64,000 nucleotides of DNA from Leptotrichia sp. oral taxon 212 (GTDB lineage: Bacteria > Fusobacteriota > Fusobacteriia > Fusobacteriales > Leptotrichiaceae), in NCBI RefSeq assembly GCF_001274535.1, contig NZ_CP012410.1, forward strand, positions 1,027,126 through 1,091,125, read 5' to 3'. The position numbers and the translations under genes are program-made. Shown one piece after another: positions 1 to 64,000 of the stretch (positions within the stretch are counted from its first letter, which is position 1; each line of letters begins with the position of its first letter). Under the pieces are notes generated by a model. That model had not been told where the DNA came from and ran no database searches. It saw only the letters and a list, made by a program, of their open reading frames with translations.

Positions 1-194
1 CCCCACATGGAACGAATTGTAGATTCTTTTGAGAGAATAAGAATATCTCCAGGTTGCAGCTGGTCAACCTTTGAAATAACTTCATCAGGAGTATACCATT
101 TATATTTTGGATTTATTGACTGGCATGAAATAACTAAAAAAACGAACAAAATTAGAATCAGAAGTTTTCTTAATAAATTTTCATTATTTTTCAT
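1..194 (-). CDS. Partial lipoprotein, possible YiiX/NlpC-like hydrolase
   Basis: On the minus strand an ATG at 194 opens a frame that runs off the left edge (about 64 codons visible). It begins with a basic, hydrophobic leader ending in VISC, a lipobox, so the protein is probably a membrane-anchored lipoprotein. The visible mature part contains LQPGDILIL followed by S-x-W-G. This PGDI-type opening is typical of the YiiX/YebB-like permuted papain-fold or NlpC/P60 families; the catalytic residues would lie outside the window. No strong Shine-Dalgarno is visible. The opposite-strand frame here (7-384) lacks any domain or RBS and is treated as a shadow. Family assignment is tentative. Confidence 0.55.
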   Translation of the reverse strand, partial: MKNNENLLRKLLILILFVFLVISCQSINPKYKWYTPDEVISKVDQLQPGDILILSKESTIRSMW

Positions 195-434
195 TATTTT
201 AATATCTGAAATCATTACTTTTTACACCATATCCTTTCATTGTTTATTATATTATATAAAAAAGAAGAAAAATAGTCCAGTTTTAAATACAAATTTAAAT
301 GGAAAAAATGCAGAGCAAATAAAAATAGCTGTTTTAAATGAAAAAAAAATCATGGATTGTAATTCTAGAATTATATTTTATTGAAGAATTTTTTCTGTCA
401 AATTAAATTTTTTTATAGAAATTCATAAAAAATA

Positions 435-443
435 TGATATAAT
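435..443 (+). promoter_or_regulatory. Extended -10 promoter for the siroheme reductase gene
   Basis: TGATATAAT (TG at 435-436, TATAAT at 438-443) is a perfect extended -10 element about 60 bp before the reductase start. No good -35 is visible. The intergenic stretch 195-504 otherwise holds only AT-rich sequence between this gene and the divergent lipoprotein gene. Confidence 0.45.
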
Positions 444-504
444 TATCTACAATTATTTTAGGAAATACAATAATTTATCATAACTATAAGGAAAAGGAAT
501 AAAA

Positions 505-2106
505 ATGGAAATACTGAAGGAAAATTTTTTAAAGTTAAGAGAAAAAATGATGGAAAAATTTAAGGAAGATTTTGCAAGACATAGAGAACTGGGTGAAAAG
601 GAAGTGCCGATAAAGACAATAGGACCTATTAATGGAGTTTACTATGAAAGAGGAGAAAGAAGTTATTTTGTCCGTCCAAGAATAAGAGCAGGGATTATCA
701 CTTTGGAACAGTTGAGGGCTGTGTCAGATTTATCCCTAAAACACGGTGACGGAGAAATAAAACTTACAACGAGACATGGAATTCAGCTGAGAGGAATTAA
801 GGCTGACAATGTTCTGCCGCTAATAGAGGATTTATTTAATGTAGGGCTAAAGACACAGGCTGTAGGTGGAAAAAGTATAAGAGGAATGATTATTTCATCA
901 TATAGCGGTTTCGAAGAGGAGGAATTTGATGTAACACCTTATGCCGTCCACTCAATAAATTATCTGTTTCAGAATGAAGATACATATACACTCCCGGGGA
1001 AATTGAAGTTTTCAGCATCAAACAGCAGTGAAGATACGGCAGGAGCAAAATATGCCGATATGGGATTCATTGCAAAAAAAATAGATAACGAAGATTATTT
1101 TGAAGTTTATTTTGATTTTGGAATGAACCTGTCAAATAAAAATCCATATAAATACTCAAAAGATATAAAAGCTGAAGAAATGCTCTATTATATGAGGGCA
1201 ATGGTAATGATGTTCAAGGATAATATGGAAATGACAAATCCAAGGGCAAGAGTCAGAACAATGAATAGAAAAATAGGAATTGAAACATTTGAAGAAACAT
1301 TTAAGGAATATTTTGAGAAAGCAAAAAAAGAAGTAGATTCTGTAATTGATATAAAGGAACTCTATAAAGATGTAAAAACACAGGAAAAAGTGTTTGAATG
1401 GAGTAAGGAAGTGGACTTTGTCTCTGAAGGAATAGATGAGGAACTTCTTATAAATGTTAAGGAAAGCTATAGACAAAAAGGAATTTATGCTGTAAAACTG
1501 AAATTTGCAGGTGGAGTTATAAGAAGAAAACAGCTGGAAGGAATTCTTGAATATTTAGAAAGCTTAAATCATGAAATAAAAATAAAACTTACAAACAATC
1601 AGGAAATTATAGTATTTAATCTGAATGGTGAAGAGACTTTACATATTCTGAAAAATTTCGAAGAAAGACTTATAAGAAGTGCTTTTGAAGATACGATTAC
1701 ATGTACCGGTGTTCCAAGATGCAGATTGGCAATAACTTCCAGCAAAAGTGCATTTGATAAGATATTAAAGAAATTTGACACCAATGATGCAACATTGAAA
1801 AAAGAATTACCACAGCTGAGAATGTCAGGATGTCCTAATTCATGCAGCCTGACTTTTAAGGGAGATTTAGGTTTTTCAGGAAGAATTAAAAAAATAGATG
1901 AAAAGGTGAATATAGCCTATACGCTGTTAAGTGAAAATAAAAATATAGAACTGGCAGGGAGAGCAATAATCTTAGAAAGAGATCTGCCTGAAATGATTTA
2001 TGAAATGGCATTATTGAAAAAAGAGTCTCAAATCAAAGATTTTCATGAATTTGTTAACACTGAACATGAGAAAATAAATGAACTTATAAGAAAATATGTA
2101 CAATAA
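505..2106 (+). CDS. Nitrite/sulfite reductase, siroheme-[4Fe-4S] hemoprotein
   Basis: This 533-residue protein has the layout of ferredoxin-type assimilatory nitrite/sulfite reductases: two ferredoxin-like half-domains and two siroheme-binding repeats. The cluster ligands are visible as Cys400-x5-Cys406 (CTGVPRC) and Cys443-x3-Cys447 (CPNSC), which ligate the siroheme-coupled [4Fe-4S] centre. Basic residues in the N-terminal half (RPRIRAG, TTRHGIQLRG) fit the siroheme/substrate site. It would carry out six-electron reduction of nitrite to ammonia or sulfite to sulfide in the cytoplasm; sequence reading alone does not separate the two. ATG at 505 follows AAGGAAAAGGAA. It appears monocistronic, with no cys or nir partner beside it. 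Confidence 0.85.
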   Translation: MEILKENFLKLREKMMEKFKEDFARHRELGEKEVPIKTIGPINGVYYERGERSYFVRPRIRAGIITLEQLRAVSDLSLKHGDGEIKLTTRHGIQLRGIKADNVLPLIEDLFNVGLKTQAVGGKSIRGMIISSYSGFEEEEFDVTPYAVHSINYLFQNEDTYTLPGKLKFSASNSSEDTAGAKYADMGFIAKKIDNEDYFEVYFDFGMNLSNKNPYKYSKDIKAEEMLYYMRAMVMMFKDNMEMTNPRARVRTMNRKIGIETFEETFKEYFEKAKKEVDSVIDIKELYKDVKTQEKVFEWSKEVDFVSEGIDEELLINVKESYRQKGIYAVKLKFAGGVIRRKQLEGILEYLESLNHEIKIKLTNNQEIIVFNLNGEETLHILKNFEERLIRSAFEDTITCTGVPRCRLAITSSKSAFDKILKKFDTNDATLKKELPQLRMSGCPNSCSLTFKGDLGFSGRIKKIDEKVNIAYTLLSENKNIELAGRAIILERDLPEMIYEMALLKKESQIKDFHEFVNTEHEKINELIRKYVQ

Positions 2107-2199
2107 CAGGAAAGCTATATTACTAAGAAAGAACAAATAGAAAAAACATGAAAATTGTTGTATAATTAAGAAAACTTTATTTTAGAAAGAGGTAATGGA

Positions 2200-2745
2200 A
2201 TGAAAAAAAGAATTTTGATAATTCTGGGAATTATAATGATGTTTATAGTAAGTTGTGGTGGAAAACATCCGGCAGTAAAGGATTTTGAAGATAATATGAA
2301 GCTTATACAGAGTGGAGATTTTAAAAAAATGTCAAAAGAATCAAATAAAGTGATTGCTCCGGATACAAGTCCTGAAATGAATGAAGCTTTAGGTGAAGGA
2401 TTTAAAAAAATTACGTACAAAATAAACAAAACAACAGTAAATAATGATGAAGTACTTATAAACGTAACTATGAAATCTCCTGATTTAGATGGATTTATGA
2501 AAGAACTGTCACAGAAAATAGTTGGTTCAATGGCTCAGATGCAAGGAAAGACAGAGGCTCAGGTAGAAGCTGAAGCAGAAAAAATATCAGCGCAATTAAT
2601 AAAGGAAAAAGTAAAAAGTGGTAAAACAAAAGAAAAGACATTTGATGTAGTATACAAGAAAAAAGGAGATAAATGGGAACCAGATCCTAATGCAAATAAG
2701 GATTTCTTTAATATACTAACTATGAATATGGGAAGTGTGGACTAA
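2200..2745 (+). CDS. Small lipoprotein of unknown function
   Basis: The protein (181 aa) starts with a lysine-rich, hydrophobic signal ending in the lipobox FIVSC, so Cys19 is the probable lipidation site. The mature part is charged and alternates predicted helices and strands, with a C-terminal VVYKKKGDKW-type strand reminiscent of the small alpha/beta lipoprotein domains annotated as DUF4878/DUF5105. I do not recognise a specific function. The start is supported by AGAGGTAATGG ahead of ATG 2200, and a TATAAT lies about 40 bp upstream (2159-2164). The gene appears to stand alone before tRNA-Leu. Confidence 0.7.
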   Translation: MKKRILIILGIIMMFIVSCGGKHPAVKDFEDNMKLIQSGDFKKMSKESNKVIAPDTSPEMNEALGEGFKKITYKINKTTVNNDEVLINVTMKSPDLDGFMKELSQKIVGSMAQMQGKTEAQVEAEAEKISAQLIKEKVKSGKTKEKTFDVVYKKKGDKWEPDPNANKDFFNILTMNMGSVD

Positions 2746-2772
2746 TATAGAAAATATTTTTACAATTTTCTA

Positions 2773-2801
2773 TTGAAAAAAATGAAAAAATAGAGTATAA
2801 T
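2773..2801 (+). promoter_or_regulatory. Sigma-70 promoter of tRNA-Leu
   Basis: TTGAAA (2773-2778), a 17-nt spacer and TATAAT (2796-2801) lie 17 nt before the first base of the tRNA. A weak inverted repeat (2748-2772) just upstream may end the preceding lipoprotein transcript. Confidence 0.75.
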
Positions 2802-2818
2802 AATCAAGGATAAAAAGT

Positions 2819-2903
2819 GCAAGCGTGGCGGAATTGGTAGACGCGCTGTTTTCAGGGAGCAGTGGCAGTAGTCGTGTGGGTTCGAGTCCCACCTCTTGCA
2901 CCA
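2819..2903 (+). tRNA. tRNA-Leu(CAG)
   Basis: The sequence folds as a class II tRNA. It has a 7-bp acceptor with one C-U mismatch, a D arm with GGCGGAATTGGTAGAC, and an anticodon stem CTGTT/AGCAG. The loop TTCAGGG places anticodon CAG at 2853-2855. A long variable arm, T arm GTGGG-TTCGAGT-CCCAC and an encoded CCA (2901-2903) follow. The long variable arm and D-arm sequence are typical of bacterial tRNA-Leu. The open frame at 2862-3080 overlapping it is a shadow. Confidence 0.95.
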
Positions 2904-2925
2904 ATAATTAAATTTAATAAAAAAC

Positions 2926-2954
2926 TTGCAAAAAAGCATAAAATATGGTATTAT
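2926..2954 (+). promoter_or_regulatory. Promoter of the rimP-nusA-infB operon
   Basis: TTGCAA (2926-2931), a 17-nt spacer and TATTAT (2949-2954) preceded by TGG (extended -10) lie just downstream of tRNA-Leu and upstream of the leader hairpin. A read-through contribution from the tRNA promoter is possible. Confidence 0.55.
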
Positions 2955-2980
2955 AATTACAAGAGCAAAATATTAGGCAG

Positions 2981-3005
2981 AAAGAGTGGGAGATTCCCAC
3001 TCTTT
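2981..3005 (+). terminator. Leader hairpin ahead of rimP, possible attenuator
   Basis: AAAGAGTGGG and CCCACTCTTT form a perfect 10-bp stem with a 5-nt loop, followed by a short T-rich stretch. It lies in the 5' leader, after the predicted promoter and just before the rimP RBS. It could therefore be a weak terminator for the tRNA transcript, an attenuator of the operon, or an mRNA-stabilising hairpin. The T tract is interrupted by AG, so full termination is not expected. Confidence 0.5.
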
Positions 3006-3031
3006 AGTTTTAAATATGAGGTGGATATTTT

Positions 3032-3517
3032 ATGGAAAAAATACTGGAAATGCTTGAAGAAAAAATGGAGGAGCATTTAAATGAACTGGGACTGGAGCTT
3101 GCAGATATAGAATATGTTTCTGAAGGCGGATACAACTATTTAAGAATTTACGTTGAAAAGCCTGATGGAAATACAAGTCTTGACGACTGTGTGGAACTCA
3201 GTGGCAGAATAGACGACATTGCAGATGAACTGATAAATGAAAAGTTTTATCTGGAAGTTTCAACTCCGGGACTTGAAAGAAAATTGAAAAGACCTAAAGA
3301 TTTTACGAGATTTACAGGAAGAAAAGTAAAAATATATACGAAAAGTCAGGTTGAAGAAAAAAAGACATTTGAAGGTAAGTTAGAAAAATTTGAAAATGAA
3401 ACAATATTTTTATTGGATGATACAGGAAAAGTATATGAAATACCTTTTTCTAAACTGAAAAAGTCAAATTTGATATACGAAATTCCGGCAAACATATTAG
3501 AGAGTGAGGAGGAATAA
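3032..3517 (+). CDS. rimP: Ribosome maturation factor RimP
   Basis: The 161-residue protein matches RimP, the cytoplasmic factor needed for maturation of the 30S subunit. The N-terminal alpha/beta domain (about residues 1-85) contains LRIYVEKPDGNTSLDDCVELS and the diagnostic VSTPGLERKLKRPKDF segment at the domain junction. The C-terminal SH3-like barrel (about 90-155) follows. It is the first gene of a classical rimP-nusA-ylxR-infB-rbfA order. GAGGTGG precedes ATG 3032 at good spacing, and its stop codon overlaps the nusA start by one base, indicating translational coupling. Confidence 0.92.
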   Translation: MEKILEMLEEKMEEHLNELGLELADIEYVSEGGYNYLRIYVEKPDGNTSLDDCVELSGRIDDIADELINEKFYLEVSTPGLERKLKRPKDFTRFTGRKVKIYTKSQVEEKKTFEGKLEKFENETIFLLDDTGKVYEIPFSKLKKSNLIYEIPANILESEEE

Positions 3518-4617
3518 TGAAATCAAAAGATCAGAGAATCTTTTTAGAAGCATTGGATGAACTGGAAAGAGAAAAGGGAATTATAAAGGAAGAATTATTG
3601 GAAGCAGTAGAAACAGCATTACTTGCGGCATATAAGAAAAATTATGGTGAGAAGGATAATGCAGAAATAACGATAAACAGGGAAACTGGAGAAGTAAAGG
3701 TTTTTTCCAGAAGAACAGTTGTTGAAGATGTTGTTAAACCGGAAGAGGAAATAAGTCTTGAAGATGCACGTTCACTGAAAAGAAGAGTAAAACTTGGAGA
3801 CGTTATAGATGTGGAAATTAATGCCGAAGGATTTAAAAGAAATGCAATTCAGAATGCCAAGCAGATAGTTGTCCAGAAGGTAAGGGAGTGTGAAAAGAAA
3901 AATATTTTCAATAAATTTAAGCAGATAGAGAAGATGATTGTTGCTGCCACTGTAAGGAAAACAGATGAAAAAGGAAATCTTTACATTGATATAAACGGTC
4001 TTGAAGCTATTGTGCCTGCAAAGGAACTTTCTGAAGCAGACAGATTCCATCAGGGAGACAGAATAAGAGTATATGTTGGAAATGTTGAAGAATCTACAAA
4101 ATATACAAAAAGTTTTCTTTCAAGAAAGGCGGAAGAACTGTTAAGAGGTCTGCTTGAACTTGAAATTCCTGAAATAGAAGATGGAATAATCGAAATTAAG
4201 AATATTGCAAGGGAAGCAGGAAGCAGAACAAAGGTTGCAGTTTATTCAGATGATCCGAATCTTGATGTAAAGGGAGCATGTATAGGTAAAAATGGAATGA
4301 GAATACAAAGTATTATTGATGAACTTCAGGGAGAAAAAATAGATATAGTGCTTTGGGATGAAGATATGAGAGGTTTTGTAAAAAATGCTCTTAATCCGGC
4401 AGAAGTACTTTCTGTTGATATAATTGAAAATGAAGAGGAAAGAGTTGCTAGAGTAGTTGTGAATGAAGATCAGTTATCTCTGGCGATAGGGAAAAAAGGG
4501 CAGAACTCGAGACTGGCTGCAAAGCTTTGCGGTATAAAGATAGATATCCATACTGCTGAAAGTTACGAAGATGACCAGAATGAATACGAAGAAGATGAAA
4601 TAGAAGGTGAAGAATAA
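3517..4617 (+). CDS. nusA: Transcription elongation/termination factor NusA
   Basis: NusA binds RNA polymerase and nascent RNA to modulate pausing, termination and antitermination. At 366 aa it has the Gram-positive-like short form: an N-terminal RNAP-binding domain (1-125), an S1 domain (about 135-200), and two KH domains. These show GKNG (near residue 260) and GKKG (near 325) loops. There are no C-terminal acidic repeats, only a short acidic tail rich in Glu. The ATG shares a base with the rimP stop, and GAGGAGGAA upstream is a strong RBS inside rimP. Confidence 0.95.
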   Translation: MKSKDQRIFLEALDELEREKGIIKEELLEAVETALLAAYKKNYGEKDNAEITINRETGEVKVFSRRTVVEDVVKPEEEISLEDARSLKRRVKLGDVIDVEINAEGFKRNAIQNAKQIVVQKVRECEKKNIFNKFKQIEKMIVAATVRKTDEKGNLYIDINGLEAIVPAKELSEADRFHQGDRIRVYVGNVEESTKYTKSFLSRKAEELLRGLLELEIPEIEDGIIEIKNIAREAGSRTKVAVYSDDPNLDVKGACIGKNGMRIQSIIDELQGEKIDIVLWDEDMRGFVKNALNPAEVLSVDIIENEEERVARVVVNEDQLSLAIGKKGQNSRLAAKLCGIKIDIHTAESYEDDQNEYEEDEIEGEE

Positions 4618-4620
4618 TAT

Positions 4621-5148
4621 ATGCCTGAAAGAACATGTATCAGTTGTAGAAAAAAAGGCGAAAAAAAAGATTTTTTGAGAATATCTGAAGAAAATGGAAA
4701 ATATGTATTTGATAAGAAAATGAAGGTACAGAGCAGAGGATTCTATGTGTGTAAAAATCCTTCCTGTGTAGAAAAATTATCGAAAAACAGAAAATACAAT
4801 ATTGAGATGCAGGAACTTCTCAAATTGTTAAAAGAAACAGAAAAAAGGAAAAATATAATAGACATTATACGCCCTATGAAAAATTCAGGATTCTTTGTTT
4901 TCGGAATAGATGAAAACATGGAAGGAATAAAAAAGAATAAAGTAAGATTATTAATATTACCTAAAGACATAAGTGAAAAGTATATAGAGCAGTTTAAGAG
5001 GCTCGAGGAAAAATTTGAAGTCACTGTAATGAGCATTGAAAAAAAAGAGGCATTCCTGAATGTTTTTTCCAGAAATGTCAATGTCGTAGGAATAACAGAT
5101 AAAAGGGTAGTGAATGGTATATTAAGCAAAGTGGAGGTGACAGAATGA
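4621..5148 (+). CDS. YlxR (RnpM-type)-L7Ae-like fusion RNA-binding protein
   Basis: The first ~85 residues are a YlxR/DUF448 domain, with PERTCISCRKK, FDKKMKVQSRGFYVCKNPSC and a basic C-terminal helix. YlxR of Bacillus binds RNase P RNA (RnpM). Residues ~95-175 look like a ribosomal L7Ae/YlxQ domain: KNKVRLLILPKDISEKYIEQF, then IEKKEAFLNVFSR and VVGITDKRVVNGIL. In Firmicutes ylxR and ylxQ are adjacent separate genes between nusA and infB; here they appear as one 175-aa polypeptide at that position. The L7Ae part is divergent and lacks the usual LG-x-A-x-G glycines, so its RNA binding is uncertain. The start follows nusA by 3 nt, and the stop overlaps infB by 4 nt. Confidence 0.8.
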   Translation: MPERTCISCRKKGEKKDFLRISEENGKYVFDKKMKVQSRGFYVCKNPSCVEKLSKNRKYNIEMQELLKLLKETEKRKNIIDIIRPMKNSGFFVFGIDENMEGIKKNKVRLLILPKDISEKYIEQFKRLEEKFEVTVMSIEKKEAFLNVFSRNVNVVGITDKRVVNGILSKVEVTE

Positions 5149-5441
5149 AATTAAGAGTACATCAGTTGGCTAAAGAGCTGGGTTACGATAGTCCAAAGTT
5201 TCTTGAAAAATTAAGTGAGATAGGCGTTTCCGTAAAATCTCACTTAAGTGGACTGACAGATGAAGAAATAGCCAATATAAAAAGGAAACTGAATAAAAAA
5301 GATGACAGACAACAGAATAAATCTAACGAAAATCATAATAAACATGTAAAAGAAACTCCAAATATAAATAAACAGGATACGACAAAAGTACAAAACAGAG
5401 TCGAAACAAATAAAAAGAAAATGAGGATAAAGTGGAATTGA
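5145..5441 (+). CDS. infB: Initiation factor IF-2, N-terminal fragment (frameshift)
   Basis: This 98-codon frame begins at the proper infB start (GGAGGTGACAG before ATG 5145, overlapping the upstream stop). It encodes the first IF2_N domain (MKLRVHQLAKELGYDSPKFL, then a helical IANIKRKLNKK) followed by a polar linker. It stops at TGA 5439-5441 because the frame is lost near the A5 run at 5412-5416. Adding one A there gives N-K-K-E-N-E-D-K-V-E-L and continues directly into the long downstream IF-2 frame. The break is therefore either a base-calling error or a real one-base deletion. Functionally it belongs with 5432-8065. Confidence 0.75.
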   Translation: MKLRVHQLAKELGYDSPKFLEKLSEIGVSVKSHLSGLTDEEIANIKRKLNKKDDRQQNKSNENHNKHVKETPNINKQDTTKVQNRVETNKKKMRIKWN

Positions 5442-8065
5442 ATGTTGGATTAAATAATAATAGTCAGAAAAATAATAGAAATTATCAGAATAGGGATGAA
5501 AGAAAAACTGAAACTGTAAACAGGGATAATCAGAACAGAGATAGAAACAGAAATCATCAGAACAGGGATAATAATCAGAGAGATGGCAGACCATCATTTG
5601 ACAGGGATAATCAGAACAGAGATAGAAATAGAAACTATCAGAACAGGGACAATAATCAGAGAGACGGCAAACCATCATTTGACAGGGATAGCCAGAACAG
5701 AGATGGAAAGGATAATAATAGAAATTTCCATAATAATAGAGATAGAAATAGAAACTATCAGAACAGGGACAATAATCAGAGAGACGGCAAGCCATCATTT
5801 GACAGGGATAATCAGAACAGAGATAGAAAAGACAATAGATTTGACAGAAATTCCGGAAGAAATTTCGATGATAGTCAGAACAGGGATAGAAACAGAAATT
5901 ATCAGAACAGGGATAATAACCAGAGAGATGGGAAACCATCATTTGACAGGGATAACAGAGACAGAAGAAATCAGGGAAGAGATAACAGGGATGGTCAGGG
6001 AGACAGACGTTTTTTCGATAAAGGAAAGGATGACACGAGAGACAGCAGAAATTTCGGTAACAGAAATAAGAAGGAAACTCCAAAAAATGATGTAGCTCCT
6101 GCTCAAATTACAGAAAAACCTAAAAACAATGTAAAGGGAAAAGCAAAATTTGACAAAAAGAAATACGAAAAAGAAAAGAAACAGAAAGAAGAAGAAAAGA
6201 AACTGAGAGAACTGAGATCTGATTTCAGAAAAGATGACAAAAAGAAAAAAAATAAAAAGAAACAGGAAAAAGTAATGAAAGATGAAATAATCAGAATAGA
6301 AGGCGAAAGTATCGGAATGATAACTATCGGAGAAGAAATAGTAATTAAAGATCTGGCTGAAAAGCTTGGAGTAAATGTTTCCGATATTATAAAAAAATTC
6401 TTTATGCAAGGAAAAATGCTGACTGCAAATGCTATTTTATCATTTGAGGAAGCTGAGGAAGTAGCTCTTGATTACGAAGTAATAGTTGAAAAAGAAGAAG
6501 TTATAGAAGTAAGTTATGGTGAAAAATATCATCTTGAAGTTGAGGACAGGGAACAGGATCTTGTAGTAAGAGCTCCGGTTATAACAATAATGGGACATGT
6601 AGATCATGGTAAAACATCCCTTCTTGATGCATTAAGACATACAAACATAATTGAAGGTGAAGCTGGTGGAATAACTCAGAGAATAGGAGCCTATCAGGTA
6701 AACTGGAAAGGACAGAAAGTTACATTTATAGATACTCCGGGACACGAAGCTTTTACTGAAATGAGGGCAAGAGGAGCAAATATAACTGATATTTCAATAT
6801 TGATAGTTGCTGCAGATGATGGAGTAAAACCTCAGACTGTGGAAGCAATATCACATGCCAAGGAAGCTGGAGTACCAATAATAGTGGCAATAAATAAAAT
6901 AGACAAACCTGGAGCCGATCCTATGAAGGTCAGAACAGAACTTACAGAATATGGTCTTATGTCACCTGATTGGGGAGGAAATACTGAGTTTGTTGAAATT
7001 TCGGCAAAGCAGAAAATAAATCTGGAAGAACTGCTTGAAACTATACTGATTACTGCAGAACTGCTTGAACTGAAGGCGAATCCTAAGAAAAGGGCAAAAG
7101 CTGTAGTTGTTGAATCAAGACTTGATCCAAAGATGGGAGCTGTAGCAGATATACTAATTCAGGAAGGAGAACTTAAAATTGGTGATATCTTTGTTGCAGG
7201 GGAATCCCATGGAAGAGTAAGATCAATGCTTGATGACAGAGGAAATAAAATAGAAAAGGCAAGTCTGTCACAACCTGTAGAAATTACAGGATTTAGTAAT
7301 GTTCCAAATGCCGGAGATGTTCTTTATGGAGTAAACAATGACAAGCAGGCTAAAAAAATAGTTGAAGATTTCATAAAAGAAAAGAAAGTCAACGATCAGA
7401 ATAAAAAGAAACACATTTCACTTGAAAGTCTGTCCCAGGAACTGGAAGAACAGCAGCTTAAAGAATTGAAATGTATCATAAGAGCAGATTCTAAAGGTTC
7501 AGTGGAAGCATTGAAGGAGTCATTACTGAAACTAAATAATGAAAAATCAATGATACATATTATTCAGGGAAGTGCCGGAGCAGTAACTGAGGGGGACGTA
7601 AAACTTGCAGAAGCATCAAATGCAATAATAATAGCATTTAATGTAAGACCTACAACTCCTGCAAGAATTGAAGCAGAAAAAACTGGAGTGGAAATTAGAA
7701 ACTATAATGTAATCTATCATGTAACTGAAGAGATAGAAAAAGCCCTTAAAGGAATGCTTGATCCTGAATACAGGGAAGTTTACTTTGGAAGAATTGAGGT
7801 TAAGCAGGTGTTTAAAATCAGTAACGTTGGAAATATTGCAGGAGCAATTGTAGTAGACGGAAAAGTAAGTAAAACTTCTAAAATAAGAGTTATAAGGGAT
7901 GGAATAATTATCTATGACGGAGAATTAGATTCACTTAAGAGATTTAAGGATGATGCCAAGGAAGTTGTCATGGGACAGGAATGTGGAATCGGAATTAAAG
8001 ATTTTAATGATATAAAAGAAGGTGACATCATAGAGTCATATATTTTGGAAGAAATACCAAGATAG
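5432..8065 (+). CDS. infB: Initiation factor IF-2, main body
   Basis: IF-2 delivers fMet-tRNA to the 30S subunit and promotes subunit joining with GTP hydrolysis. This frame (877 codons from GTG 5432) contains an Asn/Arg/Asp-rich repetitive linker (residues ~5-215), a lysine-rich stretch and a second IF2_N-type domain (~280-350). The GTPase domain follows: G1 GHVDHGKT, GGITQRIGAY, G3 DTPGHEAF, G4 NKID, G5 SAK. Domains II, III and C2 follow, with GSAGAVTEGDV and GQECGIGI. GAGGA at 5423-5427 lies just before GTG 5432, so restart at this codon is possible even if the frameshift is genuine. The natural product would run from 5145 to 8065 (about 973 aa). Confidence 0.9.
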   Translation: MELNVGLNNNSQKNNRNYQNRDERKTETVNRDNQNRDRNRNHQNRDNNQRDGRPSFDRDNQNRDRNRNYQNRDNNQRDGKPSFDRDSQNRDGKDNNRNFHNNRDRNRNYQNRDNNQRDGKPSFDRDNQNRDRKDNRFDRNSGRNFDDSQNRDRNRNYQNRDNNQRDGKPSFDRDNRDRRNQGRDNRDGQGDRRFFDKGKDDTRDSRNFGNRNKKETPKNDVAPAQITEKPKNNVKGKAKFDKKKYEKEKKQKEEEKKLRELRSDFRKDDKKKKNKKKQEKVMKDEIIRIEGESIGMITIGEEIVIKDLAEKLGVNVSDIIKKFFMQGKMLTANAILSFEEAEEVALDYEVIVEKEEVIEVSYGEKYHLEVEDREQDLVVRAPVITIMGHVDHGKTSLLDALRHTNIIEGEAGGITQRIGAYQVNWKGQKVTFIDTPGHEAFTEMRARGANITDISILIVAADDGVKPQTVEAISHAKEAGVPIIVAINKIDKPGADPMKVRTELTEYGLMSPDWGGNTEFVEISAKQKINLEELLETILITAELLELKANPKKRAKAVVVESRLDPKMGAVADILIQEGELKIGDIFVAGESHGRVRSMLDDRGNKIEKASLSQPVEITGFSNVPNAGDVLYGVNNDKQAKKIVEDFIKEKKVNDQNKKKHISLESLSQELEEQQLKELKCIIRADSKGSVEALKESLLKLNNEKSMIHIIQGSAGAVTEGDVKLAEASNAIIIAFNVRPTTPARIEAEKTGVEIRNYNVIYHVTEEIEKALKGMLDPEYREVYFGRIEVKQVFKISNVGNIAGAIVVDGKVSKTSKIRVIRDGIIIYDGELDSLKRFKDDAKEVVMGQECGIGIKDFNDIKEGDIIESYILEEIPR
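5525..5950 (+). repeat. In-gene tandem repeat in the IF-2 linker
   Basis: Four imperfect copies of a unit encoding NQNRDRNRNYQNRDNNQRDG plus KPSFDRD occur here. The first two are exactly 81 bp apart (start points 5525, 5606, 5687). The third and fourth carry extra Asn/Asp/Arg-rich insertions. Near-identical DNA copies suggest recent expansion by slippage or recombination. The repeats create long spurious antisense and +1-frame open frames in the same interval. Confidence 0.85.
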
Positions 8066-8110
8066 TTTGATTATTTTCCATATTAATTAAATTATGGGGT
8101 GAAAGTTATT

Positions 8111-8473
8111 ATGAATGACAGAAGAAAAAAAGGACTTGAAAAAGAAATATCAAGAATAATCGGAATGACTATTTTGACTGAAGTAAAAAATGAAAAAATA
8201 AAAAATCTGGTAACAATACATAAAACAGAACTTACGAAAGATGGAAGATACCTTGATCTTACCTTTTCAATACTAGATTTGAAAAATAATGTGAATAAAG
8301 AAAAAATATTGGAAGAACTTGAAAAATTAAAAGGTTTTTTCAGAAAGACAATAGGTTCCCAGCTATCTATCAGATTTGTTCCTGAAGTAAGAATTCATTT
8401 GGATGACAGTGTGGAATATGGTATAAAAATAGCCTCGCTACTGAATGAAGTAAAAAAGAAGGACAGTGAATGA
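8111..8473 (+). CDS. rbfA: Ribosome-binding factor A
   Basis: RbfA is a small KH-like protein that binds the 16S 5' helix during late 30S assembly. The 120-residue product contains MNDRRKKGLEKEISRIIG at the N-terminus, DLTFSILDLKNN in the middle and IGSQLSIRFVPEVRIHLDDS towards the C-terminus, all typical of the family. I chose ATG 8111 rather than the in-frame GTG 8099, because GGGGTGAAAG (8096-8105) is then correctly spaced as RBS. It follows infB by 45 nt, and recJ begins 3 nt after its stop. Confidence 0.9.
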   Translation: MNDRRKKGLEKEISRIIGMTILTEVKNEKIKNLVTIHKTELTKDGRYLDLTFSILDLKNNVNKEKILEELEKLKGFFRKTIGSQLSIRFVPEVRIHLDDSVEYGIKIASLLNEVKKKDSE

Positions 8474-8476
8474 TTT

Positions 8477-10153
8477 GTGAAATGGGAGCTGAAGAAACAC
8501 GATAAAAATTATTTAACTTTGAAAAGCAAGGAATTTAATGAAAGTGAACTCATAACAGGTTTGTTGCTTAACAGAGGTATCACTACAAAAAAAGAAGTGG
8601 AAAAATTTCTGAATACAAGTGAAAGTGAGCTATACAGTCCGTTTCTTTTTGAAAATATGCATGAAGTAGTAGAAAGAATACTTGATGCAAAAAAAAGAAA
8701 AGAAAAAATAGTAATCTATGGAGACTATGATGTAGATGGGATATCTGGAACGGCATATCTTGTACTTGTATTTAGAAAACTAGGTTTAAATGTGGATTAT
8801 TATATTCCAAACAGGGCGCATGAAGGAGTTGGAATAAATAAAAATCTTATAAAATATCTGGTTAAAAAAAATGCAAAATTATTTATAACAGTGGATACAG
8901 GTATTGGGAGTAAGGAAGAACTGTTAATGTTAAGGGAAAATGATATTGATGTAATTATTACAGACCATCATAGACCTCTAGATGCAATTAGCGACATGAA
9001 AATACTTACAGTAAATCCTAAAATAAGTAAAAATTATCCAAATAAGAATTTATCCGGATCAGGAGTTGCATTTAAATTAGCAGAAGCAGTTTATGAAACA
9101 TGCGGAGTCAGTAAAAAACTTCTATATGACTATCTGGACATTGTAATGATAGGAACAGTTGCAGATGTTGTACCAATGACTGATGAAAACAGGTTTATAA
9201 TAAAAAAAGGATTATATAATTTAAGAAAAACAAAAGTAAAAGGATTAAAGTATATTATTAATTATTTGAAAATAAATCCGAAAAACATAACTACAAGTGA
9301 TATTGGTTTCTATATCGCACCTATTTTCAATGCTTTAGGCAGAATAGACAACTCTAAGATGGTAGTAAATTTCTTTATACAGGAAGATGACTTTAAGATT
9401 TTTGCAATCATTGAGGAAATGAAAAAGGCAAACAAAATAAGAAGATATCTGGAAATAGAAATATACAATGAAATAGAGGAAAAAATTCAGAAACTGAATA
9501 ATCCAAAATATATCTTTATGAAAAGCAGAAATTGGCATTCAGGAGTTATAGGAGTTGTATGTTCCAGAATTTCGATAAAGTATAATATTCCGGTAATACT
9601 GGTTTCAATAAAGAATGGATATGGAAAAGCTTCATGCCGTAGTATAGAAGGACTTAATATATTTGATATTCTTAAAGAAACATCAGATAAATTTGATAGA
9701 TTTGGAGGACACGACCTGGCGGCAGGATTCCTTGTGTCGGAAAAATATCTTGCTGAAATAGAAAAATATCTGAAAAAGAGGCTTTTGACTACAAATAAGT
9801 CAAGTATGGAAAAGGTACTGAATATTGATGCAAAACTAGGAATAGAAGAAATAAATAAGAATAAGCTTCTTGATATAAACAGATTATCACCATTTGGACT
9901 TGACAATCAGGAACCAAATTTCATAGATACAGGAATTAAGTTTGTAAATTTTACGAAATTTGGTGTAAATAACCGTCATTTTAAAGGATATATAAGAAAG
10001 AATAACAGATTCATATCTGTAATTGGATATAATCTGGGACATAAACTTAAGCTTAAAAATATCAATAAAAGATATGAAATAGTTTATACTCCAGTTTTTA
10101 AGTCTGTAAGAACGGATTTATTCATTGAACTTAAGGTAAAAGATTTTAATTGA
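8477..10153 (+). CDS. recJ: Single-stranded-DNA-specific exonuclease RecJ
   Basis: RecJ degrades ssDNA 5' to 3' in recombination and mismatch/base-excision repair. The DHH phosphoesterase motifs are intact: YGDYDVDGIS (81-90), FITVDTGIG (~137-144), VIITDHH (Asp163-His164-His165) and GTVADVVPM. The DHHA1 region contains GVIGVVCSRISIKYNIPVIL and FDRFGGHDLAAGF, followed by an OB-fold-like C-terminus. At 558 aa it is of normal family size. It starts at GTG 8477 right after rbfA, with a somewhat distant GAAGGA RBS, suggesting coupling. A purine-rich noncoding gap separates it from tig. Confidence 0.93.
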   Translation: MKWELKKHDKNYLTLKSKEFNESELITGLLLNRGITTKKEVEKFLNTSESELYSPFLFENMHEVVERILDAKKRKEKIVIYGDYDVDGISGTAYLVLVFRKLGLNVDYYIPNRAHEGVGINKNLIKYLVKKNAKLFITVDTGIGSKEELLMLRENDIDVIITDHHRPLDAISDMKILTVNPKISKNYPNKNLSGSGVAFKLAEAVYETCGVSKKLLYDYLDIVMIGTVADVVPMTDENRFIIKKGLYNLRKTKVKGLKYIINYLKINPKNITTSDIGFYIAPIFNALGRIDNSKMVVNFFIQEDDFKIFAIIEEMKKANKIRRYLEIEIYNEIEEKIQKLNNPKYIFMKSRNWHSGVIGVVCSRISIKYNIPVILVSIKNGYGKASCRSIEGLNIFDILKETSDKFDRFGGHDLAAGFLVSEKYLAEIEKYLKKRLLTTNKSSMEKVLNIDAKLGIEEINKNKLLDINRLSPFGLDNQEPNFIDTGIKFVNFTKFGVNNRHFKGYIRKNNRFISVIGYNLGHKLKLKNINKRYEIVYTPVFKSVRTDLFIELKVKDFN

Positions 10154-10269
10154 TTAGATAAAATTAGTTGCAATGAAAAAACAAGTTGAAAATTCTAATC
10201 AGAAAATAAAAATTTAATTAGTTAAACAACATAAAAATATAATAGAATATAAATTAGGAGGATTGTAAA

Positions 10270-11544
10270 ATGGCAACAGTAAAAAAATTATCAGAAACAG
10301 TATATGAAGTATCAGCAACAAGAAGCGGGGAAGAATTGAAACATCTTAAGAAACATGTATTGGTACATTTTAAAGATGCAAAAGTAGATGGATTTAGAAA
10401 AGGGCATGTACCTGCAGATGTACTGGAAAAAAAATTCAAAAAAGAAATAGAAGGGGAAATCCTTAATCACATAATTTCAGAAGAATATAGAAAAGCAGTT
10501 GAAGAAAATAACTTATCACCAATTGCAGATATTAAGCTGGAAAAATATGAAAATAATGAAGATAATGTGGAAGTAGTATTTACTATACCTGTATTACCTG
10601 AAATCACTTTAGGTGATTATAAGAGCGTAAAAGTAGAAAAAGAAGCATTAGATGTAAATGATGAAAAAGTTAATGCTGAAATTGAAATTATGAGATCAAA
10701 TGCAGGAAAATTAAAAGAAGTTGCAGATGATGAAGCGGCTAAAGATAAAGATGTTGCAAATATAAACTTCGAAGGATTTGTAGATGGAGAAGCATTCGAT
10801 GGAGGAAAAGCTGAAGGATTTGATCTTACTTTAGGATCAAAAAGCTTTATAGATACTTTTGAAGATCAGATTATAGGACATAAAAAAGGTGATGAATTTG
10901 ATGTAAATGTTACATTCCCTGAAGAATACCATGCAGAAAACTTAAAAGGAAAACCTGCGGTATTTAAAGTAAAAGTAAATTCAATAAAGAGAAAAGAAGA
11001 AGCAGAATTAAATGAAGATCTTGCAAAAGAACTTGGATATGATTCAGTAGAAGATTTAAAGGCTAAAACAAAAGAAAATCTTATAAAGAGGGAAGAAACA
11101 AGAATTGAAAATGAATACAAAGGAAAAGTTGTAGATGCAGTTGTTGATGGTGTAAACTTTGAAATACCTGAAGCAATAGTAGAAAGAGAAATCCAATTCC
11201 AGATAAACAGATTTGCTCAGCAGCTTCAAATGCAAGGAATGTCATTAAATCAATATTTTGAAATGACAGGTCAGAATATTGAAAAAATGAGAGAAAGCAT
11301 CAAGGAATCAGCTGAAAAATCTGTAAAAAGAGATTTGGTATTAAATGAAATAGCAAAAGTTGAAAAAGTTGAAGCAACAGAAGAAGAAGTAAACGCTGAA
11401 CTGGACAGAACTGCTATAATGTATGGAATGGACAGGGAAGGATTAATTGCAGAAGTTAGAAAATCTGGAAATTATGCAAGATTCATAGATGACATAAAAT
11501 ATCAGATTGTAAACAGAAAAACTGTTGATTTATTGGCAAAATAA
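10270..11544 (+). CDS. tig: Trigger factor, ribosome-associated chaperone
   Basis: Trigger factor docks at the ribosome exit tunnel and folds nascent chains. The 424-residue protein has the ribosome-binding N-domain with GFRKGHVP (the L23-binding signature), an FKBP-type PPIase domain (~155-240, DVANINFEGFVDGEAFDGG) and a helical C-terminal chaperone domain. AGGAGG (10257-10262) precedes ATG 10270, and a TATAAT at 10238-10243 may be its -10. It is followed 12 nt later by clpP, the standard tig-clpP-clpX order. Confidence 0.95.
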   Translation: MATVKKLSETVYEVSATRSGEELKHLKKHVLVHFKDAKVDGFRKGHVPADVLEKKFKKEIEGEILNHIISEEYRKAVEENNLSPIADIKLEKYENNEDNVEVVFTIPVLPEITLGDYKSVKVEKEALDVNDEKVNAEIEIMRSNAGKLKEVADDEAAKDKDVANINFEGFVDGEAFDGGKAEGFDLTLGSKSFIDTFEDQIIGHKKGDEFDVNVTFPEEYHAENLKGKPAVFKVKVNSIKRKEEAELNEDLAKELGYDSVEDLKAKTKENLIKREETRIENEYKGKVVDAVVDGVNFEIPEAIVEREIQFQINRFAQQLQMQGMSLNQYFEMTGQNIEKMRESIKESAEKSVKRDLVLNEIAKVEKVEATEEEVNAELDRTAIMYGMDREGLIAEVRKSGNYARFIDDIKYQIVNRKTVDLLAK

Positions 11545-11556
11545 GGAGGAAATACG

Positions 11557-12126
11557 ATGTACAGTCCTGTAGTAATTGAAAATGATGGACGTGGTGAAAG
11601 AAGTTATGATATATACTCCAGACTACTGAAAGATAGAATAATATTCATAGGTGGAGAAATAGAAGATAATATGGCAAATGCAATTATTGCACAGCTGTTA
11701 TTTTTAGACGCACAGGATAAGGAAAAGGATATTGTAATGTATATTAACAGTCCCGGTGGAGTAATTACCTCGGGACTTGCCATATATGATACAATGCGTC
11801 ACATAAAATGTGATGTTTCCACAGTGTGTCTTGGTCAGGCTGCCAGCATGGGAGCTTTACTGCTAACAGCCGGAGCAAAAGGGAAGAGATATTCACTGCC
11901 TAATTCAAGAATAATGATACATCAGCCTTTAGGCGGAGCAAGAGGACAGGCAACGGATATTCAGATACAGGCAAAAGAAATCGAAAGAATGAAGGAACTG
12001 ACAAGTAAAATTCTGTCAGAAGCCACAGGAAAGCCTGTTGAAGAGATTTATCGGGATACAGAGAGAGATAATTTTATGTCTCCTGAAGAAGCTATAGAAT
12101 ATGGACTGATAGATAAAGTCCTATAA
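11557..12126 (+). CDS. clpP: ATP-dependent Clp protease proteolytic subunit
   Basis: ClpP forms the double-heptamer serine protease that partners ClpX/ClpA. The catalytic triad is readable as Ser97 (GQAASMGA), His122 (MIHQP) and Asp171 ([10 protein letters not shown]). The 189-aa length is normal for the processed family. AAGGAGGAA lies just before ATG 11557. With clpX downstream it forms the ClpXP machine for regulated proteolysis in the cytoplasm. Confidence 0.97.
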
Positions 12127-12156
12127 ATTTAGGAAAAAATAACGAGGTGAAGATTA

Positions 12157-13374
12157 TTGGCAAAGGAGAGACGGATCTGCTCATTTTGTGGAAAATCGGA
12201 AGATGAAGTTTATCAGCTTATAAGCAGTCCTGACAACGATGCATATATATGTGATGAATGTATAGAAGACTGTCAGGAACTGATTGATGAAAGCGGTTAT
12301 GATGGAGATGATAAGAAAATGGAACTCACATTATTGAAACCTGCTGAAATCAAAAATAGGCTTGATGAGTATATAATAGGTCAGGAAAGGGCTAAGAAAG
12401 TTCTTTCTGTTGCTGTATATAATCATTTTAAGAGAATAAAGCACAAAATGAAGAACATAGATGATGTGGAACTGCAAAAGTCAAATGTTTTATTAGTGGG
12501 ACCTACAGGAAGCGGGAAAACTCTTCTGGCACAGACACTGGCAAAAATTCTGAATGTACCGTTGGCAATAGCTGACGCAACTACATTGACAGAAGCCGGA
12601 TATGTAGGTGACGATGTAGAAAATGTACTTTTAAAACTTATAAAAGCGGCAGACTATGATATAGAAACTGCTGAACATGGAATAATATACATAGATGAAA
12701 TAGATAAAATTGCAAGAAAATCAGAAAATATGTCTATCACAAGAGATGTTTCAGGAGAAGGTGTCCAGCAGGCATTACTGAAAATAATAGAAGGAACAGT
12801 TGCTAGCGTACCGCCTCAAGGTGGAAGAAAGCATCCGAATCAGGAAATGATAGAAATAAATACAAAAGATATACTATTTATTGTAGGTGGAGCTTTTGAA
12901 GGTCTTGAAAGTAAGCTCAGAAATAGAATAAATCAGAAAAGAGTGGGTTTTGGACTGGAAATAGAAGAAAAAAAGCTGGATGAACTTACTTTATATGAAA
13001 ATGTTTTACCGGAAGATCTTATCAAATATGGGCTTATACCTGAGCTTATTGGGAGATTACCTATAATTACAGCATTGCATGGACTGGATGAAGAAGCAAT
13101 GGTAAAGATACTTACAGAACCTAAAAATTCATTAGTAAAGCAGTATAAAAAGTATTTTGAGATGGAAGATGTCGAATTAAGCTTTGATGATGATGCAATA
13201 ACTGAAATTGCAAAACTTGCGCTGAAAAGAAAGATAGGTGCAAGAGGACTTAGGTCAATTATTGAAAATGTAATGCTTGATTTGATGTATGATATCCCTT
13301 CAATGGAAAAAGTTTCAGAAGTAAGAATTACCAAGGAAGCAGTTGAAGATAAGGAAAAAGTTATAGTAAAGTAA
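12157..13374 (+). CDS. clpX: ATP-dependent Clp protease ATPase subunit ClpX
   Basis: ClpX is the AAA+ unfoldase that feeds ClpP. The N-terminal zinc domain has Cys8, Cys11, Cys32 and Cys35. Walker A is GPTGSGKT (~115-122) and Walker [11 protein letters not shown], followed by sensor motifs and the R-F pore signature region. The 405-aa length is typical. The start is TTG 12157, chosen because GAGGTGA (12144-12150) is correctly placed and the resulting [11 protein letters not shown] is the canonical N-terminus. Confidence 0.96.
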
Positions 13375-13460
13375 TTTAAATTTAAAGATTCTGAATAAAA
13401 AATTTTAAAAAGACAAAATATGAATTAAAAAAATAAGGACTATCTTTTTTGAAGTTTGTA

Positions 13461-13469
13461 TGTTAAAAT
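13461..13469 (+). promoter_or_regulatory. Possible extended -10 promoter for lon
   Basis: TGTTAAAAT (TG at 13461-13462, TAAAAT at 13464-13469) lies about 27 bp before the preferred lon start, in an AT-rich gap after clpX. The -35 is poor. No clear HrcA or CtsR operator is visible. Confidence 0.35.
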
Positions 13470-13495
13470 ATACAAGTTTAAAAGAAAGGAGAAAT

Positions 13496-15874
13496 ATGTT
13501 AAAGAAACCTTTTATAGCAACAAGAGAACTAGTTGTCTTTCCTGGTGTAGTAACACCTATATTTATAGGTAGACAGGCCAGCCTTTCAAGTTTGGAAGAA
13601 GCACTTTCGAGTTTTGATAATAAGCTGATACTTTCTACACAGAAGGATCCAAATGTGGAAGAACCAAAACTACCTGAAGATGTATATGAAACTGGTGTAC
13701 TGGTTCATGTAATTCAGACAGTTAAAATGCCAAATGGAAATGTAAAAGTTTTAGTAGAAGCTAAACATAGGGTATTAATAGGAGAGTTCGAGGAGAAAAA
13801 AGGTGTGCAGTATGCAGACTATGAAGAAATATTTCCGAAGCCTATCGAAGAAAGTAAATCAGAAGCATTGAAAAGAAGAGTGATTGATGAGTTTTCAAAC
13901 TATGCTAAAATAACTCAGAAAATATTACCTGATGTGATTTATAATATAAAGGAAGTAAGAAATATTGATAAGGCTTTTGATCTTATCTGTACAAACCTTA
14001 TGATAGCGACTAATGTAAAACAGGAGCTACTTGAAATTCTTGATGTTGAAGAAAGAGCATATAAAATATTGAGTATTCTTGAAAAAGAAATTGAAATATT
14101 TACTCTTGAAAGGGAAATAGAGAACAAAGTCAAGGAACAGATGGCGGAAGTACAGAAAAATTACTATCTGAGGGAAAAAATAAAGGCAATGAGGGAAGAA
14201 ATGGGTGAAGATTCTGATTCTGATGAAGAACTGGAAGAACTGGATCAGAGAGTTCAGGACTCAAAAATTCCTAAAGAGCTGAAGGAAAAAATGGTAAAGG
14301 AACTTTCAAGACTGAAAAAAATGCCTGATTTCTCTGCGGAAGCTTCTGTAATAAGAAGTTATGTGGAAACTGTACTTGAATTACCATGGGATAAATCAAC
14401 AAAGGATGAAATAGATATCCAAAAAGCTGAAAAAATTCTTGATGAAGATCATTATGGACTGGAAGAAGTAAAGGCAAGAATATTGGAATTCCTGGCTGTA
14501 AAAAAATTAAACAATACACTTAAGGGATCCATAATCTGTCTTGTAGGACCTCCAGGTGTAGGTAAAACCTCACTTGCAAATTCTGTCGCACGTTCAATGA
14601 ACAGAAAGTTTACAAGAATTTCATTAGGTGGATTGAGAGATGAAGCAGAAATTAGAGGACATAGAAGAACATATATAGGATCAATGCCGGGAAGAATTAT
14701 AAATTCATTAAAGCAGGTGGGAGTAAATAATCCTGTTGTGCTGTTTGATGAAATAGATAAGATGGCATCAGACTTTAGGGGAGATCCTGCTTCAGCAATG
14801 CTGGAAGTACTTGATCCGGCTCAAAACCATACATTTGAAGATCATTATATAGATTATCCGTTTGATCTGTCAAAAGTTTTCTTTATATGTACGGCAAATG
14901 ATCTGGGAGGAATACCTGGACCGTTAAGAGACAGAATGGAAATAATCTATATAGAATCCTATACTGAATTTGAAAAACTTAATATTGCAAAAAGATATTT
15001 AATACCGCAAACTCAGGAAGAAAATGGGCTTAAAAATTATAAGATACCATTTTCAGATGGTTCAATCCTTAAAATAATTAATGAATATACTAGGGAAGCA
15101 GGAGTAAGAAATCTTAGAAGAGAAATAGGAAAACTGTTTAGAAAAATGGCAAGAGAAGCTTTGACTGCAAAATCGAAGAAACTGTCTGTAACTGAAGCAA
15201 AAATAAAAAAATATCTTGGAAATTCAAAATTCAGGGAAGATAAAATTAAGGAAAAAGCAGGAAAAGTAGGAGTTGTAAATGGACTGGCATGGACTGCTGT
15301 CGGAGGAACAATGCTGGAAGTTCAGGCTGTAAAGATGGAAGGAAAGGGAAATCTGCAACTTACAGGAAAACTGGGAAGTGTAATGCAGGAATCTGCTAAA
15401 GTTGCTTATTCATATGTAAGACATATAAAAAATGATCTTAAAATAAAAGATAAGTTTAATGAAAATACTGATATTCACCTGCATTTTCCTGAAGGTGCCG
15501 TTCCAAAAGATGGACCATCTGCGGGAATCACAATAACTACAGCGATTATATCAGTTCTGACTGGTAAAGAAGTAAGACAGGATATAGCAATGACAGGAGA
15601 AATAACTATTACAGGTGAAGTTCTTGCAATAGGTGGAGTAAAGGAAAAAGTTATAGCCGCTCATAGAGTTGGAATAAGGGATGTTGTTCTTCCGTTGGAT
15701 AATAAAATTGATACGGAAGAGCTGCCTGAAGAAATAACTAAGGAAATGAAATTCCATTTTGCTGAAACTTACGATGATGTAAAGAAAATCGTTTTCGTAG
15801 GAAAAACAGTTGAAAAAGCAGAAAAAACTGTAAAAAAGAAGTCTCCAAAAAATAAAAAAACAACAGGAAAGTAA
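13496..15874 (+). CDS. lon: ATP-dependent Lon protease
   Basis: Lon is a homohexameric AAA+ protease that degrades damaged and regulatory proteins. It has a LonN substrate domain (~1-200), a coiled segment, Walker A GPPGVGKT (~351-358), Walker B VVLFDEID and a C-terminal protease domain. Catalytic Ser675 lies in KDGPSAG and the paired Lys in GGVKEK. I prefer ATG 13496 (792 aa) over the in-frame upstream ATG 13460. AAGGAG at 13486-13491 fits only the former, and the upstream codons overlap the probable promoter. The tail is Lys-rich. A terminator follows at 15887. Confidence 0.95.
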   Translation: MLKKPFIATRELVVFPGVVTPIFIGRQASLSSLEEALSSFDNKLILSTQKDPNVEEPKLPEDVYETGVLVHVIQTVKMPNGNVKVLVEAKHRVLIGEFEEKKGVQYADYEEIFPKPIEESKSEALKRRVIDEFSNYAKITQKILPDVIYNIKEVRNIDKAFDLICTNLMIATNVKQELLEILDVEERAYKILSILEKEIEIFTLEREIENKVKEQMAEVQKNYYLREKIKAMREEMGEDSDSDEELEELDQRVQDSKIPKELKEKMVKELSRLKKMPDFSAEASVIRSYVETVLELPWDKSTKDEIDIQKAEKILDEDHYGLEEVKARILEFLAVKKLNNTLKGSIICLVGPPGVGKTSLANSVARSMNRKFTRISLGGLRDEAEIRGHRRTYIGSMPGRIINSLKQVGVNNPVVLFDEIDKMASDFRGDPASAMLEVLDPAQNHTFEDHYIDYPFDLSKVFFICTANDLGGIPGPLRDRMEIIYIESYTEFEKLNIAKRYLIPQTQEENGLKNYKIPFSDGSILKIINEYTREAGVRNLRREIGKLFRKMAREALTAKSKKLSVTEAKIKKYLGNSKFREDKIKEKAGKVGVVNGLAWTAVGGTMLEVQAVKMEGKGNLQLTGKLGSVMQESAKVAYSYVRHIKNDLKIKDKFNENTDIHLHFPEGAVPKDGPSAGITITTAIISVLTGKEVRQDIAMTGEITITGEVLAIGGVKEKVIAAHRVGIRDVVLPLDNKIDTEELPEEITKEMKFHFAETYDDVKKIVFVGKTVEKAEKTVKKKSPKNKKTTGK

Positions 15875-15886
15875 TATGAATAAACA

Positions 15887-15930
15887 GGAATTATTTTGAT
15901 AAAATTATTTTTATCAAATAATTCCTTTTC
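15887..15930 (+). terminator. Intrinsic terminator after lon
   Basis: GGAATTATTTTGATAAAA pairs with TTTTATCAAATAATTCC (one bulged T), followed by TTTTCTTTTT. It closes the tig-clpP-clpX-lon block. Confidence 0.85.
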
Positions 15931-15988
15931 TTTTTATGTCTAAATAAGGTATAATATAAAAAGAAGAAAGAAAAAACTGGAGGAATTA

Positions 15989-17260
15989 ATGGAATCGCTC
16001 AGAGAGTTTTATAAAATAGGTAACGGGCCGTCAAGCAGTCATACTATGGGACCTGAAAAAGCGGCAAAAGAATTTAAAAAAATTATAGAAAAAGAATATG
16101 ATAAGAATAATATCAAATATAAAGTTGAACTTTATGGAAGTTTAGCGGCTACAGGAAAGGGGCATTTAACAGACCATATAGTGAGGGAAAGACTGCAGAA
16201 TGATGATAAGAATAATGTAGAAGTTTTATTTCTTCCTGAAATTGTGTATGATTTTCATACTAATGGATTAAAATTTTTTGCATATTCCCTTGAAGATAAT
16301 GAAATGAAACATCCTCTTAAGGAAAAGCTTTATTTTTCCGTAGGGGGAGGGAGTATAGTTGATGGAAGTGAAATTGAGAAAAATAGTGTGATTTCAAGAA
16401 AAGAAACAAAAGTTGAAGTATATCCACAGAAAAATTTTCAGGAAATACAGGAATACTGTATAAAGGAAAAAATAACATTACCTGAATATGTAGTGAGATA
16501 TGAAGGAACTGAAATAAGGGATTATCTGAAAACAATATGGGAAACGATGGATGAAACAATAAATAAAGGATTACACACTGATGGCTACCTGCCTGGAAAA
16601 CTTAAGATAGAAAGAAAGGCGAAAAGTTTTTATAATAAATTCAAGAAATCTCCAATAAAGGATACTAAGGGAAGAGTATACTCCTATGCATTGGCGGCTT
16701 CTGAAGAAAATGCAAGTGCCGGAAAAGTTGTAACTGCCCCGACATGTGGAGCATCAGGCTTGATTCCTGCAATTTTGAAGACATATCAAAGGGAAAACGA
16801 TCTTTCTGAAGAAGATATCATAAATGCTCTGGCTGTAGCTGGAGTTATTGGAAATGTGTATAAACAGAATGCATCTATTTCAGGGGCAGAAGTAGGATGT
16901 CAGGGGGAAGTTGGAGTAGCCTGTTCAATGGGGGCCGGAATGGCGGCATATATACTTGGTGGGGATATAAATCAGATAGAATATGCAGCAGAAATTGCAA
17001 TGGAACACTGTCTTGGGATGACATGTGATCCTATGCTGGGTTATGTACAGATACCGTGTATTGAAAGGAATGCCATTTATGCTGCAAAAGCTATGGACTG
17101 TGCATATTATAGCATTATGTCAGATGAAGGGCATCTTATTTCACTTGATGAAGTTGTGGAAACAATGCTTCAGACAGGAAAAGACCTGCACGCAAATTAC
17201 AAGGAAACTTCATTGGCAGGACTGGCAAAACTGAAAAAGGAAAAACTCGATTTACAATAG
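15989..17260 (+). CDS. sdaA: L-serine ammonia-lyase (iron-sulfur L-serine dehydratase), single chain
   Basis: The enzyme deaminates L-serine to pyruvate and ammonia through a [4Fe-4S] cluster. The N-terminal beta-domain begins with the signature IGNGPSSSHTMGP. The alpha-domain has VTAPTCGASG, VGCQGEVGVACSMGAGMAA, and the Cys-rich LGMTCDPMLGYVQIPCIERN that supplies cluster ligands. Both halves are in one 423-aa polypeptide, as in E. coli SdaA and unlike the split Bacillus form. ACTGGAGGAATTA precedes ATG 15989. The next gene starts 16 nt after its stop, so they are probably co-transcribed. Confidence 0.93.
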   Translation: MESLREFYKIGNGPSSSHTMGPEKAAKEFKKIIEKEYDKNNIKYKVELYGSLAATGKGHLTDHIVRERLQNDDKNNVEVLFLPEIVYDFHTNGLKFFAYSLEDNEMKHPLKEKLYFSVGGGSIVDGSEIEKNSVISRKETKVEVYPQKNFQEIQEYCIKEKITLPEYVVRYEGTEIRDYLKTIWETMDETINKGLHTDGYLPGKLKIERKAKSFYNKFKKSPIKDTKGRVYSYALAASEENASAGKVVTAPTCGASGLIPAILKTYQRENDLSEEDIINALAVAGVIGNVYKQNASISGAEVGCQGEVGVACSMGAGMAAYILGGDINQIEYAAEIAMEHCLGMTCDPMLGYVQIPCIERNAIYAAKAMDCAYYSIMSDEGHLISLDEVVETMLQTGKDLHANYKETSLAGLAKLKKEKLDLQ

Positions 17261-17276
17261 AAAATTAAGGAGAAAA

Positions 17277-17902
17277 ATGAATTTTTTAGGACATTCAATG
17301 ATTTCATGGGAGATTGATGAAAAAATTGATAAAAAGAGAAAAACATTATACGGTAATTTTGCAGGAGATTTTTACAAAGGAAAAATTGAAAGCATAGACT
17401 TGCCTGATAATTTAAAAGAAGGGCTTGTTCTTCACAGAATAATAGACAGTGTTTCTGACAGAAGTGAAAATTTTCTGAATGATTTACTGCATGAAAAGTT
17501 TCGTCATTTTAAAGGAATTGTATCAGATATGTTCATTGATCATTTTCTATCTAAAAATTTTTATAGAATTTTCAATGAAAATATTAATGATATTGAAAAA
17601 AAATATTATATAATTTATCTTATAATAAAAATTTTTTTACAGAAGAATTTGAAAGAACACTTAATTGGATTCGATTAGAGAGGGTCTTAATCAAATATGC
17701 AGATATAGATTTTTTAGAAATGGCTTTTCATGGAATATCACATAGAATAAGGAATGGAGAAATATTAAAAGAATCGGTAAATGAACTGAAAAAAAAATAT
17801 GACAAATTTGAAGAAAGATCCATCAAGGAATTTAATTATACAAAAAATAAAAGTATTGAAAAATTTTTAGAAATAAATAATATCGGAGGAGTCAAAAAAT
17901 GA
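17277..17902 (+). pseudogene. Acyl-carrier-protein phosphodiesterase-like gene, frameshifted
   Basis: Two frames together give an AcpH/DUF479 protein of about 208 aa, a family reported to remove the phosphopantetheine arm from holo-ACP. The first (17277-17678) has MNFLGHSMIS, YGNFAGDFYKG, GLVLHRIIDSVSD and FIDHFLS. The second continues as FFTEEFERTLNWIRLERV, YADIDFLEMAFHGISHRIRN and a C-terminal helix, ending at 17902. The frame changes at a T7 run (17632-17638); one extra T would make a single uninterrupted gene. Either a sequencing slip or a recent inactivation explains it. The RBS AAGGAG precedes ATG 17277. Confidence 0.75.
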
Positions 17903-18516
17903 AAAAAATTTTATTAACATTGTTAATTTTAGCCCAATTAGTAGTTGTGGCAGAAACAAAAAAAGGAAAAGCCCCTGTTTCACAGCCTAAGAGTGCGGCA
18001 ACAAGTCAGCCGGCTAAAACTGAAGTTGTTGGAAAAGATGGAATAAAAAGATTTGCAACATTGAAAGAAGCAGCAGAGGATTATGCAAAGGCATTACAGG
18101 AAATTTCAAATTATGGTTCAAGGGAATTACTTAAGACAATAAATCCTGATGTGGATAAATATGTTAGCGAGAAAAAAGACGAAAGCTTAAAGAAAAGATG
18201 GGAAGAGACAAATACTCTGCTTATTGAACAGTTTGAAGTTCTTGTTTATAAAATAAATGAAAATGGAAATAATGGTGAAGTTATATTCCTTGTTAAAGGA
18301 TATGATGAAACTGCAATGAGTAAATATCTTAATGACAATTATAAAAAATATGCTAAAATAGATAAAGTAAGAGCTCAGGTGGATATAAATATTGAAGAAT
18401 ACATAAAATTACAGCATGACTATCTTACAAAAACTAAAAAAATAAATTTGGCTACATCTAAAGTAAATTTTATAAAAGATAGCCAAGGATGGAAAGTTGT
18501 AGAAGAAAGTAAATAA
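17899..18516 (+). CDS. Exported protein of unknown function
   Basis: The 205-residue protein has a Sec signal peptide (MKKILLTLLILAQLVVVAET) with a probable cut after the hydrophobic core. A short Ser/Pro/Lys/Gln linker (~24-45) follows, then a mixed alpha/beta domain beginning FATLKEAAEDYAKAL and ending NFIKDSQGWKVVEESK. This pattern resembles NTF2-like or DUF4878-type periplasmic domains, but I do not recognise a function. CGGAGGAG precedes ATG 17899, which overlaps the end of the acpH-like gene by 4 nt. Confidence 0.75.
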   Translation: MKKILLTLLILAQLVVVAETKKGKAPVSQPKSAATSQPAKTEVVGKDGIKRFATLKEAAEDYAKALQEISNYGSRELLKTINPDVDKYVSEKKDESLKKRWEETNTLLIEQFEVLVYKINENGNNGEVIFLVKGYDETAMSKYLNDNYKKYAKIDKVRAQVDINIEEYIKLQHDYLTKTKKINLATSKVNFIKDSQGWKVVEESK

Positions 18517-18534
18517 AGAAAGCGGTGAAAATAA

Positions 18535-19395
18535 ATGATGACTGATTATCATATGCATTTTGAATATGGAACCTATGATGAAAACTGGGTAAAATTATTT
18601 TTTCAGGAAGCGCAGAAAAAGGGTCTTAATGAAATAGGAATTAGTGAGCATACTCATGGCTTTAAAGAATTCAAGGATTTATATTATGAAGAATTAATCC
18701 TTGATCATTCTGAGATTGGAGAATTTCAGAAGAAATGGCTTGATAATCCTAAGTCAAAATTTGTACATACGCTTGATGAATACAGAGATTTTATAAATTA
18801 TTTAAAATCAAAGGGATATCCTGTAAAGTTTGGTTTGGAAGTGTGTAATTTTCATAATCAGAAACATGTACAGGAAATTTTGTCAAAATATGAATGGGAC
18901 TATTTGATAGTTTCCATTCATTTTATAAAGGGATGGGGATTTGACTTCAGTGCGTTGAAACATAAATTTAATGAGAGAAATTTGAATGATATATGGAAAG
19001 ATTATTCAGATGAAATCGAAAATGTCGCAAGTACAGGTTTTTATGATGTACTGGGACATCCTTTTAACTTGAGGTTATTTAAAAATATTCCAGAAAAAGA
19101 TAATGTGAACCACTTGCTTGAAAAAACTGCAAAAATTTTAAGTGAAAATAATATGATTGTCGATGTGAATACAGGAACTCTTCACAGATACCCGATAGAG
19201 GAAATAACACCTTATCCTGATTTTATGGAATATGTGAAGAAATACAATATTCCGGTAATATTAACAAGCGATGCACATCAGCCTGAACAGGTAGGAACAA
19301 AAATAAAGGAAGCTTCTGAATATGTAAAAAAATATGGAATAAATGAGATAGTTACTTTTGACAGAAGAAAAAGAATCATGGAAAGTATTGGATAG
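18535..19395 (+). CDS. PHP-domain phosphatase (histidinol-phosphatase-like)
   Basis: The 286-residue protein has PHP metal-binding motifs: DYHMHFEYG at the N-terminus, GISEHTHG, FGLEVCNF, LIVSIHFIKGWGF, YDVLGHPFN and the C-terminal TSDAHQPEQVG. These His/Asp/Glu residues would hold a trinuclear metal site that hydrolyses a phosphate ester. The family includes monofunctional histidinol-phosphatase (HisK type), but no histidine biosynthesis genes are in this window, so the substrate is unproven. It follows the exported protein by 18 nt. The tandem ATGATG leaves the exact start ambiguous by one codon. Confidence 0.8.
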   Translation: MMTDYHMHFEYGTYDENWVKLFFQEAQKKGLNEIGISEHTHGFKEFKDLYYEELILDHSEIGEFQKKWLDNPKSKFVHTLDEYRDFINYLKSKGYPVKFGLEVCNFHNQKHVQEILSKYEWDYLIVSIHFIKGWGFDFSALKHKFNERNLNDIWKDYSDEIENVASTGFYDVLGHPFNLRLFKNIPEKDNVNHLLEKTAKILSENNMIVDVNTGTLHRYPIEEITPYPDFMEYVKKYNIPVILTSDAHQPEQVGTKIKEASEYVKKYGINEIVTFDRRKRIMESIG

Positions 19396-19443
19396 AATAA
19401 AAAAACGGCTATAATTGGTAAATTGGAATAAAAGGAGAAAAAA

Positions 19444-20234
19444 ATGTCAAAAATTTTTACGGACTATACTTATGAAATATGTGTAGATAGTGTAGAATCA
19501 GCAATAAATGCAGGAAAAGGTACAAAAAAAAGAATTGAGCTATGCAGTAATCTGGTAATAGGAGGAACCACTCCAACGGAAGCTTTATTTAATGAGGTAA
19601 GAAGAAATACTGAATTACCCATTCATGTACTTATAAGACCAAGATTTGGAGATTTTCTGTATTCTGAACATGAAATAAATATAATAAGGAATGAAGTTAT
19701 AAAATTTAGGGAACTTGGCGCAGATGGAGCAGTTATAGGAATGTTGACTAAAGATGGAGAAATTGATGTTGAAAATATGAAAAAAATACTGGCTGAAAGA
19801 GGAAATATGAAAATAACTTTTCATAGGGCATTCGACATGTGCAAAAATCCTATAAAGGCATTTAAGGAGATAAAAAATCTTGGAATAGATATATTATTGA
19901 CATCAGGACAGAAAAAAACAGCACTAGAAGGAAAAGATCTTATAAAAGAACTTGTAAAAATCTCCAAGGAAGGAAAAGCTGAAACAGAAAAAGGCTTTCC
20001 TGAAATAATGATGGCATGTGGTTTTGATTCATTGAATAAACTTAAAGAAATGCTTAATTATACACATGCATCGGCTTTTCATATGTCAGCAAAAAAATAA
20101 TCGACAGTAAAATGGAATATAGAAATTCGGAAGTAAACATGGGAATAGAAGGTTTCAGTGAATATCAGAAACTTGAAACAGATAAAAACATAGTGGAAAT
20201 GTATTACAATTTTTTATGTGAATTCATAAAATAA
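19444..20234 (+). pseudogene. cutC: CutC-family protein, frameshifted near the C-terminus
   Basis: CutC proteins are TIM-barrel proteins once linked to copper homeostasis and now of uncertain role. Residues 1-218 show YEICVDSVESAINAG, RIELCSNLVIGGTTPT, IHVLIRPRFGDFLYS, ITFHRAFDMC and DILLTSGQ. The frame stops at TAA 20098 straight after an A7 run (20091-20097). With one more A it continues as KKIIDSKMEYRNSEVNMG to TAA 20232-20234, matching the conserved CutC C-terminus (S-x-M-x-Y-R-N). The break is therefore a one-base homopolymer deletion, real or artefactual. AAAGGAGAAAAA gives the RBS for ATG 19444. Confidence 0.8.
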
Positions 20235-20335
20235 CAGATAGAAAGAAACATATCAGAAAATAAAAAGTAATCAGTTCGTTTTATAACCTAGAAATTAAAT
20301 AGACATTGGAAAAAATATTCATATAAAAAGAAAAA

Positions 20336-20372
20336 GGCAAAAAACTTATTTAATAAGTTCTTTGCCATTCCA
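20336..20372 (-). terminator. Terminator between cutC and the convergent NlpC gene
   Basis: On the minus strand GGCAAAGAACTTATT pairs with AATAAGTTTTTTGCC around a 1-3 nt loop (stem 20336-20366), with a T-rich tail outside 20336. The stem may also stop + strand transcripts from cutC. The rest of 20235-20439 shows no gene. Confidence 0.75.
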
Positions 20373-20439
20373 AAGTCTTTTTCAATTTTAAATTTAATTT
20401 TTTTACTATTCTACTAATATATTTTTCTGTTAATATTCA

Positions 20440-20994
20440 CTAACTAAATGGATTTATTGCCCATCTAAATGTCTTGCTGTAAAAATTACTATCCAAACTG
20501 GAAACAGTAACTCTTCTACTTCCTGAAGAAGCGTGAATGAACTGTCTATTTCCCATATAGATACCTACATGTGAAATACCTCTACCAGTTGTATTAAAAA
20601 ACACCAAATCACCTTTTTTCATATTCATTGATGAAATTTTTGGTTTGAATGTTGCCTGATCACTGGATACTCTAGGCAATGTCAAATTAGCTGCTGATTT
20701 GAAAACATATCCAACAAAACCTGAACAATCAAAGCTATTAGGGCCAGTTGCTCCCCATACATACGGAGAACCTAATTTTTTTTGAGCAAATGATATAATT
20801 TGATCTCTAACACCTACTCTAGTTGACGAAATGCTTTTTTCAGTTTGGGAAACTTTTTTTGAATATGTTTTTCCAACATTAAGCTCTCTGTTATTATAAT
20901 GGCTTTGAATTGTACTCTCTAAATTACTTGTTTTTGCCGCGAAAGCAGAAACAGATAATAGAAGAGTTCCAGCCAGTATTCCTATTCTTTTCAT
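20440..20994 (-). CDS. Secreted NlpC/P60 peptidoglycan hydrolase
   Basis: The 184-residue protein has a signal peptide (MKRIGILAGTLLLSVSAFAA, cut after AFA) and a C-terminal NlpC/P60 cysteine peptidase domain (~63-184). The catalytic residues are Cys90 (FDCSGF), His142 (SHVGIY) and His154 (FIHASSG). Such enzymes cleave D-Glu-linked peptide stems in peptidoglycan during cell separation or remodelling. There is no SH3 or LysM targeting domain. The RBS GGAGGTTAC lies before ATG 20994, and TATAAT (minus strand, 21036-21031) is a likely -10. The gene is transcribed alone. Confidence 0.88.
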   Translation of the reverse strand: MKRIGILAGTLLLSVSAFAAKTSNLESTIQSHYNNRELNVGKTYSKKVSQTEKSISSTRVGVRDQIISFAQKKLGSPYVWGATGPNSFDCSGFVGYVFKSAANLTLPRVSSDQATFKPKISSMNMKKGDLVFFNTTGRGISHVGIYMGNRQFIHASSGSRRVTVSSLDSNFYSKTFRWAINPFS

Positions 20995-21228
20995 GTAACC
21001 TCCAATCTACCTTTGAACTTTGGTGATAGTATTATACAACCAAATACTTAGAAAATAATTAGAGAAATTTAGTTGTAAAGTAATGCAAAATATATTTTAA
21101 TATAGTAAAACTGGTCATTATATAAATTTTTTCTTCGAAAATTGTATATAAAAAATATAAAAAATATAATTTATTATATATATAATATATGATATAATAA
21201 AAATAATTATGTAAAAAAAGTTTAAAAT

Positions 21229-21258
21229 TTGAATTTAAAACAAAAAATGTGCTACAAT
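21229..21258 (+). promoter_or_regulatory. Promoter of thrB
   Basis: TTGAAT (21229-21234), an 18-nt spacer and TACAAT (21253-21258) preceded by TGC (extended -10) lie 33 bp before thrB. Upstream, 21100-21230 is an extremely AT-rich tract with alternating TA that separates it from the divergent NlpC gene promoter. Confidence 0.6.
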
Positions 21259-21290
21259 AATCTAATAATAAAAATAGGAAGGTAATAAAA

Positions 21291-22199
21291 ATGAGTTTAA
21301 GATTTAAAGTAAGGGTACCAGCAACATCAGCAAATATTGGTGTTGGATATGACTGTTTAGGACTGGCATTAGATTATCTACTTGAACTGGAAGTAGAAGA
21401 AAGTGATAAAATAGAGTTTCTTGAAAATGGAAAACCTTTTTCAATACCAATAGAAGATAATTACATATTTGAAGCGATAAAATATACAGAGAAACATCTT
21501 GTAAAAAATATACCAAGTTATAAAGTGAATATTATAAGAAATGATATTCCTTTAGCAAGAGGGCTGGGAAGCAGTTCAAGTGCCATTGTTGCAGGAATAC
21601 TTATAGCAAATAAATTTTCAGGAAATCCTTTAAGCATTGATAAAATAGCAGAACTTGCAATCAAAATGGAAGGCCATCCTGATAATGTAGTTCCTGCAAT
21701 ATTTGGAGGTATGGTTCTGACAGCTCATGATAGGGAAAATATAGTGTATAGTACGATATCAGATACTGAGGAATTATGCTTTTATGTTATGATACCTGAT
21801 TTTAAGCTTTCTACAGAAAAAGCAAGAAGTGTGCTACCAAAATCGTATCTTGTATCAGATGCTATAAATAACATGTCAAAACTGGGACTGCTTGTAAATG
21901 CATTTAATAAAAAAGACTACAGTAATTTGAGATTTCTGTTAGGGGATAAAATCCATCAACCATACAGATTCGCATTAATAAACAATGCTGAAAAAATATT
22001 TGAAGCTTCAAAGGAATATGGAGCACTTGGAGAATATATAAGCGGTGCGGGACCAACTTTGATTTCATTGAATTATGATAATGATGAGTTTCTGGAAAAA
22101 ATGAAACATATGTTGGGTACATTGAATGATAAATGGACTATTGAAAAGAAAAAATTAAATTTAAAAGGTGCAGAAGTATATGACGAGGAGATTTTCTAG
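21291..22199 (+). CDS. thrB: Homoserine kinase
   Basis: ThrB phosphorylates L-homoserine for threonine synthesis. The 302-aa GHMP kinase has the N-terminal VRVPATSANIGVGYDCLGLAL motif, the phosphate-binding PLARGLGSSSSAIVAG loop (~87-102) and a C-terminal ISGAGPTLISL glycine motif. AGGAAGGTAATAAAA precedes ATG 21291. The gene ends directly against the following thymidine kinase start. thrC and hom are not in the window. Confidence 0.92.
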   Translation: MSLRFKVRVPATSANIGVGYDCLGLALDYLLELEVEESDKIEFLENGKPFSIPIEDNYIFEAIKYTEKHLVKNIPSYKVNIIRNDIPLARGLGSSSSAIVAGILIANKFSGNPLSIDKIAELAIKMEGHPDNVVPAIFGGMVLTAHDRENIVYSTISDTEELCFYVMIPDFKLSTEKARSVLPKSYLVSDAINNMSKLGLLVNAFNKKDYSNLRFLLGDKIHQPYRFALINNAEKIFEASKEYGALGEYISGAGPTLISLNYDNDEFLEKMKHMLGTLNDKWTIEKKKLNLKGAEVYDEEIF

Positions 22200-23312
22200 A
22201 TGGATTTTCAGATAAATAAGAATATAATAAACATGGGTTCTCTTGAAGTTATTACAGGAAGTATGTTTTCTGGAAAAAGTGAGGAACTTATAAGAAGGTT
22301 AAGAAGAGCAAAATATGCAAAACAGAAAATAGTTGTTTTCAGCCCGTCCATTGATAACAGATATGGAGAAAAAGGCATATATTCTCATGGGAATGAAAGT
22401 TTAGAGGCTTATTCAGTAAATTCTGTAAATCAAATGGAAGAAATAATGACTGAAAATATTGATGCTCAGGTAATAGGAATAGATGAAGTCCAGTTTCTGG
22501 GAGAAGATGTGGTAAAATTCTGTAAAAAATATGTTGAATATGGTAAAAGAATAATTGTGGCAGGACTTGATATGAGCTTTAGGGCGGAACCTTATCATCC
22601 TGTACCTGAATTAATGAGTATTTCAGACAGAGTTGATAAACTGAATGCAATATGTACAGTCTGTGGGAAACCTGCCTATGCAAGTCAGAGATTAATTAAT
22701 GGAGAACCTGCATATTACGATGATCCTCTTGTTATGGTAGGGGCATCTGAAAATTATGAAGCCAGATGTAGAAGACATCATATTGTAAAATACAAAAAAG
22801 AGGAAAAAGGAAAAATATTATTTATTATAGGTACTGAAATTAATGTAGGAAAAGAAGAAGTTGAAAAAAATTACAGAGAAAATATTTTTAAAGATAAAAA
22901 ATGTGAAACTTTAGTTATTAAATCCCGTATAAATGAATTTGAGGAAAATAAGTCTTTAGTTTCAACAGTTGATTTTTCTCTCATAGACTTGAGAAATAAA
23001 ATAGAAAAAGCAGTAAATGAAAATGATTATGTATTTATAAGAATAATAGGAGGACTACTTCTTCCGTTGGAAGGATATTACAGTATTCTTGATTTTATAT
23101 GTGAATACAGAAAAAAATCTGAAATAGTGATAGTATCAAAAAATAAGAAAGGACTATTAAATCAAGTATTGCTTACAGTTGATCTGCTAAAAAAATCAGA
23201 TTTAAATATAGAAAAAATTATTTATAAAAATGGTGCTGAAGAAAAGGAGTATGAAGAGGTAATACAGGAAATAAAAGATATAACACACCTGAAATATGAG
23301 ATTATTAATTAA
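22200..23312 (+). CDS. tdk: Thymidine kinase with C-terminal BioD-like domain
   Basis: Residues ~12-200 are a type II thymidine kinase that salvages thymidine to dTMP. The P-loop is GSMFSGKSEEL, followed by GIDEVQFLG and GLDMSFRAEP. The zinc lasso is CTVCGKPAYASQRL with CRRHH. TK1-type enzymes normally end near 200 aa, but this one has ~170 more residues. That tail resembles dethiobiotin synthetase: ILFIIGTEINVGKEE (degenerate P-loop), DYVFIRIIGGLLLPL and GLLNQVLLTVDLL. The catalytic Thr after VGK and the Glu of the VEGAGG motif are missing, so the domain is probably non-catalytic. GAGGAG lies 9 nt before ATG 22200. Confidence 0.85.
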   Translation: MDFQINKNIINMGSLEVITGSMFSGKSEELIRRLRRAKYAKQKIVVFSPSIDNRYGEKGIYSHGNESLEAYSVNSVNQMEEIMTENIDAQVIGIDEVQFLGEDVVKFCKKYVEYGKRIIVAGLDMSFRAEPYHPVPELMSISDRVDKLNAICTVCGKPAYASQRLINGEPAYYDDPLVMVGASENYEARCRRHHIVKYKKEEKGKILFIIGTEINVGKEEVEKNYRENIFKDKKCETLVIKSRINEFEENKSLVSTVDFSLIDLRNKIEKAVNENDYVFIRIIGGLLLPLEGYYSILDFICEYRKKSEIVIVSKNKKGLLNQVLLTVDLLKKSDLNIEKIIYKNGAEEKEYEEVIQEIKDITHLKYEIIN

Positions 23313-23330
23313 AATTTAAAAATTTATATA

Positions 23331-23359
23331 TTGAAAAAAGAAAAAAAATTTGATAGAAT
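23331..23359 (+). promoter_or_regulatory. Promoter of the pyr operon
   Basis: TTGAAA (23331-23336), a 17-nt spacer and TAGAAT (23354-23359) lie just upstream of the translated leader. Transcription would start near 23366. Confidence 0.65.
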
Positions 23360-23399
23360 ACTAAAAGTTTAAAGATAAAATTTTGAAAGGTGATGTGAC

Positions 23400-23606
23400 A
23401 TGAAAAAAACTACAGGAAACTGTATCGCATTAATAGCAAAAATGAAAAAATTTGATATTTTTGATTTTATTTCATCATTATTTTTCAGATTTATTATAAA
23501 ACTCGAGGTATTTGTTAACTTTGAGAAATTGGAAAAACCGGATATTTTATTCTTAAAATTAAAAAATATTTATATTGAAGGGAATAATAGTGTTAGATAT
23601 TTCTAA
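23400..23606 (+). CDS. pyrL: Candidate pyr operon leader peptide
   Basis: A 68-codon frame with RBS GAAAGGTGAT starts at ATG 23400 between the pyr promoter and pyrB. It is not recognisable as a protein domain. Its middle is dominated by U-rich codons (Phe/Ile/Leu, about 23452-23500), and its stop codon (TAA 23604-23606) falls inside the right arm of the terminator at 23581-23619. In E. coli pyrBI such a leader couples translation to transcription: a ribosome close behind RNA polymerase, which pauses at U-rich sites when UTP is low, prevents the terminator from forming. The layout fits that model; the peptide itself is probably not functional. Confidence 0.6.
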   Translation: MKKTTGNCIALIAKMKKFDIFDFISSLFFRFIIKLEVFVNFEKLEKPDILFLKLKNIYIEGNNSVRYF

Positions 23607-23626
23607 CATTGATTATTCCTTTTTTT
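23581..23626 (+). terminator. Attenuator terminator upstream of pyrB
   Basis: GGAATAATAGTGTTAGA (23581-23597) pairs with TCTAACATTGATTATTCC (23602-23619) to form a long stem with a very small loop, followed by T7. It lies 36 bp before pyrB and overlaps the last codons of the leader ORF, so translation to the stop would block it. No PyrR-type anti-antiterminator was recognised. Confidence 0.8.
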
Positions 23627-23661
23627 ATATCTAAAAATCAAAATATGGAGGTAGAAAGAAA

Positions 23662-24591
23662 ATGAAAGATATTATTTCAATGAATGACATTAGCAAAGAA
23701 GAAATACTGGAAATACTAGAAATAGCAGAAAAAATTGAAAAAACTTCAGAAGAAGAAAAGTTAAATTTTTTAAAAGGGAAAATCATAGCAACATTATTTT
23801 TCGAGCCAAGTACAAGAACTAAAATGTCCTTTGAATCAGCTGCTTTTAGGCTGGGAGCTCAGGTATTGCAGTTACCGCCTCTGGAACTGTCATCAGTGAA
23901 AAAAGGGGAATCATTTTCAGACACAATTAAAATGGTGGAATCTTATTCTGATGTAATTGTTGTAAGACACCCAAATGATGGTGCGGCAAGGCTGGCTTCA
24001 ACAACTTCTCAGAAGCCTGTGCTTAATGCAGGGGATGGTTCAAATCAGCATCCAAGTCAGACATTACTTGATCTCTATACAATAAAAGACGAAAAAGGTA
24101 CATTAAATAATTTATCAATAGCCTTTGTAGGAGATTTGAAATATGGAAGAACTGTTCATTCGCTTGTAAAAGCTCTTACACATTTTAATCCGGTAATTTA
24201 CTTTGTGGCTCCTAAAATACTTCAAATGCCATCATATCTTATAGATGATTTAGATAAAAATAATATAAAATATGAAATTTTAGAAGATTTTAGAGACTGC
24301 CTTGATAAAATAGATGTTTTTTACATGACAAGAATACAAAAGGAAAGATTTCCGGATATAGAAGATTATGAAAAGCTAAAAGGTGTTTATATAATAAATA
24401 AGAAAAATATTTTAGGGAAATGTAAGGAAGACATGATAATACTGCATCCGCTTCCTAGAGTTGATGAAATATCTACAGATCTTGATGATACAAAGCATGC
24501 GCTGTATTTTAAACAGGCAAAAAATGGAATACCTATAAGACAGGCTATGATGATGAAAGTTCTGGATAAAGTAAAGGATATTTTTAAATAA
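23662..24591 (+). CDS. pyrB: Aspartate carbamoyltransferase, catalytic chain
   Basis: PyrB condenses carbamoyl phosphate with aspartate, the first committed pyrimidine step. The 309-residue protein shows the carbamoyl-phosphate motif FFEPSTRTKMSF (Ser50-Thr51-Arg52-Thr53), GDGSNQHPSQTLLDLYTI, and LHPLPRVDEI near the C-terminus. GGAGGTAGAAAGAAA precedes ATG 23662. With pyrI downstream it would form the E. coli-type c6r6 allosteric holoenzyme. Confidence 0.96.
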   Translation: MKDIISMNDISKEEILEILEIAEKIEKTSEEEKLNFLKGKIIATLFFEPSTRTKMSFESAAFRLGAQVLQLPPLELSSVKKGESFSDTIKMVESYSDVIVVRHPNDGAARLASTTSQKPVLNAGDGSNQHPSQTLLDLYTIKDEKGTLNNLSIAFVGDLKYGRTVHSLVKALTHFNPVIYFVAPKILQMPSYLIDDLDKNNIKYEILEDFRDCLDKIDVFYMTRIQKERFPDIEDYEKLKGVYIINKKNILGKCKEDMIILHPLPRVDEISTDLDDTKHALYFKQAKNGIPIRQAMMMKVLDKVKDIFK

Positions 24592-24708
24592 TCAAAAAAG
24601 ATGGAAATAGAATGAATTAAAGATAAAAAGTTAAGATAGATGTAAGAATAAAATAAAAATGATATTCAAGAATAAATAAAATAAAAACTGAAAGAAGGGA
24701 ATATATAT

Positions 24709-25182
24709 ATGGAAGAGAAAGTAAGAGAATTACAAATAACAGCATTAAAAAATGGAATAGTCATAGACCACATACCTTCAGAAAAGGTATTTGCAATAGT
24801 GGAACTTTTAAATCTGAAAAAATATAATGAAGTAGTTACAGTTGCTATAAATTTGAAAAGTACTTCGCTAGGAAAAAAAGGGATAATAAAAATAGAGGAT
24901 AAGATTTTAGATGAAAGTGAACTGAATAAAATTGCACTACTTTCTGATCATGTAACAATAAATATAATTGAAAATTATAAAGTTGTGAAAAAAATCAAGC
25001 TTGCAATTCCAAATGAAATAGTAGGATTAATGAAATGCGGAAACAATAAATGTATTTCAAATCATGAACATGTGGAAACAAAGTTTATAAAACATCTTAA
25101 TGAAGAAAATCATGAAATAAAATATAAATGTTTTTATTGTGAGAGAACAATATCTGAAGAAGAAATAGAACTGAAATTATAA
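24709..25182 (+). CDS. pyrI: Aspartate carbamoyltransferase, regulatory chain
   Basis: PyrI binds CTP/ATP and holds PyrB trimers together through a zinc domain. The 157-aa product has the nucleotide-binding N-domain (KNGIVIDHIPSEKVFAI) and zinc ligands Cys110, Cys115, Cys141 and Cys144. A 117-bp AT-rich gap follows pyrB, longer than elsewhere in the operon, and I see no promoter or terminator in it. GAAGGGAATATAT is a modest RBS. Confidence 0.93.
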   Translation: MEEKVRELQITALKNGIVIDHIPSEKVFAIVELLNLKKYNEVVTVAINLKSTSLGKKGIIKIEDKILDESELNKIALLSDHVTINIIENYKVVKKIKLAIPNEIVGLMKCGNNKCISNHEHVETKFIKHLNEENHEIKYKCFYCERTISEEEIELKL

Positions 25183-25227
25183 GTAAATAAGAAATTTTAA
25201 AATAAAAAATCTAAGGGAGGAAAAAAA

Positions 25228-25968
25228 TTGAATAAATTAAAGGAAGAAGCAAAAAATAAGCTTATTGTTGCGTTAGACTATAATAATATGGAGGATGCAG
25301 TAAAGCTGACTGAAAAACTGGGAGATAAAATTTCAATATACAAAGTAGGGCTTGAAAGTTTTTTAAGTACAGATGGCAAACTGGTTGATTATCTGCATGA
25401 AAAAGGGAAGAAAGTATTTCTGGATTTAAAATTTCATGATATTACAAATACTGTAAAAATGGCATGTGCAAATGCAATCAGAAAAAAAGTGTTCATGTTT
25501 AATATACATTGTTCAAATGGAAGTAAAACAATGAAAGAAGTATCAGACCTAGTGAAGGAAAGCGGGTCTGAAAGCCTTCTGATAGGTGTGACAGTGCTGA
25601 CAAACTTAGGAGAAGAAGACTTGCAGGAAATATTCAGAAGTAGTATGAAACTGGAGGAAGTAGTATTGAATCTTGCAAATCTGGCTAAAAAAAGTGGAAT
25701 GAATGGAGTAGTATGCTCTCCGCAGGAATCTAAGAAAATAAAGGAACTGGCGGGGAAAAATTTTGTAACTGTATGTCCGGGAGTACGTCCAAAATTTACT
25801 TTAAATGCTGATAATAAGAGTAATGATGATCAGACAAGGATAATGACTCCTTCTGACGCCATAAAACAGGGAGTGGATTTTCTTGTAGTCGGAAGACCTA
25901 TAACAAAAGCTGAAGATCCGGTAAAAGCAGCCGAAATGATACTGGAGGAAATTTCGGAAGCCTTATAA
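25228..25968 (+). CDS. pyrF: Orotidine-5'-phosphate decarboxylase
   Basis: PyrF converts OMP to UMP. This 246-aa TIM-barrel protein has IVALDYNN near the N-terminus, the catalytic FLDLKFHDI tetrad region (Asp66, Lys68, Asp71), CPGVRPKFTL and a C-terminal VVGRPITKAEDP phosphate loop. Start codon is TTG 25228 with a strong GGGAGGAAAAAAA RBS. It belongs to the short bacterial subgroup (PyrF subtype 1). Confidence 0.93.
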   Translation: MNKLKEEAKNKLIVALDYNNMEDAVKLTEKLGDKISIYKVGLESFLSTDGKLVDYLHEKGKKVFLDLKFHDITNTVKMACANAIRKKVFMFNIHCSNGSKTMKEVSDLVKESGSESLLIGVTVLTNLGEEDLQEIFRSSMKLEEVVLNLANLAKKSGMNGVVCSPQESKKIKELAGKNFVTVCPGVRPKFTLNADNKSNDDQTRIMTPSDAIKQGVDFLVVGRPITKAEDPVKAAEMILEEISEAL

Positions 25969-25991
25969 TAAAAATAAAATCAGGAGCAGAA

Positions 25992-27266
25992 ATGAAAAAG
26001 AATAAAATTATTATTTTAAAAAATGGTACTGATGTTTTCGGGAAGAAAATTGAAATATTAATAAATGAAGAAATAATTGAAAAGATTTCTGAAAATATAG
26101 AAGAAAAAGAATTTCTAAATAAGGAAAATGTAAAAATTATTGATGTTGAAAAAAAACTTATAATGCCTGGAATTATTGATGTGCATACTCATATGAGGGA
26201 ACCCGGTATTACATATAAGGAAGATTTTGAGACAGGTTCGGAGGCATGTGCAAAAGGAGGAATTACAACTTTTTATGACATGCCGAATACTGTTCCTGCA
26301 ACTACAGCTTTGGAAAATCTTTTAAATAAAAAGGAACTGGCAGGAAAAAAGTCAATTGTAAATTTTGGAATTCATTTTGGCGGAAGCAAAAACAATAATA
26401 TAGACGAAATAAGAAAAGTACTTGAAAAGAAAGAAGCGAACACTGTAAAAATTTTTATGAATGTGACGACAGGAGAAATGCTCATTGAAGATGATGAAAT
26501 TCTAAAAGGAATATTTGAAAACTCAGAACTTGTATTAGTTCATGCTGAAAATGAAATGATTGATAAGGCAATTGCTCTGAATCAGAAGTATGGCAAAGGC
26601 CTTTATGTGTGTCATATTCCATCTGCAGATGAATTGAAAAAGGTTATAGAAGCTAAAAAAAATAATAAACTTAATAATGAAAAGCATCCTATTTTTGCTG
26701 AAGTTACTCCACATCATCTATTTCTGAATGAAAAAATAAGGGAAAGTAATGAAAGAAATAAAATGCTTTTAAGAATGAAACCTGAACTGAGAAAAAAATC
26801 TGACAATGAATTTTTATGGAAAGCAATAAATGAAGGATGTATAGATACCATAGGAACAGATCATGCTCCACATCTTATTGAGGAAAAAATGGAAAAAGTA
26901 ACTTTTGGAATGCCTGGTGTTGAGACTTCCCTTGCCTTAATGCTAACTGCATATAATGAAGGAAAAATAAAGTTACCTGTTATACAGAAACTGATGTGTG
27001 AAAATCCAGCAGAAATAATGAAAATAGTCAGAAGAGGAAAGCTGAAAGAAGGCTATTATGCAGATGTAATAGTAGTAGATACAGAAAAAGAATGGATTGC
27101 AGGTGTTGATGATACACTTGAATCAAAGTGCGGCTGGACTCCATATGAAAACTGGAAATTAAAGGGAAAAAATATAATGACAATAGTAAACGGAGAAATT
27201 GTCTATGAAAAAGGAAAAATAAATGAAAATGCAAAAAAGGGAAAAGCGATAGAGTTTCTTAAATAA
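25992..27266 (+). CDS. pyrC: Dihydroorotase
   Basis: This 424-aa amidohydrolase of the multifunctional/Gram-positive type cyclises carbamoyl aspartate. Metal ligands are seen in DVHTHMREPG (His65, His67), VHAEN and DTIGTDHAPH. GMPGVETSLALML and the C-terminal KLKEGYYADVIVVD close the composite domain. CAGGAGCAGAA precedes ATG 25992, 23 nt after pyrF. Size and motifs match active class I dihydroorotases. Confidence 0.93.
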   Translation: MKKNKIIILKNGTDVFGKKIEILINEEIIEKISENIEEKEFLNKENVKIIDVEKKLIMPGIIDVHTHMREPGITYKEDFETGSEACAKGGITTFYDMPNTVPATTALENLLNKKELAGKKSIVNFGIHFGGSKNNNIDEIRKVLEKKEANTVKIFMNVTTGEMLIEDDEILKGIFENSELVLVHAENEMIDKAIALNQKYGKGLYVCHIPSADELKKVIEAKKNNKLNNEKHPIFAEVTPHHLFLNEKIRESNERNKMLLRMKPELRKKSDNEFLWKAINEGCIDTIGTDHAPHLIEEKMEKVTFGMPGVETSLALMLTAYNEGKIKLPVIQKLMCENPAEIMKIVRRGKLKEGYYADVIVVDTEKEWIAGVDDTLESKCGWTPYENWKLKGKNIMTIVNGEIVYEKGKINENAKKGKAIEFLK

Positions 27267-27329
27267 ATGAAATGTTTAAAATATTTTATAGAGCAGATAT
27301 TTATAAAAAAAGAAAGGAAAATATAAATT

Positions 27330-27956
27330 ATGACAAATTTGAAATCGGAAGAAAAAGTAGCAAAAGCACTGTTTGATATGAAGGCAGTGAAAATAAACGT
27401 AAAAGAACCTTTTACATTTGCTTCAGGAATAAAAAGTCCTATTTACTGTGATAATAGATACATACTTGGATTTTCAGCAGAAAGGGATATAATAATTGAA
27501 AGTTTTGTAGAAAAAATAGATAAGGATACAGATGTTATAGCAGGAGTTGCAACAGCAGGAATTCCATGGGCGGCATTTATTGCGGACAGGATGAAAAAAC
27601 CTTTATGTTATATAAGAAATAAGCCGAAGGATCATGGAGCAGGAAAACAGATTGAAGGTGCAGAAGTAAAAGGTAAAAAAGTAACAGTGATAGAAGATCT
27701 TATAACTACTGGAAAAAGTAGTCTTGTTGCTGTTGATGTTCTTCAGAAGGAAGAAGTGAAGGAATTGGAAGTAAAATCAATATTTTCTTATGGATTTAAA
27801 AGTGCAGAAGAAAATTATGAAAAATACAACTGTAAATTTTCTTCACTGTCAAACTTTGATATTCTAATAAAAATGCTGAAGGAAAGTAAATATCTTACAG
27901 AAAAAGAAGCTGAAATTGCTCTTGAATGGAGTAAAAATCCTGAAGTATGGGGATAG
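27330..27956 (+). CDS. pyrE: Orotate phosphoribosyltransferase
   Basis: PyrE transfers phosphoribose from PRPP to orotate. The 208-residue product contains FTFASGIKSPIYCDNR, IAGVATAGIPWAAFIA and the PRPP-binding signature VTVIEDLITTGKSS. AGAAAGGAAAATATAAATT serves as RBS. It is the last pyr gene here. pyrD and car genes are outside the window, so the operon B-I-F-C-E lacks the dehydrogenase step. Confidence 0.95.
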   Translation: MTNLKSEEKVAKALFDMKAVKINVKEPFTFASGIKSPIYCDNRYILGFSAERDIIIESFVEKIDKDTDVIAGVATAGIPWAAFIADRMKKPLCYIRNKPKDHGAGKQIEGAEVKGKKVTVIEDLITTGKSSLVAVDVLQKEEVKELEVKSIFSYGFKSAEENYEKYNCKFSSLSNFDILIKMLKESKYLTEKEAEIALEWSKNPEVWG

Positions 27957-28000
27957 AAAATTACTATACTGGATTTATGAATAAAAAATTAATAAATTAA

Positions 28001-28029
28001 TTGAAAAAAAATTAAATATGTGCTATAAT
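28001..28029 (+). promoter_or_regulatory. Promoter of the small antisense RNA
   Basis: TTGAAA (28001-28006), a 17-nt spacer and a perfect extended -10 TGCTATAAT (TATAAT 28024-28029). It is one of the best promoters in the window, yet no + strand ORF follows. The transcript would start near 28036 and meet a strong terminator after about 55 nt. Confidence 0.8.
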
Positions 28030-28035
28030 AAAATT

Positions 28036-28090
28036 GTAATTATAGCAACACGTTATACAAAAAGAGAGTGCTGAGGGCACTCTCTTTTTT
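28036..28090 (+). ncRNA. Candidate type I antitoxin RNA
   Basis: A transcript of roughly 55 nt is predicted from the promoter at 28001-28029 to the terminator at 28059-28090, with no ORF or RBS inside. It overlaps the 3' end of the opposite-strand peptide mRNA through the shared terminator stem. Its 5' half carries UAGCAACACGUUAUAC (28043-28058). This can pair with the peptide mRNA across its start codon (28185-28170) with 13 Watson-Crick pairs, 2 G-U pairs and 1 mismatch. Two separated interaction sites are the hallmark of par-type RNAII. Existence of the RNA is predicted, not shown. Confidence 0.6.
28059..28090. terminator. Bidirectional terminator shared by the RNA pair
   Basis: A perfect 13-bp stem (28059-28071 with 28077-28089) encloses a 5-nt loop, TGAGG on the + strand and CCTCA on the minus strand. 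A and T runs on both sides make it an intrinsic terminator in either direction. The minus-strand loop contains CUCA, which fits the YUNR U-turn motif that speeds antisense pairing in other systems. Confidence 0.85.
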
Positions 28091-28097
28091 GATTCAT

Positions 28098-28178
28098 TTA
28101 CATAAGATTTTCTATAAGAAATTTCAGAAATTCCAGAAAAGACAGTAAAAGAATTTTTATTGTTTCTTTTAGCAGCAC
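28098..28178 (-). CDS. 26-residue hydrophobic peptide, candidate type I toxin
   Basis: GTG at 28178-28176 opens a 26-codon frame ending at TAA 28100-28098. The RBS AAAGGAGG (28194-28187) is the strongest kind in this window and is spaced 8 nt from the start. The peptide begins MLLKETIKILLLSF and continues with Leu/Phe/Ile broken by Glu16, Lys19 and Glu23, ending NLM. It is therefore a short amphipathic or membrane-inserting helix. A convergent small RNA, a shared terminator and start-codon complementarity suggest a type I toxin. It does not resemble Fst, Ldr, TxpA or Hok by eye. Too short for ordinary gene finders. Confidence 0.6.
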   Translation of the reverse strand: MLLKETIKILLLSFLEFLKFLIENLM

Positions 28179-28209
28179 GCTACACACCTCCTTTACATGA
28201 GGATAAAAT

Positions 28210-28218
28210 ATTATAACA
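28210..28218 (-). promoter_or_regulatory. Extended -10 promoter of the small peptide gene
   Basis: On the minus strand TGTTATAAT (TATAAT at 28215-28210) is a perfect extended -10. The region 17 nt upstream is only TTTTAA. The mRNA would start near 28203, leaving a short leader of about 25 nt before the start codon, and end at the shared terminator, giving about 145 nt. Confidence 0.6.
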
Positions 28219-28289
28219 TATTTTTAATTTTTTTAAAATTATTTTTAAATATATTTGAAAATTTTTATTATTTATATGCGATATACTAC

Positions 28290-28318
28290 TTAAAATATGT
28301 TGAATAATATGATATAAT
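28290..28318 (+). promoter_or_regulatory. Promoter of asnS
   Basis: TTAAAA (28290-28295), a 17-nt spacer and TATAAT (28313-28318) with TGA giving an extended -10. The leader of about 75 nt contains AAGGAGA (28347-28353) followed by a mini-ORF GTG 28357-28383 (8 codons plus stop), not the asnS start itself. Confidence 0.6.
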
Positions 28319-28399
28319 ATAAAACAAATTATTTTACGGTAGAAGAAAGGAGATGTGTGATTAAGTATATAAATACATTGTAATCATGCAAGAAAAGAT

Positions 28400-29788
28400 A
28401 TGTTGTTAGAATTAAGAGATTTACAGTTAAACTCTGAAAAATATCTGGATAAGGAAATACAGTTAAATGGATGGATAAAAAAAATAAGAAGTCAGAAAAA
28501 TTTTGGATTTATAGAGTTAAATGATGGTACATTTTTTAATGGAATTCAGGTTGTAATAGATGATACATTACCAAATTTTGAAGAAATATCAAAATTAACA
28601 ATTTCTTCTTCAATTAAAGTTTATGGGAAATTAGTAAAATCTGAAGGAAAAGGGCAGGATTATGAAATAAAGGCTGATAAAGTGGAAGTTTATAATAAGT
28701 CAGATTCTGACTATCCTTTACAAAATAAAAGACATACTTTTGAATTTTTAAGAACTATAGCTCACCTCAGACCTAGAACAAATACATTTTTTGCAGTGTT
28801 CAGAGTAAGGTCAATACTGGCTTATGCAATACATAAATTCTTTCAGGAAAAACATTTTGTATATGTTCAGACTCCGATAATTACTGGAAGTGATGCTGAA
28901 GGTGCAGGAGAAATGTTCAGATTAACTACACTGGATCTTGAAAACGTTCCAAAAACAGAAAAAGGAGATATAGACTTTAAACAGGATTTCTTTGGAAAAG
29001 AGTCTAATCTTACAGTAAGTGGACAGCTGAATGTGGAAACTTTCTGTTCAGCATTTAAGAATACTTATACGTTTGGACCTACATTCAGGGCAGAAAATTC
29101 AAATACTCCTAAACATGCGGCGGAATTCTGGATGATGGAACCTGAAATTGCATTTGCAGATCTGGTTGTAAATATGGATGTAATCGAAGAAATGATAAAA
29201 TATATTGTAAAATATGTTATGGAACATGCTAAGGAAGAAATGGAGTTCTTTAACCAGTTTATTGACAAGGAACTGTTTGAGAGATTAAATGTTCTTGTAA
29301 ATTCAGATTTTGAGAGAATAACTTATACTGAAGCTATTGATATCCTTAAAAAATCAAAACAGGAATTTGAATATGAAGTTGAATGGGGAATTGATCTGCA
29401 GACAGAGCATGAAAGATATCTGGCTGAAAAACATTTCAAAAAACCTGTATTTGTAACGGATTATCCTAAGGATATAAAAGCATTCTACATGAAACTGAAT
29501 GAAGATGGAAAAACAGTAAGGGCTGTAGATCTTTTGGCACCTGGAATAGGGGAAATAGTAGGTGGAAGCCAGAGGGAAGATAATTATGAAATTCTTTTAG
29601 AAAAAATTCATAATATGGGACTTAAGGAAGAAGATTACTGGTGGTATCTGGATCTTAGAAGATATGGAAGCGTACCTCATTCAGGATTTGGACTTGGTTT
29701 TGACAGAATGCTCATGTACATAACAGGAATGACAAATATAAGGGATGTAATTCCTTTCCCTAGAACAACTAAAAATCTGGAATTCTAG
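28400..29788 (+). CDS. asnS: Asparaginyl-tRNA synthetase
   Basis: AsnRS charges tRNA-Asn. This 462-aa class IIb synthetase has an N-terminal OB-fold anticodon domain ([20 protein letters not shown]), motif 2 [20 protein letters not shown] and motif 3 [16 protein letters not shown], ending with [16 protein letters not shown] 28400 gives the expected N-terminus, but the RBS directly before it is weak (AAGAAAAG). A strong RBS 50 nt upstream serves a short leader frame, so expression may depend on coupling or reinitiation. Confidence 0.94.
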
Positions 29789-29815
29789 CGAAATGCCATT
29801 TTGGAGGATGATAAA

Positions 29816-30496
29816 ATGAAAAAGAAAATAATAATATTATCCATATTAATACTTGGAAGTGTTGTAATGGTAAGGGAAAGTCTGGCTGAAAAAGCAAGTG
29901 AAATACAAAAGGAAATAGACAATGCGATAGCAAATCCTGGTGGTAAAAAAGATGATAATGCTTCAGAGGCTGGAAGTTCCAATACAGCTGATAATGCCGA
30001 TAGTCAGGAAACAGTTAAAGATCCTGAAGCTGCACCTAAAGCAGAAGATACAGGAACAGCACCGGTAACTCAGACAGACGATATTTCAGACGGGTCGAAG
30101 TTTAAAACATACAATAGTTATGAACGTGCAGTTCTTGCAAGAAAAAATCCGAGTTCTATCTATCAGCTAAGTCAACTTTATTTTAAAGACGGGCTTTATG
30201 AAAGAGCGGTAAATCTTTCAAAAAAAGATGTATCGGGAGATATAAGAAATCTGTTTGTCGTAGCTATAGGATCAAGGCTTATGGGGTATTATGACCAGTC
30301 AATAGACTATTACAACAGAATATTGGCAACTTCACCTAATCAATCTGAAGCAAAACTGGGAATAGGGATTGCATATAAGGCAAAAGGTGAATTTTCAAAA
30401 GCTTTAGGATATCTGAAGGATTATGCAAGAATAAATCCTAGTCAGGAAGTAGTAAAACAGATATCAGAATTAAATGAACTGATTTCAAGTAAGTAA
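29816..30496 (+). CDS. Exported TPR-repeat protein
   Basis: The 226-residue protein has a signal peptide (MKKKIIILSILILGSVVMVRESLA) and a low-complexity Asp/Ala/Thr/Ser/Pro linker (~40-85). Two to three TPR-like helix pairs follow: SSIYQLSQLYFKDGLYERAV, YYDQSIDYYNRILATSP and EAKLGIGIAYKAKGEFSKAL. It is probably a periplasmic or envelope scaffold. I chose ATG 29816, because GGAGG (29803-29807) is properly spaced from it. No function is recognised; it sits between asnS and dprA. Confidence 0.78.
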   Translation: MKKKIIILSILILGSVVMVRESLAEKASEIQKEIDNAIANPGGKKDDNASEAGSSNTADNADSQETVKDPEAAPKAEDTGTAPVTQTDDISDGSKFKTYNSYERAVLARKNPSSIYQLSQLYFKDGLYERAVNLSKKDVSGDIRNLFVVAIGSRLMGYYDQSIDYYNRILATSPNQSEAKLGIGIAYKAKGEFSKALGYLKDYARINPSQEVVKQISELNELISSK

Positions 30497-30502
30497 AAAT
30501 AT

Positions 30503-30532
30503 TATTGAAAATGTTCTATTTTCAATTAAAAT
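30503..30532 (+). promoter_or_regulatory. Promoter with inverted repeat before dprA
   Basis: TTGAAA (30505-30510), a 16-nt spacer and TAAAAT (30527-30532). The -35 and spacer also form an inverted repeat ATTGAAAAT-GTTCT-ATTTTCAAT (30503-30525), which could act as an operator or a weak terminator for the TPR gene. Confidence 0.4.
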
Positions 30533-30569
30533 AGAGATGAAAACTGAAAACAAATAATGGGGGTTAATT

Positions 30570-31712
30570 GTGGGATGGTTAAAATTAAAAGAAGTAGGAA
30601 TGAAGGATGGTCACATTAGAAAGTTAATGAATATCTATAACAGATATGACGAACTGTTTCTTGAGGAAAACTTCAGACTTTTTAATAGCGGACTTAAGAA
30701 AAATCTTGAGAAATCAAGAAATATAAATTTAGACAGTAAAATCGAATTATATAAGAGAAATAAAGTAAGAATAATTGATGCAAACAGCCAGGGATATCCA
30801 GAAAAGTTAAAGGAACTTACAGATTATCCCCTGTTTTTGTATGTTAAAGGAAAAGAACTGAAAAAAGGGCTGAATAATGAAAGAAGAAATATTTCAGTAG
30901 TGGGGACAAGAAAAGTTACAAAATTTGGAAAAAGTGCATGTGAAAAAATAGTCAGGGAACTGCTGGAATATGATGTGACTCTAATTAGTGGTCTGGCAGA
31001 AGGAATTGACACGGTAGCTCTTTCAGCTTCTGTTGAAAAAGATGGAAGTGCTATAGCTGTAGTAGGTAGTGGACTCGATATTGTATATCCCTATGAAAAT
31101 AAGATTTTATGGGAAAAAATAAGTGAAAATGGAATACTGATAAGTGAACATCCATTAGGAACAAAACCGCTGAAATGGAATTTTCCTAAAAGAAATAGAA
31201 TAATAGCGGCACTTTCAGATGGAATACTCATTGCAGAAAGTTTTAAATCAGGAGGGGCTCTGATAACTGCAGAACTGGGATTTATGATGGATAAAGAAAT
31301 ATTTGCAGTTCCCGGTTTTATAAATTATCCTTCTTTTGAAGGGTGTAATAATCTTATAAAAGAAAATAAGGCAAAACTTGTAACCACAGGGGAAGACATA
31401 GCAAGAGAATTTCTGTGGGATTTGAAAAATAGGAAAAATAAGACAGACAAGCTGACTTATGAAGAAAAAATTGTATTTCTGCAACTTAGTGAAGAACTTG
31501 GACTGGAAGAAATAATGAAAAAAATTAAGAATTTTGATATGAGCAGTGATAATAATGAGAAGAACAGGGATACTTTATTTGAAAATGAATTCAGACCTGA
31601 AAAAAACAGAATTGATATTCCTGTGAATAAACTGCTGTCGATATTAATGAGCCTGAAAGTAAAAGGTCTTATATCAGAAACGGGGACTGCAAGGTATATG
31701 AGAATAGTATAA
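30570..31712 (+). CDS. dprA: DNA-processing protein DprA (Smf)
   Basis: DprA loads RecA onto incoming ssDNA during natural transformation. The 380-aa protein has a helical SAM-like N-domain and a Rossmann core: ISVVGTRKVTKFG, LISGLAEGIDTVA, AVVGSGLDIVYP, WNFPKRNRIIAALSD, ESFKSGGALITAELG and EIFAVPG. A C-terminal winged-helix-like region (~310-380) completes it. The start is GTG 30570 after GGGGGTTAATT. As in many bacteria it directly precedes topA. Confidence 0.93.
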   Translation: MGWLKLKEVGMKDGHIRKLMNIYNRYDELFLEENFRLFNSGLKKNLEKSRNINLDSKIELYKRNKVRIIDANSQGYPEKLKELTDYPLFLYVKGKELKKGLNNERRNISVVGTRKVTKFGKSACEKIVRELLEYDVTLISGLAEGIDTVALSASVEKDGSAIAVVGSGLDIVYPYENKILWEKISENGILISEHPLGTKPLKWNFPKRNRIIAALSDGILIAESFKSGGALITAELGFMMDKEIFAVPGFINYPSFEGCNNLIKENKAKLVTTGEDIAREFLWDLKNRKNKTDKLTYEEKIVFLQLSEELGLEEIMKKIKNFDMSSDNNEKNRDTLFENEFRPEKNRIDIPVNKLLSILMSLKVKGLISETGTARYMRIV

Positions 31713-31808
31713 TTTAGGAAAATTTTTAAGAAAAAAATTATTAAAATGAAAATTAAACATATTATATATAAAGAAACAAAGAAGTAAAGGAATTATGAGG
31801 TGAGAATT

Positions 31809-34235
31809 TTGGCAAAAAAGCTTGTAATAGTAGAGTCGCCTTCTAAAGCAAAGACGATAGAAAAAATACTTGGAAAAGGATATGAAGTTACGGCATCTTA
31901 TGGACATGTCATAGATTTGCCTAAAACTAAGATAGGAATAGATGTGGAAAATAACTTTGAACCTAAGTATCAGGTAATAAAAGGAAAAGGCGAAGTTCTA
32001 AAAAAGCTGAAAGATAAATCAAAAAAAGCTTCAACTGTATATCTGGCATCGGATCAGGATAGGGAAGGAGAAGCTATTGCATGGCATATATCCAATTATA
32101 TTAAACAGCCTGAAAAAACAAAAAGAATAGAATTCAATGAAATTACAAAAACAGCAGTAAATAATGCCATAAAGCATCCCAGGGATATTAATGAAAATCT
32201 CGTTCATGCACAGCAGGCGAGAAGACTTCTTGACAGGATAGTCGGATATAAAATAAGTCCGTTATTATGGAAAACTATAAATAAGAATGCAAGTGCAGGA
32301 AGAGTACAGTCAGTTGCATTGAAACTTATCTGTGATCTGGAGGACGAAATAAAAAGCTTTGTTCCTCAAAAATACTGGGAAGTAAATGCAGAGCTTGAAA
32401 AGGAAATAAAAGTTAATCTTGTGGAAATTTCGGGGGAAAAAGTAGATAAGATATTTGATGAGGAAGCTGTTAAGAAACTTAAAAAGGATTTGAAAAATAA
32501 GGACTTAACACTTGAAAGTGTAGAAGTGAAGAAAAAATCCCAGAGACCGCCTTTAGTCTTTAAGACAAGTACATTGCAGCAGCTGGCTTCATCATATCTG
32601 GGATATGGTGCCACTAAAACAATGAGAATAGCTCAGCAGCTTTATGAAGGATTGTCAATAGATGGAGAAAACAGAGGGCTGATAACATACATGAGAACAG
32701 ATTCCACAAGAGTTTCGATGGATGCCATAAATATGGCCAAGGAATATATAACTAGTAAATATGGTAAGGAATATGTAGGATATTATGTGACAAAAAATTC
32801 CAAATCAAATGTTCAGGATGCCCATGAAGGTATAAGACCGTCAGACATAAATCTGGAACCTGATGCAATACAGTCATATCTGACAAATGATCAGTACAAG
32901 CTGTATAAATTAATATGGAACAGATTTCTTGTGTCGCAGTTTGCCGCTATGAAATATGAGCAGATGCAGATAAATGCAGTGAATGGTGATTATAAATTTA
33001 GGGGAACTATAAATAAGGTAATTTTTGATGGATATTACAAAGTCTTTAAGGAAGAAGATGAAATAAAAACAGCTGATTTTCCTGAACTTAAAGAGGGGGA
33101 TATCTATAAAATAGAAAAGCTTAATGTAGAAGAAGGAATTACAAAGGCACCTACAAGATATTCAGAAGCAACACTTGTGAAAAAACTGGAATCTGAAGGT
33201 ATTGGAAGGCCATCAACTTATGCTTCAATAGTTGAAACTCTGAAAACAAGGGAGTATGTGGAAGTAATAGAAAAAAGATTTCATCCGACATATCTTGGGT
33301 ATGAAGTGAAAAATGAACTGGAAAAGAATTTTCAGGATATAATGAACATAAAGTTTACAGCAAACATGGAAGAAGATCTGGATAAAATAGAAGAAGGAAA
33401 TGTTGAGTGGGTGGAACTTTTAAGAAATTTCTATAATTCACTTGAAAAAGAAATAGATAAATATGAAATTGAAATTGAAAAAATCAAGGATAGAAGAATA
33501 GAATCTGATGTTCTCTCTTCTGATGGAACTCCAATGCTTCTGAAAACAGGAAGATTTGGGAAATATCTTGTTTCTGAAACAAATCCTGAAGAAAAGGTGA
33601 CATTGAAAAATATACCGATAGAGCCGGAACAGCTGGAAGCAGGAAAAATTTTCATAAAATCCGAAGTGGAAAAACTGATGGCTGATAAAATCGGAATTCC
33701 TACAGATTTTTTTACTCAGGATAATAAAAGATATTTTGTAAAAAAAGGGAGATTTGGAGAATATCTCGAAAGTGAAGATTTTAAAAATGATGAAAAAAGG
33801 ATGTCACTTCCTCTTCCAATAAAACAGAAGCTTAAAAAAGGTGAACTTAACACAGTTGATGGAATTCTTCAAGTAAAAGATGAAATTATAACTATTATTG
33901 AAGAAGAAAGAAGAATAGTGGAAGAAGCCGGAGTGTGTGAAAAATGCGGGAGACCGTTTGAAATAAAAACAGGAAGATTTGGGAAATTTCTTGCGTGTAC
34001 AGGCTATCCTGAATGTAAGACAATAAAAGCAATTCCGAAGGATAAGAAGAAGGCATCAAAGACTTCAGGAAAAAGTAGAACGGCAAGTACGGCCAAAGCT
34101 AAGAAATCTACAGCTGAAACTGCTAAAAAGACTAAAAGTACATCAAAGAAAACAACAGCAAAAAAAACTGAAACCAAAAGTAAAACAAAAACATCAGCAA
34201 AAAAGACAACTGGAACAAAAACAGGAAAGAAATAG
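31809..34235 (+). CDS. topA: DNA topoisomerase I
   Basis: TopA relaxes negative supercoils behind RNA polymerase. The Toprim domain starts at once (KKLVIVESPSKAKTIEKILG). The active-site Tyr294 lies in GLITYMRTDST, and a C4 zinc finger with CEKCGRPF and CTGYPEC is near the end. The last ~60 residues are a Lys/Thr/Ser/Ala-rich tail resembling histone H1. I place the start at TTG 31809 (MAKKLVIVES), with GAGGTGA as RBS, rather than the in-frame GTG 31800 that lies inside that RBS. clpX uses the same RBS/TTG arrangement. Confidence 0.94.
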   Translation: MAKKLVIVESPSKAKTIEKILGKGYEVTASYGHVIDLPKTKIGIDVENNFEPKYQVIKGKGEVLKKLKDKSKKASTVYLASDQDREGEAIAWHISNYIKQPEKTKRIEFNEITKTAVNNAIKHPRDINENLVHAQQARRLLDRIVGYKISPLLWKTINKNASAGRVQSVALKLICDLEDEIKSFVPQKYWEVNAELEKEIKVNLVEISGEKVDKIFDEEAVKKLKKDLKNKDLTLESVEVKKKSQRPPLVFKTSTLQQLASSYLGYGATKTMRIAQQLYEGLSIDGENRGLITYMRTDSTRVSMDAINMAKEYITSKYGKEYVGYYVTKNSKSNVQDAHEGIRPSDINLEPDAIQSYLTNDQYKLYKLIWNRFLVSQFAAMKYEQMQINAVNGDYKFRGTINKVIFDGYYKVFKEEDEIKTADFPELKEGDIYKIEKLNVEEGITKAPTRYSEATLVKKLESEGIGRPSTYASIVETLKTREYVEVIEKRFHPTYLGYEVKNELEKNFQDIMNIKFTANMEEDLDKIEEGNVEWVELLRNFYNSLEKEIDKYEIEIEKIKDRRIESDVLSSDGTPMLLKTGRFGKYLVSETNPEEKVTLKNIPIEPEQLEAGKIFIKSEVEKLMADKIGIPTDFFTQDNKRYFVKKGRFGEYLESEDFKNDEKRMSLPLPIKQKLKKGELNTVDGILQVKDEIITIIEEERRIVEEAGVCEKCGRPFEIKTGRFGKFLACTGYPECKTIKAIPKDKKKASKTSGKSRTASTAKAKKSTAETAKKTKSTSKKTTAKKTETKSKTKTSAKKTTGTKTGKK

Positions 34236-34275
34236 AAATTAGTATCCTGAAGTAAATGGAAAAGAGGGTATTTTA

Positions 34276-35295
34276 ATGGAAAAACTGCTTAGAAATGAAG
34301 ATAAGGACAAAAAAAAATATGAAAATAGTAAAGTTAAGGATTTAGCAGTCCATGCAGAAAAGTTTTTATATTATGAGGAAGTAATACTTGGAAAAAGTTA
34401 TAACACAGTGAGAAGTTACAGAAGGGATATTTACCAGTTCATAGATTATCTGAATGAATATGAGGAAATAACAAAGTTTGATGAGGTTGAGACTATAACT
34501 GTAAGATCCTTTATAGCTTATCTGAATTCAGGAGATAAAAGCAGACAGTTAAGTACGGAAAGTGGTGGAGAAAAAAAAGAAAAGCCTGTAAATCCTGTAT
34601 CTAAGCGAAGTATTAACAGAAAAATATCTGCACTTAGGACATTTTTCAAATATCTTCAGGAAAAACAGATTGTAAAAATTAATAAGATATCGTATATTGC
34701 AATGCCAAAATTTGAAAAGGAACTTCCAAATATATTGAACAAGGAAGACCTGAATAAACTTAGGGGCGTAATAAATACAGGAAAAATAACAGGAGTAAGG
34801 GACAGGCTCATTATAGAAATGCTTTATTCAAGCGGAATGAGGGCAAGTGAGCTGATAGACCTGAGTGAATATATGATAAATATTCCTGAGAGGGAAATAA
34901 GGGTCATTGGAAAAGGAGATAAGGAAAGAATTACTTTTTTCAGTGAAACTGCAAAAAAATGGCTTGAAAAGTACCTTTCGGATAAAAAGAAAGAATACGT
35001 AAATTATAATAAGGAGACGGTTTTTACTAACAATAGAGGTGAAAAGCTGACTACCCGTTCATTGAGAAGACTGATTTCAAATTATGCAAAGGAAGCGGGA
35101 ATACAGAAGGAAATAACTCCTCACGTATTTAGACATTCATTTGCAACTGAACTGCTGAATAATGGAGTAGATATAAGATATTTACAGGAGCTGCTGGGAC
35201 ATAGCAGCATTTCTACAACGCAGGTTTATACACATGTGAGCAAAGCATTACTGAAGGATATTTACATGAAAACCCATCCTTTGGCAAAAGAATGA
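34276..35295 (+). CDS. xerC: Tyrosine recombinase XerC/XerD
   Basis: Xer recombinases resolve chromosome dimers at dif. The 339-aa protein has an N-terminal SAM-like core-binding domain (~20-150) with an unusual polar insertion (around GDKSRQLSTESGGEKKEK). The catalytic domain carries Arg189 (SGMRASEL), His283/Arg286 (HVFRHSFA), a His in LLGHSSI and Tyr318 (QVYTHVS). Position after topA matches xerC in Firmicutes, although trmFO is absent. Whether it is the only Xer in the genome cannot be judged here. Confidence 0.9.
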   Translation: MEKLLRNEDKDKKKYENSKVKDLAVHAEKFLYYEEVILGKSYNTVRSYRRDIYQFIDYLNEYEEITKFDEVETITVRSFIAYLNSGDKSRQLSTESGGEKKEKPVNPVSKRSINRKISALRTFFKYLQEKQIVKINKISYIAMPKFEKELPNILNKEDLNKLRGVINTGKITGVRDRLIIEMLYSSGMRASELIDLSEYMINIPEREIRVIGKGDKERITFFSETAKKWLEKYLSDKKKEYVNYNKETVFTNNRGEKLTTRSLRRLISNYAKEAGIQKEITPHVFRHSFATELLNNGVDIRYLQELLGHSSISTTQVYTHVSKALLKDIYMKTHPLAKE

Positions 35296-35406
35296 GTTGT
35301 AACAGAAAGTAAATATGACTTTTCCTGAAATCTTTCAAAATACGGGGATTAACAAGATAAGATAAAAATAATATAAGATATAAAATATAAGTAATTGGAG
35401 GAAATT

Positions 35407-36546
35407 TTGATTAGTAAAAAATGTACAGGTTGCGGAATAGAACTGCAATTTGAAGATGAAAAGAAGGAAGGATACGTTCCTGAAGAAAAATTTATAATGG
35501 AAGGGGAGTTACTCTGTCAGAGATGTTTCAAAATAAAAAATTATGGGAAAAATTCAGTTAATAATTTTAAAAGTGAAGATTATTCAAAGGAAGTTTTAAA
35601 CAGTGTAAAAAAATCGGACATAATACTTCCAATATTTGATATAATAGATTTTGAAGGATCATTTACTGAGGAAATTCTGGATTATCTGAGGGATTACAGG
35701 TCAATAGTTCTAGTAAACAAAACAGATTTATTACCGGGATTTGTACATCCTGCTGAAATAGCTGACTGGATAAAAGGTAGGCTTGCTGAAGAGGATATTG
35801 TACCTGAAAATATTGCATTTATAAGTGCCAAAAATAAATATGGAATAAATGGAGTTATAAGAAAAATAAAGAGTGTTTTTCCTTCAGGAAAAGTGAAGGC
35901 AGTAGTGCTTGGTGTTTCAAATGTTGGGAAATCTTCAGTTATAAATCTGTTATTAGGTAAAAATAAAATAACAACTTCAAAATATTCAGGAACAACATTA
36001 AAATCAATAAATAATAAAATACCTGATACGAATATAACAATAACTGATACTCCTGGGCTCATACCTAAAGAAAAGCGTCTGTCAGATATGATAAGTGTAG
36101 AAACAGGATTAAAACTCGTGCCGGCAGGTGAAATATCCAGAAAAACTTTTAAACTCGGAGATGGACAGATATTTATGTTTGACGCTTTCTGCAGATTTAA
36201 AGTAAAGGAAAATGAGATAGAAGATGAAACAGAAAGGGAAAATATTTATAAGCCAATGTTCTCTGCATATTCTTCAAAAAATGTAAAATTTCACGTTGCA
36301 AAGGAAGAAAGAGTTGAGGATTTACTGCAGGGAGATTTCTTTGAAATATTAAAAGGCGAAGAAAAGAAAAAATATTTTGAAAATAAATTTGTTACATTTG
36401 AAACAACGGTTGAAGAAAATGAAGATCTTGTAATTTCAGGACTTGGATGGATAAATGTAAAAAGAGGTCCGCTGACAATAGAACTGACAGTCCCTGAAGG
36501 GGTAAAAGTAATTGTAAGGCCTTCAATTTTTAAAGGAAAAAAATAG
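35407..36546 (+). CDS. yqeH: YqeH-type circularly permuted GTPase
   Basis: YqeH is required for 30S assembly in Bacillus. The N-terminal zinc knuckle has CTGCGIELQF and CQRCFKIKNY. The G motifs occur in permuted order: G4 NKTD and G5 SAK come before G1 GVSNVGKSS, then G3 DTPGLI. A C-terminal RNA-binding region follows. The start is TTG 35407 with GGAGG (35397-35401) at correct spacing, giving 379 aa; the in-frame TTG 35395 overlaps the RBS. Confidence 0.9.
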   Translation: MISKKCTGCGIELQFEDEKKEGYVPEEKFIMEGELLCQRCFKIKNYGKNSVNNFKSEDYSKEVLNSVKKSDIILPIFDIIDFEGSFTEEILDYLRDYRSIVLVNKTDLLPGFVHPAEIADWIKGRLAEEDIVPENIAFISAKNKYGINGVIRKIKSVFPSGKVKAVVLGVSNVGKSSVINLLLGKNKITTSKYSGTTLKSINNKIPDTNITITDTPGLIPKEKRLSDMISVETGLKLVPAGEISRKTFKLGDGQIFMFDAFCRFKVKENEIEDETERENIYKPMFSAYSSKNVKFHVAKEERVEDLLQGDFFEILKGEEKKKYFENKFVTFETTVEENEDLVISGLGWINVKRGPLTIELTVPEGVKVIVRPSIFKGKK

Positions 36547-36648
36547 AATGCCTTTAAGTTGTAACTTGATAGGAAATATATAGTGAAAGTATTAAATTCA
36601 GTGTAAATATGGGGTTGAAAGAGGAATAACTAAAAATGGAGAAGAGAT

Positions 36649-37083
36649 ATGGCACTATATAATAACAATAATGATGCAAATAAAACATTGAAAAATGTCT
36701 TCGGAAGAACAGTACTTTTTGCAATAATGGCAATTATATCTTTTTTTATTTCAGTTCATCTGTTTTCAGAAAAAGCAAAAGTAATAATAAGAGCAGATAT
36801 TGAAGTTGAAAGGGAAAAACTTGAAAATGCCATAAAAAATTATAAATCCAGAGCAGGAGTTTTTCCTGAACTGTCAGGAAATGAAAATAATCTGGCAAAT
36901 ATCAGAACACCTGATGGAAAATATTCCTTCAATGTTTTTTATGGAGAAGAAAAACTTTTTGTTGTTCCAGGAAATTTAGAAAAAGGAACAGAAGATTCAA
37001 ATAATGTTGTTACAGTAAGAAATAATAAAGGTGGATGGGTGTATAATAGAACAGATGGAGAAATAAAGCCTAATATACAATAA
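36649..37083 (+). CDS. Membrane-anchored pseudopilin-like protein
   Basis: The 144-aa protein has one hydrophobic segment (about residues 20-42, VLFAIMAIISFFISVHLF) followed directly by an amphipathic helix (VEREKLENAIKNYKSRAGVFPE). A small beta-rich region ends in GGWVYNRTDGEIKPN. That order and the GGWxY-x3-GxI-x-PN ending resemble type II pseudopilins/type IV pilins. The canonical FTLIE prepilin peptidase site is missing, and no secretion genes are nearby. It precedes walJ by 39 nt. Confidence 0.6.
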   Translation: MALYNNNNDANKTLKNVFGRTVLFAIMAIISFFISVHLFSEKAKVIIRADIEVEREKLENAIKNYKSRAGVFPELSGNENNLANIRTPDGKYSFNVFYGEEKLFVVPGNLEKGTEDSNNVVTVRNNKGGWVYNRTDGEIKPNIQ

Positions 37084-37122
37084 AATTGGGGTAATTTATA
37101 GAATACGGAGAAACACAGGCAA

Positions 37123-37896
37123 ATGAAATTTTCAGTTTTAGGTAGTGGCAGTAGCGGAAATTCAAGTTATATAGAAATGGGAAAAAAGAAATTTCTGATT
37201 GATGCCGGATTCAGTGGGAAAAAAATAGCAGAGAAATTGAATAATATAGGAAGAAGAATAGAGGATGTAGACGGTATTTTTGTAACGCATGAACATTCAG
37301 ATCATATTCAGGGACTGGGAGTAATCTCGAGAAAATATGATATTCCGATATATCTTCATGAAATTACTTATGGAATAATTAGGGAAAAAATAGGAAAAAT
37401 AGATACTAAAAATATAAATTTTCTGAGGGAAGACAAGATTTCCTTTGAAGAGTGTACAGTAAATAATTTTGAAGTGATGCATGATGCAGAAAAGTGCCTT
37501 GGATTTACTTTTGAATATGATAATAAAAAACTGTCATATGCAAGTGATGTAGGATGCACAAATAATATAATAAAGGAAAATTTTAAAAACAGTGATGTAA
37601 TAGTTGTGGAAAGTAACTATGACTATAATATGCTTATGACAGGACCTTATCATTGGGAACTGAAGAACAGGGTAAAGGGAAGAAATGGACATCTGTCAAA
37701 TGCAGAGGCTTCGAAGCTGATTTCACAGGTAATGTCAGATAAACTTAAAAAAATTTATCTGATGCATATAAGCAAGGATAATAATACTCCAGAACTTGCA
37801 TATAATGCACTGTATGAAATTCTTGAAAGGGAAAACAGAAGTAATCTTGAAATAGAAATAGTTACTGAAAATGAGACAATGATGTATCATATTTGA
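37123..37896 (+). CDS. walJ: WalJ/YycJ-family metallo-beta-lactamase-fold hydrolase
   Basis: The 257-residue protein starts MKFSVLGSGSSGNSSYIE and carries the metal motif THEHSDHIQGL, MHDAEKCLGF, YASDVGC and VVESNYD. These are characteristic of the YycJ/WalJ subgroup, which in Firmicutes coordinates cell division with replication and is thought to be a nuclease. There is no walRK pair here. ATG 37123 has a poor RBS (GGAGAAACACAGGCAA). Confidence 0.82.
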   Translation: MKFSVLGSGSSGNSSYIEMGKKKFLIDAGFSGKKIAEKLNNIGRRIEDVDGIFVTHEHSDHIQGLGVISRKYDIPIYLHEITYGIIREKIGKIDTKNINFLREDKISFEECTVNNFEVMHDAEKCLGFTFEYDNKKLSYASDVGCTNNIIKENFKNSDVIVVESNYDYNMLMTGPYHWELKNRVKGRNGHLSNAEASKLISQVMSDKLKKIYLMHISKDNNTPELAYNALYEILERENRSNLEIEIVTENETMMYHI

Positions 37897-37923
37897 TATT
37901 AAGGTAAATGAGGTTGAAAATAA

Positions 37924-38475
37924 ATGTGGAATGACTTGGAAATGGAAATAGAAATATGTAGCAAATGTACTCTAGAAAGAACGAGGAAAAATCCTGTCAT
38001 TGGAAAAGGAAACAAAAATGGAAAAATACTGTTTATCATGGATAGCATTAGTCTAGAAGAAGATAACAGAAATGAACTTCTTACAGACAAAAACGGGGAA
38101 TACTTTATGAAGTTTCTTGAGTATGCAAAACTCAATCTGAAAAAATGTTATTTCACAACTTTGACAAAATGCAGTTCACGGGGAGAAATCATTGAAAAGG
38201 AAAGTATTTCAAAATGTAGCGATTTCCTGATAGGACAGATTGCATTGTTAAACCCTTTATATATAGTAACGGTGGGAGAAAATCCTACAAGAAGATTTAT
38301 AAAGGAAAGAGAAGACATAAAAGAAATGGTAGGTAACAGTTATCACTATATAGGTGATATGTGGGTAGTACCAGTTTACGATGTTCCTTATCTTTTTAAG
38401 GCTACAGACAAGGAAAAATGGAAACTGATTAAAATTTTAAGTAAACTTGAAAAAGATGTAAAATTGGAAAATTGA
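37924..38475 (+). CDS. Uracil-DNA glycosylase family 4-like Fe-S protein
   Basis: The 183-aa protein has the outline of family 4 uracil-DNA glycosylases: N-terminal CSKCTLERTRKNPVIGKG (Cys12, Cys15), two more Cys (LTKC and SKC) that could complete a [4Fe-4S] cluster, QIALLNPLYIVTVG, and a C-terminal helix. The catalytic GExPGxDE motif is replaced by a sequence around MDSISLEEDN, and the HPS-type motif is replaced by VYDVPYLFKA. Glycosylase activity is therefore doubtful. It could be an inactive or altered-specificity member. It begins 27 nt after walJ. Confidence 0.65.
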   Translation: MWNDLEMEIEICSKCTLERTRKNPVIGKGNKNGKILFIMDSISLEEDNRNELLTDKNGEYFMKFLEYAKLNLKKCYFTTLTKCSSRGEIIEKESISKCSDFLIGQIALLNPLYIVTVGENPTRRFIKEREDIKEMVGNSYHYIGDMWVVPVYDVPYLFKATDKEKWKLIKILSKLEKDVKLEN

Positions 38476-38549
38476 TTAGATAGGAAAATTAGAGAAGTAA
38501 ATGAAATAAATAAAAATTATAAGTAACGGAAATAAAAGAAAGGAGATGT

Positions 38550-38651
38550 ATGCAGTTGAAGCTGCTCAGCTTGAGCTGTCAATACAAAATGATAAATGAT
38601 AGGAATAGGTATAGTAGGACTTCCAAACGTGGGAAAGTCGACATTGTTTAA
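38550..38651 (+). CDS. Upstream overlapping ORF in the ychF leader
   Basis: AAAGGAG (38539-38545) is an ideal RBS for ATG 38550, which opens a 33-codon frame ([13 protein letters not shown]...) overlapping the ychF start out of frame and stopping at 38649-38651. The ychF ATG itself (38596) has no RBS. A hairpin (38553-38580, CAGTTGAAGC with GCTTGAGCTG) lies at the start of this ORF. It may be a leader that controls ychF or a chance frame; the encoded peptide is not recognisable. Confidence 0.35.
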
Positions 38652-39699
38652 TGCAATTACAAAAACTCAAAATGCAGAGGCGGCAAATTACCCTTTTGCA
38701 ACAATAGAACCAAATGTGGGACTGGTAAGTGTTCCGGATGTCAGACTTAAGGAACTGGAAAAAGTTGTAAACCCTCAGAGAACATTAGGAGCAACTGTGG
38801 AGTTTGTAGATATTGCAGGACTCGTAAAAGGAGCTTCAAAAGGGGAAGGACTGGGAAACCAGTTTTTATCAAATATAAGAAATACTGCGGCAATCTGTCA
38901 GGTTGTAAGATGTTTTGATGATGACAATATTATCCATGTTGAAGGAAGTGTAGATCCTATAAGGGATATAGAAACTATAAATACGGAATTAATATTTGCA
39001 GATTTAGATACTGTGGAAAGAGCTCTGCAGAAAAATGGAAAGCTGGCAAGAGGTGGAAATGCTGAAGGAAAAGAATTACTTGCAGTTCTTGAAAAATGTA
39101 AGACACATCTGGAAGATTTTAAACTGTTAAAAACATTGGAATTTACCCAAAGGGAAAATGAACTGATAAAAGTGTACCAGTTTCTGACATTGAAGCCTAT
39201 GATGTTTGCGGCAAATATTTCTGAAGATGATTTGACTAATAAGGTTGAAAATGACTATGTAAAAAAAGTAAGGGAATTTGCGGCATCTCATGAAAGTGAA
39301 GTTGTAACTTTTTCAGCAAAAGTTGAAGCAGAGCTTATAGAAATAGAAGATGAAGAAGAAAGACAGATGTTCATAGATGAACTTGGAATAACAGAACCAA
39401 GTCTGAACAGGCTTATAAGAGGAGGATTTAAGCTTCTTGGTCTTATTACTTATTTTACGGCAGGTGAAAAAGAAGTTAGGGCATGGACTGTGAAGCAAGG
39501 AACAAATGCTCAGAAAAGTGCGGGAGAAATTCATACTGACATAGAAAAAGGATTTATAAGAGCAGAAGTTGTAGCCTATGAAAAGTTTATTGAATATAAT
39601 GGATGGCAAGGTTCAAAGGAAAAAGGGGCAATGCGTCTTGAAGGAAAAGAGTATATTGTAAATGACGGAGATGTAATGTATTTCAGATTTAATGTATAG
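38596..39699 (+). CDS. ychF: Redox-regulated ATPase/GTPase YchF (Obg family)
   Basis: YchF/OLA1 is a conserved ribosome-associated P-loop NTPase that prefers ATP. The 367-aa product has G1 [10 protein letters not shown]3 [10 protein letters not shown], the family hairpin region and a C-terminal TGS-like domain ([32 protein letters not shown]). The canonical N-terminus [16 protein letters not shown] supports ATG 38596 despite the missing RBS. mscS follows after 31 nt. Confidence 0.94.
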
Positions 39700-39730
39700 T
39701 TAAACTTTATATTATGAGGAGATATTCAGG

Positions 39731-40615
39731 ATGAAAGATTTTCAGAAATTTTTTGAGTGGAAAAACTTATCTCAATTTTTACAGACTAATTTATTAAAAA
39801 TTGCTATAATAATAATTGCATTGAAAATATCAGGAATGTTGAAAAAATATGTAGATAAAGTGATAAAATCCATAATGGATAAAGCTAAAATGGATAAAAG
39901 TGTATCTTCTTTTCTGATGTCAGCGTTTTCGATACTTTATTATGTCATTTTGGCTTATATACTTATTGGCTTTTTAGGTATTAATCTGTCATCAATAACT
40001 ACATTTCTTGGAGCGGCAGGGATAGTTCTAGGTTTTGCTTTTAAGGAAACTCTTGGAAATATCTGCGGTGGCTTAATAATCTTAACATTTAAGCCTTTTA
40101 AAGTAGGACATGTGATAGAATATAAAAATTATATAGGTGAAGTTAAGAGTATAGAACTTTTTTATACAAGGATAAAAACACCGCAGAATGAACAGGTTAT
40201 TATTCCAAATGGAATGATAACAAGTAATGAACTTAGAAACATGACAAAGGAAAAGGTCAGAAGGCTAGATCTGAAAATAGGAGTATCATATAGAAGCGAT
40301 ATTTTAGAGGTTAAGAATGTCTTGAGAGAAATTATAGATGAGGAAATAAAAGGAGAAGAAAAATTAATACTGAAATCTCCTGAACCTACAATAGGTGTAC
40401 TTTCACTAGCAGAATCAGCAGTTATTTTTTGTGTATTTATGTATACAAAAAGTGAGAATTATTTCAATTTACAGCTTAAAATGAATGAAAAAATAAAAAT
40501 AAAATTTGATGAAAATAATATTGAAATACCATATCCTCAAATGGATGTGCATATTTCAAAAGGAGGAGAGAAAAATGCATGTGGAATTATTTATGAATCA
40601 GAAAACAAACGGTAA
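39731..40615 (+). CDS. mscS: Small-conductance mechanosensitive channel, MscS family
   Basis: MscS channels open on hypo-osmotic shock. The 294-residue protein has three transmembrane segments (~20-37, ~57-80, ~85-110). The pore-lining TM3 contains FLGAAGIVLGFAFKETLGNICGGLIIL, read as overlapping Gly/Ala-packed motifs, followed by the beta domain (FKVGHVIEYKNYIGEV, VIIPNGMITS) and an alpha/beta C-domain. TATGAGGAGATATTCAGG gives the RBS. Its end overlaps the start of the next gene by 41 nt. Confidence 0.9.
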   Translation: MKDFQKFFEWKNLSQFLQTNLLKIAIIIIALKISGMLKKYVDKVIKSIMDKAKMDKSVSSFLMSAFSILYYVILAYILIGFLGINLSSITTFLGAAGIVLGFAFKETLGNICGGLIILTFKPFKVGHVIEYKNYIGEVKSIELFYTRIKTPQNEQVIIPNGMITSNELRNMTKEKVRRLDLKIGVSYRSDILEVKNVLREIIDEEIKGEEKLILKSPEPTIGVLSLAESAVIFCVFMYTKSENYFNLQLKMNEKIKIKFDENNIEIPYPQMDVHISKGGEKNACGIIYESENKR

Positions 40616-41195
40616 CAGTTATGTGGTAGACGATGGGAAAGACTGTTATATCGTCGACCCGGGAGGATTTGACATGTCCTCACTGTTAAATTATATTGAT
40701 GAAAAGAAATTTAACCTGTCAGGAGTTTTACTGACACATGGACATTATGACCACATAATAGGTCTACCTGAAATTATGGCTTATAAAGATGTACCAGTTT
40801 ATATAAGTGAAAAGGATTATGATTTTTTATATGATTCAAGTTTATCTCTGACTTTGTGGATAGATATGGATTTTAAATTATCAAAGGAAGTAAAAGTTAT
40901 TAAACTGAAAGAAGGAGATGAAATCTTCGGATTTAAAGTTCTTGAAACTCCAGGTCATACTCACGGGGGAGTCTGTTATTATAATGAAAAAGAAAAGATT
41001 CTCATGTCTGGAGATACAATATTTAAGGCAAATTACGGAAGAACTGATTTACCTACAGGAAACAGTGCAGACATGAAAAAATCAATAGAGAGATTATTTG
41101 AGCTTCCAGGAGATACAGTGGCGTATCCTGGTCATGGTGGAGAAGTTTCGATAGCACAGAATAAGGAATATTTTGAATATTTAGTGAAAATATAG
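40575..41195 (+). CDS. Metallo-beta-lactamase-fold hydrolase (glyoxalase II-like)
   Basis: The 206-aa protein has the MBL zinc motif LLTHGHYDHIIG, ETPGHTHGG, MSGDTIF and YPGHG, the pattern of YcbL/glyoxalase II-like hydrolases with two metals. The substrate is unknown. AGGAGGAGAG (40561-40570) identifies ATG 40575 as the start, giving MHVELFMNQKTNGNSYVV. The longer in-frame start at 40506 lies inside mscS and has no RBS. Confidence 0.85.
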   Translation: MHVELFMNQKTNGNSYVVDDGKDCYIVDPGGFDMSSLLNYIDEKKFNLSGVLLTHGHYDHIIGLPEIMAYKDVPVYISEKDYDFLYDSSLSLTLWIDMDFKLSKEVKVIKLKEGDEIFGFKVLETPGHTHGGVCYYNEKEKILMSGDTIFKANYGRTDLPTGNSADMKKSIERLFELPGDTVAYPGHGGEVSIAQNKEYFEYLVKI

Positions 41196-41205
41196 TTCCT
41201 TCTTA

Positions 41206-41233
41206 TTGAAAATACTTAAAAATAGGGTATACT
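41206..41233 (+). promoter_or_regulatory. Promoter of the PTS IIC gene
   Basis: TTGAAA (41206-41211), a 16-nt spacer and TATACT (41228-41233) lie 28 bp before the IIC start codon. Confidence 0.65.
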
Positions 41234-41261
41234 TTAAATAGAAAATTTAAAGGAGGACTTT

Positions 41262-42638
41262 ATGAAAAAATTTACAGACTGGATGGAACAGAAATTTGTT
41301 CCAAAAGCTGCAAAAATTGCATCTCAAAGATTTCTTGTAGCTATTAAGGATTCGTTCATTGCAATAATGCCCATTACTATGGTAGGGTCAATAGCAGTAT
41401 TACTAAATGTATTTTTTAGAGATTTACCTAAAAGCTGGGGATTAGACAAATTTGTAGAACTTATGACACCGTTGATAAATATAAACGGTATAGTATGGTT
41501 TGCTTCAATAGCGATATTATCACTGGCATTTGTAATAGCACTGGGATATAATGTAGCTAAAAGCTATGAAGTGAATCCAGTAGCAGGCGCTTTAGTAGCA
41601 TTTGCATCGTTTGTGGCATTTTTACCTCAGGAAGCAAGTTTTGAAGCTGAGGTAAATGGAGTTAAACAGGCAGTTTCTTCATGGGGATTCATAAATGTGG
41701 ATTATCTGGGTGCAAAAGGTTTATTTCCTGCAATGATAATAGGACTTTTCTCAACAATAGTATATTCAAAGCTTATGAAAAGTAAGCTTACAATTAAATT
41801 GCCTGATTCAGTACCGCCTGCAGTCAGCAAGGCATTTGCCTCAATTATTCCAGGGGTTGTAGCAATTTACTCTTCGGCAATATTATCGCATGTAATTGTA
41901 ACGACAACAGGAAGTACATTAAACGATCTGATAGCAAAATACATTCAGGCACCACTGCTTGGATTATCGCAAGGTATGTTCTCTGTAGTATTACTTTCAT
42001 TCCTTGTTCAGCTTTTCTGGTTCTTTGGATTACACGGACATAATGTACTTGCTCCGATAATGGATGGAATTTATCAGCCTGCATTACTGGCAAATGTAGA
42101 ACATATGGCAAAAGGAGGAGCAGTAAAGGATCTTCCTTATATTTGGACAAGAGGTTCATTTGATGCGTATCTGCAGATGGGTGGTTCAGGAATAACAATA
42201 GCATTAATTTTCGCAATATATCTTTTCAGTAAGAGAAAAGAATACAAGACAGTTGCCAAATTATCTACTCCGATGGCAATATTTAATATTAACGAACCTG
42301 TTATATTCGGTATACCGTTAGTATTAAATCCAATATACATAATTCCATTCCTGCTGGCGCCAACTGTGTGTGCAATAATTGCCTATACAGCAACAGTTAT
42401 AGGACTGGTTCCACCAGTATATGTTGTAGTTCCATGGGTTCTGCCTCCAGGAATATATGCGTTCTTTGCAACAGGAGGTTCCATAATGGCGGCAATAGTT
42501 TCATTATTTAATGTATTTGTGGCATTTGTTATATGGACACCGTTTGTAATAATAGCTAATAGAATGGCAGACGATAAGAAAAATTCAGAAAAATCAGATC
42601 TGGATGATGAAAGTTTAGAAAATATAACATTAGATTAA
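41262..42638 (+). CDS. PTS sugar transporter subunit IIC, lactose/cellobiose family
   Basis: This 458-aa membrane permease has about ten hydrophobic segments, the N-terminal FVPKAAKIASQRFLVAIKDS, LFWFFGLHGHNVLAPIMDG, FNINEPVIFGIPLVLNP and PVYVVVPWVLPPGIYAF. All are typical of the Lac/Cel IIC family that moves beta-glucosides, cellobiose or chitobiose. No IIA, IIB or 6-phospho-beta-glucosidase gene is adjacent, so it may share those parts with other loci. AAGGAGGACTTT precedes ATG 41262, and it ends at a composite terminator. It likely depends on PTS enzyme I (ptsI at 60386). Confidence 0.9.
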   Translation: MKKFTDWMEQKFVPKAAKIASQRFLVAIKDSFIAIMPITMVGSIAVLLNVFFRDLPKSWGLDKFVELMTPLININGIVWFASIAILSLAFVIALGYNVAKSYEVNPVAGALVAFASFVAFLPQEASFEAEVNGVKQAVSSWGFINVDYLGAKGLFPAMIIGLFSTIVYSKLMKSKLTIKLPDSVPPAVSKAFASIIPGVVAIYSSAILSHVIVTTTGSTLNDLIAKYIQAPLLGLSQGMFSVVLLSFLVQLFWFFGLHGHNVLAPIMDGIYQPALLANVEHMAKGGAVKDLPYIWTRGSFDAYLQMGGSGITIALIFAIYLFSKRKEYKTVAKLSTPMAIFNINEPVIFGIPLVLNPIYIIPFLLAPTVCAIIAYTATVIGLVPPVYVVVPWVLPPGIYAFFATGGSIMAAIVSLFNVFVAFVIWTPFVIIANRMADDKKNSEKSDLDDESLENITLD

Positions 42639-42656
42639 TAATCAGTTTTATTAATG

Positions 42657-42744
42657 AAGAACTGCTCTTAGAGAAAATTTATATGTTGATTTAAAAAATA
42701 TACAAAAAATCACTATATTTATAACTCTCAGGCAGTTCTTTTTT
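42657..42744 (+). terminator. Large composite terminator after the PTS gene
   Basis: AAGAACTGC (42657-42665) pairs with GCAGTTCTT (42732-42740), with TCTTAGAG/CTCTCAG extending the stem, around a ~50-nt AU-rich loop, followed by T6. The loop is much larger than usual for an intrinsic terminator, so the element could have a regulatory role. Confidence 0.6.
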
Positions 42745-42793
42745 AATATATAGATTTTAATATAAATCTATTGAAAGAAAGCATAAAAATATC

Positions 42794-42822
42794 TTGAAAT
42801 TATAGATAGGAAAAAGTATAAT
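42794..42822 (+). promoter_or_regulatory. Promoter of the second PHP phosphatase gene
   Basis: TTGAAA (42794-42799), exactly 17 nt and TATAAT (42817-42822), 56 bp before the gene. Confidence 0.75.
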
Positions 42823-42877
42823 ATATTCATATTTGTAAGTAATGAATAAAAAATAATGAAGATGGAAGGATAAATAA

Positions 42878-43648
42878 ATGAAAACAAATTTTCATACACA
42901 TAATTATAGATGTGGGCATGCTGTTGGAAATGTAGAAGACTATGTAAAGGTTGCCATAGATGAAGGATATTATGAACTGGGAATTTCAGATCATGCACCT
43001 GTACCTTCGTATTATGAAGATCGGATGAAAATGGAAGAGCTTGGAGAATATCTGTTAGAGATTGGAGAAGCACAGAAAAAATATGAAGATAAAATAAAAA
43101 TTTATAAATCTCTTGAAATAGAATATTTTCCTGAATGGCAGGAATACTATGATGAGCTGAAGAAAAAACTGGATTATATAATACTGGGACTTCATGCTTT
43201 CAGAATAGAGGGAGAAAGTAAGATTTATAATGCCTGGAATATTAAGGAAGAAAAACATGTGCTGGCATATGGAAAATATATGGTAAAGGCAATAGAGTCA
43301 GGGAATTTTGATTATATAGCCCATCCTGATTTATATATGGTAAATTATAGAAACTGGACAGAAAACTGTATTGAAGCAGCACATATAATATGTAAAGCGG
43401 CTGAGAAATATAATGTTCCACTTGAAGTGAATGCAAACGGAATAAGAAAAACATTAGTGAGACATCCAGATTGGGACAGATATATGTATCCATATAAAGA
43501 GTTTTGGGAAATAGCTGCAAAATATAATATCTGTACAATAATAGGTTCTGACGCACATGATTTTATGGAAATGGAAGATGAGGCTATGGAAATAGCAAGA
43601 AAGTTTGCAAAGGAACTGGGATTAAATATAATTGAAAGTATATTTTAA
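42878..43648 (+). CDS. PHP-domain phosphatase (histidinol-phosphatase-like)
   Basis: The 256-aa protein carries PHP motifs: TNFHTHNYRCGH at the N-terminus, GISDHAPV, KSLEIEYF, IILGLHAFRI, YIAHPDLYM, LEVNANGIRK and C-terminal IIGSDAHDFMEM. It is a second PHP phosphoesterase in this window, about the size of HisK-type enzymes but only distantly similar to the one at 18535. Histidine genes are absent, so a sugar- or nucleotide-phosphate substrate is equally possible. AAGATGGAAGGATAAATAA is the RBS region. Confidence 0.82.
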   Translation: MKTNFHTHNYRCGHAVGNVEDYVKVAIDEGYYELGISDHAPVPSYYEDRMKMEELGEYLLEIGEAQKKYEDKIKIYKSLEIEYFPEWQEYYDELKKKLDYIILGLHAFRIEGESKIYNAWNIKEEKHVLAYGKYMVKAIESGNFDYIAHPDLYMVNYRNWTENCIEAAHIICKAAEKYNVPLEVNANGIRKTLVRHPDWDRYMYPYKEFWEIAAKYNICTIIGSDAHDFMEMEDEAMEIARKFAKELGLNIIESIF

Positions 43649-43683
43649 TATACAGAATAACTGTCAAAAGAAAGGAATACAGA

Positions 43684-44175
43684 ATGGAAAATTTTAGATT
43701 TTTAAAAGGTGCGAAAATGATACATCCAACAACAGGGATAACACTCGAATATTTAGATAAATCAAACGCAGTATGTTTTGTACTATTCAATGAAACAAAG
43801 GAAAAAGTTATACTTGTGAAACAGTTTAGACCAGGACCAAAGGATTACACTCTTGAAGTAGTAGCAGGACTTATAGATGCAGGAGAAAATCCAAGAACGG
43901 CAGCATTCAGGGAATTAAGAGAGGAAACAGGTTATACTGAAGAAGATATTACAGATTTTGAAGAACTTAAACAGGGACTGTTTGTTTCACCTGGATATAC
44001 TACTGAAAACCTTTTCTTTTTTAGCGCAAGGCTGAAGTCTGATTCAATAAAAGCGAAGGAACTTTCCCTGGATGAAGGTGAAGAGCTTGTAGTTGAATGG
44101 ATAAATGTAAAAGATATTATTGAAAAATCTAACGATATGAAAACATTGTTCGGAGTCACTTATTTTTCTAAATAG
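43684..44175 (+). CDS. NUDIX hydrolase (ADP-ribose pyrophosphatase-like)
   Basis: The 163-residue protein shows a complete Nudix box, GLIDAGENPRTAAFRELREE followed by TGY, which binds the metal and hydrolyses X-linked nucleoside diphosphates. The upstream VILVKQFRPG and downstream SPGYTTENLFFFSA are typical of ADP-ribose pyrophosphatases (NudF-like). AAAGGAATACAG precedes ATG 43684. It is likely co-transcribed with the preceding PHP phosphatase, 35 nt upstream. Confidence 0.87.
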   Translation: MENFRFLKGAKMIHPTTGITLEYLDKSNAVCFVLFNETKEKVILVKQFRPGPKDYTLEVVAGLIDAGENPRTAAFRELREETGYTEEDITDFEELKQGLFVSPGYTTENLFFFSARLKSDSIKAKELSLDEGEELVVEWINVKDIIEKSNDMKTLFGVTYFSK

Positions 44176-44193
44176 TATTAGAGAGAGGTCATA

Positions 44194-44624
44194 ATGAATA
44201 TAGTATTATTTATACTTTTATATTTTACTTTATATTTTCTGATAATAAGGATATTGAAGAATATAAGGTTAAGATTTGAAAAACTGGAGGAACTGGAAGG
44301 GGAATTTATATTTACATATCTGAGAAAACTCTCAAAAAGGAAATCTATTTCAGTCTGGAAGAAATAAAGACAGTATTTTTCACAAGAATGATTATAAAAA
44401 ATGATGAATTTGGAAATTTGACACTGTTTATCATTCTGGAAGACGAATATGCAATAAAACTTCAGAAAAAGGAAAATATAATATTATTTTTTAAAAGCTG
44501 TAAAGAAAACAAACCTGAACTGTACGACAAGTTTTTGAAAAATGCACCAATGGGAATAAATATTTCTGCAATAATGGACAGGGAAATAGAGAATTATAAG
44601 AATAAATGGAAAGGCAGTAAATGA
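44194..44624 (+). pseudogene. Membrane-anchored protein of unknown function, frameshifted
   Basis: ATG 44194 (RBS GAGAGAGGTC) encodes a transmembrane helix (VLFILLYFTLYFLIIRIL) and a basic/acidic helix up to ELEG. The frame then fails at a G4 run near 44299-44302. With one extra G it continues as GIYIYISEKTLKKEIYFS into the frame that ends at 44624 (IIKNDEFGNLTLFIILEDEY, NAPMGINISAI). The whole would be about 143 aa: an N-terminal anchor plus a small beta-rich cytoplasmic domain that looks like a PH/YcxB-type fold. Function unknown. Its end overlaps the next gene by 4 nt. Confidence 0.6.
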
Positions 44625-45310
44625 AGATAGAAAAAATTCTGGGGTATGATGTTCACAGAAAAAAAGTAAAAAATATAAACCTGAGGATAAATCAGAATAT
44701 GGAAGTCTATATCTCAGCACCTTTAAATCTGCACAGCAGTTACATAGAAAATTTTATACGTTCAAAAGAAGAATGGATAAAAAAAGTACTGAATAAGGTG
44801 GAAGATGTAAAATTACAGCAGAAGGAATATGAATATACAACAGGTGAAATACATAAACTGATTGGCAGAGAATATGTTTTAAAAGTAAGAATTGGTAATA
44901 TAAACAGGATAAGTCTTAATAAGGAAATAAATGAAATACTGCTTGTGACAGATAGTGAAAATGTTGAAAATAGGAAGAAAATAATGGATAAATGGTACTT
45001 TGAATGTGCCAAAAAGTTATTTCCTGATGTTGTGGATAAATGGCTTAAAATCCTTGGTGAAAGTATAGAACATCTGTCAATCAAACCAATGAAGACAAGA
45101 TGGGGATCATGCAATTACAATAAAAAATATATAAATCTTAATACAGAGCTTATAAAAAGAACACCATTTGAGATAGAATATGTTATATTGCATGAACTTG
45201 CTCACCTGAAATATCCTAATCATGGAAAAGGATTTTATAATTACATTGAAAATTATATGCCAAACTATAAAAAGGCTGAAAAAATGTTAAATGCAAAACA
45301 TTATTATTAA
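44621..45310 (+). CDS. YgjP-like (DUF45) metallopeptidase
   Basis: This 229-aa protein has the DUF45/YgjP layout: an N-terminal beta domain with NINLRINQNMEVYISAP, the conserved KTRWGSCNYNKKYINLNT segment, and the zinc motif HELAHLKYPNHG (His191, Glu192, His195) near the C-terminus. It is usually annotated as an M48-like or SprT-like metal-dependent hydrolase; its substrate is unknown. It overlaps the preceding frameshifted gene by 4 nt, so they form a unit. A convergent terminator follows. Confidence 0.85.
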   Translation: MKIEKILGYDVHRKKVKNINLRINQNMEVYISAPLNLHSSYIENFIRSKEEWIKKVLNKVEDVKLQQKEYEYTTGEIHKLIGREYVLKVRIGNINRISLNKEINEILLVTDSENVENRKKIMDKWYFECAKKLFPDVVDKWLKILGESIEHLSIKPMKTRWGSCNYNKKYINLNTELIKRTPFEIEYVILHELAHLKYPNHGKGFYNYIENYMPNYKKAEKMLNAKHYY

Positions 45311-45367
45311 AAAATTGTATTTTGCTTTAATTTCTTTACTAAAAATTGAAAAAATAGAAAATATGAA

Positions 45368-45417
45368 GAACATATCTCGATAAATATGGGTTTAAAAGAT
45401 ATGTTCTTTATTTTTTG
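45368..45417 (+). terminator. Terminator between ygjP-like gene and convergent mleP
   Basis: GAACATATCT (45368-45377) pairs with AGATATGTTC (45397-45406), followed by TTTATTTTTTG. It probably ends the + strand unit and lies 46 bp beyond the stop of mleP on the other strand. Confidence 0.75.
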
Positions 45418-45451
45418 ATTTATTTCAGTTACTTTAAATTACAGTTTTATA

Positions 45452-46401
45452 CTATTTAAATAAACTTGTTATGATAGCAACTATTATGGCAAATAATACA
45501 GTACTTGTTGTAACTACATTTGTTGCATATTTTACATCTCCATTTGATTCATTTGCTAATATTGGTAGTACTGCCAGTGCAGGAGCAGAAGCTTGTATTA
45601 TGTATGTTTTACTTTCAAGTGCGGGTATTGTTCCTGAGATCTTTGCTCCTAAAATTATTAACACGACCATTATACATGGCGACATTATAAATCTTCCAAA
45701 AAGTGCAAAAACAGTATCTTTATCAAAATGTATACTTTTTAATCCTGCATTTGATAATACAATTCCAATATATATCAATGAAAGTGGAGTAACAATATTT
45801 CCAATATAAGTAAGTGCAGAATGAAGAAATTCAGGCACTGGAATTTTGAATATAAGAAATACAAGAGCAACCAAAAACCCAAGTAAAGGTGGAGGTAAAA
45901 GTTTTTTCCAATTAAATCCTTTTTTGTTTTACTTTTTTCAGGATTATCATTTTCAATAAGTATAACTCCAAAAGCCCATGTGGAAACCGTATTAGTTATA
46001 TAATATACTAGGAAATAAGGCAGGCTTTCATTTCCAAAAAGCGCTATATTTAATGGTAATCCAATGAATATAGTATTTGCATTGACAACAGTATTTATAA
46101 AAGTACCTCTTCTACCAGCTTTGACTTTAAGTATTTTTACCATTATCCACGCAATGATATATCCTATGATAACAGATAAAAATGTATAGACTAATCCTCC
46201 AGATAGTGAAATAAGTTTTTCGACTGTTAGGTATTTAAGCACGGAAACAAAAATAGAAGAAGGTAATGCAACATTCATAATTAATTTTGATATATTATTG
46301 CTAAAACTGTCATCGAACCATTTCTTTTCTTTTAAAATATATCCTAATAGAATAATTAGAATTATAGAAAGAATACTTTCTAATGAAGTCAGAAAAGCCA
46401 T
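45452..46401 (-). pseudogene. mleP: Auxin-efflux-carrier family malate permease, frameshifted
   Basis: Two minus-strand frames form one AEC-family transporter of about 316 aa. 46401-45775 encodes the N-terminal helices (LTSLESILSIILIILLGYIL, VNANTIFIGLPLNIALFG, KKDLIGK). 45874-45452 encodes the rest (ALVFLIFKIPVPEFLHSAL, ITPALES-type core, and the APALAVLPILANESNGD motif). The frame is lost at an A6 run (plus-strand T6 near 45915-45920). One more base gives GKKLLPPPLLGFLVALVFLI, a perfect join. It follows the malolactic enzyme by 9 nt with RBS TAGGAGGATAAT, so a malate/lactate exchange role is likely. Confidence 0.8.
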
Positions 46402-46410
46402 ATTATCCTC

Positions 46411-48051
46411 CTATTCTTTAATTTCAGTATATTCCGGGTTCCATTTTAAAGATTTTATTGCTTTTTCTATGTCATCAACAGGCTTTTTATTCAGTTTTTC
46501 TTCCAGAGCACATTTTCCAACTGCCAATGCAACTGTTTCTGAAAATTCTGTTAATTTAGATACAGGTGGAAGGACAGCTGCTCCAGGTTTGGAAGTATCT
46601 ACAATTCCTCCAAGTGAATGAGCTGCTGCGGAAATCATTTTATCATTAAGAATTTTTGCTTCTGATGCCAGTACTCCCAATCCTAATCCAGGATAAATCA
46701 AAGCATTGTTTGCCTGTCCAATTTCATATGTAATTCCTTTAAATTCAATTGGATCGTATGGAATTCCTGTAGCTATAAGAGCTTTTCCGTCAGTCCATTC
46801 AAGCAAATCCTGTGCTGTAGCTTCAGCCAGCTTGGTAGGATTACTTAAAGGGAATATCATTGGACGTTCTTTATAAGAAGCCATTTCTTGTACGATTTCT
46901 TTAGTAAATGTTCCAGGAACAGTAGAAGTTCCAACTAAAATTGTAGGATGTACAGCTTTTACTGCAGCAGTAAGGTTAGTCAGTTCATCCGCATTAGGAA
47001 ATTCCGAACGTTTACGTGCAAAAGGTTTCTGCTCAGGTGTAAGGTCATCCATATCATCAAATAGAAGTCCCTGTTTATCCACCATATAAAATCTTTTATA
47101 TGCTTCTTCTTCTGAAAGTCCTTCCTGAACCATTTCATCAAAAATACGTTTTGTAATTCCAGCACCGGCTGTTCCTGCTCCAAAACACATATATTTCTGG
47201 TCAGTAAGTTTTTCACCGGTAATTTTAAGCCCACCTAAAATTCCGGCTAGTGTTATAATTCCTGTTCCTTGAATATCATCATTAAAGGTAGCTATTTTTT
47301 TCTTATACTTATTTAATATATTTGCTGCATTTGAACGGCCAAAATCTTCCCAGTGGAGATAAAGTTTAGGAAATAATTTTTCTACAGTCTGAACAAATTT
47401 GTCAACAAAATCATAATATTTATCTCCTCTTATACGGTTATGACGGTTTCCTAAGTAAAGTGGATCATTAAGCAGAGATTCACGATTTGTTCCCACATCA
47501 AGGACAACAGGAAGAACATTCTTAGGATTTATCCCTGCTGCTGCAGTATAAACCATAAGTTTTCCTACAGAAATGTCTACACCATTTGTTCCCCAGTCTC
47601 CGATTCCTAATATTCCTTCAGCATCAGTAACTACAATAAGTTGTATTTCTCTACCATCAGCTGCATTTTTTAATGTTTCTTCCATACTTTCAGGTTCATT
47701 TATTGAAAGAAAAGCGGCATTTTGCGGATTTACAAATAATTCACTGTAATTTTCGATACTTTCTGCAATTACAGGGTCATAAACAATAGGCATAAATTCT
47801 ACAACATGTTGACTGAATAAGTAGTAAAATAATGTTCTGTTAGTATTGAAAATTTCCATCAGAAAATGACGTTTTTCAATAAGTGGACTTTTCTTTTGGA
47901 ATTGTCCATAGGCTTGTTCTGCCTGTTCTTCAATAGTCTGAACATACGGTGGAAGAAGCCCCATTAATCCAAATTGTTTACGTTCTTCCTTAGTGAAGGC
48001 AGTTCCTTTGTTTAAAAAAGGATTGTTTAAAATTTCGTACGATTTTTTCAT
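46411..48051 (-). CDS. mleA: Malolactic enzyme (NAD-dependent malic enzyme family)
   Basis: The 546-residue protein belongs to the malic-enzyme superfamily. It shows [26 protein letters not shown]-type opening residues, [43 protein letters not shown] and PLSNPTK. Its length and its pairing with an AEC permease match malolactic enzymes, which convert L-malate to L-lactate and CO2 using NAD without releasing pyruvate. Oxaloacetate-forming or plain malic enzyme activity cannot be excluded. AAGGAGATGAGAAA precedes ATG 48051. No LysR-type mleR regulator is adjacent. Confidence 0.88.
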
Positions 48052-48076
48052 TTTCTCATCTCCTTATTTATTTATA

Positions 48077-48145
48077 AAAATACAGAAAATAGCCTATATT
48101 TTAATGAATGTAGGTAATTCCTGTATTTTATTATATAAAATTATA
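48077..48145 (-). promoter_or_regulatory. mleA promoter and 5' leader hairpin
   Basis: On the minus strand TATAAT (48145-48140) is the probable -10 of the mle unit. A long hairpin AAAATACAG/CTGTATTTT (48129-48121 with 48085-48077), with inner CCTACATT/ATATAGG pairing, starts almost at the predicted 5' end of the mRNA. It may stabilise or regulate the message, or end transcripts from the thioredoxin-like gene upstream; it lacks a good T tract. Confidence 0.45.
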
Positions 48146-48177
48146 CTGTTAGAAATATTCTGAATCTCAATTTTTTA

Positions 48178-48669
48178 CTAATCCATAAACATTTGATTCA
48201 GTCCATCAAGATTCATAGTACCTTCAGAAATATCTTCAATTACAGAATTTCTTATTTTTAAATTGAATGGAACAGATTTAACTTTAAATCCTGTTACAAT
48301 TGACTTGTCAAAATCATAGAAAACAGGAAAAGTGTATTTACTGCTCTCAACATATTTTCTTACATTCAGTAATGAACTTCTGTTACTTATAAATACAACA
48401 ACAACATTTACATTATCCTTGTTTTCATCATAAAATTTCTGAACTTCAGGCAATTCAGCCTGACAGTCAGGGCACCATTCGGCTGCCACTACAAATAAAG
48501 TAGGTTTACTATTATTGAAAAATTTTCTGCTTTTTACTTTTTGAGCTTTAAAATCTTTCAATTCAAAATTAGGAACTTTAGAACCTTTTTCTACGTTTAC
48601 ATCAAGAGTTTTACCATATCCGAATATGGAAATAATAAATAGAGTCAGTATGACTAATAATTTTTTCAT
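48178..48669 (-). CDS. Exported thioredoxin-like protein
   Basis: The 163-aa product has a signal peptide (MKKLLVILTLFIISIFGYG) and a TlpA/thioredoxin fold with the redox motif EWCPDC, followed by VVVVFISNRSSLLNVRKY and a cis-Pro context VPFNLKI. It would act on disulfides in the periplasm. I chose ATG 48669 because GGGAAAGGAAGTAAG lies just upstream; the longer frame to 48729 has no RBS. The CPDC rather than CPPC dipeptide suggests altered redox potential. Confidence 0.82.
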   Translation of the reverse strand: MKKLLVILTLFIISIFGYGKTLDVNVEKGSKVPNFELKDFKAQKVKSRKFFNNSKPTLFVVAAEWCPDCQAELPEVQKFYDENKDNVNVVVVFISNRSSLLNVRKYVESSKYTFPVFYDFDKSIVTGFKVKSVPFNLKIRNSVIEDISEGTMNLDGLNQMFMD

Positions 48670-48788
48670 TCTTACTTCCTTTCCCACAGTTAGTGTATTT
48701 TGAGAATTTCTAAATTTATTATATACCATTATTAGGAAGTTGTAAAATGAATTTTACATAAAGGAGAAGAAATAATTCTTTTTTAACA

Positions 48789-48829
48789 TTTTCGGCTAAT
48801 ATAAGATTGGATATTGAATTAGCCGAAAA
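48789..48829. repeat. Intergenic inverted repeat
   Basis: TTTTCGGCTAAT (48789-48800) and ATTAGCCGAAAA (48818-48829) are perfect 12-bp arms around a 17-nt spacer, lying between two divergent genes. There is no T tract on either strand, so it is more likely an operator or structured element than a terminator. The rest of 48670-49000 shows no gene. Confidence 0.7.
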
Positions 48830-49000
48830 GCAGAAAAAAGTTATATATTAAAAGTATTTGAGAGAACATGCTATTGACAAAGTAAATGGTAACTTCAATA
48901 AAACAAAAAAAATAATAAATAAAGTCATATCTAAGAAATAAGTAGTAAACTCACACTGGAAATAAACTGAATATAAAATTAAGGAGAGAGTATAAGGCAG

Positions 49001-49954
49001 ATGAAAAGAAAAGTTTTAATTTTACTGATATGTGGTATCTTATTATTAAGCTGTTCAGGAAAAACAGAAAAAAAGGACATTAAAGGAAATAACACTGTCA
49101 GTAATGAAAAAAATGTAGCAGAAAATAATAAAGGGGAATACTTAAAGAAAATTACCTATTCAAATTTATTGGATAAGGCAACTCAGGAGGAGGTTCAGAA
49201 GGAACTTAAAAATGCTGGAGTTTCAGAGAAAAATATAAAGGATTTTCTTGAGGGTGTAAATTATTTCAATAATATAGGTCAAAATAAAACATTTGTAAAA
49301 GAAGGATTTAAAACAACTGAAGAACTAAGTCCAACTTATGATCAGGCGGAAATACAGGAACAATGGAGTAAGAAAAGTCCTAAATTTGTAGGTCAGAACT
49401 GCAGAATTACTTCATATGAACTTATGAGGGACTTTATTTCAGTAGGAAAACCTGAAATAAAAAACACAGAGCAGCTGTTTATTGATGAAGATGCATTGAA
49501 TAATTTTCCAATAAAAGTATTTACTGATAGTGAAAGAAATCAGTTTGAAAGTTTATTTTCTGCAGTAAATACAGAAAATACAAAAGATACATCGGTTCAT
49601 CTAAAAAAAGTAAAGGAAGACTGGGCAAAAAAGAATATCAAATTTACTAATCAGAATAAGATTTCACTTATTTCTGTGTTCTTTCATTCGATGATGAGTG
49701 CTGATGAAAACATCCTGTTTATAGGACATGTAGGAGTTTTAGTGCCAACTTCAGATGGAAAACTTATGTTCATTGAAAAATTGGCATTCCAGGAACCTTT
49801 TCAGGCGATAAAATTTGATAACCGTAGCCAATTGAATGATTATCTGATGAATAAATATGATGTGGAATTTGATCAGCCAAATGCAAGACCGTTTATAATG
49901 GAGAACGATGAATTGCTAAAGGGATATAGATTGAATCCGAATAATAAGGGGTAA
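49001..49954 (+). CDS. DUF4300-like lipoprotein
   Basis: The 317-residue protein has a lipobox (ILLLSC, Cys18) and a polar Lys/Asn linker. The folded domain starts at ITYSNLLDKATQEEVQKEL and contains GVNYFNNIG, NCRITSYELMRDFI, LIS-V-FFHSMM, LFIGHVGVLVP and EKLAFQEPFQAIKF. I recognise this pattern as the DUF4300 family of cell-surface lipoproteins, whose role is unknown. AAGGAGAGAGTATAAGGCAG precedes ATG 49001. A strong terminator follows. Confidence 0.75.
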   Translation: MKRKVLILLICGILLLSCSGKTEKKDIKGNNTVSNEKNVAENNKGEYLKKITYSNLLDKATQEEVQKELKNAGVSEKNIKDFLEGVNYFNNIGQNKTFVKEGFKTTEELSPTYDQAEIQEQWSKKSPKFVGQNCRITSYELMRDFISVGKPEIKNTEQLFIDEDALNNFPIKVFTDSERNQFESLFSAVNTENTKDTSVHLKKVKEDWAKKNIKFTNQNKISLISVFFHSMMSADENILFIGHVGVLVPTSDGKLMFIEKLAFQEPFQAIKFDNRSQLNDYLMNKYDVEFDQPNARPFIMENDELLKGYRLNPNNKG

Positions 49955-49962
49955 GAAATGAG

Positions 49963-50030
49963 TAAGGTGATGTGTACTGTACTCTCAAAAATTTTGGAAC
50001 AGTACACAGGCCTTATTTTTTATTTAGCAG
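49963..50030 (+). terminator. Terminator after the DUF4300-like gene
   Basis: TAAGG...TGTGTACTGT (49963-49980) pairs with ACAGTACACAGGCCTTA (49999-50015) around an 18-nt loop, followed by TTTTTTATTT. It separates the lipoprotein gene from the decayed island. Confidence 0.8.
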
Positions 50031-50057
50031 CTTATTTGGAAAAAATAAAATTAAGAA

Positions 50058-50087
50058 TTGAAAAATAGTATAAAAGTATTATATAAT
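50058..50087 (+). promoter_or_regulatory. Promoter before the decayed island
   Basis: TTGAAA (50058-50063), an 18-nt spacer and TATAAT (50082-50087), 53 bp before the truncated transporter start. Confidence 0.55.
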
Positions 50088-50140
50088 AACTTTGCAAAGA
50101 GAAAAACATAAGGGAAGAAAGAACTTGAAAGGACATCAAA

Positions 50141-50260
50141 ATGGACAGTCAGAAAAATGAGCAAAATGAAAAAAGTGCCAAGATAAGACTTATGGCAGCA
50201 ATGTTTATTTTTGGGACAATTGGAATAGAAGAAATATATTATTTGAGAAAAAATGGTTAA
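50141..50260 (+). pseudogene. 5' stub of an EamA/DMT-family transporter
   Basis: ATG 50141 with RBS GAAAGGACAT opens MDSQKNEQNEKSAKIRLMAA followed by MFIFGTIGI, which looks like the first transmembrane helix of a drug/metabolite (EamA) transporter. Homology seems to end near 50225, where the sequence changes to an unrelated AMP-ligase tail, and the frame stops at 50258-50260. This reads as a deletion or recombination junction that fused the start of one gene to the end of another. Confidence 0.5.
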
Positions 50261-50590
50261 AGACAGGAGATATAGGTTATTTTAATGAAAAGAAAGATTT
50301 GATATTATTAGGAAGAAAAAATAATATTATAAAAAATAGAGGATTTCAAATGTGTCCAGAAGAAATTAGCTTTTAAAAAATTTGGTAAAATGTCGCAATT
50401 AATATTGCAATTTAGGAATTAAAAAAAAGAATTAATATTAATAATAGAAGGAGATGGAAATAATATAAGAAAAGATAGAGTTTTAAATGATTTAAAAATT
50501 AAATTTTCTAGTTACAAGATACCAGACAAAATAGAAATTATAAAAAGATTTGAAAGAACGGTCACTGGCAAAATTAAAAGAAAGGTGTAA
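50225..50590 (+). pseudogene. 3' remnant of an AMP-forming ligase (acyl-CoA synthetase type)
   Basis: One frame reads WLKTGDIGYFNEKKDLILLG, then RKNNIIKNRGFQMCPEEI (to TAA 50374), the conserved A8-like hinge of AMP-binding enzymes. Another frame reads ELILIIEGD, then FSSYKIPDKIEIIKRF and ERTVTGKIKRKV (to TAA 50588-50590), the C-terminal lid with the catalytic Lys in TGKIKR. At least two frame changes separate these, one at an A8 run near 50421-50428. The N-terminal ~400 residues are missing, so the gene is dead regardless of sequencing errors. It ends 5 nt before an ACP-fusion gene. Confidence 0.65.
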
Positions 50591-50595
50591 ATGAA

Positions 50596-51141
50596 ATGAA
50601 AAAGAATATATTAAAAATACTGAAAAAAAACAAAATAAAAGATGAGGAAGAAAATATTATAGTAGATTCATTAGAATTTATAAGATTAATAGTAGATTTA
50701 GAAGAAAGTTATAAAATAAAATTTGATGATGAAGATTTAATTTTTGAAAATTTTTCTTCAATAAATCGAATTATTGAAATAATAAAAAAAAGGAAGTTAT
50801 TAAATTATAAAAATTATCTAAATCAAAAAATAAAAGTGAAAGTAGATAGAAAATTAGGAGATAAACATCCGGAATACGAGTATATTTATTCTTTAAATTA
50901 TGGTTATATTCCTAATACTGAAAGTGAAGACGGTGAAGAAATAGATGTTTATATTTTAGGGGAGTTTGATCCATTAGAAGAATTTGAAGGAGTATGTCGG
51001 GCGATAATTTACAGAGTAGATGATATAGAAAATAAATTAATTGTTACTGCGGAGGATAAAAAATATTCAATTGATCAAATAAAAGCTCTTGTAGAGTTTC
51101 AAGAAAGATTTTTTAAGACAGAAATAATAATGGAGAAATAA
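50596..51141 (+). CDS. Acyl-carrier-protein domain fused to inorganic-pyrophosphatase-like domain
   Basis: Residues ~1-72 look like an acyl carrier protein: Ser25 in VDSLEFIRLIVDLEESYKIKF is at the phosphopantetheine site DSL. Residues ~75-181 resemble a short family I pyrophosphatase: VKVDRKLGDKHPEYEYIY, LNYGYIP, DGEEIDVYILGEFDPLEEF, then GVCRAIIYRVDD. The pair makes sense beside an AMP-forming ligase. The ligase releases pyrophosphate while charging the carrier, and the fused PPase would pull the reaction forward. RBS AGAAAGGTGTAAATG overlaps the ligase end. The gene is intact although its neighbours are not. Codon use is unusually AT-rich. Confidence 0.75.
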   Translation: MKKNILKILKKNKIKDEEENIIVDSLEFIRLIVDLEESYKIKFDDEDLIFENFSSINRIIEIIKKRKLLNYKNYLNQKIKVKVDRKLGDKHPEYEYIYSLNYGYIPNTESEDGEEIDVYILGEFDPLEEFEGVCRAIIYRVDDIENKLIVTAEDKKYSIDQIKALVEFQERFFKTEIIMEK

Positions 51142-51142
51142 T

Positions 51143-51619
51143 ATGGAAATAATAATTTTTTTAACTGTATCACCAGAAAGTCATAGAACAGCAGAAGAAA
51201 ATTTAGGAATTGAATATTTAGCATCAAATTTAAAAAAAACTTTAAAATATGAAATAAAAATAATAAATGGATGGATAGAAAAATTAAGTAATGAAGAAAT
51301 AGTAGAAAAAATATTAAATTATAAAAATGTTTTAGCAATAGGAGTCTCTTCATATTTGACAGATATATAAAATGTAAAAGAATTATTAAAAATAATGAAA
51401 AAATTAAAGCTATCAAAATATTATTTTGCAGGAGGATATGGATCAACATTTTCTCCAGAAGAATATTTAAAAATAGGATTTGATATTGCGTGTATAGGAG
51501 AATCGGATCTAATAATTAGATCATTAATTAATTATTTTTCTGGAAAACCAAAGAAGGAAAATATAAAGAGTATATGCTACTTAGAAAATAATAAGATAAA
51601 ATTTAATAAAAAAAGCTGA
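51143..51619 (+). pseudogene. 5' remnant of a B12-binding radical SAM protein
   Basis: The frame from ATG 51143 (MEIIIFLTVSPESHRTAEEN, LGIEYLASNLKK) resembles the cobalamin-binding domain of B12-dependent radical SAM enzymes. It continues, in the same frame, past an in-frame TAA (51368-51370) as KLKLSKYYFAGGYGSTFSPE and IGFDIACIGESDLIIRSLIN. It then ends at TGA 51617-51619, right at a terminator. The radical SAM CxxxCxxC domain is missing, so both a nonsense mutation and a 3' truncation have occurred. It overlaps nothing and follows the ACP fusion by 1 nt, so the genes were once an operon. Confidence 0.65.
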
Positions 51620-51641
51620 ATTTCAAATTCGGCTTTTTTTA
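51612..51641 (+). terminator. Terminator closing the decayed island
   Basis: AAAGCTGAATTT (51612-51623) pairs with AAATTCGGCTTT around one base, followed by T7. It overlaps the stop of the truncated radical SAM remnant, suggesting that the 3' deletion brought an existing terminator close. Confidence 0.8.
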
Positions 51642-51731
51642 TCTGATTCTCCTTTTCAAAGAATAAATACTTTATAAAAAGTGAGATATGTGGTATAATT
51701 TATAAAAAATTGAAATGAAAGGGAGAATATT

Positions 51732-52547
51732 TTGAAAAAAAATAAGATATATAAAGTTTTTATATTTATTTTAGTGAACTTGACAGTATTTTCCAATACA
51801 AAAATTAATAATAAGAGTAGTGAAAAAAAGAAGAATATAAATGAAAAAAAAGTTGAAATTATTGATGATTCCCAGGATGATGGATTAATTTATCTGGACA
51901 GAATAATTGAAGAGGAAAAGGAAGAAGAAGTTAAGAAGCCAAACAGGATAACTAAAATAATAAATAAAATTGATAATAAAGTAAATCCCATCCTTAAATT
52001 TCATACTCCTTCTTCATATGGAGGATGGTATCTGATAAAAACAACTAATAAAGCTGAAGCTGAATATGAAAATGTAAAGTATAATTTTAATCAGGAAGAA
52101 ACTGGCTACAGAATAATAAGAACATACTATGTTCCAAGTTCTGACATGTGGATGGAAAATGATGTTAAAGGCTGGATAAAGGAAAAAAAAGGAAAAGTTT
52201 ATCTTAAAACCGAAAACAGACGTTTTAAGAGTTTCTCTAATGAAATAATATACTTTGATAAAGAATACAAATATATGATAATAAAATATGAAAGTGATGG
52301 AGCAATCAGAGTATTTTCAAAATTTCCGATAAATAAGATAATGATTACAGGAGAAGAGAAGGAAAGGCTTGAAAAGGAACTTGAAAAGATTGAAGATATG
52401 AGAACCCTGTATAATGTAAGTTATAACCCTGATATGAAAAATCCTAAGGAAGAAATGAACCGTAATAAGGAGGAACAGGAAAAAAGAGCAGAGAAAATAG
52501 AGAAGCAGCTGATGGAAAATTCTGATGACTTCTTTAAAATAAATTAA
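51732..52547 (+). CDS. Exported protein with lipocalin-like core, function unknown
   Basis: The 271-residue product has a signal peptide (KVFIFILVNLTVFSNT) and an acidic/basic linker with IIEEEKEEEVKKP. A beta-rich core starts at GGWYLIKTTNKAEAEYENVK and runs to IIKYESDGAIRVFSKFPI, then a coiled C-terminal helix rich in Glu/Lys. The GxW opening followed by repeated beta strands is lipocalin-like, but I am not certain. The start is TTG 51732 after AAAGGGAGAATATT. It precedes mltG. Confidence 0.65.
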   Translation: MKKNKIYKVFIFILVNLTVFSNTKINNKSSEKKKNINEKKVEIIDDSQDDGLIYLDRIIEEEKEEEVKKPNRITKIINKIDNKVNPILKFHTPSSYGGWYLIKTTNKAEAEYENVKYNFNQEETGYRIIRTYYVPSSDMWMENDVKGWIKEKKGKVYLKTENRRFKSFSNEIIYFDKEYKYMIIKYESDGAIRVFSKFPINKIMITGEEKERLEKELEKIEDMRTLYNVSYNPDMKNPKEEMNRNKEEQEKRAEKIEKQLMENSDDFFKIN

Positions 52548-52638
52548 AAAGGAAATGTATAGTAAAAGATAAGAAAAATATGGTTAAAATACAAAAATAT
52601 ATAATCTGAAAGTTTAGAAGAAAAAAAGTAGGAGAATT

Positions 52639-53589
52639 ATGAAAAATATATTGAAAGCATTTTATGTAGTTATTGTAGTGCTACTGATAACGATTTTAAC
52701 GGTTTTTTATAGCTTTTTTGTGGCTAAAAAAGAGTATAAAAATGTAAATTTAAATATAAAGAAAGGTACGACTTTTACCCAGATATATAAAGATTTAAAA
52801 CTAAATTTTGGAATACTGGACAGGATATACCTGAAAACATTAGGTGAAGATTTTAAGCTGAAGATAGGAACATATAAATTCAACGGGAAACTTTCAAAAT
52901 ATGAGATTCTGAAAAAAATAAAAAATAAGGAATCAAACGGTATAAGAGTAACAATACCTGAAGGATTTACGAAAAAGCAGGTTTATGAAAGACTTGAAGC
53001 ACTTGGATTAGGTTCGGAAGAAGAAATAAATAAGGCCTTAAGCGAGATTGATTTTCCTTACCCTCACGAAAATAATAATTTTGAAGGATATTTTTATCCG
53101 GAAACTTATATTTTTAATGAAGGAGTAACAACAAAACAGGTTTTAAATACTATTCTGAATGAATTTTTAAAGAAATTTCCACCGCAAAAATATCCGGACA
53201 AGCAAAAATTTTACAATCAGCTAAAGCTGGCTTCCATAGTAGAAGCTGAGGTGTCTGATTCAGTTGATAAGCCTAAAGTGGCAGGTATTTTTATAAAAAG
53301 ACTTGAAATAGGTATGAAACTTGAGTCGGATGCTACACTGAAATATGAACTGGGAAGACAGGCATTAAGAGGAGAACTTAAAACAATGGAAACGCCTTAT
53401 AATTCCTATAAGGTAAAGGGGCTTCCACCAACACCGATTGGAAATCCTCCTGTTGAAACATTCAGAGCAGTTGAAAAGGCAGAAGTTACTGATAATCTTT
53501 TTTTCTTTACTCATAAGGGAAAGACGTATTATTCAAAAACGCATGAAGAACATCTGAAAAAAAGAAGGGAAAGTGGACAGTTAAAATAA
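52639..53589 (+). CDS. mltG: Endolytic murein transglycosylase MltG
   Basis: MltG cleaves nascent glycan strands at the inner membrane and sets their length. The 316-aa protein has one N-terminal transmembrane helix (VVIVVLLITILTVFYSFFVA), a LysM-like subdomain (~40-110) and the YceG catalytic domain. The key Glu is in ASIVEAE, with FEGYFYPETYIF, LESDATLKYELG and a C-terminal NLFFFTHKGKTYYSKTHEEH. GTAGGAGAATT precedes ATG 52639. tilS follows after 18 nt. Confidence 0.92.
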   Translation: MKNILKAFYVVIVVLLITILTVFYSFFVAKKEYKNVNLNIKKGTTFTQIYKDLKLNFGILDRIYLKTLGEDFKLKIGTYKFNGKLSKYEILKKIKNKESNGIRVTIPEGFTKKQVYERLEALGLGSEEEINKALSEIDFPYPHENNNFEGYFYPETYIFNEGVTTKQVLNTILNEFLKKFPPQKYPDKQKFYNQLKLASIVEAEVSDSVDKPKVAGIFIKRLEIGMKLESDATLKYELGRQALRGELKTMETPYNSYKVKGLPPTPIGNPPVETFRAVEKAEVTDNLFFFTHKGKTYYSKTHEEHLKKRRESGQLK

Positions 53590-53607
53590 GAAACAGGGGT
53601 TAAAAAT

Positions 53608-54963
53608 ATGTTTAATACAGGAAAAATGAAGAAAAAAGCGGAAGAACTAAAAAAAAGCGGTTTAATAAAGAAAAATGAAAAAATTTTAATAGCTTTTTCA
53701 GGAGGACCGGATTCAGTTTTTTTATATAATTTACTTAATTTTCTGAAGGAAGAGTATTTTCTTGAAATTTCTCTGACTTATATAAATCATAATTTACGGA
53801 AAGATGTAGAGGATGATCTGAAATTTGTAAAGAACTTTTCAGAAGAAAATGAGGTTCCATTATATGTTGAAAGTGTAGATGTAAGAAAATATGCCACTGA
53901 GAATAAAAAGTCCATAGAGCTGTCAGCAAGGGAATTAAGATATGAAGCTATTGAAAAAGTGCTGCAAAATATAAATTATGATAAAATTGCTACCGGACAT
54001 AATCTTGACGATAATATTGAGACATTTATTTTTAGACTTTTAAGGGGAACTTCATTAAAGGGACTGAAAGGAATACCTGAAAAGAGGGAAAATATAATAA
54101 GGCCAATATTACAGTTTGAAAAAAAAGAAATTTTAAATTGTTTGCAGGAAAATAAAAAAAATTATATAATAGACTATACTAATAATGAAAATGACTATAC
54201 AAGAAATTATATACGAAATGAAATTTTTCCAATGTTTGTGAATATAAATCCTAATTTCAGGAATAAGATTAATGAGCTGATTCATGAAATGAATGACAGA
54301 GAAAACAGTAATGATAATATCTTAAAGGAAAAATTTGTTCAATATCTTGAAAAATATGATGTAGAACTTTCAAGAAAAAAAATAGATAGGATTTATGAAA
54401 CTCTTTATAATAAAAAAGGAGAGCTTAATACTGGAGGTTCAAAGGAATTTTATCTGGGAAATGGAAAAATATTAAGAAAGAAATATGATAAATTGGAAGT
54501 GATAGTTGAGAAAAAAAAGGAAGTTGATGAAGAAAAAGTTATGTTAAAACTTAATATTCCGGTAAAATGGTATGATTATGAGATAATTTTGACAGATAAT
54601 ATTACAGGAATTGAAAAAGTAGGAAAGACTGAAGAAAAAAATATAATATTGCTCAGATTTACTGAAGAGTTTGATGAACACAAGATATTTGTCAGAAAAA
54701 AATTAGAAGGAGATACAATCTTATTAAATAATTTAGGACATAGGAAAATAAAAAAAATATTAATTGATGAAAAAATTCCAAAATGGGAAAGGGATAAAAT
54801 ACCTCTTCTGGAGATGGAATATAGGAAAAATAATAAAATTATAAGTCAAATATTGAGTGTGGGTGATATAAAGTTTTCAAAATATTTAAAAAAAGAAGAA
54901 GTCAAGGATAAATCAGATAACAATAAAATGTTACTAATAATAGGGAGGAAAAATGGACGATAA
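53608..54963 (+). CDS. tilS: tRNA(Ile)-lysidine synthetase
   Basis: TilS changes C34 of the CAU anticodon of tRNA-Ile to lysidine. The PP-loop SGGPDS is at residues 31-36, followed by [39 protein letters not shown] and IRPIL. A central helical region and a C-terminal substrate-binding domain ([20 protein letters not shown]) follow. At 451 aa it is the normal long form. Its end overlaps ftsH by 11 nt, the usual tilS-ftsH neighbourhood. Confidence 0.93.
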
Positions 54964-57628
54964 AAATAAAGATGACATCAGAAGAAGACTGGAAGAGCTA
55001 CGGAAAGAGAATAATAGAAAAAAAGGTGGAAATGATGGAGGAAGATCACCATTCTTTGGTTCACCATTTGTCTTTATTATGATAATAGCGTTATTTTTTG
55101 CATTTGTATTTTATACACAGGACATGCAGAGCTATTTTCAGGAAAAGAAAGATATTCCATATACACAGTTTGTAGCTGATATTAAAAGTGGGAAATTTTC
55201 TAAAATAGAAGAAAAGGATGACAAGCTGATTTCAGTTGTTAAGGAAAATAATAAAAATGTTGTTTATTCAACTAGAAAAATAACAGAAAGAGTAGGAAAT
55301 GATCCTAACATTGTTAATGCAGTTAACAGTAAGAAAATAGAACTTGTAGTCGGTGCCCCTTCACAGGGAGCTGTATTTCTGGCAATAGTTATTAACTTTT
55401 TACCAATAATAATAATGATAGTACTGATGATATACCTGCTTAAAAGAATGATGGGAAATGGACAGGGAGGTCCCGGAAACATCTTCGGTTTTGGTAAATC
55501 AAGAGCTGACAAGCTTGATAAAAAGCCGGATGTAAAGTTTGATGATGTAGCGGGTGTTGATGGAGCGAAGGAAGAACTTAAAGAAGTAGTCGATTTTCTG
55601 AAAAATCCTGAGAAATATACAAAGGCAGGGGCAAGAGTCCCTAAAGGGGTTCTTTTACTTGGAAGACCGGGGACAGGGAAGACGTTACTTGCAAAAGCTG
55701 TTGCAGGTGAATCAGGTGCTTCATTCTTTAGCATTTCAGGATCAGAATTTGTTGAAATGTTTGTTGGAGTGGGAGCCTCGAGAGTAAGGGATCTGTTTGA
55801 AAAAGCAAAGAGTTCAAGCCCTTCAATAATATTTATAGATGAAATTGATGCAATCGGTAGAAAAAGAAGCGTTGGAAAAAACAGTGGAAGTAATGATGAA
55901 AGAGAACAGACATTAAATCAGCTTCTTGTGGAAATGGACGGTTTTGAAACCGATGCAAAAGTAATAGTTATAGCGGCAACAAACAGGGAAGATGTACTGG
56001 ATCCGGCATTGCTGAGAGCAGGAAGATTTGACAGAAGAATAAATGTCGATGCACCTGATCTGCAAGGAAGAGTTGCAATATTAAAAGTACATGCAAAAAA
56101 CAAAAAACTGGCTGATGATGTAAGACTTGAAGATATAGCAAAAATAACTCCGGGATTTGTAGGGGCAGATTTGGCGAATTTATTGAATGAGGCTGCAATA
56201 CTTGCCGCAAGAAGATCTTCTGACACAATAAAAATGGAAGATTTAGATGAAGCTGTTGACAAAATAGGAATGGGATTAGGTCAAAAAGGAAAAATCATTA
56301 AACCTGAAGAGAAAAGACTGCTTGCCTATCATGAAGCTGGACATGCTGTAATGACTGAGCTGACACCGGGAGCAGATCCTGTACACAAAGTTACTATCAT
56401 TCCTAGAGGAGAAGCCGGAGGATTTATGATGCCTCTTCCTGAAGAAAAACTTGTTACAACAAGTAAGGAAATGTTGGCAGAAATAAAAGTTCTTTTTGGT
56501 GGAAGGGCAGCTGAAGATTTAGTTCTGGACGATATAAGTACAGGAGCATATTCTGATATCAAGAGGGCTACAAGGCTTGCAAGAGCGTATGTGGAAAGTG
56601 TTGGAATGAGTAAGAAGTTAGGACCTGTAAACCTTGAAAATTCTGATGAAGAGTTTACTTTTACTTCAAATAAAAGTAATGAAACTATAAGAGAAATTGA
56701 TCTTGAAATAAGACAGATACTTAATGATGAATATCGTCAGACAGTTGAAACTTTAAGGGAAAATAGGGCAAAACTTGATGGAATTGCTGAACTGCTGCTG
56801 AAAAAGGAAACAATAACAGGTGATGAAGTAAGAAAGATAATTTCAGGAGTTTCTGTTCAGGAACTGCTGGATAATTCTGAGAAAAAAGATTCTTCTGATT
56901 CAGAAAATAAACAGGAAAGTAAAACTGAAGAAATAAAGAATTCAGAGAATGCATCAGATAATAATTCTTCTGAAAATAACTCCGAAGAAGAAAAGCCTGT
57001 TGAAAATAAAACAGAAGAGATAAAGGAAGAAATAAAAGAAGCAAAGTCTGAAGAAATAGAAACTGAGGAAATTGCAACAGAAGAAACAAAACCAGAAAAA
57101 GTAGAAAATAATGAAAACTTTTCCCAGGAAAATAATATAACTTCAGAACATCAGGAAGTACAGCATCAGAATAAAGAAAACACTGAAAATATTCAAAATG
57201 CTGTGAATCTGGAAAATAATGTTCATCAGGAAAATCAGGAAGTAAAAGATAATCATCATGAATTTTCAGGAGAAAAATTAGAAAATTCAGAAAATATTCA
57301 AAATTCAGAAAATACTGAAAATGTTAAGAATGATGAAGCTGTGAATAATACTTTAGAAAATTCTTCGGAGACAGTAAACGCTACAGAAAATGTATTTGAA
57401 AAAAATTCAGAAAATAATCAAAAAGATGCCGATATAGATAACGGAACAGAAGAATTGAAAGTAGATACTGACAATTTTAGCGGAATTTCTGAAGAGTTTC
57501 CTAGGGAAGAAGTTAAAACAGATGTAAATAAGAGTGATAAAGAAAAAAAAGATGATAATAATGATGGAACTTCAGTAAAAGAAGAAAAGAAAGAGAAAAA
57601 AATAGAAATTCCTTCTTTCATGAGATAG
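54953..57628 (+). CDS. ftsH: FtsH AAA+ zinc metalloprotease with long disordered tail
   Basis: FtsH is a membrane-anchored hexameric protease for membrane and regulatory proteins. It has two transmembrane helices (~35-56 and ~142-165) flanking a small periplasmic domain. Walker A is GRPGTGKT (~237-244, Arg replacing the usual Pro), Walker [11 protein letters not shown], and the second region of homology is RAGRFDRRI. The zinc motif HEAGH is at 460-464. The protease part ends near residue 640, but ~245 further residues follow: a Glu/Asn/Ser/Lys-rich low-complexity linker ending in [10 protein letters not shown]. Normal FtsH is 600-700 aa. AGGGAGGAAAA inside tilS is the RBS. Confidence 0.95.
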
Positions 57629-57649
57629 GATAAATATCAGGAGATAAAA

Positions 57650-58099
57650 ATGAAAGCTTATGATTTTAGTTTGTTGGCTGATAATGGAAGAAATGTCAGT
57701 CTGAGTGATTATAAAGGTAAGAAAGTTGTACTTTATTTTTATCCTAAGGATAGCACACCGGGATGTACTCAGGAAGCATGTTCTTTTAGGGATAACTTTT
57801 CCAGACTTACTGCAAAAGGTGTTGTAGTATTAGGAATAAGTAAAGACAGCATAAAAAGGCATGAAAACTTTAAAAAGAAAAATGAATTGCCATTTTTGCT
57901 TTTAAGTGATGAAAACAGTGATGTGTGTGAAAAATATGAAGTCTGGAAGGAAAAAGTCAATTTTGGAAAGAAATATTTTGGAATAGAACGTTCGACATTC
58001 CTTATAGATGAAAAAGGTGAAATAGTAAAAGAATGGCGAAAAGTCAAGGTAAAAGGTCATGTTGATGAAGTTCTCGAAGAAATAGAAAAATGTAATTAA
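57650..58099 (+). CDS. bcp: Thiol peroxidase BCP (peroxiredoxin Q)
   Basis: The 149-residue peroxiredoxin reduces peroxides with thioredoxin. It has YFYPKDSTPGCTQEACSFRD with peroxidatic Cys39 and resolving Cys44, the standard BCP arrangement, and FGIERSTFLIDEKGEI towards the C-terminus. ATG 57650 follows TCAGGAGATAAAA, 21 nt after ftsH, so it may be expressed from the same transcript. A terminator follows at 58126. Confidence 0.93.
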   Translation: MKAYDFSLLADNGRNVSLSDYKGKKVVLYFYPKDSTPGCTQEACSFRDNFSRLTAKGVVVLGISKDSIKRHENFKKKNELPFLLLSDENSDVCEKYEVWKEKVNFGKKYFGIERSTFLIDEKGEIVKEWRKVKVKGHVDEVLEEIEKCN

Positions 58100-58125
58100 A
58101 TGTAAAAGAACTGTATATTAAGGAA

Positions 58126-58168
58126 AAAACTCCTCTGTTATTATAAGTTATGATAATAGGGGAGTTTT
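58126..58168 (+). terminator. Terminator after bcp
   Basis: AAAACTCCTCTGTTATTAT pairs with ATGATAATAGGGGAGTTTT with few mismatches around a short loop; the T run is short (T4). Confidence 0.65.
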
Positions 58169-58179
58169 AATGTAGCTTT

Positions 58180-58193
58180 TTTAAACGTTTAAA
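58180..58193. promoter_or_regulatory. Palindrome TTTAAACGTTTAAA, possible operator
   Basis: A perfect 14-bp palindrome centred on CG lies 13 bp upstream of the -35 of the ankyrin gene promoter. LacI/GalR-type and some other regulators use CG-centred palindromes, but no regulator gene is nearby. Confidence 0.3.
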
Positions 58194-58205
58194 GGACAAT
58201 TTTTA

Positions 58206-58234
58206 TTTACAGTTTTAAAATCATATGATATAAT
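58206..58234 (+). promoter_or_regulatory. Promoter of the ankyrin-repeat gene
   Basis: TTTACA (58206-58211), a 17-nt spacer and TATAAT (58229-58234) with TGA making an extended -10, 25 bp before the start codon. Confidence 0.7.
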
Positions 58235-58258
58235 AAGTAAATAATCAGAGGTGAAATA

Positions 58259-59029
58259 ATGAAAAAAAAAATATTAATCTATAAAATATTTATTTTGTTT
58301 ATAATTTTATCAAATTTTATATATGCAGAAAAAATGATTTTGCGTAACGGTATAAGTGAAAAAACTATCGATCTTGTAAATGAAGATAGAATTTTACGTA
58401 TGAATGAAATGAGATTGAGAATTTTTTTTGATGCTATAAGAAAACAAAATAATAAATTTGTTTTAAATCATCTTGCAACAGAGGAAAATAAGAAAAAACT
58501 AAATGAAAATGATGAAAAAGAAGCAAAAAATGACAATGGCAAGTATTATGGACCTAAATATAGCGAAGTAATAGCAAATTCTTCTGATGATATTGCGGTA
58601 AATTTGATAGATGTGAATGCACAGGATCAGACAGGATATACTCCTATAATAGTGGCAATTGAATCTGGAAATAATGAGATTCTTAAAGTATTAGTGGAAA
58701 ATGGTGCTAATCTTTATGAGAAACATCCGGTTTTTGGTAAATTGACATTACATACTGCATGTTATTATGAAAATGAAGAAGCTGTAGAAATTCTTTTGAA
58801 AGCAGATAGAAGACTTGTAAATGCACATAGTGGAAATGATGGCTGGCTTCCTTTACAGGATGCAACACTAAAATCAAATGCCAGAATAGTAGAAATTTTG
58901 TTGAAATATGGAGCTAATCCTCTCCTTACAGATGCCCATGGAGGTACTCCCATGGATATGGCAACTGAGTTTGGTAAAGGTGTGATAGTAAAACTGTTGC
59001 GTGATAATATAAAGAAAAATAGAAAATAG
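58259..59029 (+). CDS. Exported ankyrin-repeat protein
   Basis: The 256-aa protein has a signal peptide (ILIYKIFILFIILSNFIYAE) and a charged N-terminal region with a Lys/Asn/Glu-rich linker. Three to four ankyrin repeats follow (~120-250): NAQDQTGYTPIIVAIESGNN, LTLHTACYYENEEAVEILL, GWLPLQDATLKSNARIVEIL and TDAHGGTPMDMATEFGKGVI. Such periplasmic ankyrin proteins (AnkB-like) often bind partner enzymes such as catalases. Here its neighbours are bcp and a flavodiiron protein, so a role in oxidative defence is a reasonable guess only. Confidence 0.8.
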   Translation: MKKKILIYKIFILFIILSNFIYAEKMILRNGISEKTIDLVNEDRILRMNEMRLRIFFDAIRKQNNKFVLNHLATEENKKKLNENDEKEAKNDNGKYYGPKYSEVIANSSDDIAVNLIDVNAQDQTGYTPIIVAIESGNNEILKVLVENGANLYEKHPVFGKLTLHTACYYENEEAVEILLKADRRLVNAHSGNDGWLPLQDATLKSNARIVEILLKYGANPLLTDAHGGTPMDMATEFGKGVIVKLLRDNIKKNRK

Positions 59030-59085
59030 TTATAATAAATAAAAAATATAAACAATTAATTGGAGAGAAAATAGGAGGTAGAAAA

Positions 59086-60297
59086 ATGCATTGCGTTCAG
59101 CAGATAACAGATAAAATTTATTGGATTGGAGGAAATGACAGAAGACTGGAAAGATTTGAGAATATGTTTCCTATACCAAAAGGAGTTTCATATAATTCAA
59201 GTCTTATACTAGATGAAAAAACAGCAATTATTGATACAGTGGATGCATCAATCAGGGCACAGTATCTGGAAAATATAAAGTATCTTTTACAGGGAAGGGA
59301 ACTGGACTATCTGATAATCAATCATATGGAACCTGATCATTGTGGAAACATAGAAGATTTGCTGATGTTATATCCAAATCTGAAAATAGTTGGAAATAAA
59401 AAGACATTTGCATTTTTTGAACAATTTTATAATACATCTGCTTCAGAAAATTATTATGAAATAAAAGAAGGAGATGTTCTGGACTTAGGAGAAAATAAAT
59501 TAAGATTTATTGGAGCACCTATGGTTCACTGGCCAGAAGTTACAATGACATATGAAGAAACAAAAGGAATATTATTTTCAGCGGATGCCTTTGGAACATT
59601 TGGAACATTAAATGGAAATATATTTAAGGATGAAGTGGATTTTGAAGGTTATTATCTTTCTGAAATGAGAAGATACTATACAAATATAGTTGGTAAATAC
59701 GGAATGCAGGTACAGAATGTATTTAAAAAATTGAAAGATATTACTATAAATATGATAGTTCCTCTACACGGCCCAATCTGGAGAACACCGGAAGATGTAA
59801 ATTATCTGCTTGATTTACATAATAAATGGAGTACAAATACTCCAGAAAAACAGGGAGTTGTTCTGATATATGGTTCAATGTATGGAAATACTGAAAATAC
59901 AGTTAACTGCATTGCAAATAAATTAGCACAGAAGGGAGTAAAGGACATAAAAGTGTTTGATGTTTCAAAAACACATCCCTCATACATAATTTCTGATGCA
60001 TGGAAGTACAGTAATCTCGTATTGGCAGCACCTACTTATAATACTGGATTATATCTTGTAATGGATTCGCTGCTTCATGAACTTGCAGCATTAAGCTATC
60101 AAAACAGAAAGGTTTCTTTAATTGGAAACCATACATGGGCAACAGGTGCTTTAGGAGCAATGAAAAAGAAATTTGAAACTGAATTCAAGAAAATTGAAAT
60201 AGTTGGGGAACCTTTAGATGTAAAATCTGCATTAAGACCTGAGCAGGAAGAAATTTTGGATAATTTGGTGGAAGCAATTGTTGAAAGCATGAAATAA
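59086..60297 (+). CDS. FprA-family A-type flavodiiron protein
   Basis: This 403-residue enzyme reduces O2 and/or NO in anaerobes. The N-terminal MBL-fold domain has the diiron ligands NHMEPDH (His80, Glu82, Asp84, His85), VHWPE, SADAFG and VPLHGPIW. The C-terminal flavodoxin domain (~255-400) binds FMN: LIYGSMYGNTENTVN, AAPTYNTGLY and GNHTWATGALG. No fused rubredoxin domain is present (class A). GATAGGAGGTAGAAAA precedes ATG 59086. It probably protects the cell from oxygen together with bcp. Confidence 0.92.
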   Translation: MHCVQQITDKIYWIGGNDRRLERFENMFPIPKGVSYNSSLILDEKTAIIDTVDASIRAQYLENIKYLLQGRELDYLIINHMEPDHCGNIEDLLMLYPNLKIVGNKKTFAFFEQFYNTSASENYYEIKEGDVLDLGENKLRFIGAPMVHWPEVTMTYEETKGILFSADAFGTFGTLNGNIFKDEVDFEGYYLSEMRRYYTNIVGKYGMQVQNVFKKLKDITINMIVPLHGPIWRTPEDVNYLLDLHNKWSTNTPEKQGVVLIYGSMYGNTENTVNCIANKLAQKGVKDIKVFDVSKTHPSYIISDAWKYSNLVLAAPTYNTGLYLVMDSLLHELAALSYQNRKVSLIGNHTWATGALGAMKKKFETEFKKIEIVGEPLDVKSALRPEQEEILDNLVEAIVESMK

Positions 60298-60385
60298 AAA
60301 AAATATAAAAAATAGTGTAAAAATTTCTTAGGAAAGTATATAGATATTGTTAGTAATAAAAATTTATATATAGAGGAGAAACGAA

Positions 60386-62095
60386 ATGAGAAGATTAACA
60401 GGAATTGGAGCTTCGGAAGGAGTGTCTATAGGAAAAGTATTACTTTTCAGGGAAGAAGAAATGATAATACCTGAAGTAAAAGCTGCAGATTCAACAATTG
60501 AATCTGAATTGACAAAATTGGAAGAAGGATTGAAAAAATCTAAAACTCAATTAATCTCCATTAGAGAAAAAGTAAAGGAAAAAATGGGGGAAGACAAGGC
60601 TGCAATTTTTGATGGGCACATAATGCTTCTGGAAGATGAAGACTTACTTATGGAAGTACAGGATAAAATCAAAGGGGAAGGAATGCCTGCAGCAAAAGCA
60701 TTGAAAGAAGGTATAGATGAATACTGTGAAATGATTTCGCAACTAGATGATGCTTATCTGAGAGAAAGAGCTGCTGATCTTAAAGATATTGGGAAAAGAT
60801 GGCTTAAAAATTTATTAGGTATAAAAATATATGATTTAAGTAATCTTGAACCTAATACTGTAGTAATAACTTATGATTTGACACCTTCTGATACTGCCCA
60901 GCTTGATTTGGAAAACTGTGTAGGATTTATAACAGAAGTTGGTGGAAAAACTGCTCATTCGGCAATTATGGCAAGATCTCTTGAATTACCTGCAGTAGTT
61001 GGGGTAAAAGGTATTCTTAGTGAAGCTGAGGAAGGTGAAACAGTTATAATGGACGGGGAAGCTGGAGAACTGTTCCTTGCTCCTGAAGCCGAATTACAGT
61101 CTCAATATGAAACAAAAAGAGAAATATTGAAAAAAGAAAAGGAAGAACTGAAGAAATTAATTGGAGAAGAAGCTGTAACTACTGACGGAAGAAAAGTAGA
61201 TATCTGGGGAAATATTGGAAGTCCTAATGATGTAGATGCTGTTATAGAATCAGGTGCAACAGGAATTGGACTTTATAGAACAGAATTCCTATTTATGAAT
61301 TCAGATCATTTTCCGACAGAAGAAGAACAATATCAGGCATATAGGGTAGTTGCTGAGAAAATGAAAGGAAAACCTGTAACTATAAGAACAATGGATATAG
61401 GTGGAGATAAAGAACTTCCTTATCTTGATTTGCCAAAAGAATTAAATCCATTCCTTGGATACAGGGCAATAAGAATTTCATTGGAAAACAAGGATATGTT
61501 TAAAACACAGCTGAGAGCTATTTTGAGAGCTTCTCAATATGGTCAGATAAAAATAATGTATCCTATGATAAGTTCTATTAATGAAATTAGAAAAGCAAAT
61601 GCTATTCTTGAAGAATGTAAAAAAGAATTAGATGAAATAGGAAAAATCTATGATAGAAATATAAAAGTTGGAATAATGGTTGAAACTCCTTCAACTGCAA
61701 TTATTGCATATAAATTTGCTAAGGAAGTTGATTTCTTCTCTATAGGTACAAATGATTTGACACAGTATTTCCTTGCAGTAGACAGAGGAAATGAAATGGT
61801 ATCGACATTGTATAACTCATTTAATCCTGCAGTATTGGAAGCAATACAGAAAGTAATCGATGCCGCACATGATGCAAACATAAATGTAAGTATGTGTGGA
61901 GAATTTGCCGGAGATAAGAAAGCAACAAAATTACTATTAGGTATGGGTCTTGATTCATTCAGTATGAGTGCTTCTTCAGGACTTCAGGTTAAAAAGATTA
62001 TAAGAAATAGCAGCTATACAGATGCACAAAAATATAGAGATTTAGTATTACAACAAAATACACCGGAAGAAGTATTGGAACATTTACTACCATAG
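60386..62095 (+). CDS. ptsI: PTS phosphoenolpyruvate-protein phosphotransferase (enzyme I)
   Basis: Enzyme I takes phosphate from PEP and passes it to HPr. The 569-aa protein begins MRRLTGIGASEGVSIGKVLL. The phosphorylated His191 is in GGKTAHSAIMARSLELPAVVG (read as GGKTAHSAIM plus ARSLELP), and the PEP-binding barrel shows GIGLYRTEFLF, TMDIGGDKELPYL and MCGEFAGD. AGAGGAGAAACGAA precedes ATG 60386. ptsH (HPr) is not next to it, unlike in many bacteria. Confidence 0.95.
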   Translation: MRRLTGIGASEGVSIGKVLLFREEEMIIPEVKAADSTIESELTKLEEGLKKSKTQLISIREKVKEKMGEDKAAIFDGHIMLLEDEDLLMEVQDKIKGEGMPAAKALKEGIDEYCEMISQLDDAYLRERAADLKDIGKRWLKNLLGIKIYDLSNLEPNTVVITYDLTPSDTAQLDLENCVGFITEVGGKTAHSAIMARSLELPAVVGVKGILSEAEEGETVIMDGEAGELFLAPEAELQSQYETKREILKKEKEELKKLIGEEAVTTDGRKVDIWGNIGSPNDVDAVIESGATGIGLYRTEFLFMNSDHFPTEEEQYQAYRVVAEKMKGKPVTIRTMDIGGDKELPYLDLPKELNPFLGYRAIRISLENKDMFKTQLRAILRASQYGQIKIMYPMISSINEIRKANAILEECKKELDEIGKIYDRNIKVGIMVETPSTAIIAYKFAKEVDFFSIGTNDLTQYFLAVDRGNEMVSTLYNSFNPAVLEAIQKVIDAAHDANINVSMCGEFAGDKKATKLLLGMGLDSFSMSASSGLQVKKIIRNSSYTDAQKYRDLVLQQNTPEEVLEHLLP

Positions 62096-62103
62096 TGTGA
62101 AAT

Positions 62104-62164
62104 AAAACTGCCTTAAAAAGGAAAAATCATATCAGATTTTCTATTTTTCCTACAAGGTAGTTTT
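62104..62164 (+). terminator. Nested hairpin after ptsI
   Basis: AAAACTGCCTT pairs with AAGGTAGTTTT, and inside it GGAAAAAT pairs with ATTTTTCC. The T run is short, so it may be a partial terminator letting some transcripts continue into the DJ-1-type gene. Confidence 0.5.
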
Positions 62165-62185
62165 ATTGATATAGGAGGAAAGGAA

Positions 62186-62740
62186 ATGGATGATAAGAAA
62201 GTATTAGTATTTTTAGTAAATGGATTTGAAGAAATAGAAGCAATGGCACCTATTGATCTGTTAAGAAGGGCAGGTATTATTGTAGATACTGTTTCCATTA
62301 ATGAAGATAATCAGGTTACAAGTTCAAGAAAAATAAGAGTTCTGACAGATAAAACTATAGACGAAATAAATTTTGAAAATTATGAAATGATAGTTTTACC
62401 TGGTGGACCTGGAACAGAAAACTATATGAAATCTGAAAAACTTCTGGAAAAATTAAAGGAATTTTCAATAAATAGGAAACTGGGAGCTATATGTGCGGCT
62501 CCGACAATATTATCAGCATTGGGAATATTAAATGGGAAACAGGCAATATGCTTTCCTGCATGTGAACCTGATCTTATAAAAGACGGAGCTATTATTGTGA
62601 ATCAGGATGTTGTTAAGGACAATAACATAATTACAAGCAGAGGAGCTGGAACAGCTATTGATTTTTCTTTGTCACTTATTGAAGAATTGTTAGGAAAAAA
62701 TAAATCACATGAAATTAGAAAAGAAATCTTATACAAATAG
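62186..62740 (+). CDS. DJ-1/PfpI family protein (YajL-like)
   Basis: The 184-residue protein has the DJ-1 fold signatures: VLVFLVNGFEEIEAMAPIDL with the conserved Glu, IVLPGGPG, the nucleophile Cys in LGAICAAPTIL, and ITSRGAGTAIDFSL with the partner residues. YajL/DJ-1 proteins are linked to protection from oxidative or carbonyl stress; the precise activity is debated. AGGAGGAAAGGAA precedes ATG 62186. Confidence 0.85.
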   Translation: MDDKKVLVFLVNGFEEIEAMAPIDLLRRAGIIVDTVSINEDNQVTSSRKIRVLTDKTIDEINFENYEMIVLPGGPGTENYMKSEKLLEKLKEFSINRKLGAICAAPTILSALGILNGKQAICFPACEPDLIKDGAIIVNQDVVKDNNIITSRGAGTAIDFSLSLIEELLGKNKSHEIRKEILYK

Positions 62741-62817
62741 TAAAAAATAAGAGAATACATATGAAAAAACACAAAAATAAACAAAATTCATACTTATAGA
62801 AATAACGATTAATAATT

Positions 62818-62867
62818 TATATAATAATAAAAAAACACACTATAGTGTGTTTTTTTATTATTATATA
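62818..62867. terminator. Perfect 50-bp palindrome, bidirectional terminator
   Basis: Arms of 25 bp (62818-62842 and 62843-62867) are perfect inverted copies. The core ACACACTATAGTGTGT is flanked by A7/T7 tracts and alternating AT. The GC core plus T7 on each strand makes it a terminator in both directions, insulating the dcw cluster from upstream transcription. The rest of 62741-62930 holds only AT-rich noncoding sequence. Confidence 0.8.
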
Positions 62868-62931
62868 TCCAATATATAGTATATACAATTAAAAAATTAA
62901 AATAAAAATAACATTTTATAGAAAAAAGTAG

Positions 62932-62960
62932 TTGAAAAAATTCAGAAATAAGGTTAAACT
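62932..62960 (+). promoter_or_regulatory. Promoter of mraZ and the dcw cluster
   Basis: TTGAAA (62932-62937), a 17-nt spacer and TAAACT (62955-62960). Transcription would start near 62967, inside the operator repeats, leaving a 5' leader of about 115 nt. Confidence 0.55.
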
Positions 62961-62962
62961 AT

Positions 62963-63003
62963 AGTGGTAAAAAAGTGGTAAATCGTGGTAAAAAGTGTAA
63001 AAA
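62963..63003 (+). promoter_or_regulatory. MraZ operator-like repeats
   Basis: GTGGTAAA-type units occur with TGG(T) starting at 62965, 62976 and 62986, and a weaker TGTA at 62996, a spacing of 10-11 bp or one helical turn. MraZ is known to bind tandem TGGGN-type boxes with 10-bp period upstream of its own gene in E. coli. These lie at the predicted start site, fitting autorepression. Confidence 0.65.
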
Positions 63004-63084
63004 ATAGGAAAAAAGATGTGAAATTAGGAATAACTAAGTAATCAGAGAAAATAAGAGAAAGAATCATAATAAAGGAAGGAAGCT

Positions 63085-63510
63085 ATGTTTATAGGAGAAT
63101 TTTCCTGTAAGGTAGATAACAAAGGAAGGCTGATGATGCCCATAAAATTCAGGGAGCATTTAGAAAATGAGGAATTTGTTATTACCAGAGGACTTGACAA
63201 CTGCATAAACCTTTTTCCAATTGAAAGATGGAGTGAACTTGAAGCCAGACTTAAGGAGCTAAAAATGACTAACAGCAAACACAGGGCTTATCAACGTTTT
63301 ATATTATCAGCTGCCACAAAGCTTTCTCTTGATAATCAGGGTAGACTTAGTATACCTGCATCTTTGATGAAGTATTCGGAAATAGATAAAAATGCCATTG
63401 TAACCGGAAGTGATGATCGTATTGAAATATGGTCTGAAGAAAAATGGGAAAATTATATGAATGAAAAACTGGGAATAATTGAAGATATAGTTGATGAAAT
63501 AGATTTCTAA
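63085..63510 (+). CDS. mraZ: Transcriptional regulator MraZ
   Basis: MraZ is an AbrB-fold DNA-binding protein that heads the division and cell-wall cluster and represses it. The 141-aa product contains the two tandem half-domains, each with a D-x-x-GR motif: VDNKGRLMMPIKFREHL near the N-terminus and LDNQGRLSIPASLMKYSEI in the C-terminal half. AAAGGAAGGAAGCT precedes ATG 63085. rsmH follows 54 nt later as usual. Confidence 0.95.
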   Translation: MFIGEFSCKVDNKGRLMMPIKFREHLENEEFVITRGLDNCINLFPIERWSELEARLKELKMTNSKHRAYQRFILSAATKLSLDNQGRLSIPASLMKYSEIDKNAIVTGSDDRIEIWSEEKWENYMNEKLGIIEDIVDEIDF

Positions 63511-63564
63511 TAAAAATAGACTAAAATATATACAGTAAGTATGTCAGTCAGAAAGGAGCCTAAA

Positions 63565-64000
63565 GTGGAATATCATAAACCCGTTTTATTTGATGAAGTA
63601 ATTGAAAATATAATAAGTGAAGAAGATTCTGTTTATGTAGACTGTACTTTAGGTGGCGGTGGACATACAGAGGGAATACTGGAAAAATCTTCAGAAGGTT
63701 CTAAAGTTATAGGTATAGATCAGGATAGGGAAGCAATAGATTTTTCTAAGAACCGACTGAAAAGTTACGGAAATAAACTTGAAATTTTTCAGGACAACTT
63801 TAGAAACCTTGATACTGTAATCTATCTGGCAGGATATGATAAAGTAGATAGAATACTTATGGATATAGGAGTTTCTTCAAATCAGCTGGATAATCTGGAA
63901 AGAGGTTTTTCTTACAGATATGATGCAAAACTTGATATGCGAATGAACAGAAATTTAGAAATAAGTGCGTATGAAGTAGTTAATGATTTTTCTGAAAAGG
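63565..64000 (+). CDS. rsmH: 16S rRNA (cytosine-1402-N4)-methyltransferase, partial
   Basis: The frame is open to the right edge (145 codons visible). It begins EYHKPVLFDEVIENI and contains the SAM motif VDCTLGGGGHTEGIL, IGIDQDREAIDFSK and DRILMDIGVSSNQLD, the signature of RsmH/MraW. The enzyme methylates N4 of C1402 in the decoding centre. I chose GTG 63565, because AAAGGAG (63552-63558) is at 6 nt; the in-frame ATG 63541 lies before that RBS. Confidence 0.93.
   Translation, partial: MEYHKPVLFDEVIENIISEEDSVYVDCTLGGGGHTEGILEKSSEGSKVIGIDQDREAIDFSKNRLKSYGNKLEIFQDNFRNLDTVIYLAGYDKVDRILMDIGVSSNQLDNLERGFSYRYDAKLDMRMNRNLEISAYEVVNDFSEK

Follow-up and report, generated by a model that had tools for sequence, protein, structure and literature searches.

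Until a cyanobacterial case was reported in 2025, the known type I toxin-antitoxin systems came from Proteobacteria, Firmicutes and Tenericutes alone (PMC12390103), and membrane-associated type I toxins have been described in Proteobacteria and Firmicutes only (PMC8309996). The closest described counterpart of the locus considered here is par of the Enterococcus plasmid pAD1 (Fst/RNA II), which together with the other Fst loci of Firmicutes combines convergent promoters, a long toxin mRNA and a short antisense RNA (PMC7472228). The par locus carries direct repeats, DRa and DRb, and a 5' stem that masks the Shine-Dalgarno (SD) sequence of the toxin, and the U-turn used for terminator-loop kissing is absent from some par homologues (PMC7472228). 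Our literature search for type I systems together with Leptotrichia or Fusobacteriota, the coverage of which excluded most subscription journals, found no paper.

We analysed a window of 64,000 nucleotides from Leptotrichia sp. oral taxon 212. Between two plus-strand genes that we take from their translated products to be pyrE (27330-27956) and asnS (28400 onward), it contains what is very probably a chromosomal type I toxin-antitoxin module with a new peptide family, regulated in the manner of par of pAD1. Its elements are listed below; the 5' fold and the extents of the two RNAs are predicted, and the others are read directly from the letters.

28178-28098, minus strand: putative toxin open reading frame (ORF), 26 codons plus stop, GTG start, peptide VLLKETIKILLLSFLEFLKFLIENLM, also written M(V)LLKETIKILLLSFLEFLKFLIENLM
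28194-28187, minus strand: toxin SD AAAGGAGG, kept across the family
28187..28203, minus strand: predicted 5' stem-loop over the SD, in which the mRNA 5' end UCCUC pairs with GAGG of the SD
28218-28210, minus strand: extended -10 of the toxin promoter, TGTTATAAT; the -10 is kept in paralogues and relatives
28238-28233, minus strand: weak -35 of the toxin promoter, TTTTAA
28058..28204, minus strand: predicted toxin mRNA of ~147 nt, placed from the -10 and the terminator
28001..28029, plus strand: antisense RNA promoter, TTGAAA (28001-28006), 17 nt, TATAAT (28024-28029), with extended -10 (TGC)
28036..28090, plus strand: predicted antisense (antitoxin) RNA of ~55 nt, placed from promoter and terminator
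28040-28059, plus strand: direct repeat copy in the 5' part of the antisense RNA, TTATAGCAACACGTTATACA, the seed that is complementary to the start region of the toxin
28167-28186, minus strand: second copy of the direct repeat, across the toxin start codon, TGTGTAGCGTGCTGCTAAAA, -8 to +11 of the ORF, the antisense target
28059..28090, both strands: shared bidirectional intrinsic terminator

As in type I systems generally, a small hydrophobic peptide is encoded with its own promoter and SD. The promoters converge, with the toxin mRNA on the minus strand and the antisense RNA on the plus strand, and together with the shared bidirectional terminator this reproduces the par architecture. The terminator hairpin (GAGAGTG-CTGAGGG-CACTCTC, stem 28064-28084) lies between the toxin ORF and the opposing plus-strand promoter, is flanked on both sides by A- and T-runs, and probably doubles as the terminator of the upstream pyrE operon. 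The initial annotation had correctly placed the ORF, the SD, the extended -10, the plus-strand promoter and the hairpin, but overlooked two further par-like elements, the SD-pairing 5' stem and a direct repeat of ~20 nt through which the 5' part of the antisense RNA matches the start-codon region of the toxin. Compared on the toxin strand (TGTGTAGCGTGCTGCTAAAA vs TGTATAACGTGTTGCTATAA), the repeat copies are identical at 16 of 20 positions, two others still pair as G-U and two are mismatched; none of 1000 shuffles was equally good. Both RNAs cross the repeats and are predicted to pair over the toxin start, as in par. An anti-SD stem is likewise predicted in most or all of 14 representative loci of the family, corresponding to the SD sequestration of par, and in intact loci the antisense RNA is predicted to pair at the SD or start codon, the site of translational control in a type I system.

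The likeness to par thus extends to the terminator, the repeats at the translation start and the stem over the SD, and both groups have plasmid as well as chromosomal copies. This feature-by-feature agreement in regulatory layout (par per PMC7472228) is what would favor a divergent Fst or Ldr member that has lost the usual motif, but the peptides themselves make that reading unlikely. The Leptotrichiaceae toxins have 26-27 residues and are unrelated in sequence to Fst; no member of the family alignment (A7) has the PxxxG motif or, beyond the helix, a charged or polar tail at the C-terminus, which typically ends in ...(E/Q)EFWK or ...EKFL, with ENLM also occurring. The toxin mRNA is shorter, ~145 nt compared with ~230 nt in par, and the phylum is Fusobacteriota. 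A Pfam search of 13 members returned no Fst or Ldr match, the comparison of LdrD with the family scored at shuffle level, and Pfam Fst_toxin (PF13955) was found in 0 of 98 Fusobacteriota genomes, against a weak control in which one of 14 genomes gave a match, and that below cut-off. The statement in the initial annotation that the peptide is unlike Fst therefore holds. No family in Pfam or NCBIfam was matched at all, the sole listings having E-values of 7.2 and 0.02, the latter to the small membrane protein Prli42, and the peptide accordingly has no relation to any proven toxin that these searches could detect.

Other type I systems share part of this design. Escherichia coli DinQ/AgrB and TisB/IstR-1 have toxins of similar length (27-29 aa) in which polar residues are spaced along a hydrophobic helix, but their antitoxin is a separate divergent gene and not a convergent one. 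Against a subgroup profile (A4) DinQ scored 7.8 bits, a value reached by 1 of 300 shuffles; with the full-family profile (A7) this likeness disappeared (2.1 bits, reached by 34 of 300 shuffles) and TisB was at shuffle level, so that homology with DinQ or TisB is unsupported. Ldr/Rdl of E. coli also joins a small hydrophobic toxin to a cis-encoded RNA antitoxin, but under Hok/Sok-like control (PMC7472228). The Microcystis pair msoT1/msoA1 is similarly a type I candidate beyond the classical phyla with a cis-encoded antisense RNA; msoA1, however, targets the toxin message in its 3' part and has no direct-repeat address at the start codon (PMC12390103). Toxicity of MsoT1 was assayed in E. coli (PMC12390103), whereas the Leptotrichiaceae peptide is known here from sequence alone.

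A DNA search of the organism's own genome, a single contig of 2.44 Mb, revealed two further copies, own2 (L002, peptide MIPEEEILKIFLLLLLELIQILIEKYM) and own3 (L003, peptide MLTQKILMKIFLLLLLELLKILIDKYL), which share the peptide, promoters and terminator stem with the window locus. Their repeats, ATATGAYTCCA.. in own2 and GTCCTTTGCYTACRCA in own3, are unrelated to that of the window locus. L004, L005 and other short matches were AT-rich, had none of the architecture and were rejected. The TTGA-type -35, the 17-nt spacing and TATAAT are kept in own2, own3 and most relatives, and the terminator stem was found again in all three own loci and in six Leptotrichia genomes, with none in a reversed-pattern control; the loops vary between paralogues. 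Conservation of homologous peptides, antisense promoter and terminator in relatives, which the initial annotation had named as a check on its proposal, was thereby confirmed. The own3 locus (L003 420-1304) and a locus in G012 (L175 415-1368) have a common neighbor gene with 59.6% identity, and this chromosomal position may be old despite the divergence of the peptides.

Iterated profiles combined with a promoter/anti-SD/SD pattern, applied to 98 Fusobacteriota genomes, yielded 22 intact loci. All of them come from four genera of Leptotrichiaceae, namely that of the window itself together with g3, g6 (Leptotrichia) and g8. Outside the Leptotrichiaceae the same genomes contained only weak peptide matches (E > 0.009). 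The earlier proposal of a new family in Fusobacteriota is consequently upheld as regards the family but not as regards extent across the phylum, significant matches being confined to Leptotrichiaceae. The predicted toxin mRNA measures 140-157 nt in all intact members and the antisense RNA 54-79 nt in the family. Every intact member tested has the repeat at the SD or start codon, and no more than 4 of 1000 shuffles equaled it; the intact toxin of G017b fell outside the automatic test owing to a terminator stem mismatch, and its repeat is visible by eye. Two of the Leptotrichia chromosomal loci are syntenic across species. Peptide-pattern scans of genome and viral contig collections yielded no confirmed relative, but these scans are insensitive and tblastn confirmation is weak at 26 aa.

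Specificity of the predicted pairing was examined with a duplex matrix of antisense RNA, without its terminator, against toxin 5' regions. Within the genome, the three cognate duplexes have energies of -22.0 (window locus), -22.3 and -24.1 kcal/mol, while the six non-cognate duplexes reach only -4.3 to -12.5 kcal/mol. Across 14 distinct loci the best-binding partner of every antisense RNA is the 5' region of its own toxin (14/14 in both rows and columns), with mean energies of -22.9 kcal/mol for cognate and -8.9 kcal/mol for non-cognate pairs, and none of 100,000 permutations equaled the cognate sum. The nearest non-cognate pair, the antisense RNA of G011b with the related target of G008b, reached -21.6 kcal/mol. 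At many differences between repeat copies, G-U pairing is preserved. Common descent would not by itself explain why the two repeats vary in concert around a peptide core that remains similar. A natural specificity experiment is provided by G002 (L215 1150-1700; G002:C1:44367-44707), where two complete convergent modules lie side by side with differing repeats, GTCATACATCATGA and GTCATATCTTATGA, each exactly repeated in its own antisense RNA.

A third form of the peptide, typically MDKLWIKILIIIALQIAIILIEEFWK, is plasmid-encoded in L. hofstadii, L. trevisanii, L. wadei (two strains) and L. shahii, and a plasmid from Leptotrichia sp. oral taxon 221 carries a more divergent relative. These copies emerged from blastn of the locus, which matched six Leptotrichia plasmid records, whereas tblastn against plasmids gave no match; negative protein searches at 26 aa accordingly mean little. 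No gene is listed under the match in any of the six copies, in a PLSDB gene table that is itself incomplete. Four of these copies, one each from L. hofstadii and L. trevisanii and two from L. wadei, are flanked by a RelE/ParE-type gene or pair and by a PemK/MazF or recombinase gene, and three of the four have a replication gene nearby. The neighbors on the oral taxon 221 plasmid are a RelB/DinJ antitoxin gene on one side and a replication gene on the other. The L. hofstadii copy (L192; NZ_AP019824.1, 16899-17249) is an unannotated type I candidate that sits in a cluster with type II genes (RelB/ParE and PemK/MazF) near a replication gene.

Small hydrophobic proteins are not necessarily toxic, and toxicity is only inferred here; the peptide might thus be a harmless small membrane protein, such as a modulator of stress or transport, that is incidentally under cis-antisense control. 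Purifying selection on the peptide is compatible with such a role. Pooled over 20 core codons, pN/pS amounts to 0.41 in the frame of the ORF vs 0.68 and 1.80 in the other frames, a descriptive figure given that the pairs are not independent, and on this measure of codon change the putative toxin ORFs are under purifying selection. A harmless function nevertheless appears quite improbable in view of the behavior of these loci, which resembles that of selfish elements: several paralogues with mutually exclusive predicted pairing, tandem duplicates, and plasmid copies that adjoin other toxin-antitoxin genes. Moreover, the toxin side decays while the antisense side is kept. Five loci retain antisense promoter, repeat and terminator but have a damaged toxin side, with loss of toxin promoter and SD (L011, G006), internal deletion of the toxin (L181, G006), toxin frameshifts (L176 and L212, G016) or replacement of the toxin 5' end (L214, G015). 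No intact toxin lacking its antisense was seen among the loci read. Such polarity, which comes from reading sequences and carries no formal test statistic, would be expected if the peptide were harmful. Several of the damaged loci are Leptotrichia chromosomal copies, and one is on an L. wadei plasmid.

AT-rich intergenic DNA commonly holds short ORFs, TATAAT boxes and hairpins, and the locus could in principle be a chance assembly with a spurious ORF beside the terminator of the pyrE operon. We scanned the window for sites that combine a bidirectional hairpin with a short hydrophobic ORF behind an SD and a repeat at the start region, and recovered one site only, the toxin locus, with a score of 14.4. 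Across 150 Markov-simulated 64-kb windows (9.6 Mb) a single site reached 12 and none exceeded 12.0, although the scoring scheme was devised after the locus was seen, so that this result serves only as a guide. The independent paralogues argue more strongly against chance than the simulated windows do, and the homologous peptides and self-matching repeats at other loci contradict this explanation, to which we attach hardly any weight. Several partial matches were set aside, namely L103 and L107, where a GAGAGTG-type terminator is the only match; L105/L091 and L092, which have the terminator stem but no toxin ORF; and the L145 phage matches, a 30-nt AT-rich stretch in Vibrio phages. A leader peptide or attenuator of a downstream gene, suggested by a short ORF followed by a terminator and by a sub-threshold Rfam match to Phe_leader (22.6 bits vs a gathering threshold of 55, with no meaningful Rfam match otherwise), is extremely improbable given that the ORF lies on the strand opposite to pyrE and asnS, has no regulatory codon run and has homologues adjoining unrelated genes.

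A second candidate layout, a tandem one, was found in the related genera g2, g7, g8 and g11, where 23-aa peptides such as MYRFIIKIMIFIIIFIVFAQISM are preceded on the same strand by a unit comprising a promoter, 14-21 nt of complementarity to the putative toxin start, and a terminator. The clear cases have shuffle p <= 0.013, and specificity among copies is not as sharp, with 6 of 8 giving the best value in their row as counted by the script. Both layouts occur in G020. Tandem candidates are L222/L108, L220/L188, L221/L187, L235, L236, L223, L225, L226 and L233; the 23-aa hydrophobic peptides include MLYRIIKILFFILIFLLLAQLAF and MSFRYKFIIFLILLYLLFPVIAY, and multiple copies are present in G029 and G030. 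In L234 at 1494 (G020:C1:1958801), a 23-aa hydrophobic ORF, MLQFVIKIVILIIIFLLLNVKVF, follows AGAGGGGGTGTAG, with no clear antisense partner seen. From the sequences compared, we give an even chance to the view that Leptotrichiaceae host a type I radiation in two layouts, the convergent one with direct repeats and the tandem one on a single strand, in which a start address of ~14-20 nt evolves quickly and in concert on the two RNAs, so that multiple copies in a cell avoid cross-silencing, and in which the par layout was either reached independently of Fst or joined to an unrelated toxin.

The par-like reading of the initial annotation passes every sequence test, and gains support from the direct repeats, the SD-masking stem, the covariation across 14 loci, the plasmid copies and the toxin decay with antitoxin kept. 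Two points weigh against it at the window locus, where the copy is GTG-started and the repeat has its two mismatches. The missing kinship with any proven toxin in the family searches and the lack of matches in the insensitive contig scans also count against it. Our model of the module is borrowed from par (PMC7472228), and every step past the sequence is inferred for the Leptotrichiaceae loci. The minus-strand promoter would produce the ~147-nt mRNA for a 26-aa peptide that presumably inserts in the membrane as a helix, and folding of the mRNA 5' end over the SD would slow toxin translation until the antisense RNA arrives. The opposing promoter would yield the ~55-nt antisense RNA, which has complementary terminator hairpins in common with the toxin mRNA. 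In the cell, the complementary terminators and the repeats would pair, and the antisense 5' end would cover the start codon and block initiation. On plasmid loss antisense synthesis would stop and the toxin be released, stabilizing the plasmid by post-segregational killing, which requires the antisense RNA to be the less stable partner. Those on chromosomes are probably remnants, either domesticated or selfish copies.

From these comparisons the par-like regulation appears to be known, while the toxin family and the phylum look new. The candidate family would add Fusobacteriota to the phyla with type I systems, with a toxin unlike known ones, and would tie one regulatory layout to two unrelated toxins. 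Its matched and mismatched antisense-target pairs form a natural series for specificity studies, and the results suggest architecture-based discovery where homology search fails. For Leptotrichia itself, the analysis identifies unannotated candidate stability modules on its plasmids.
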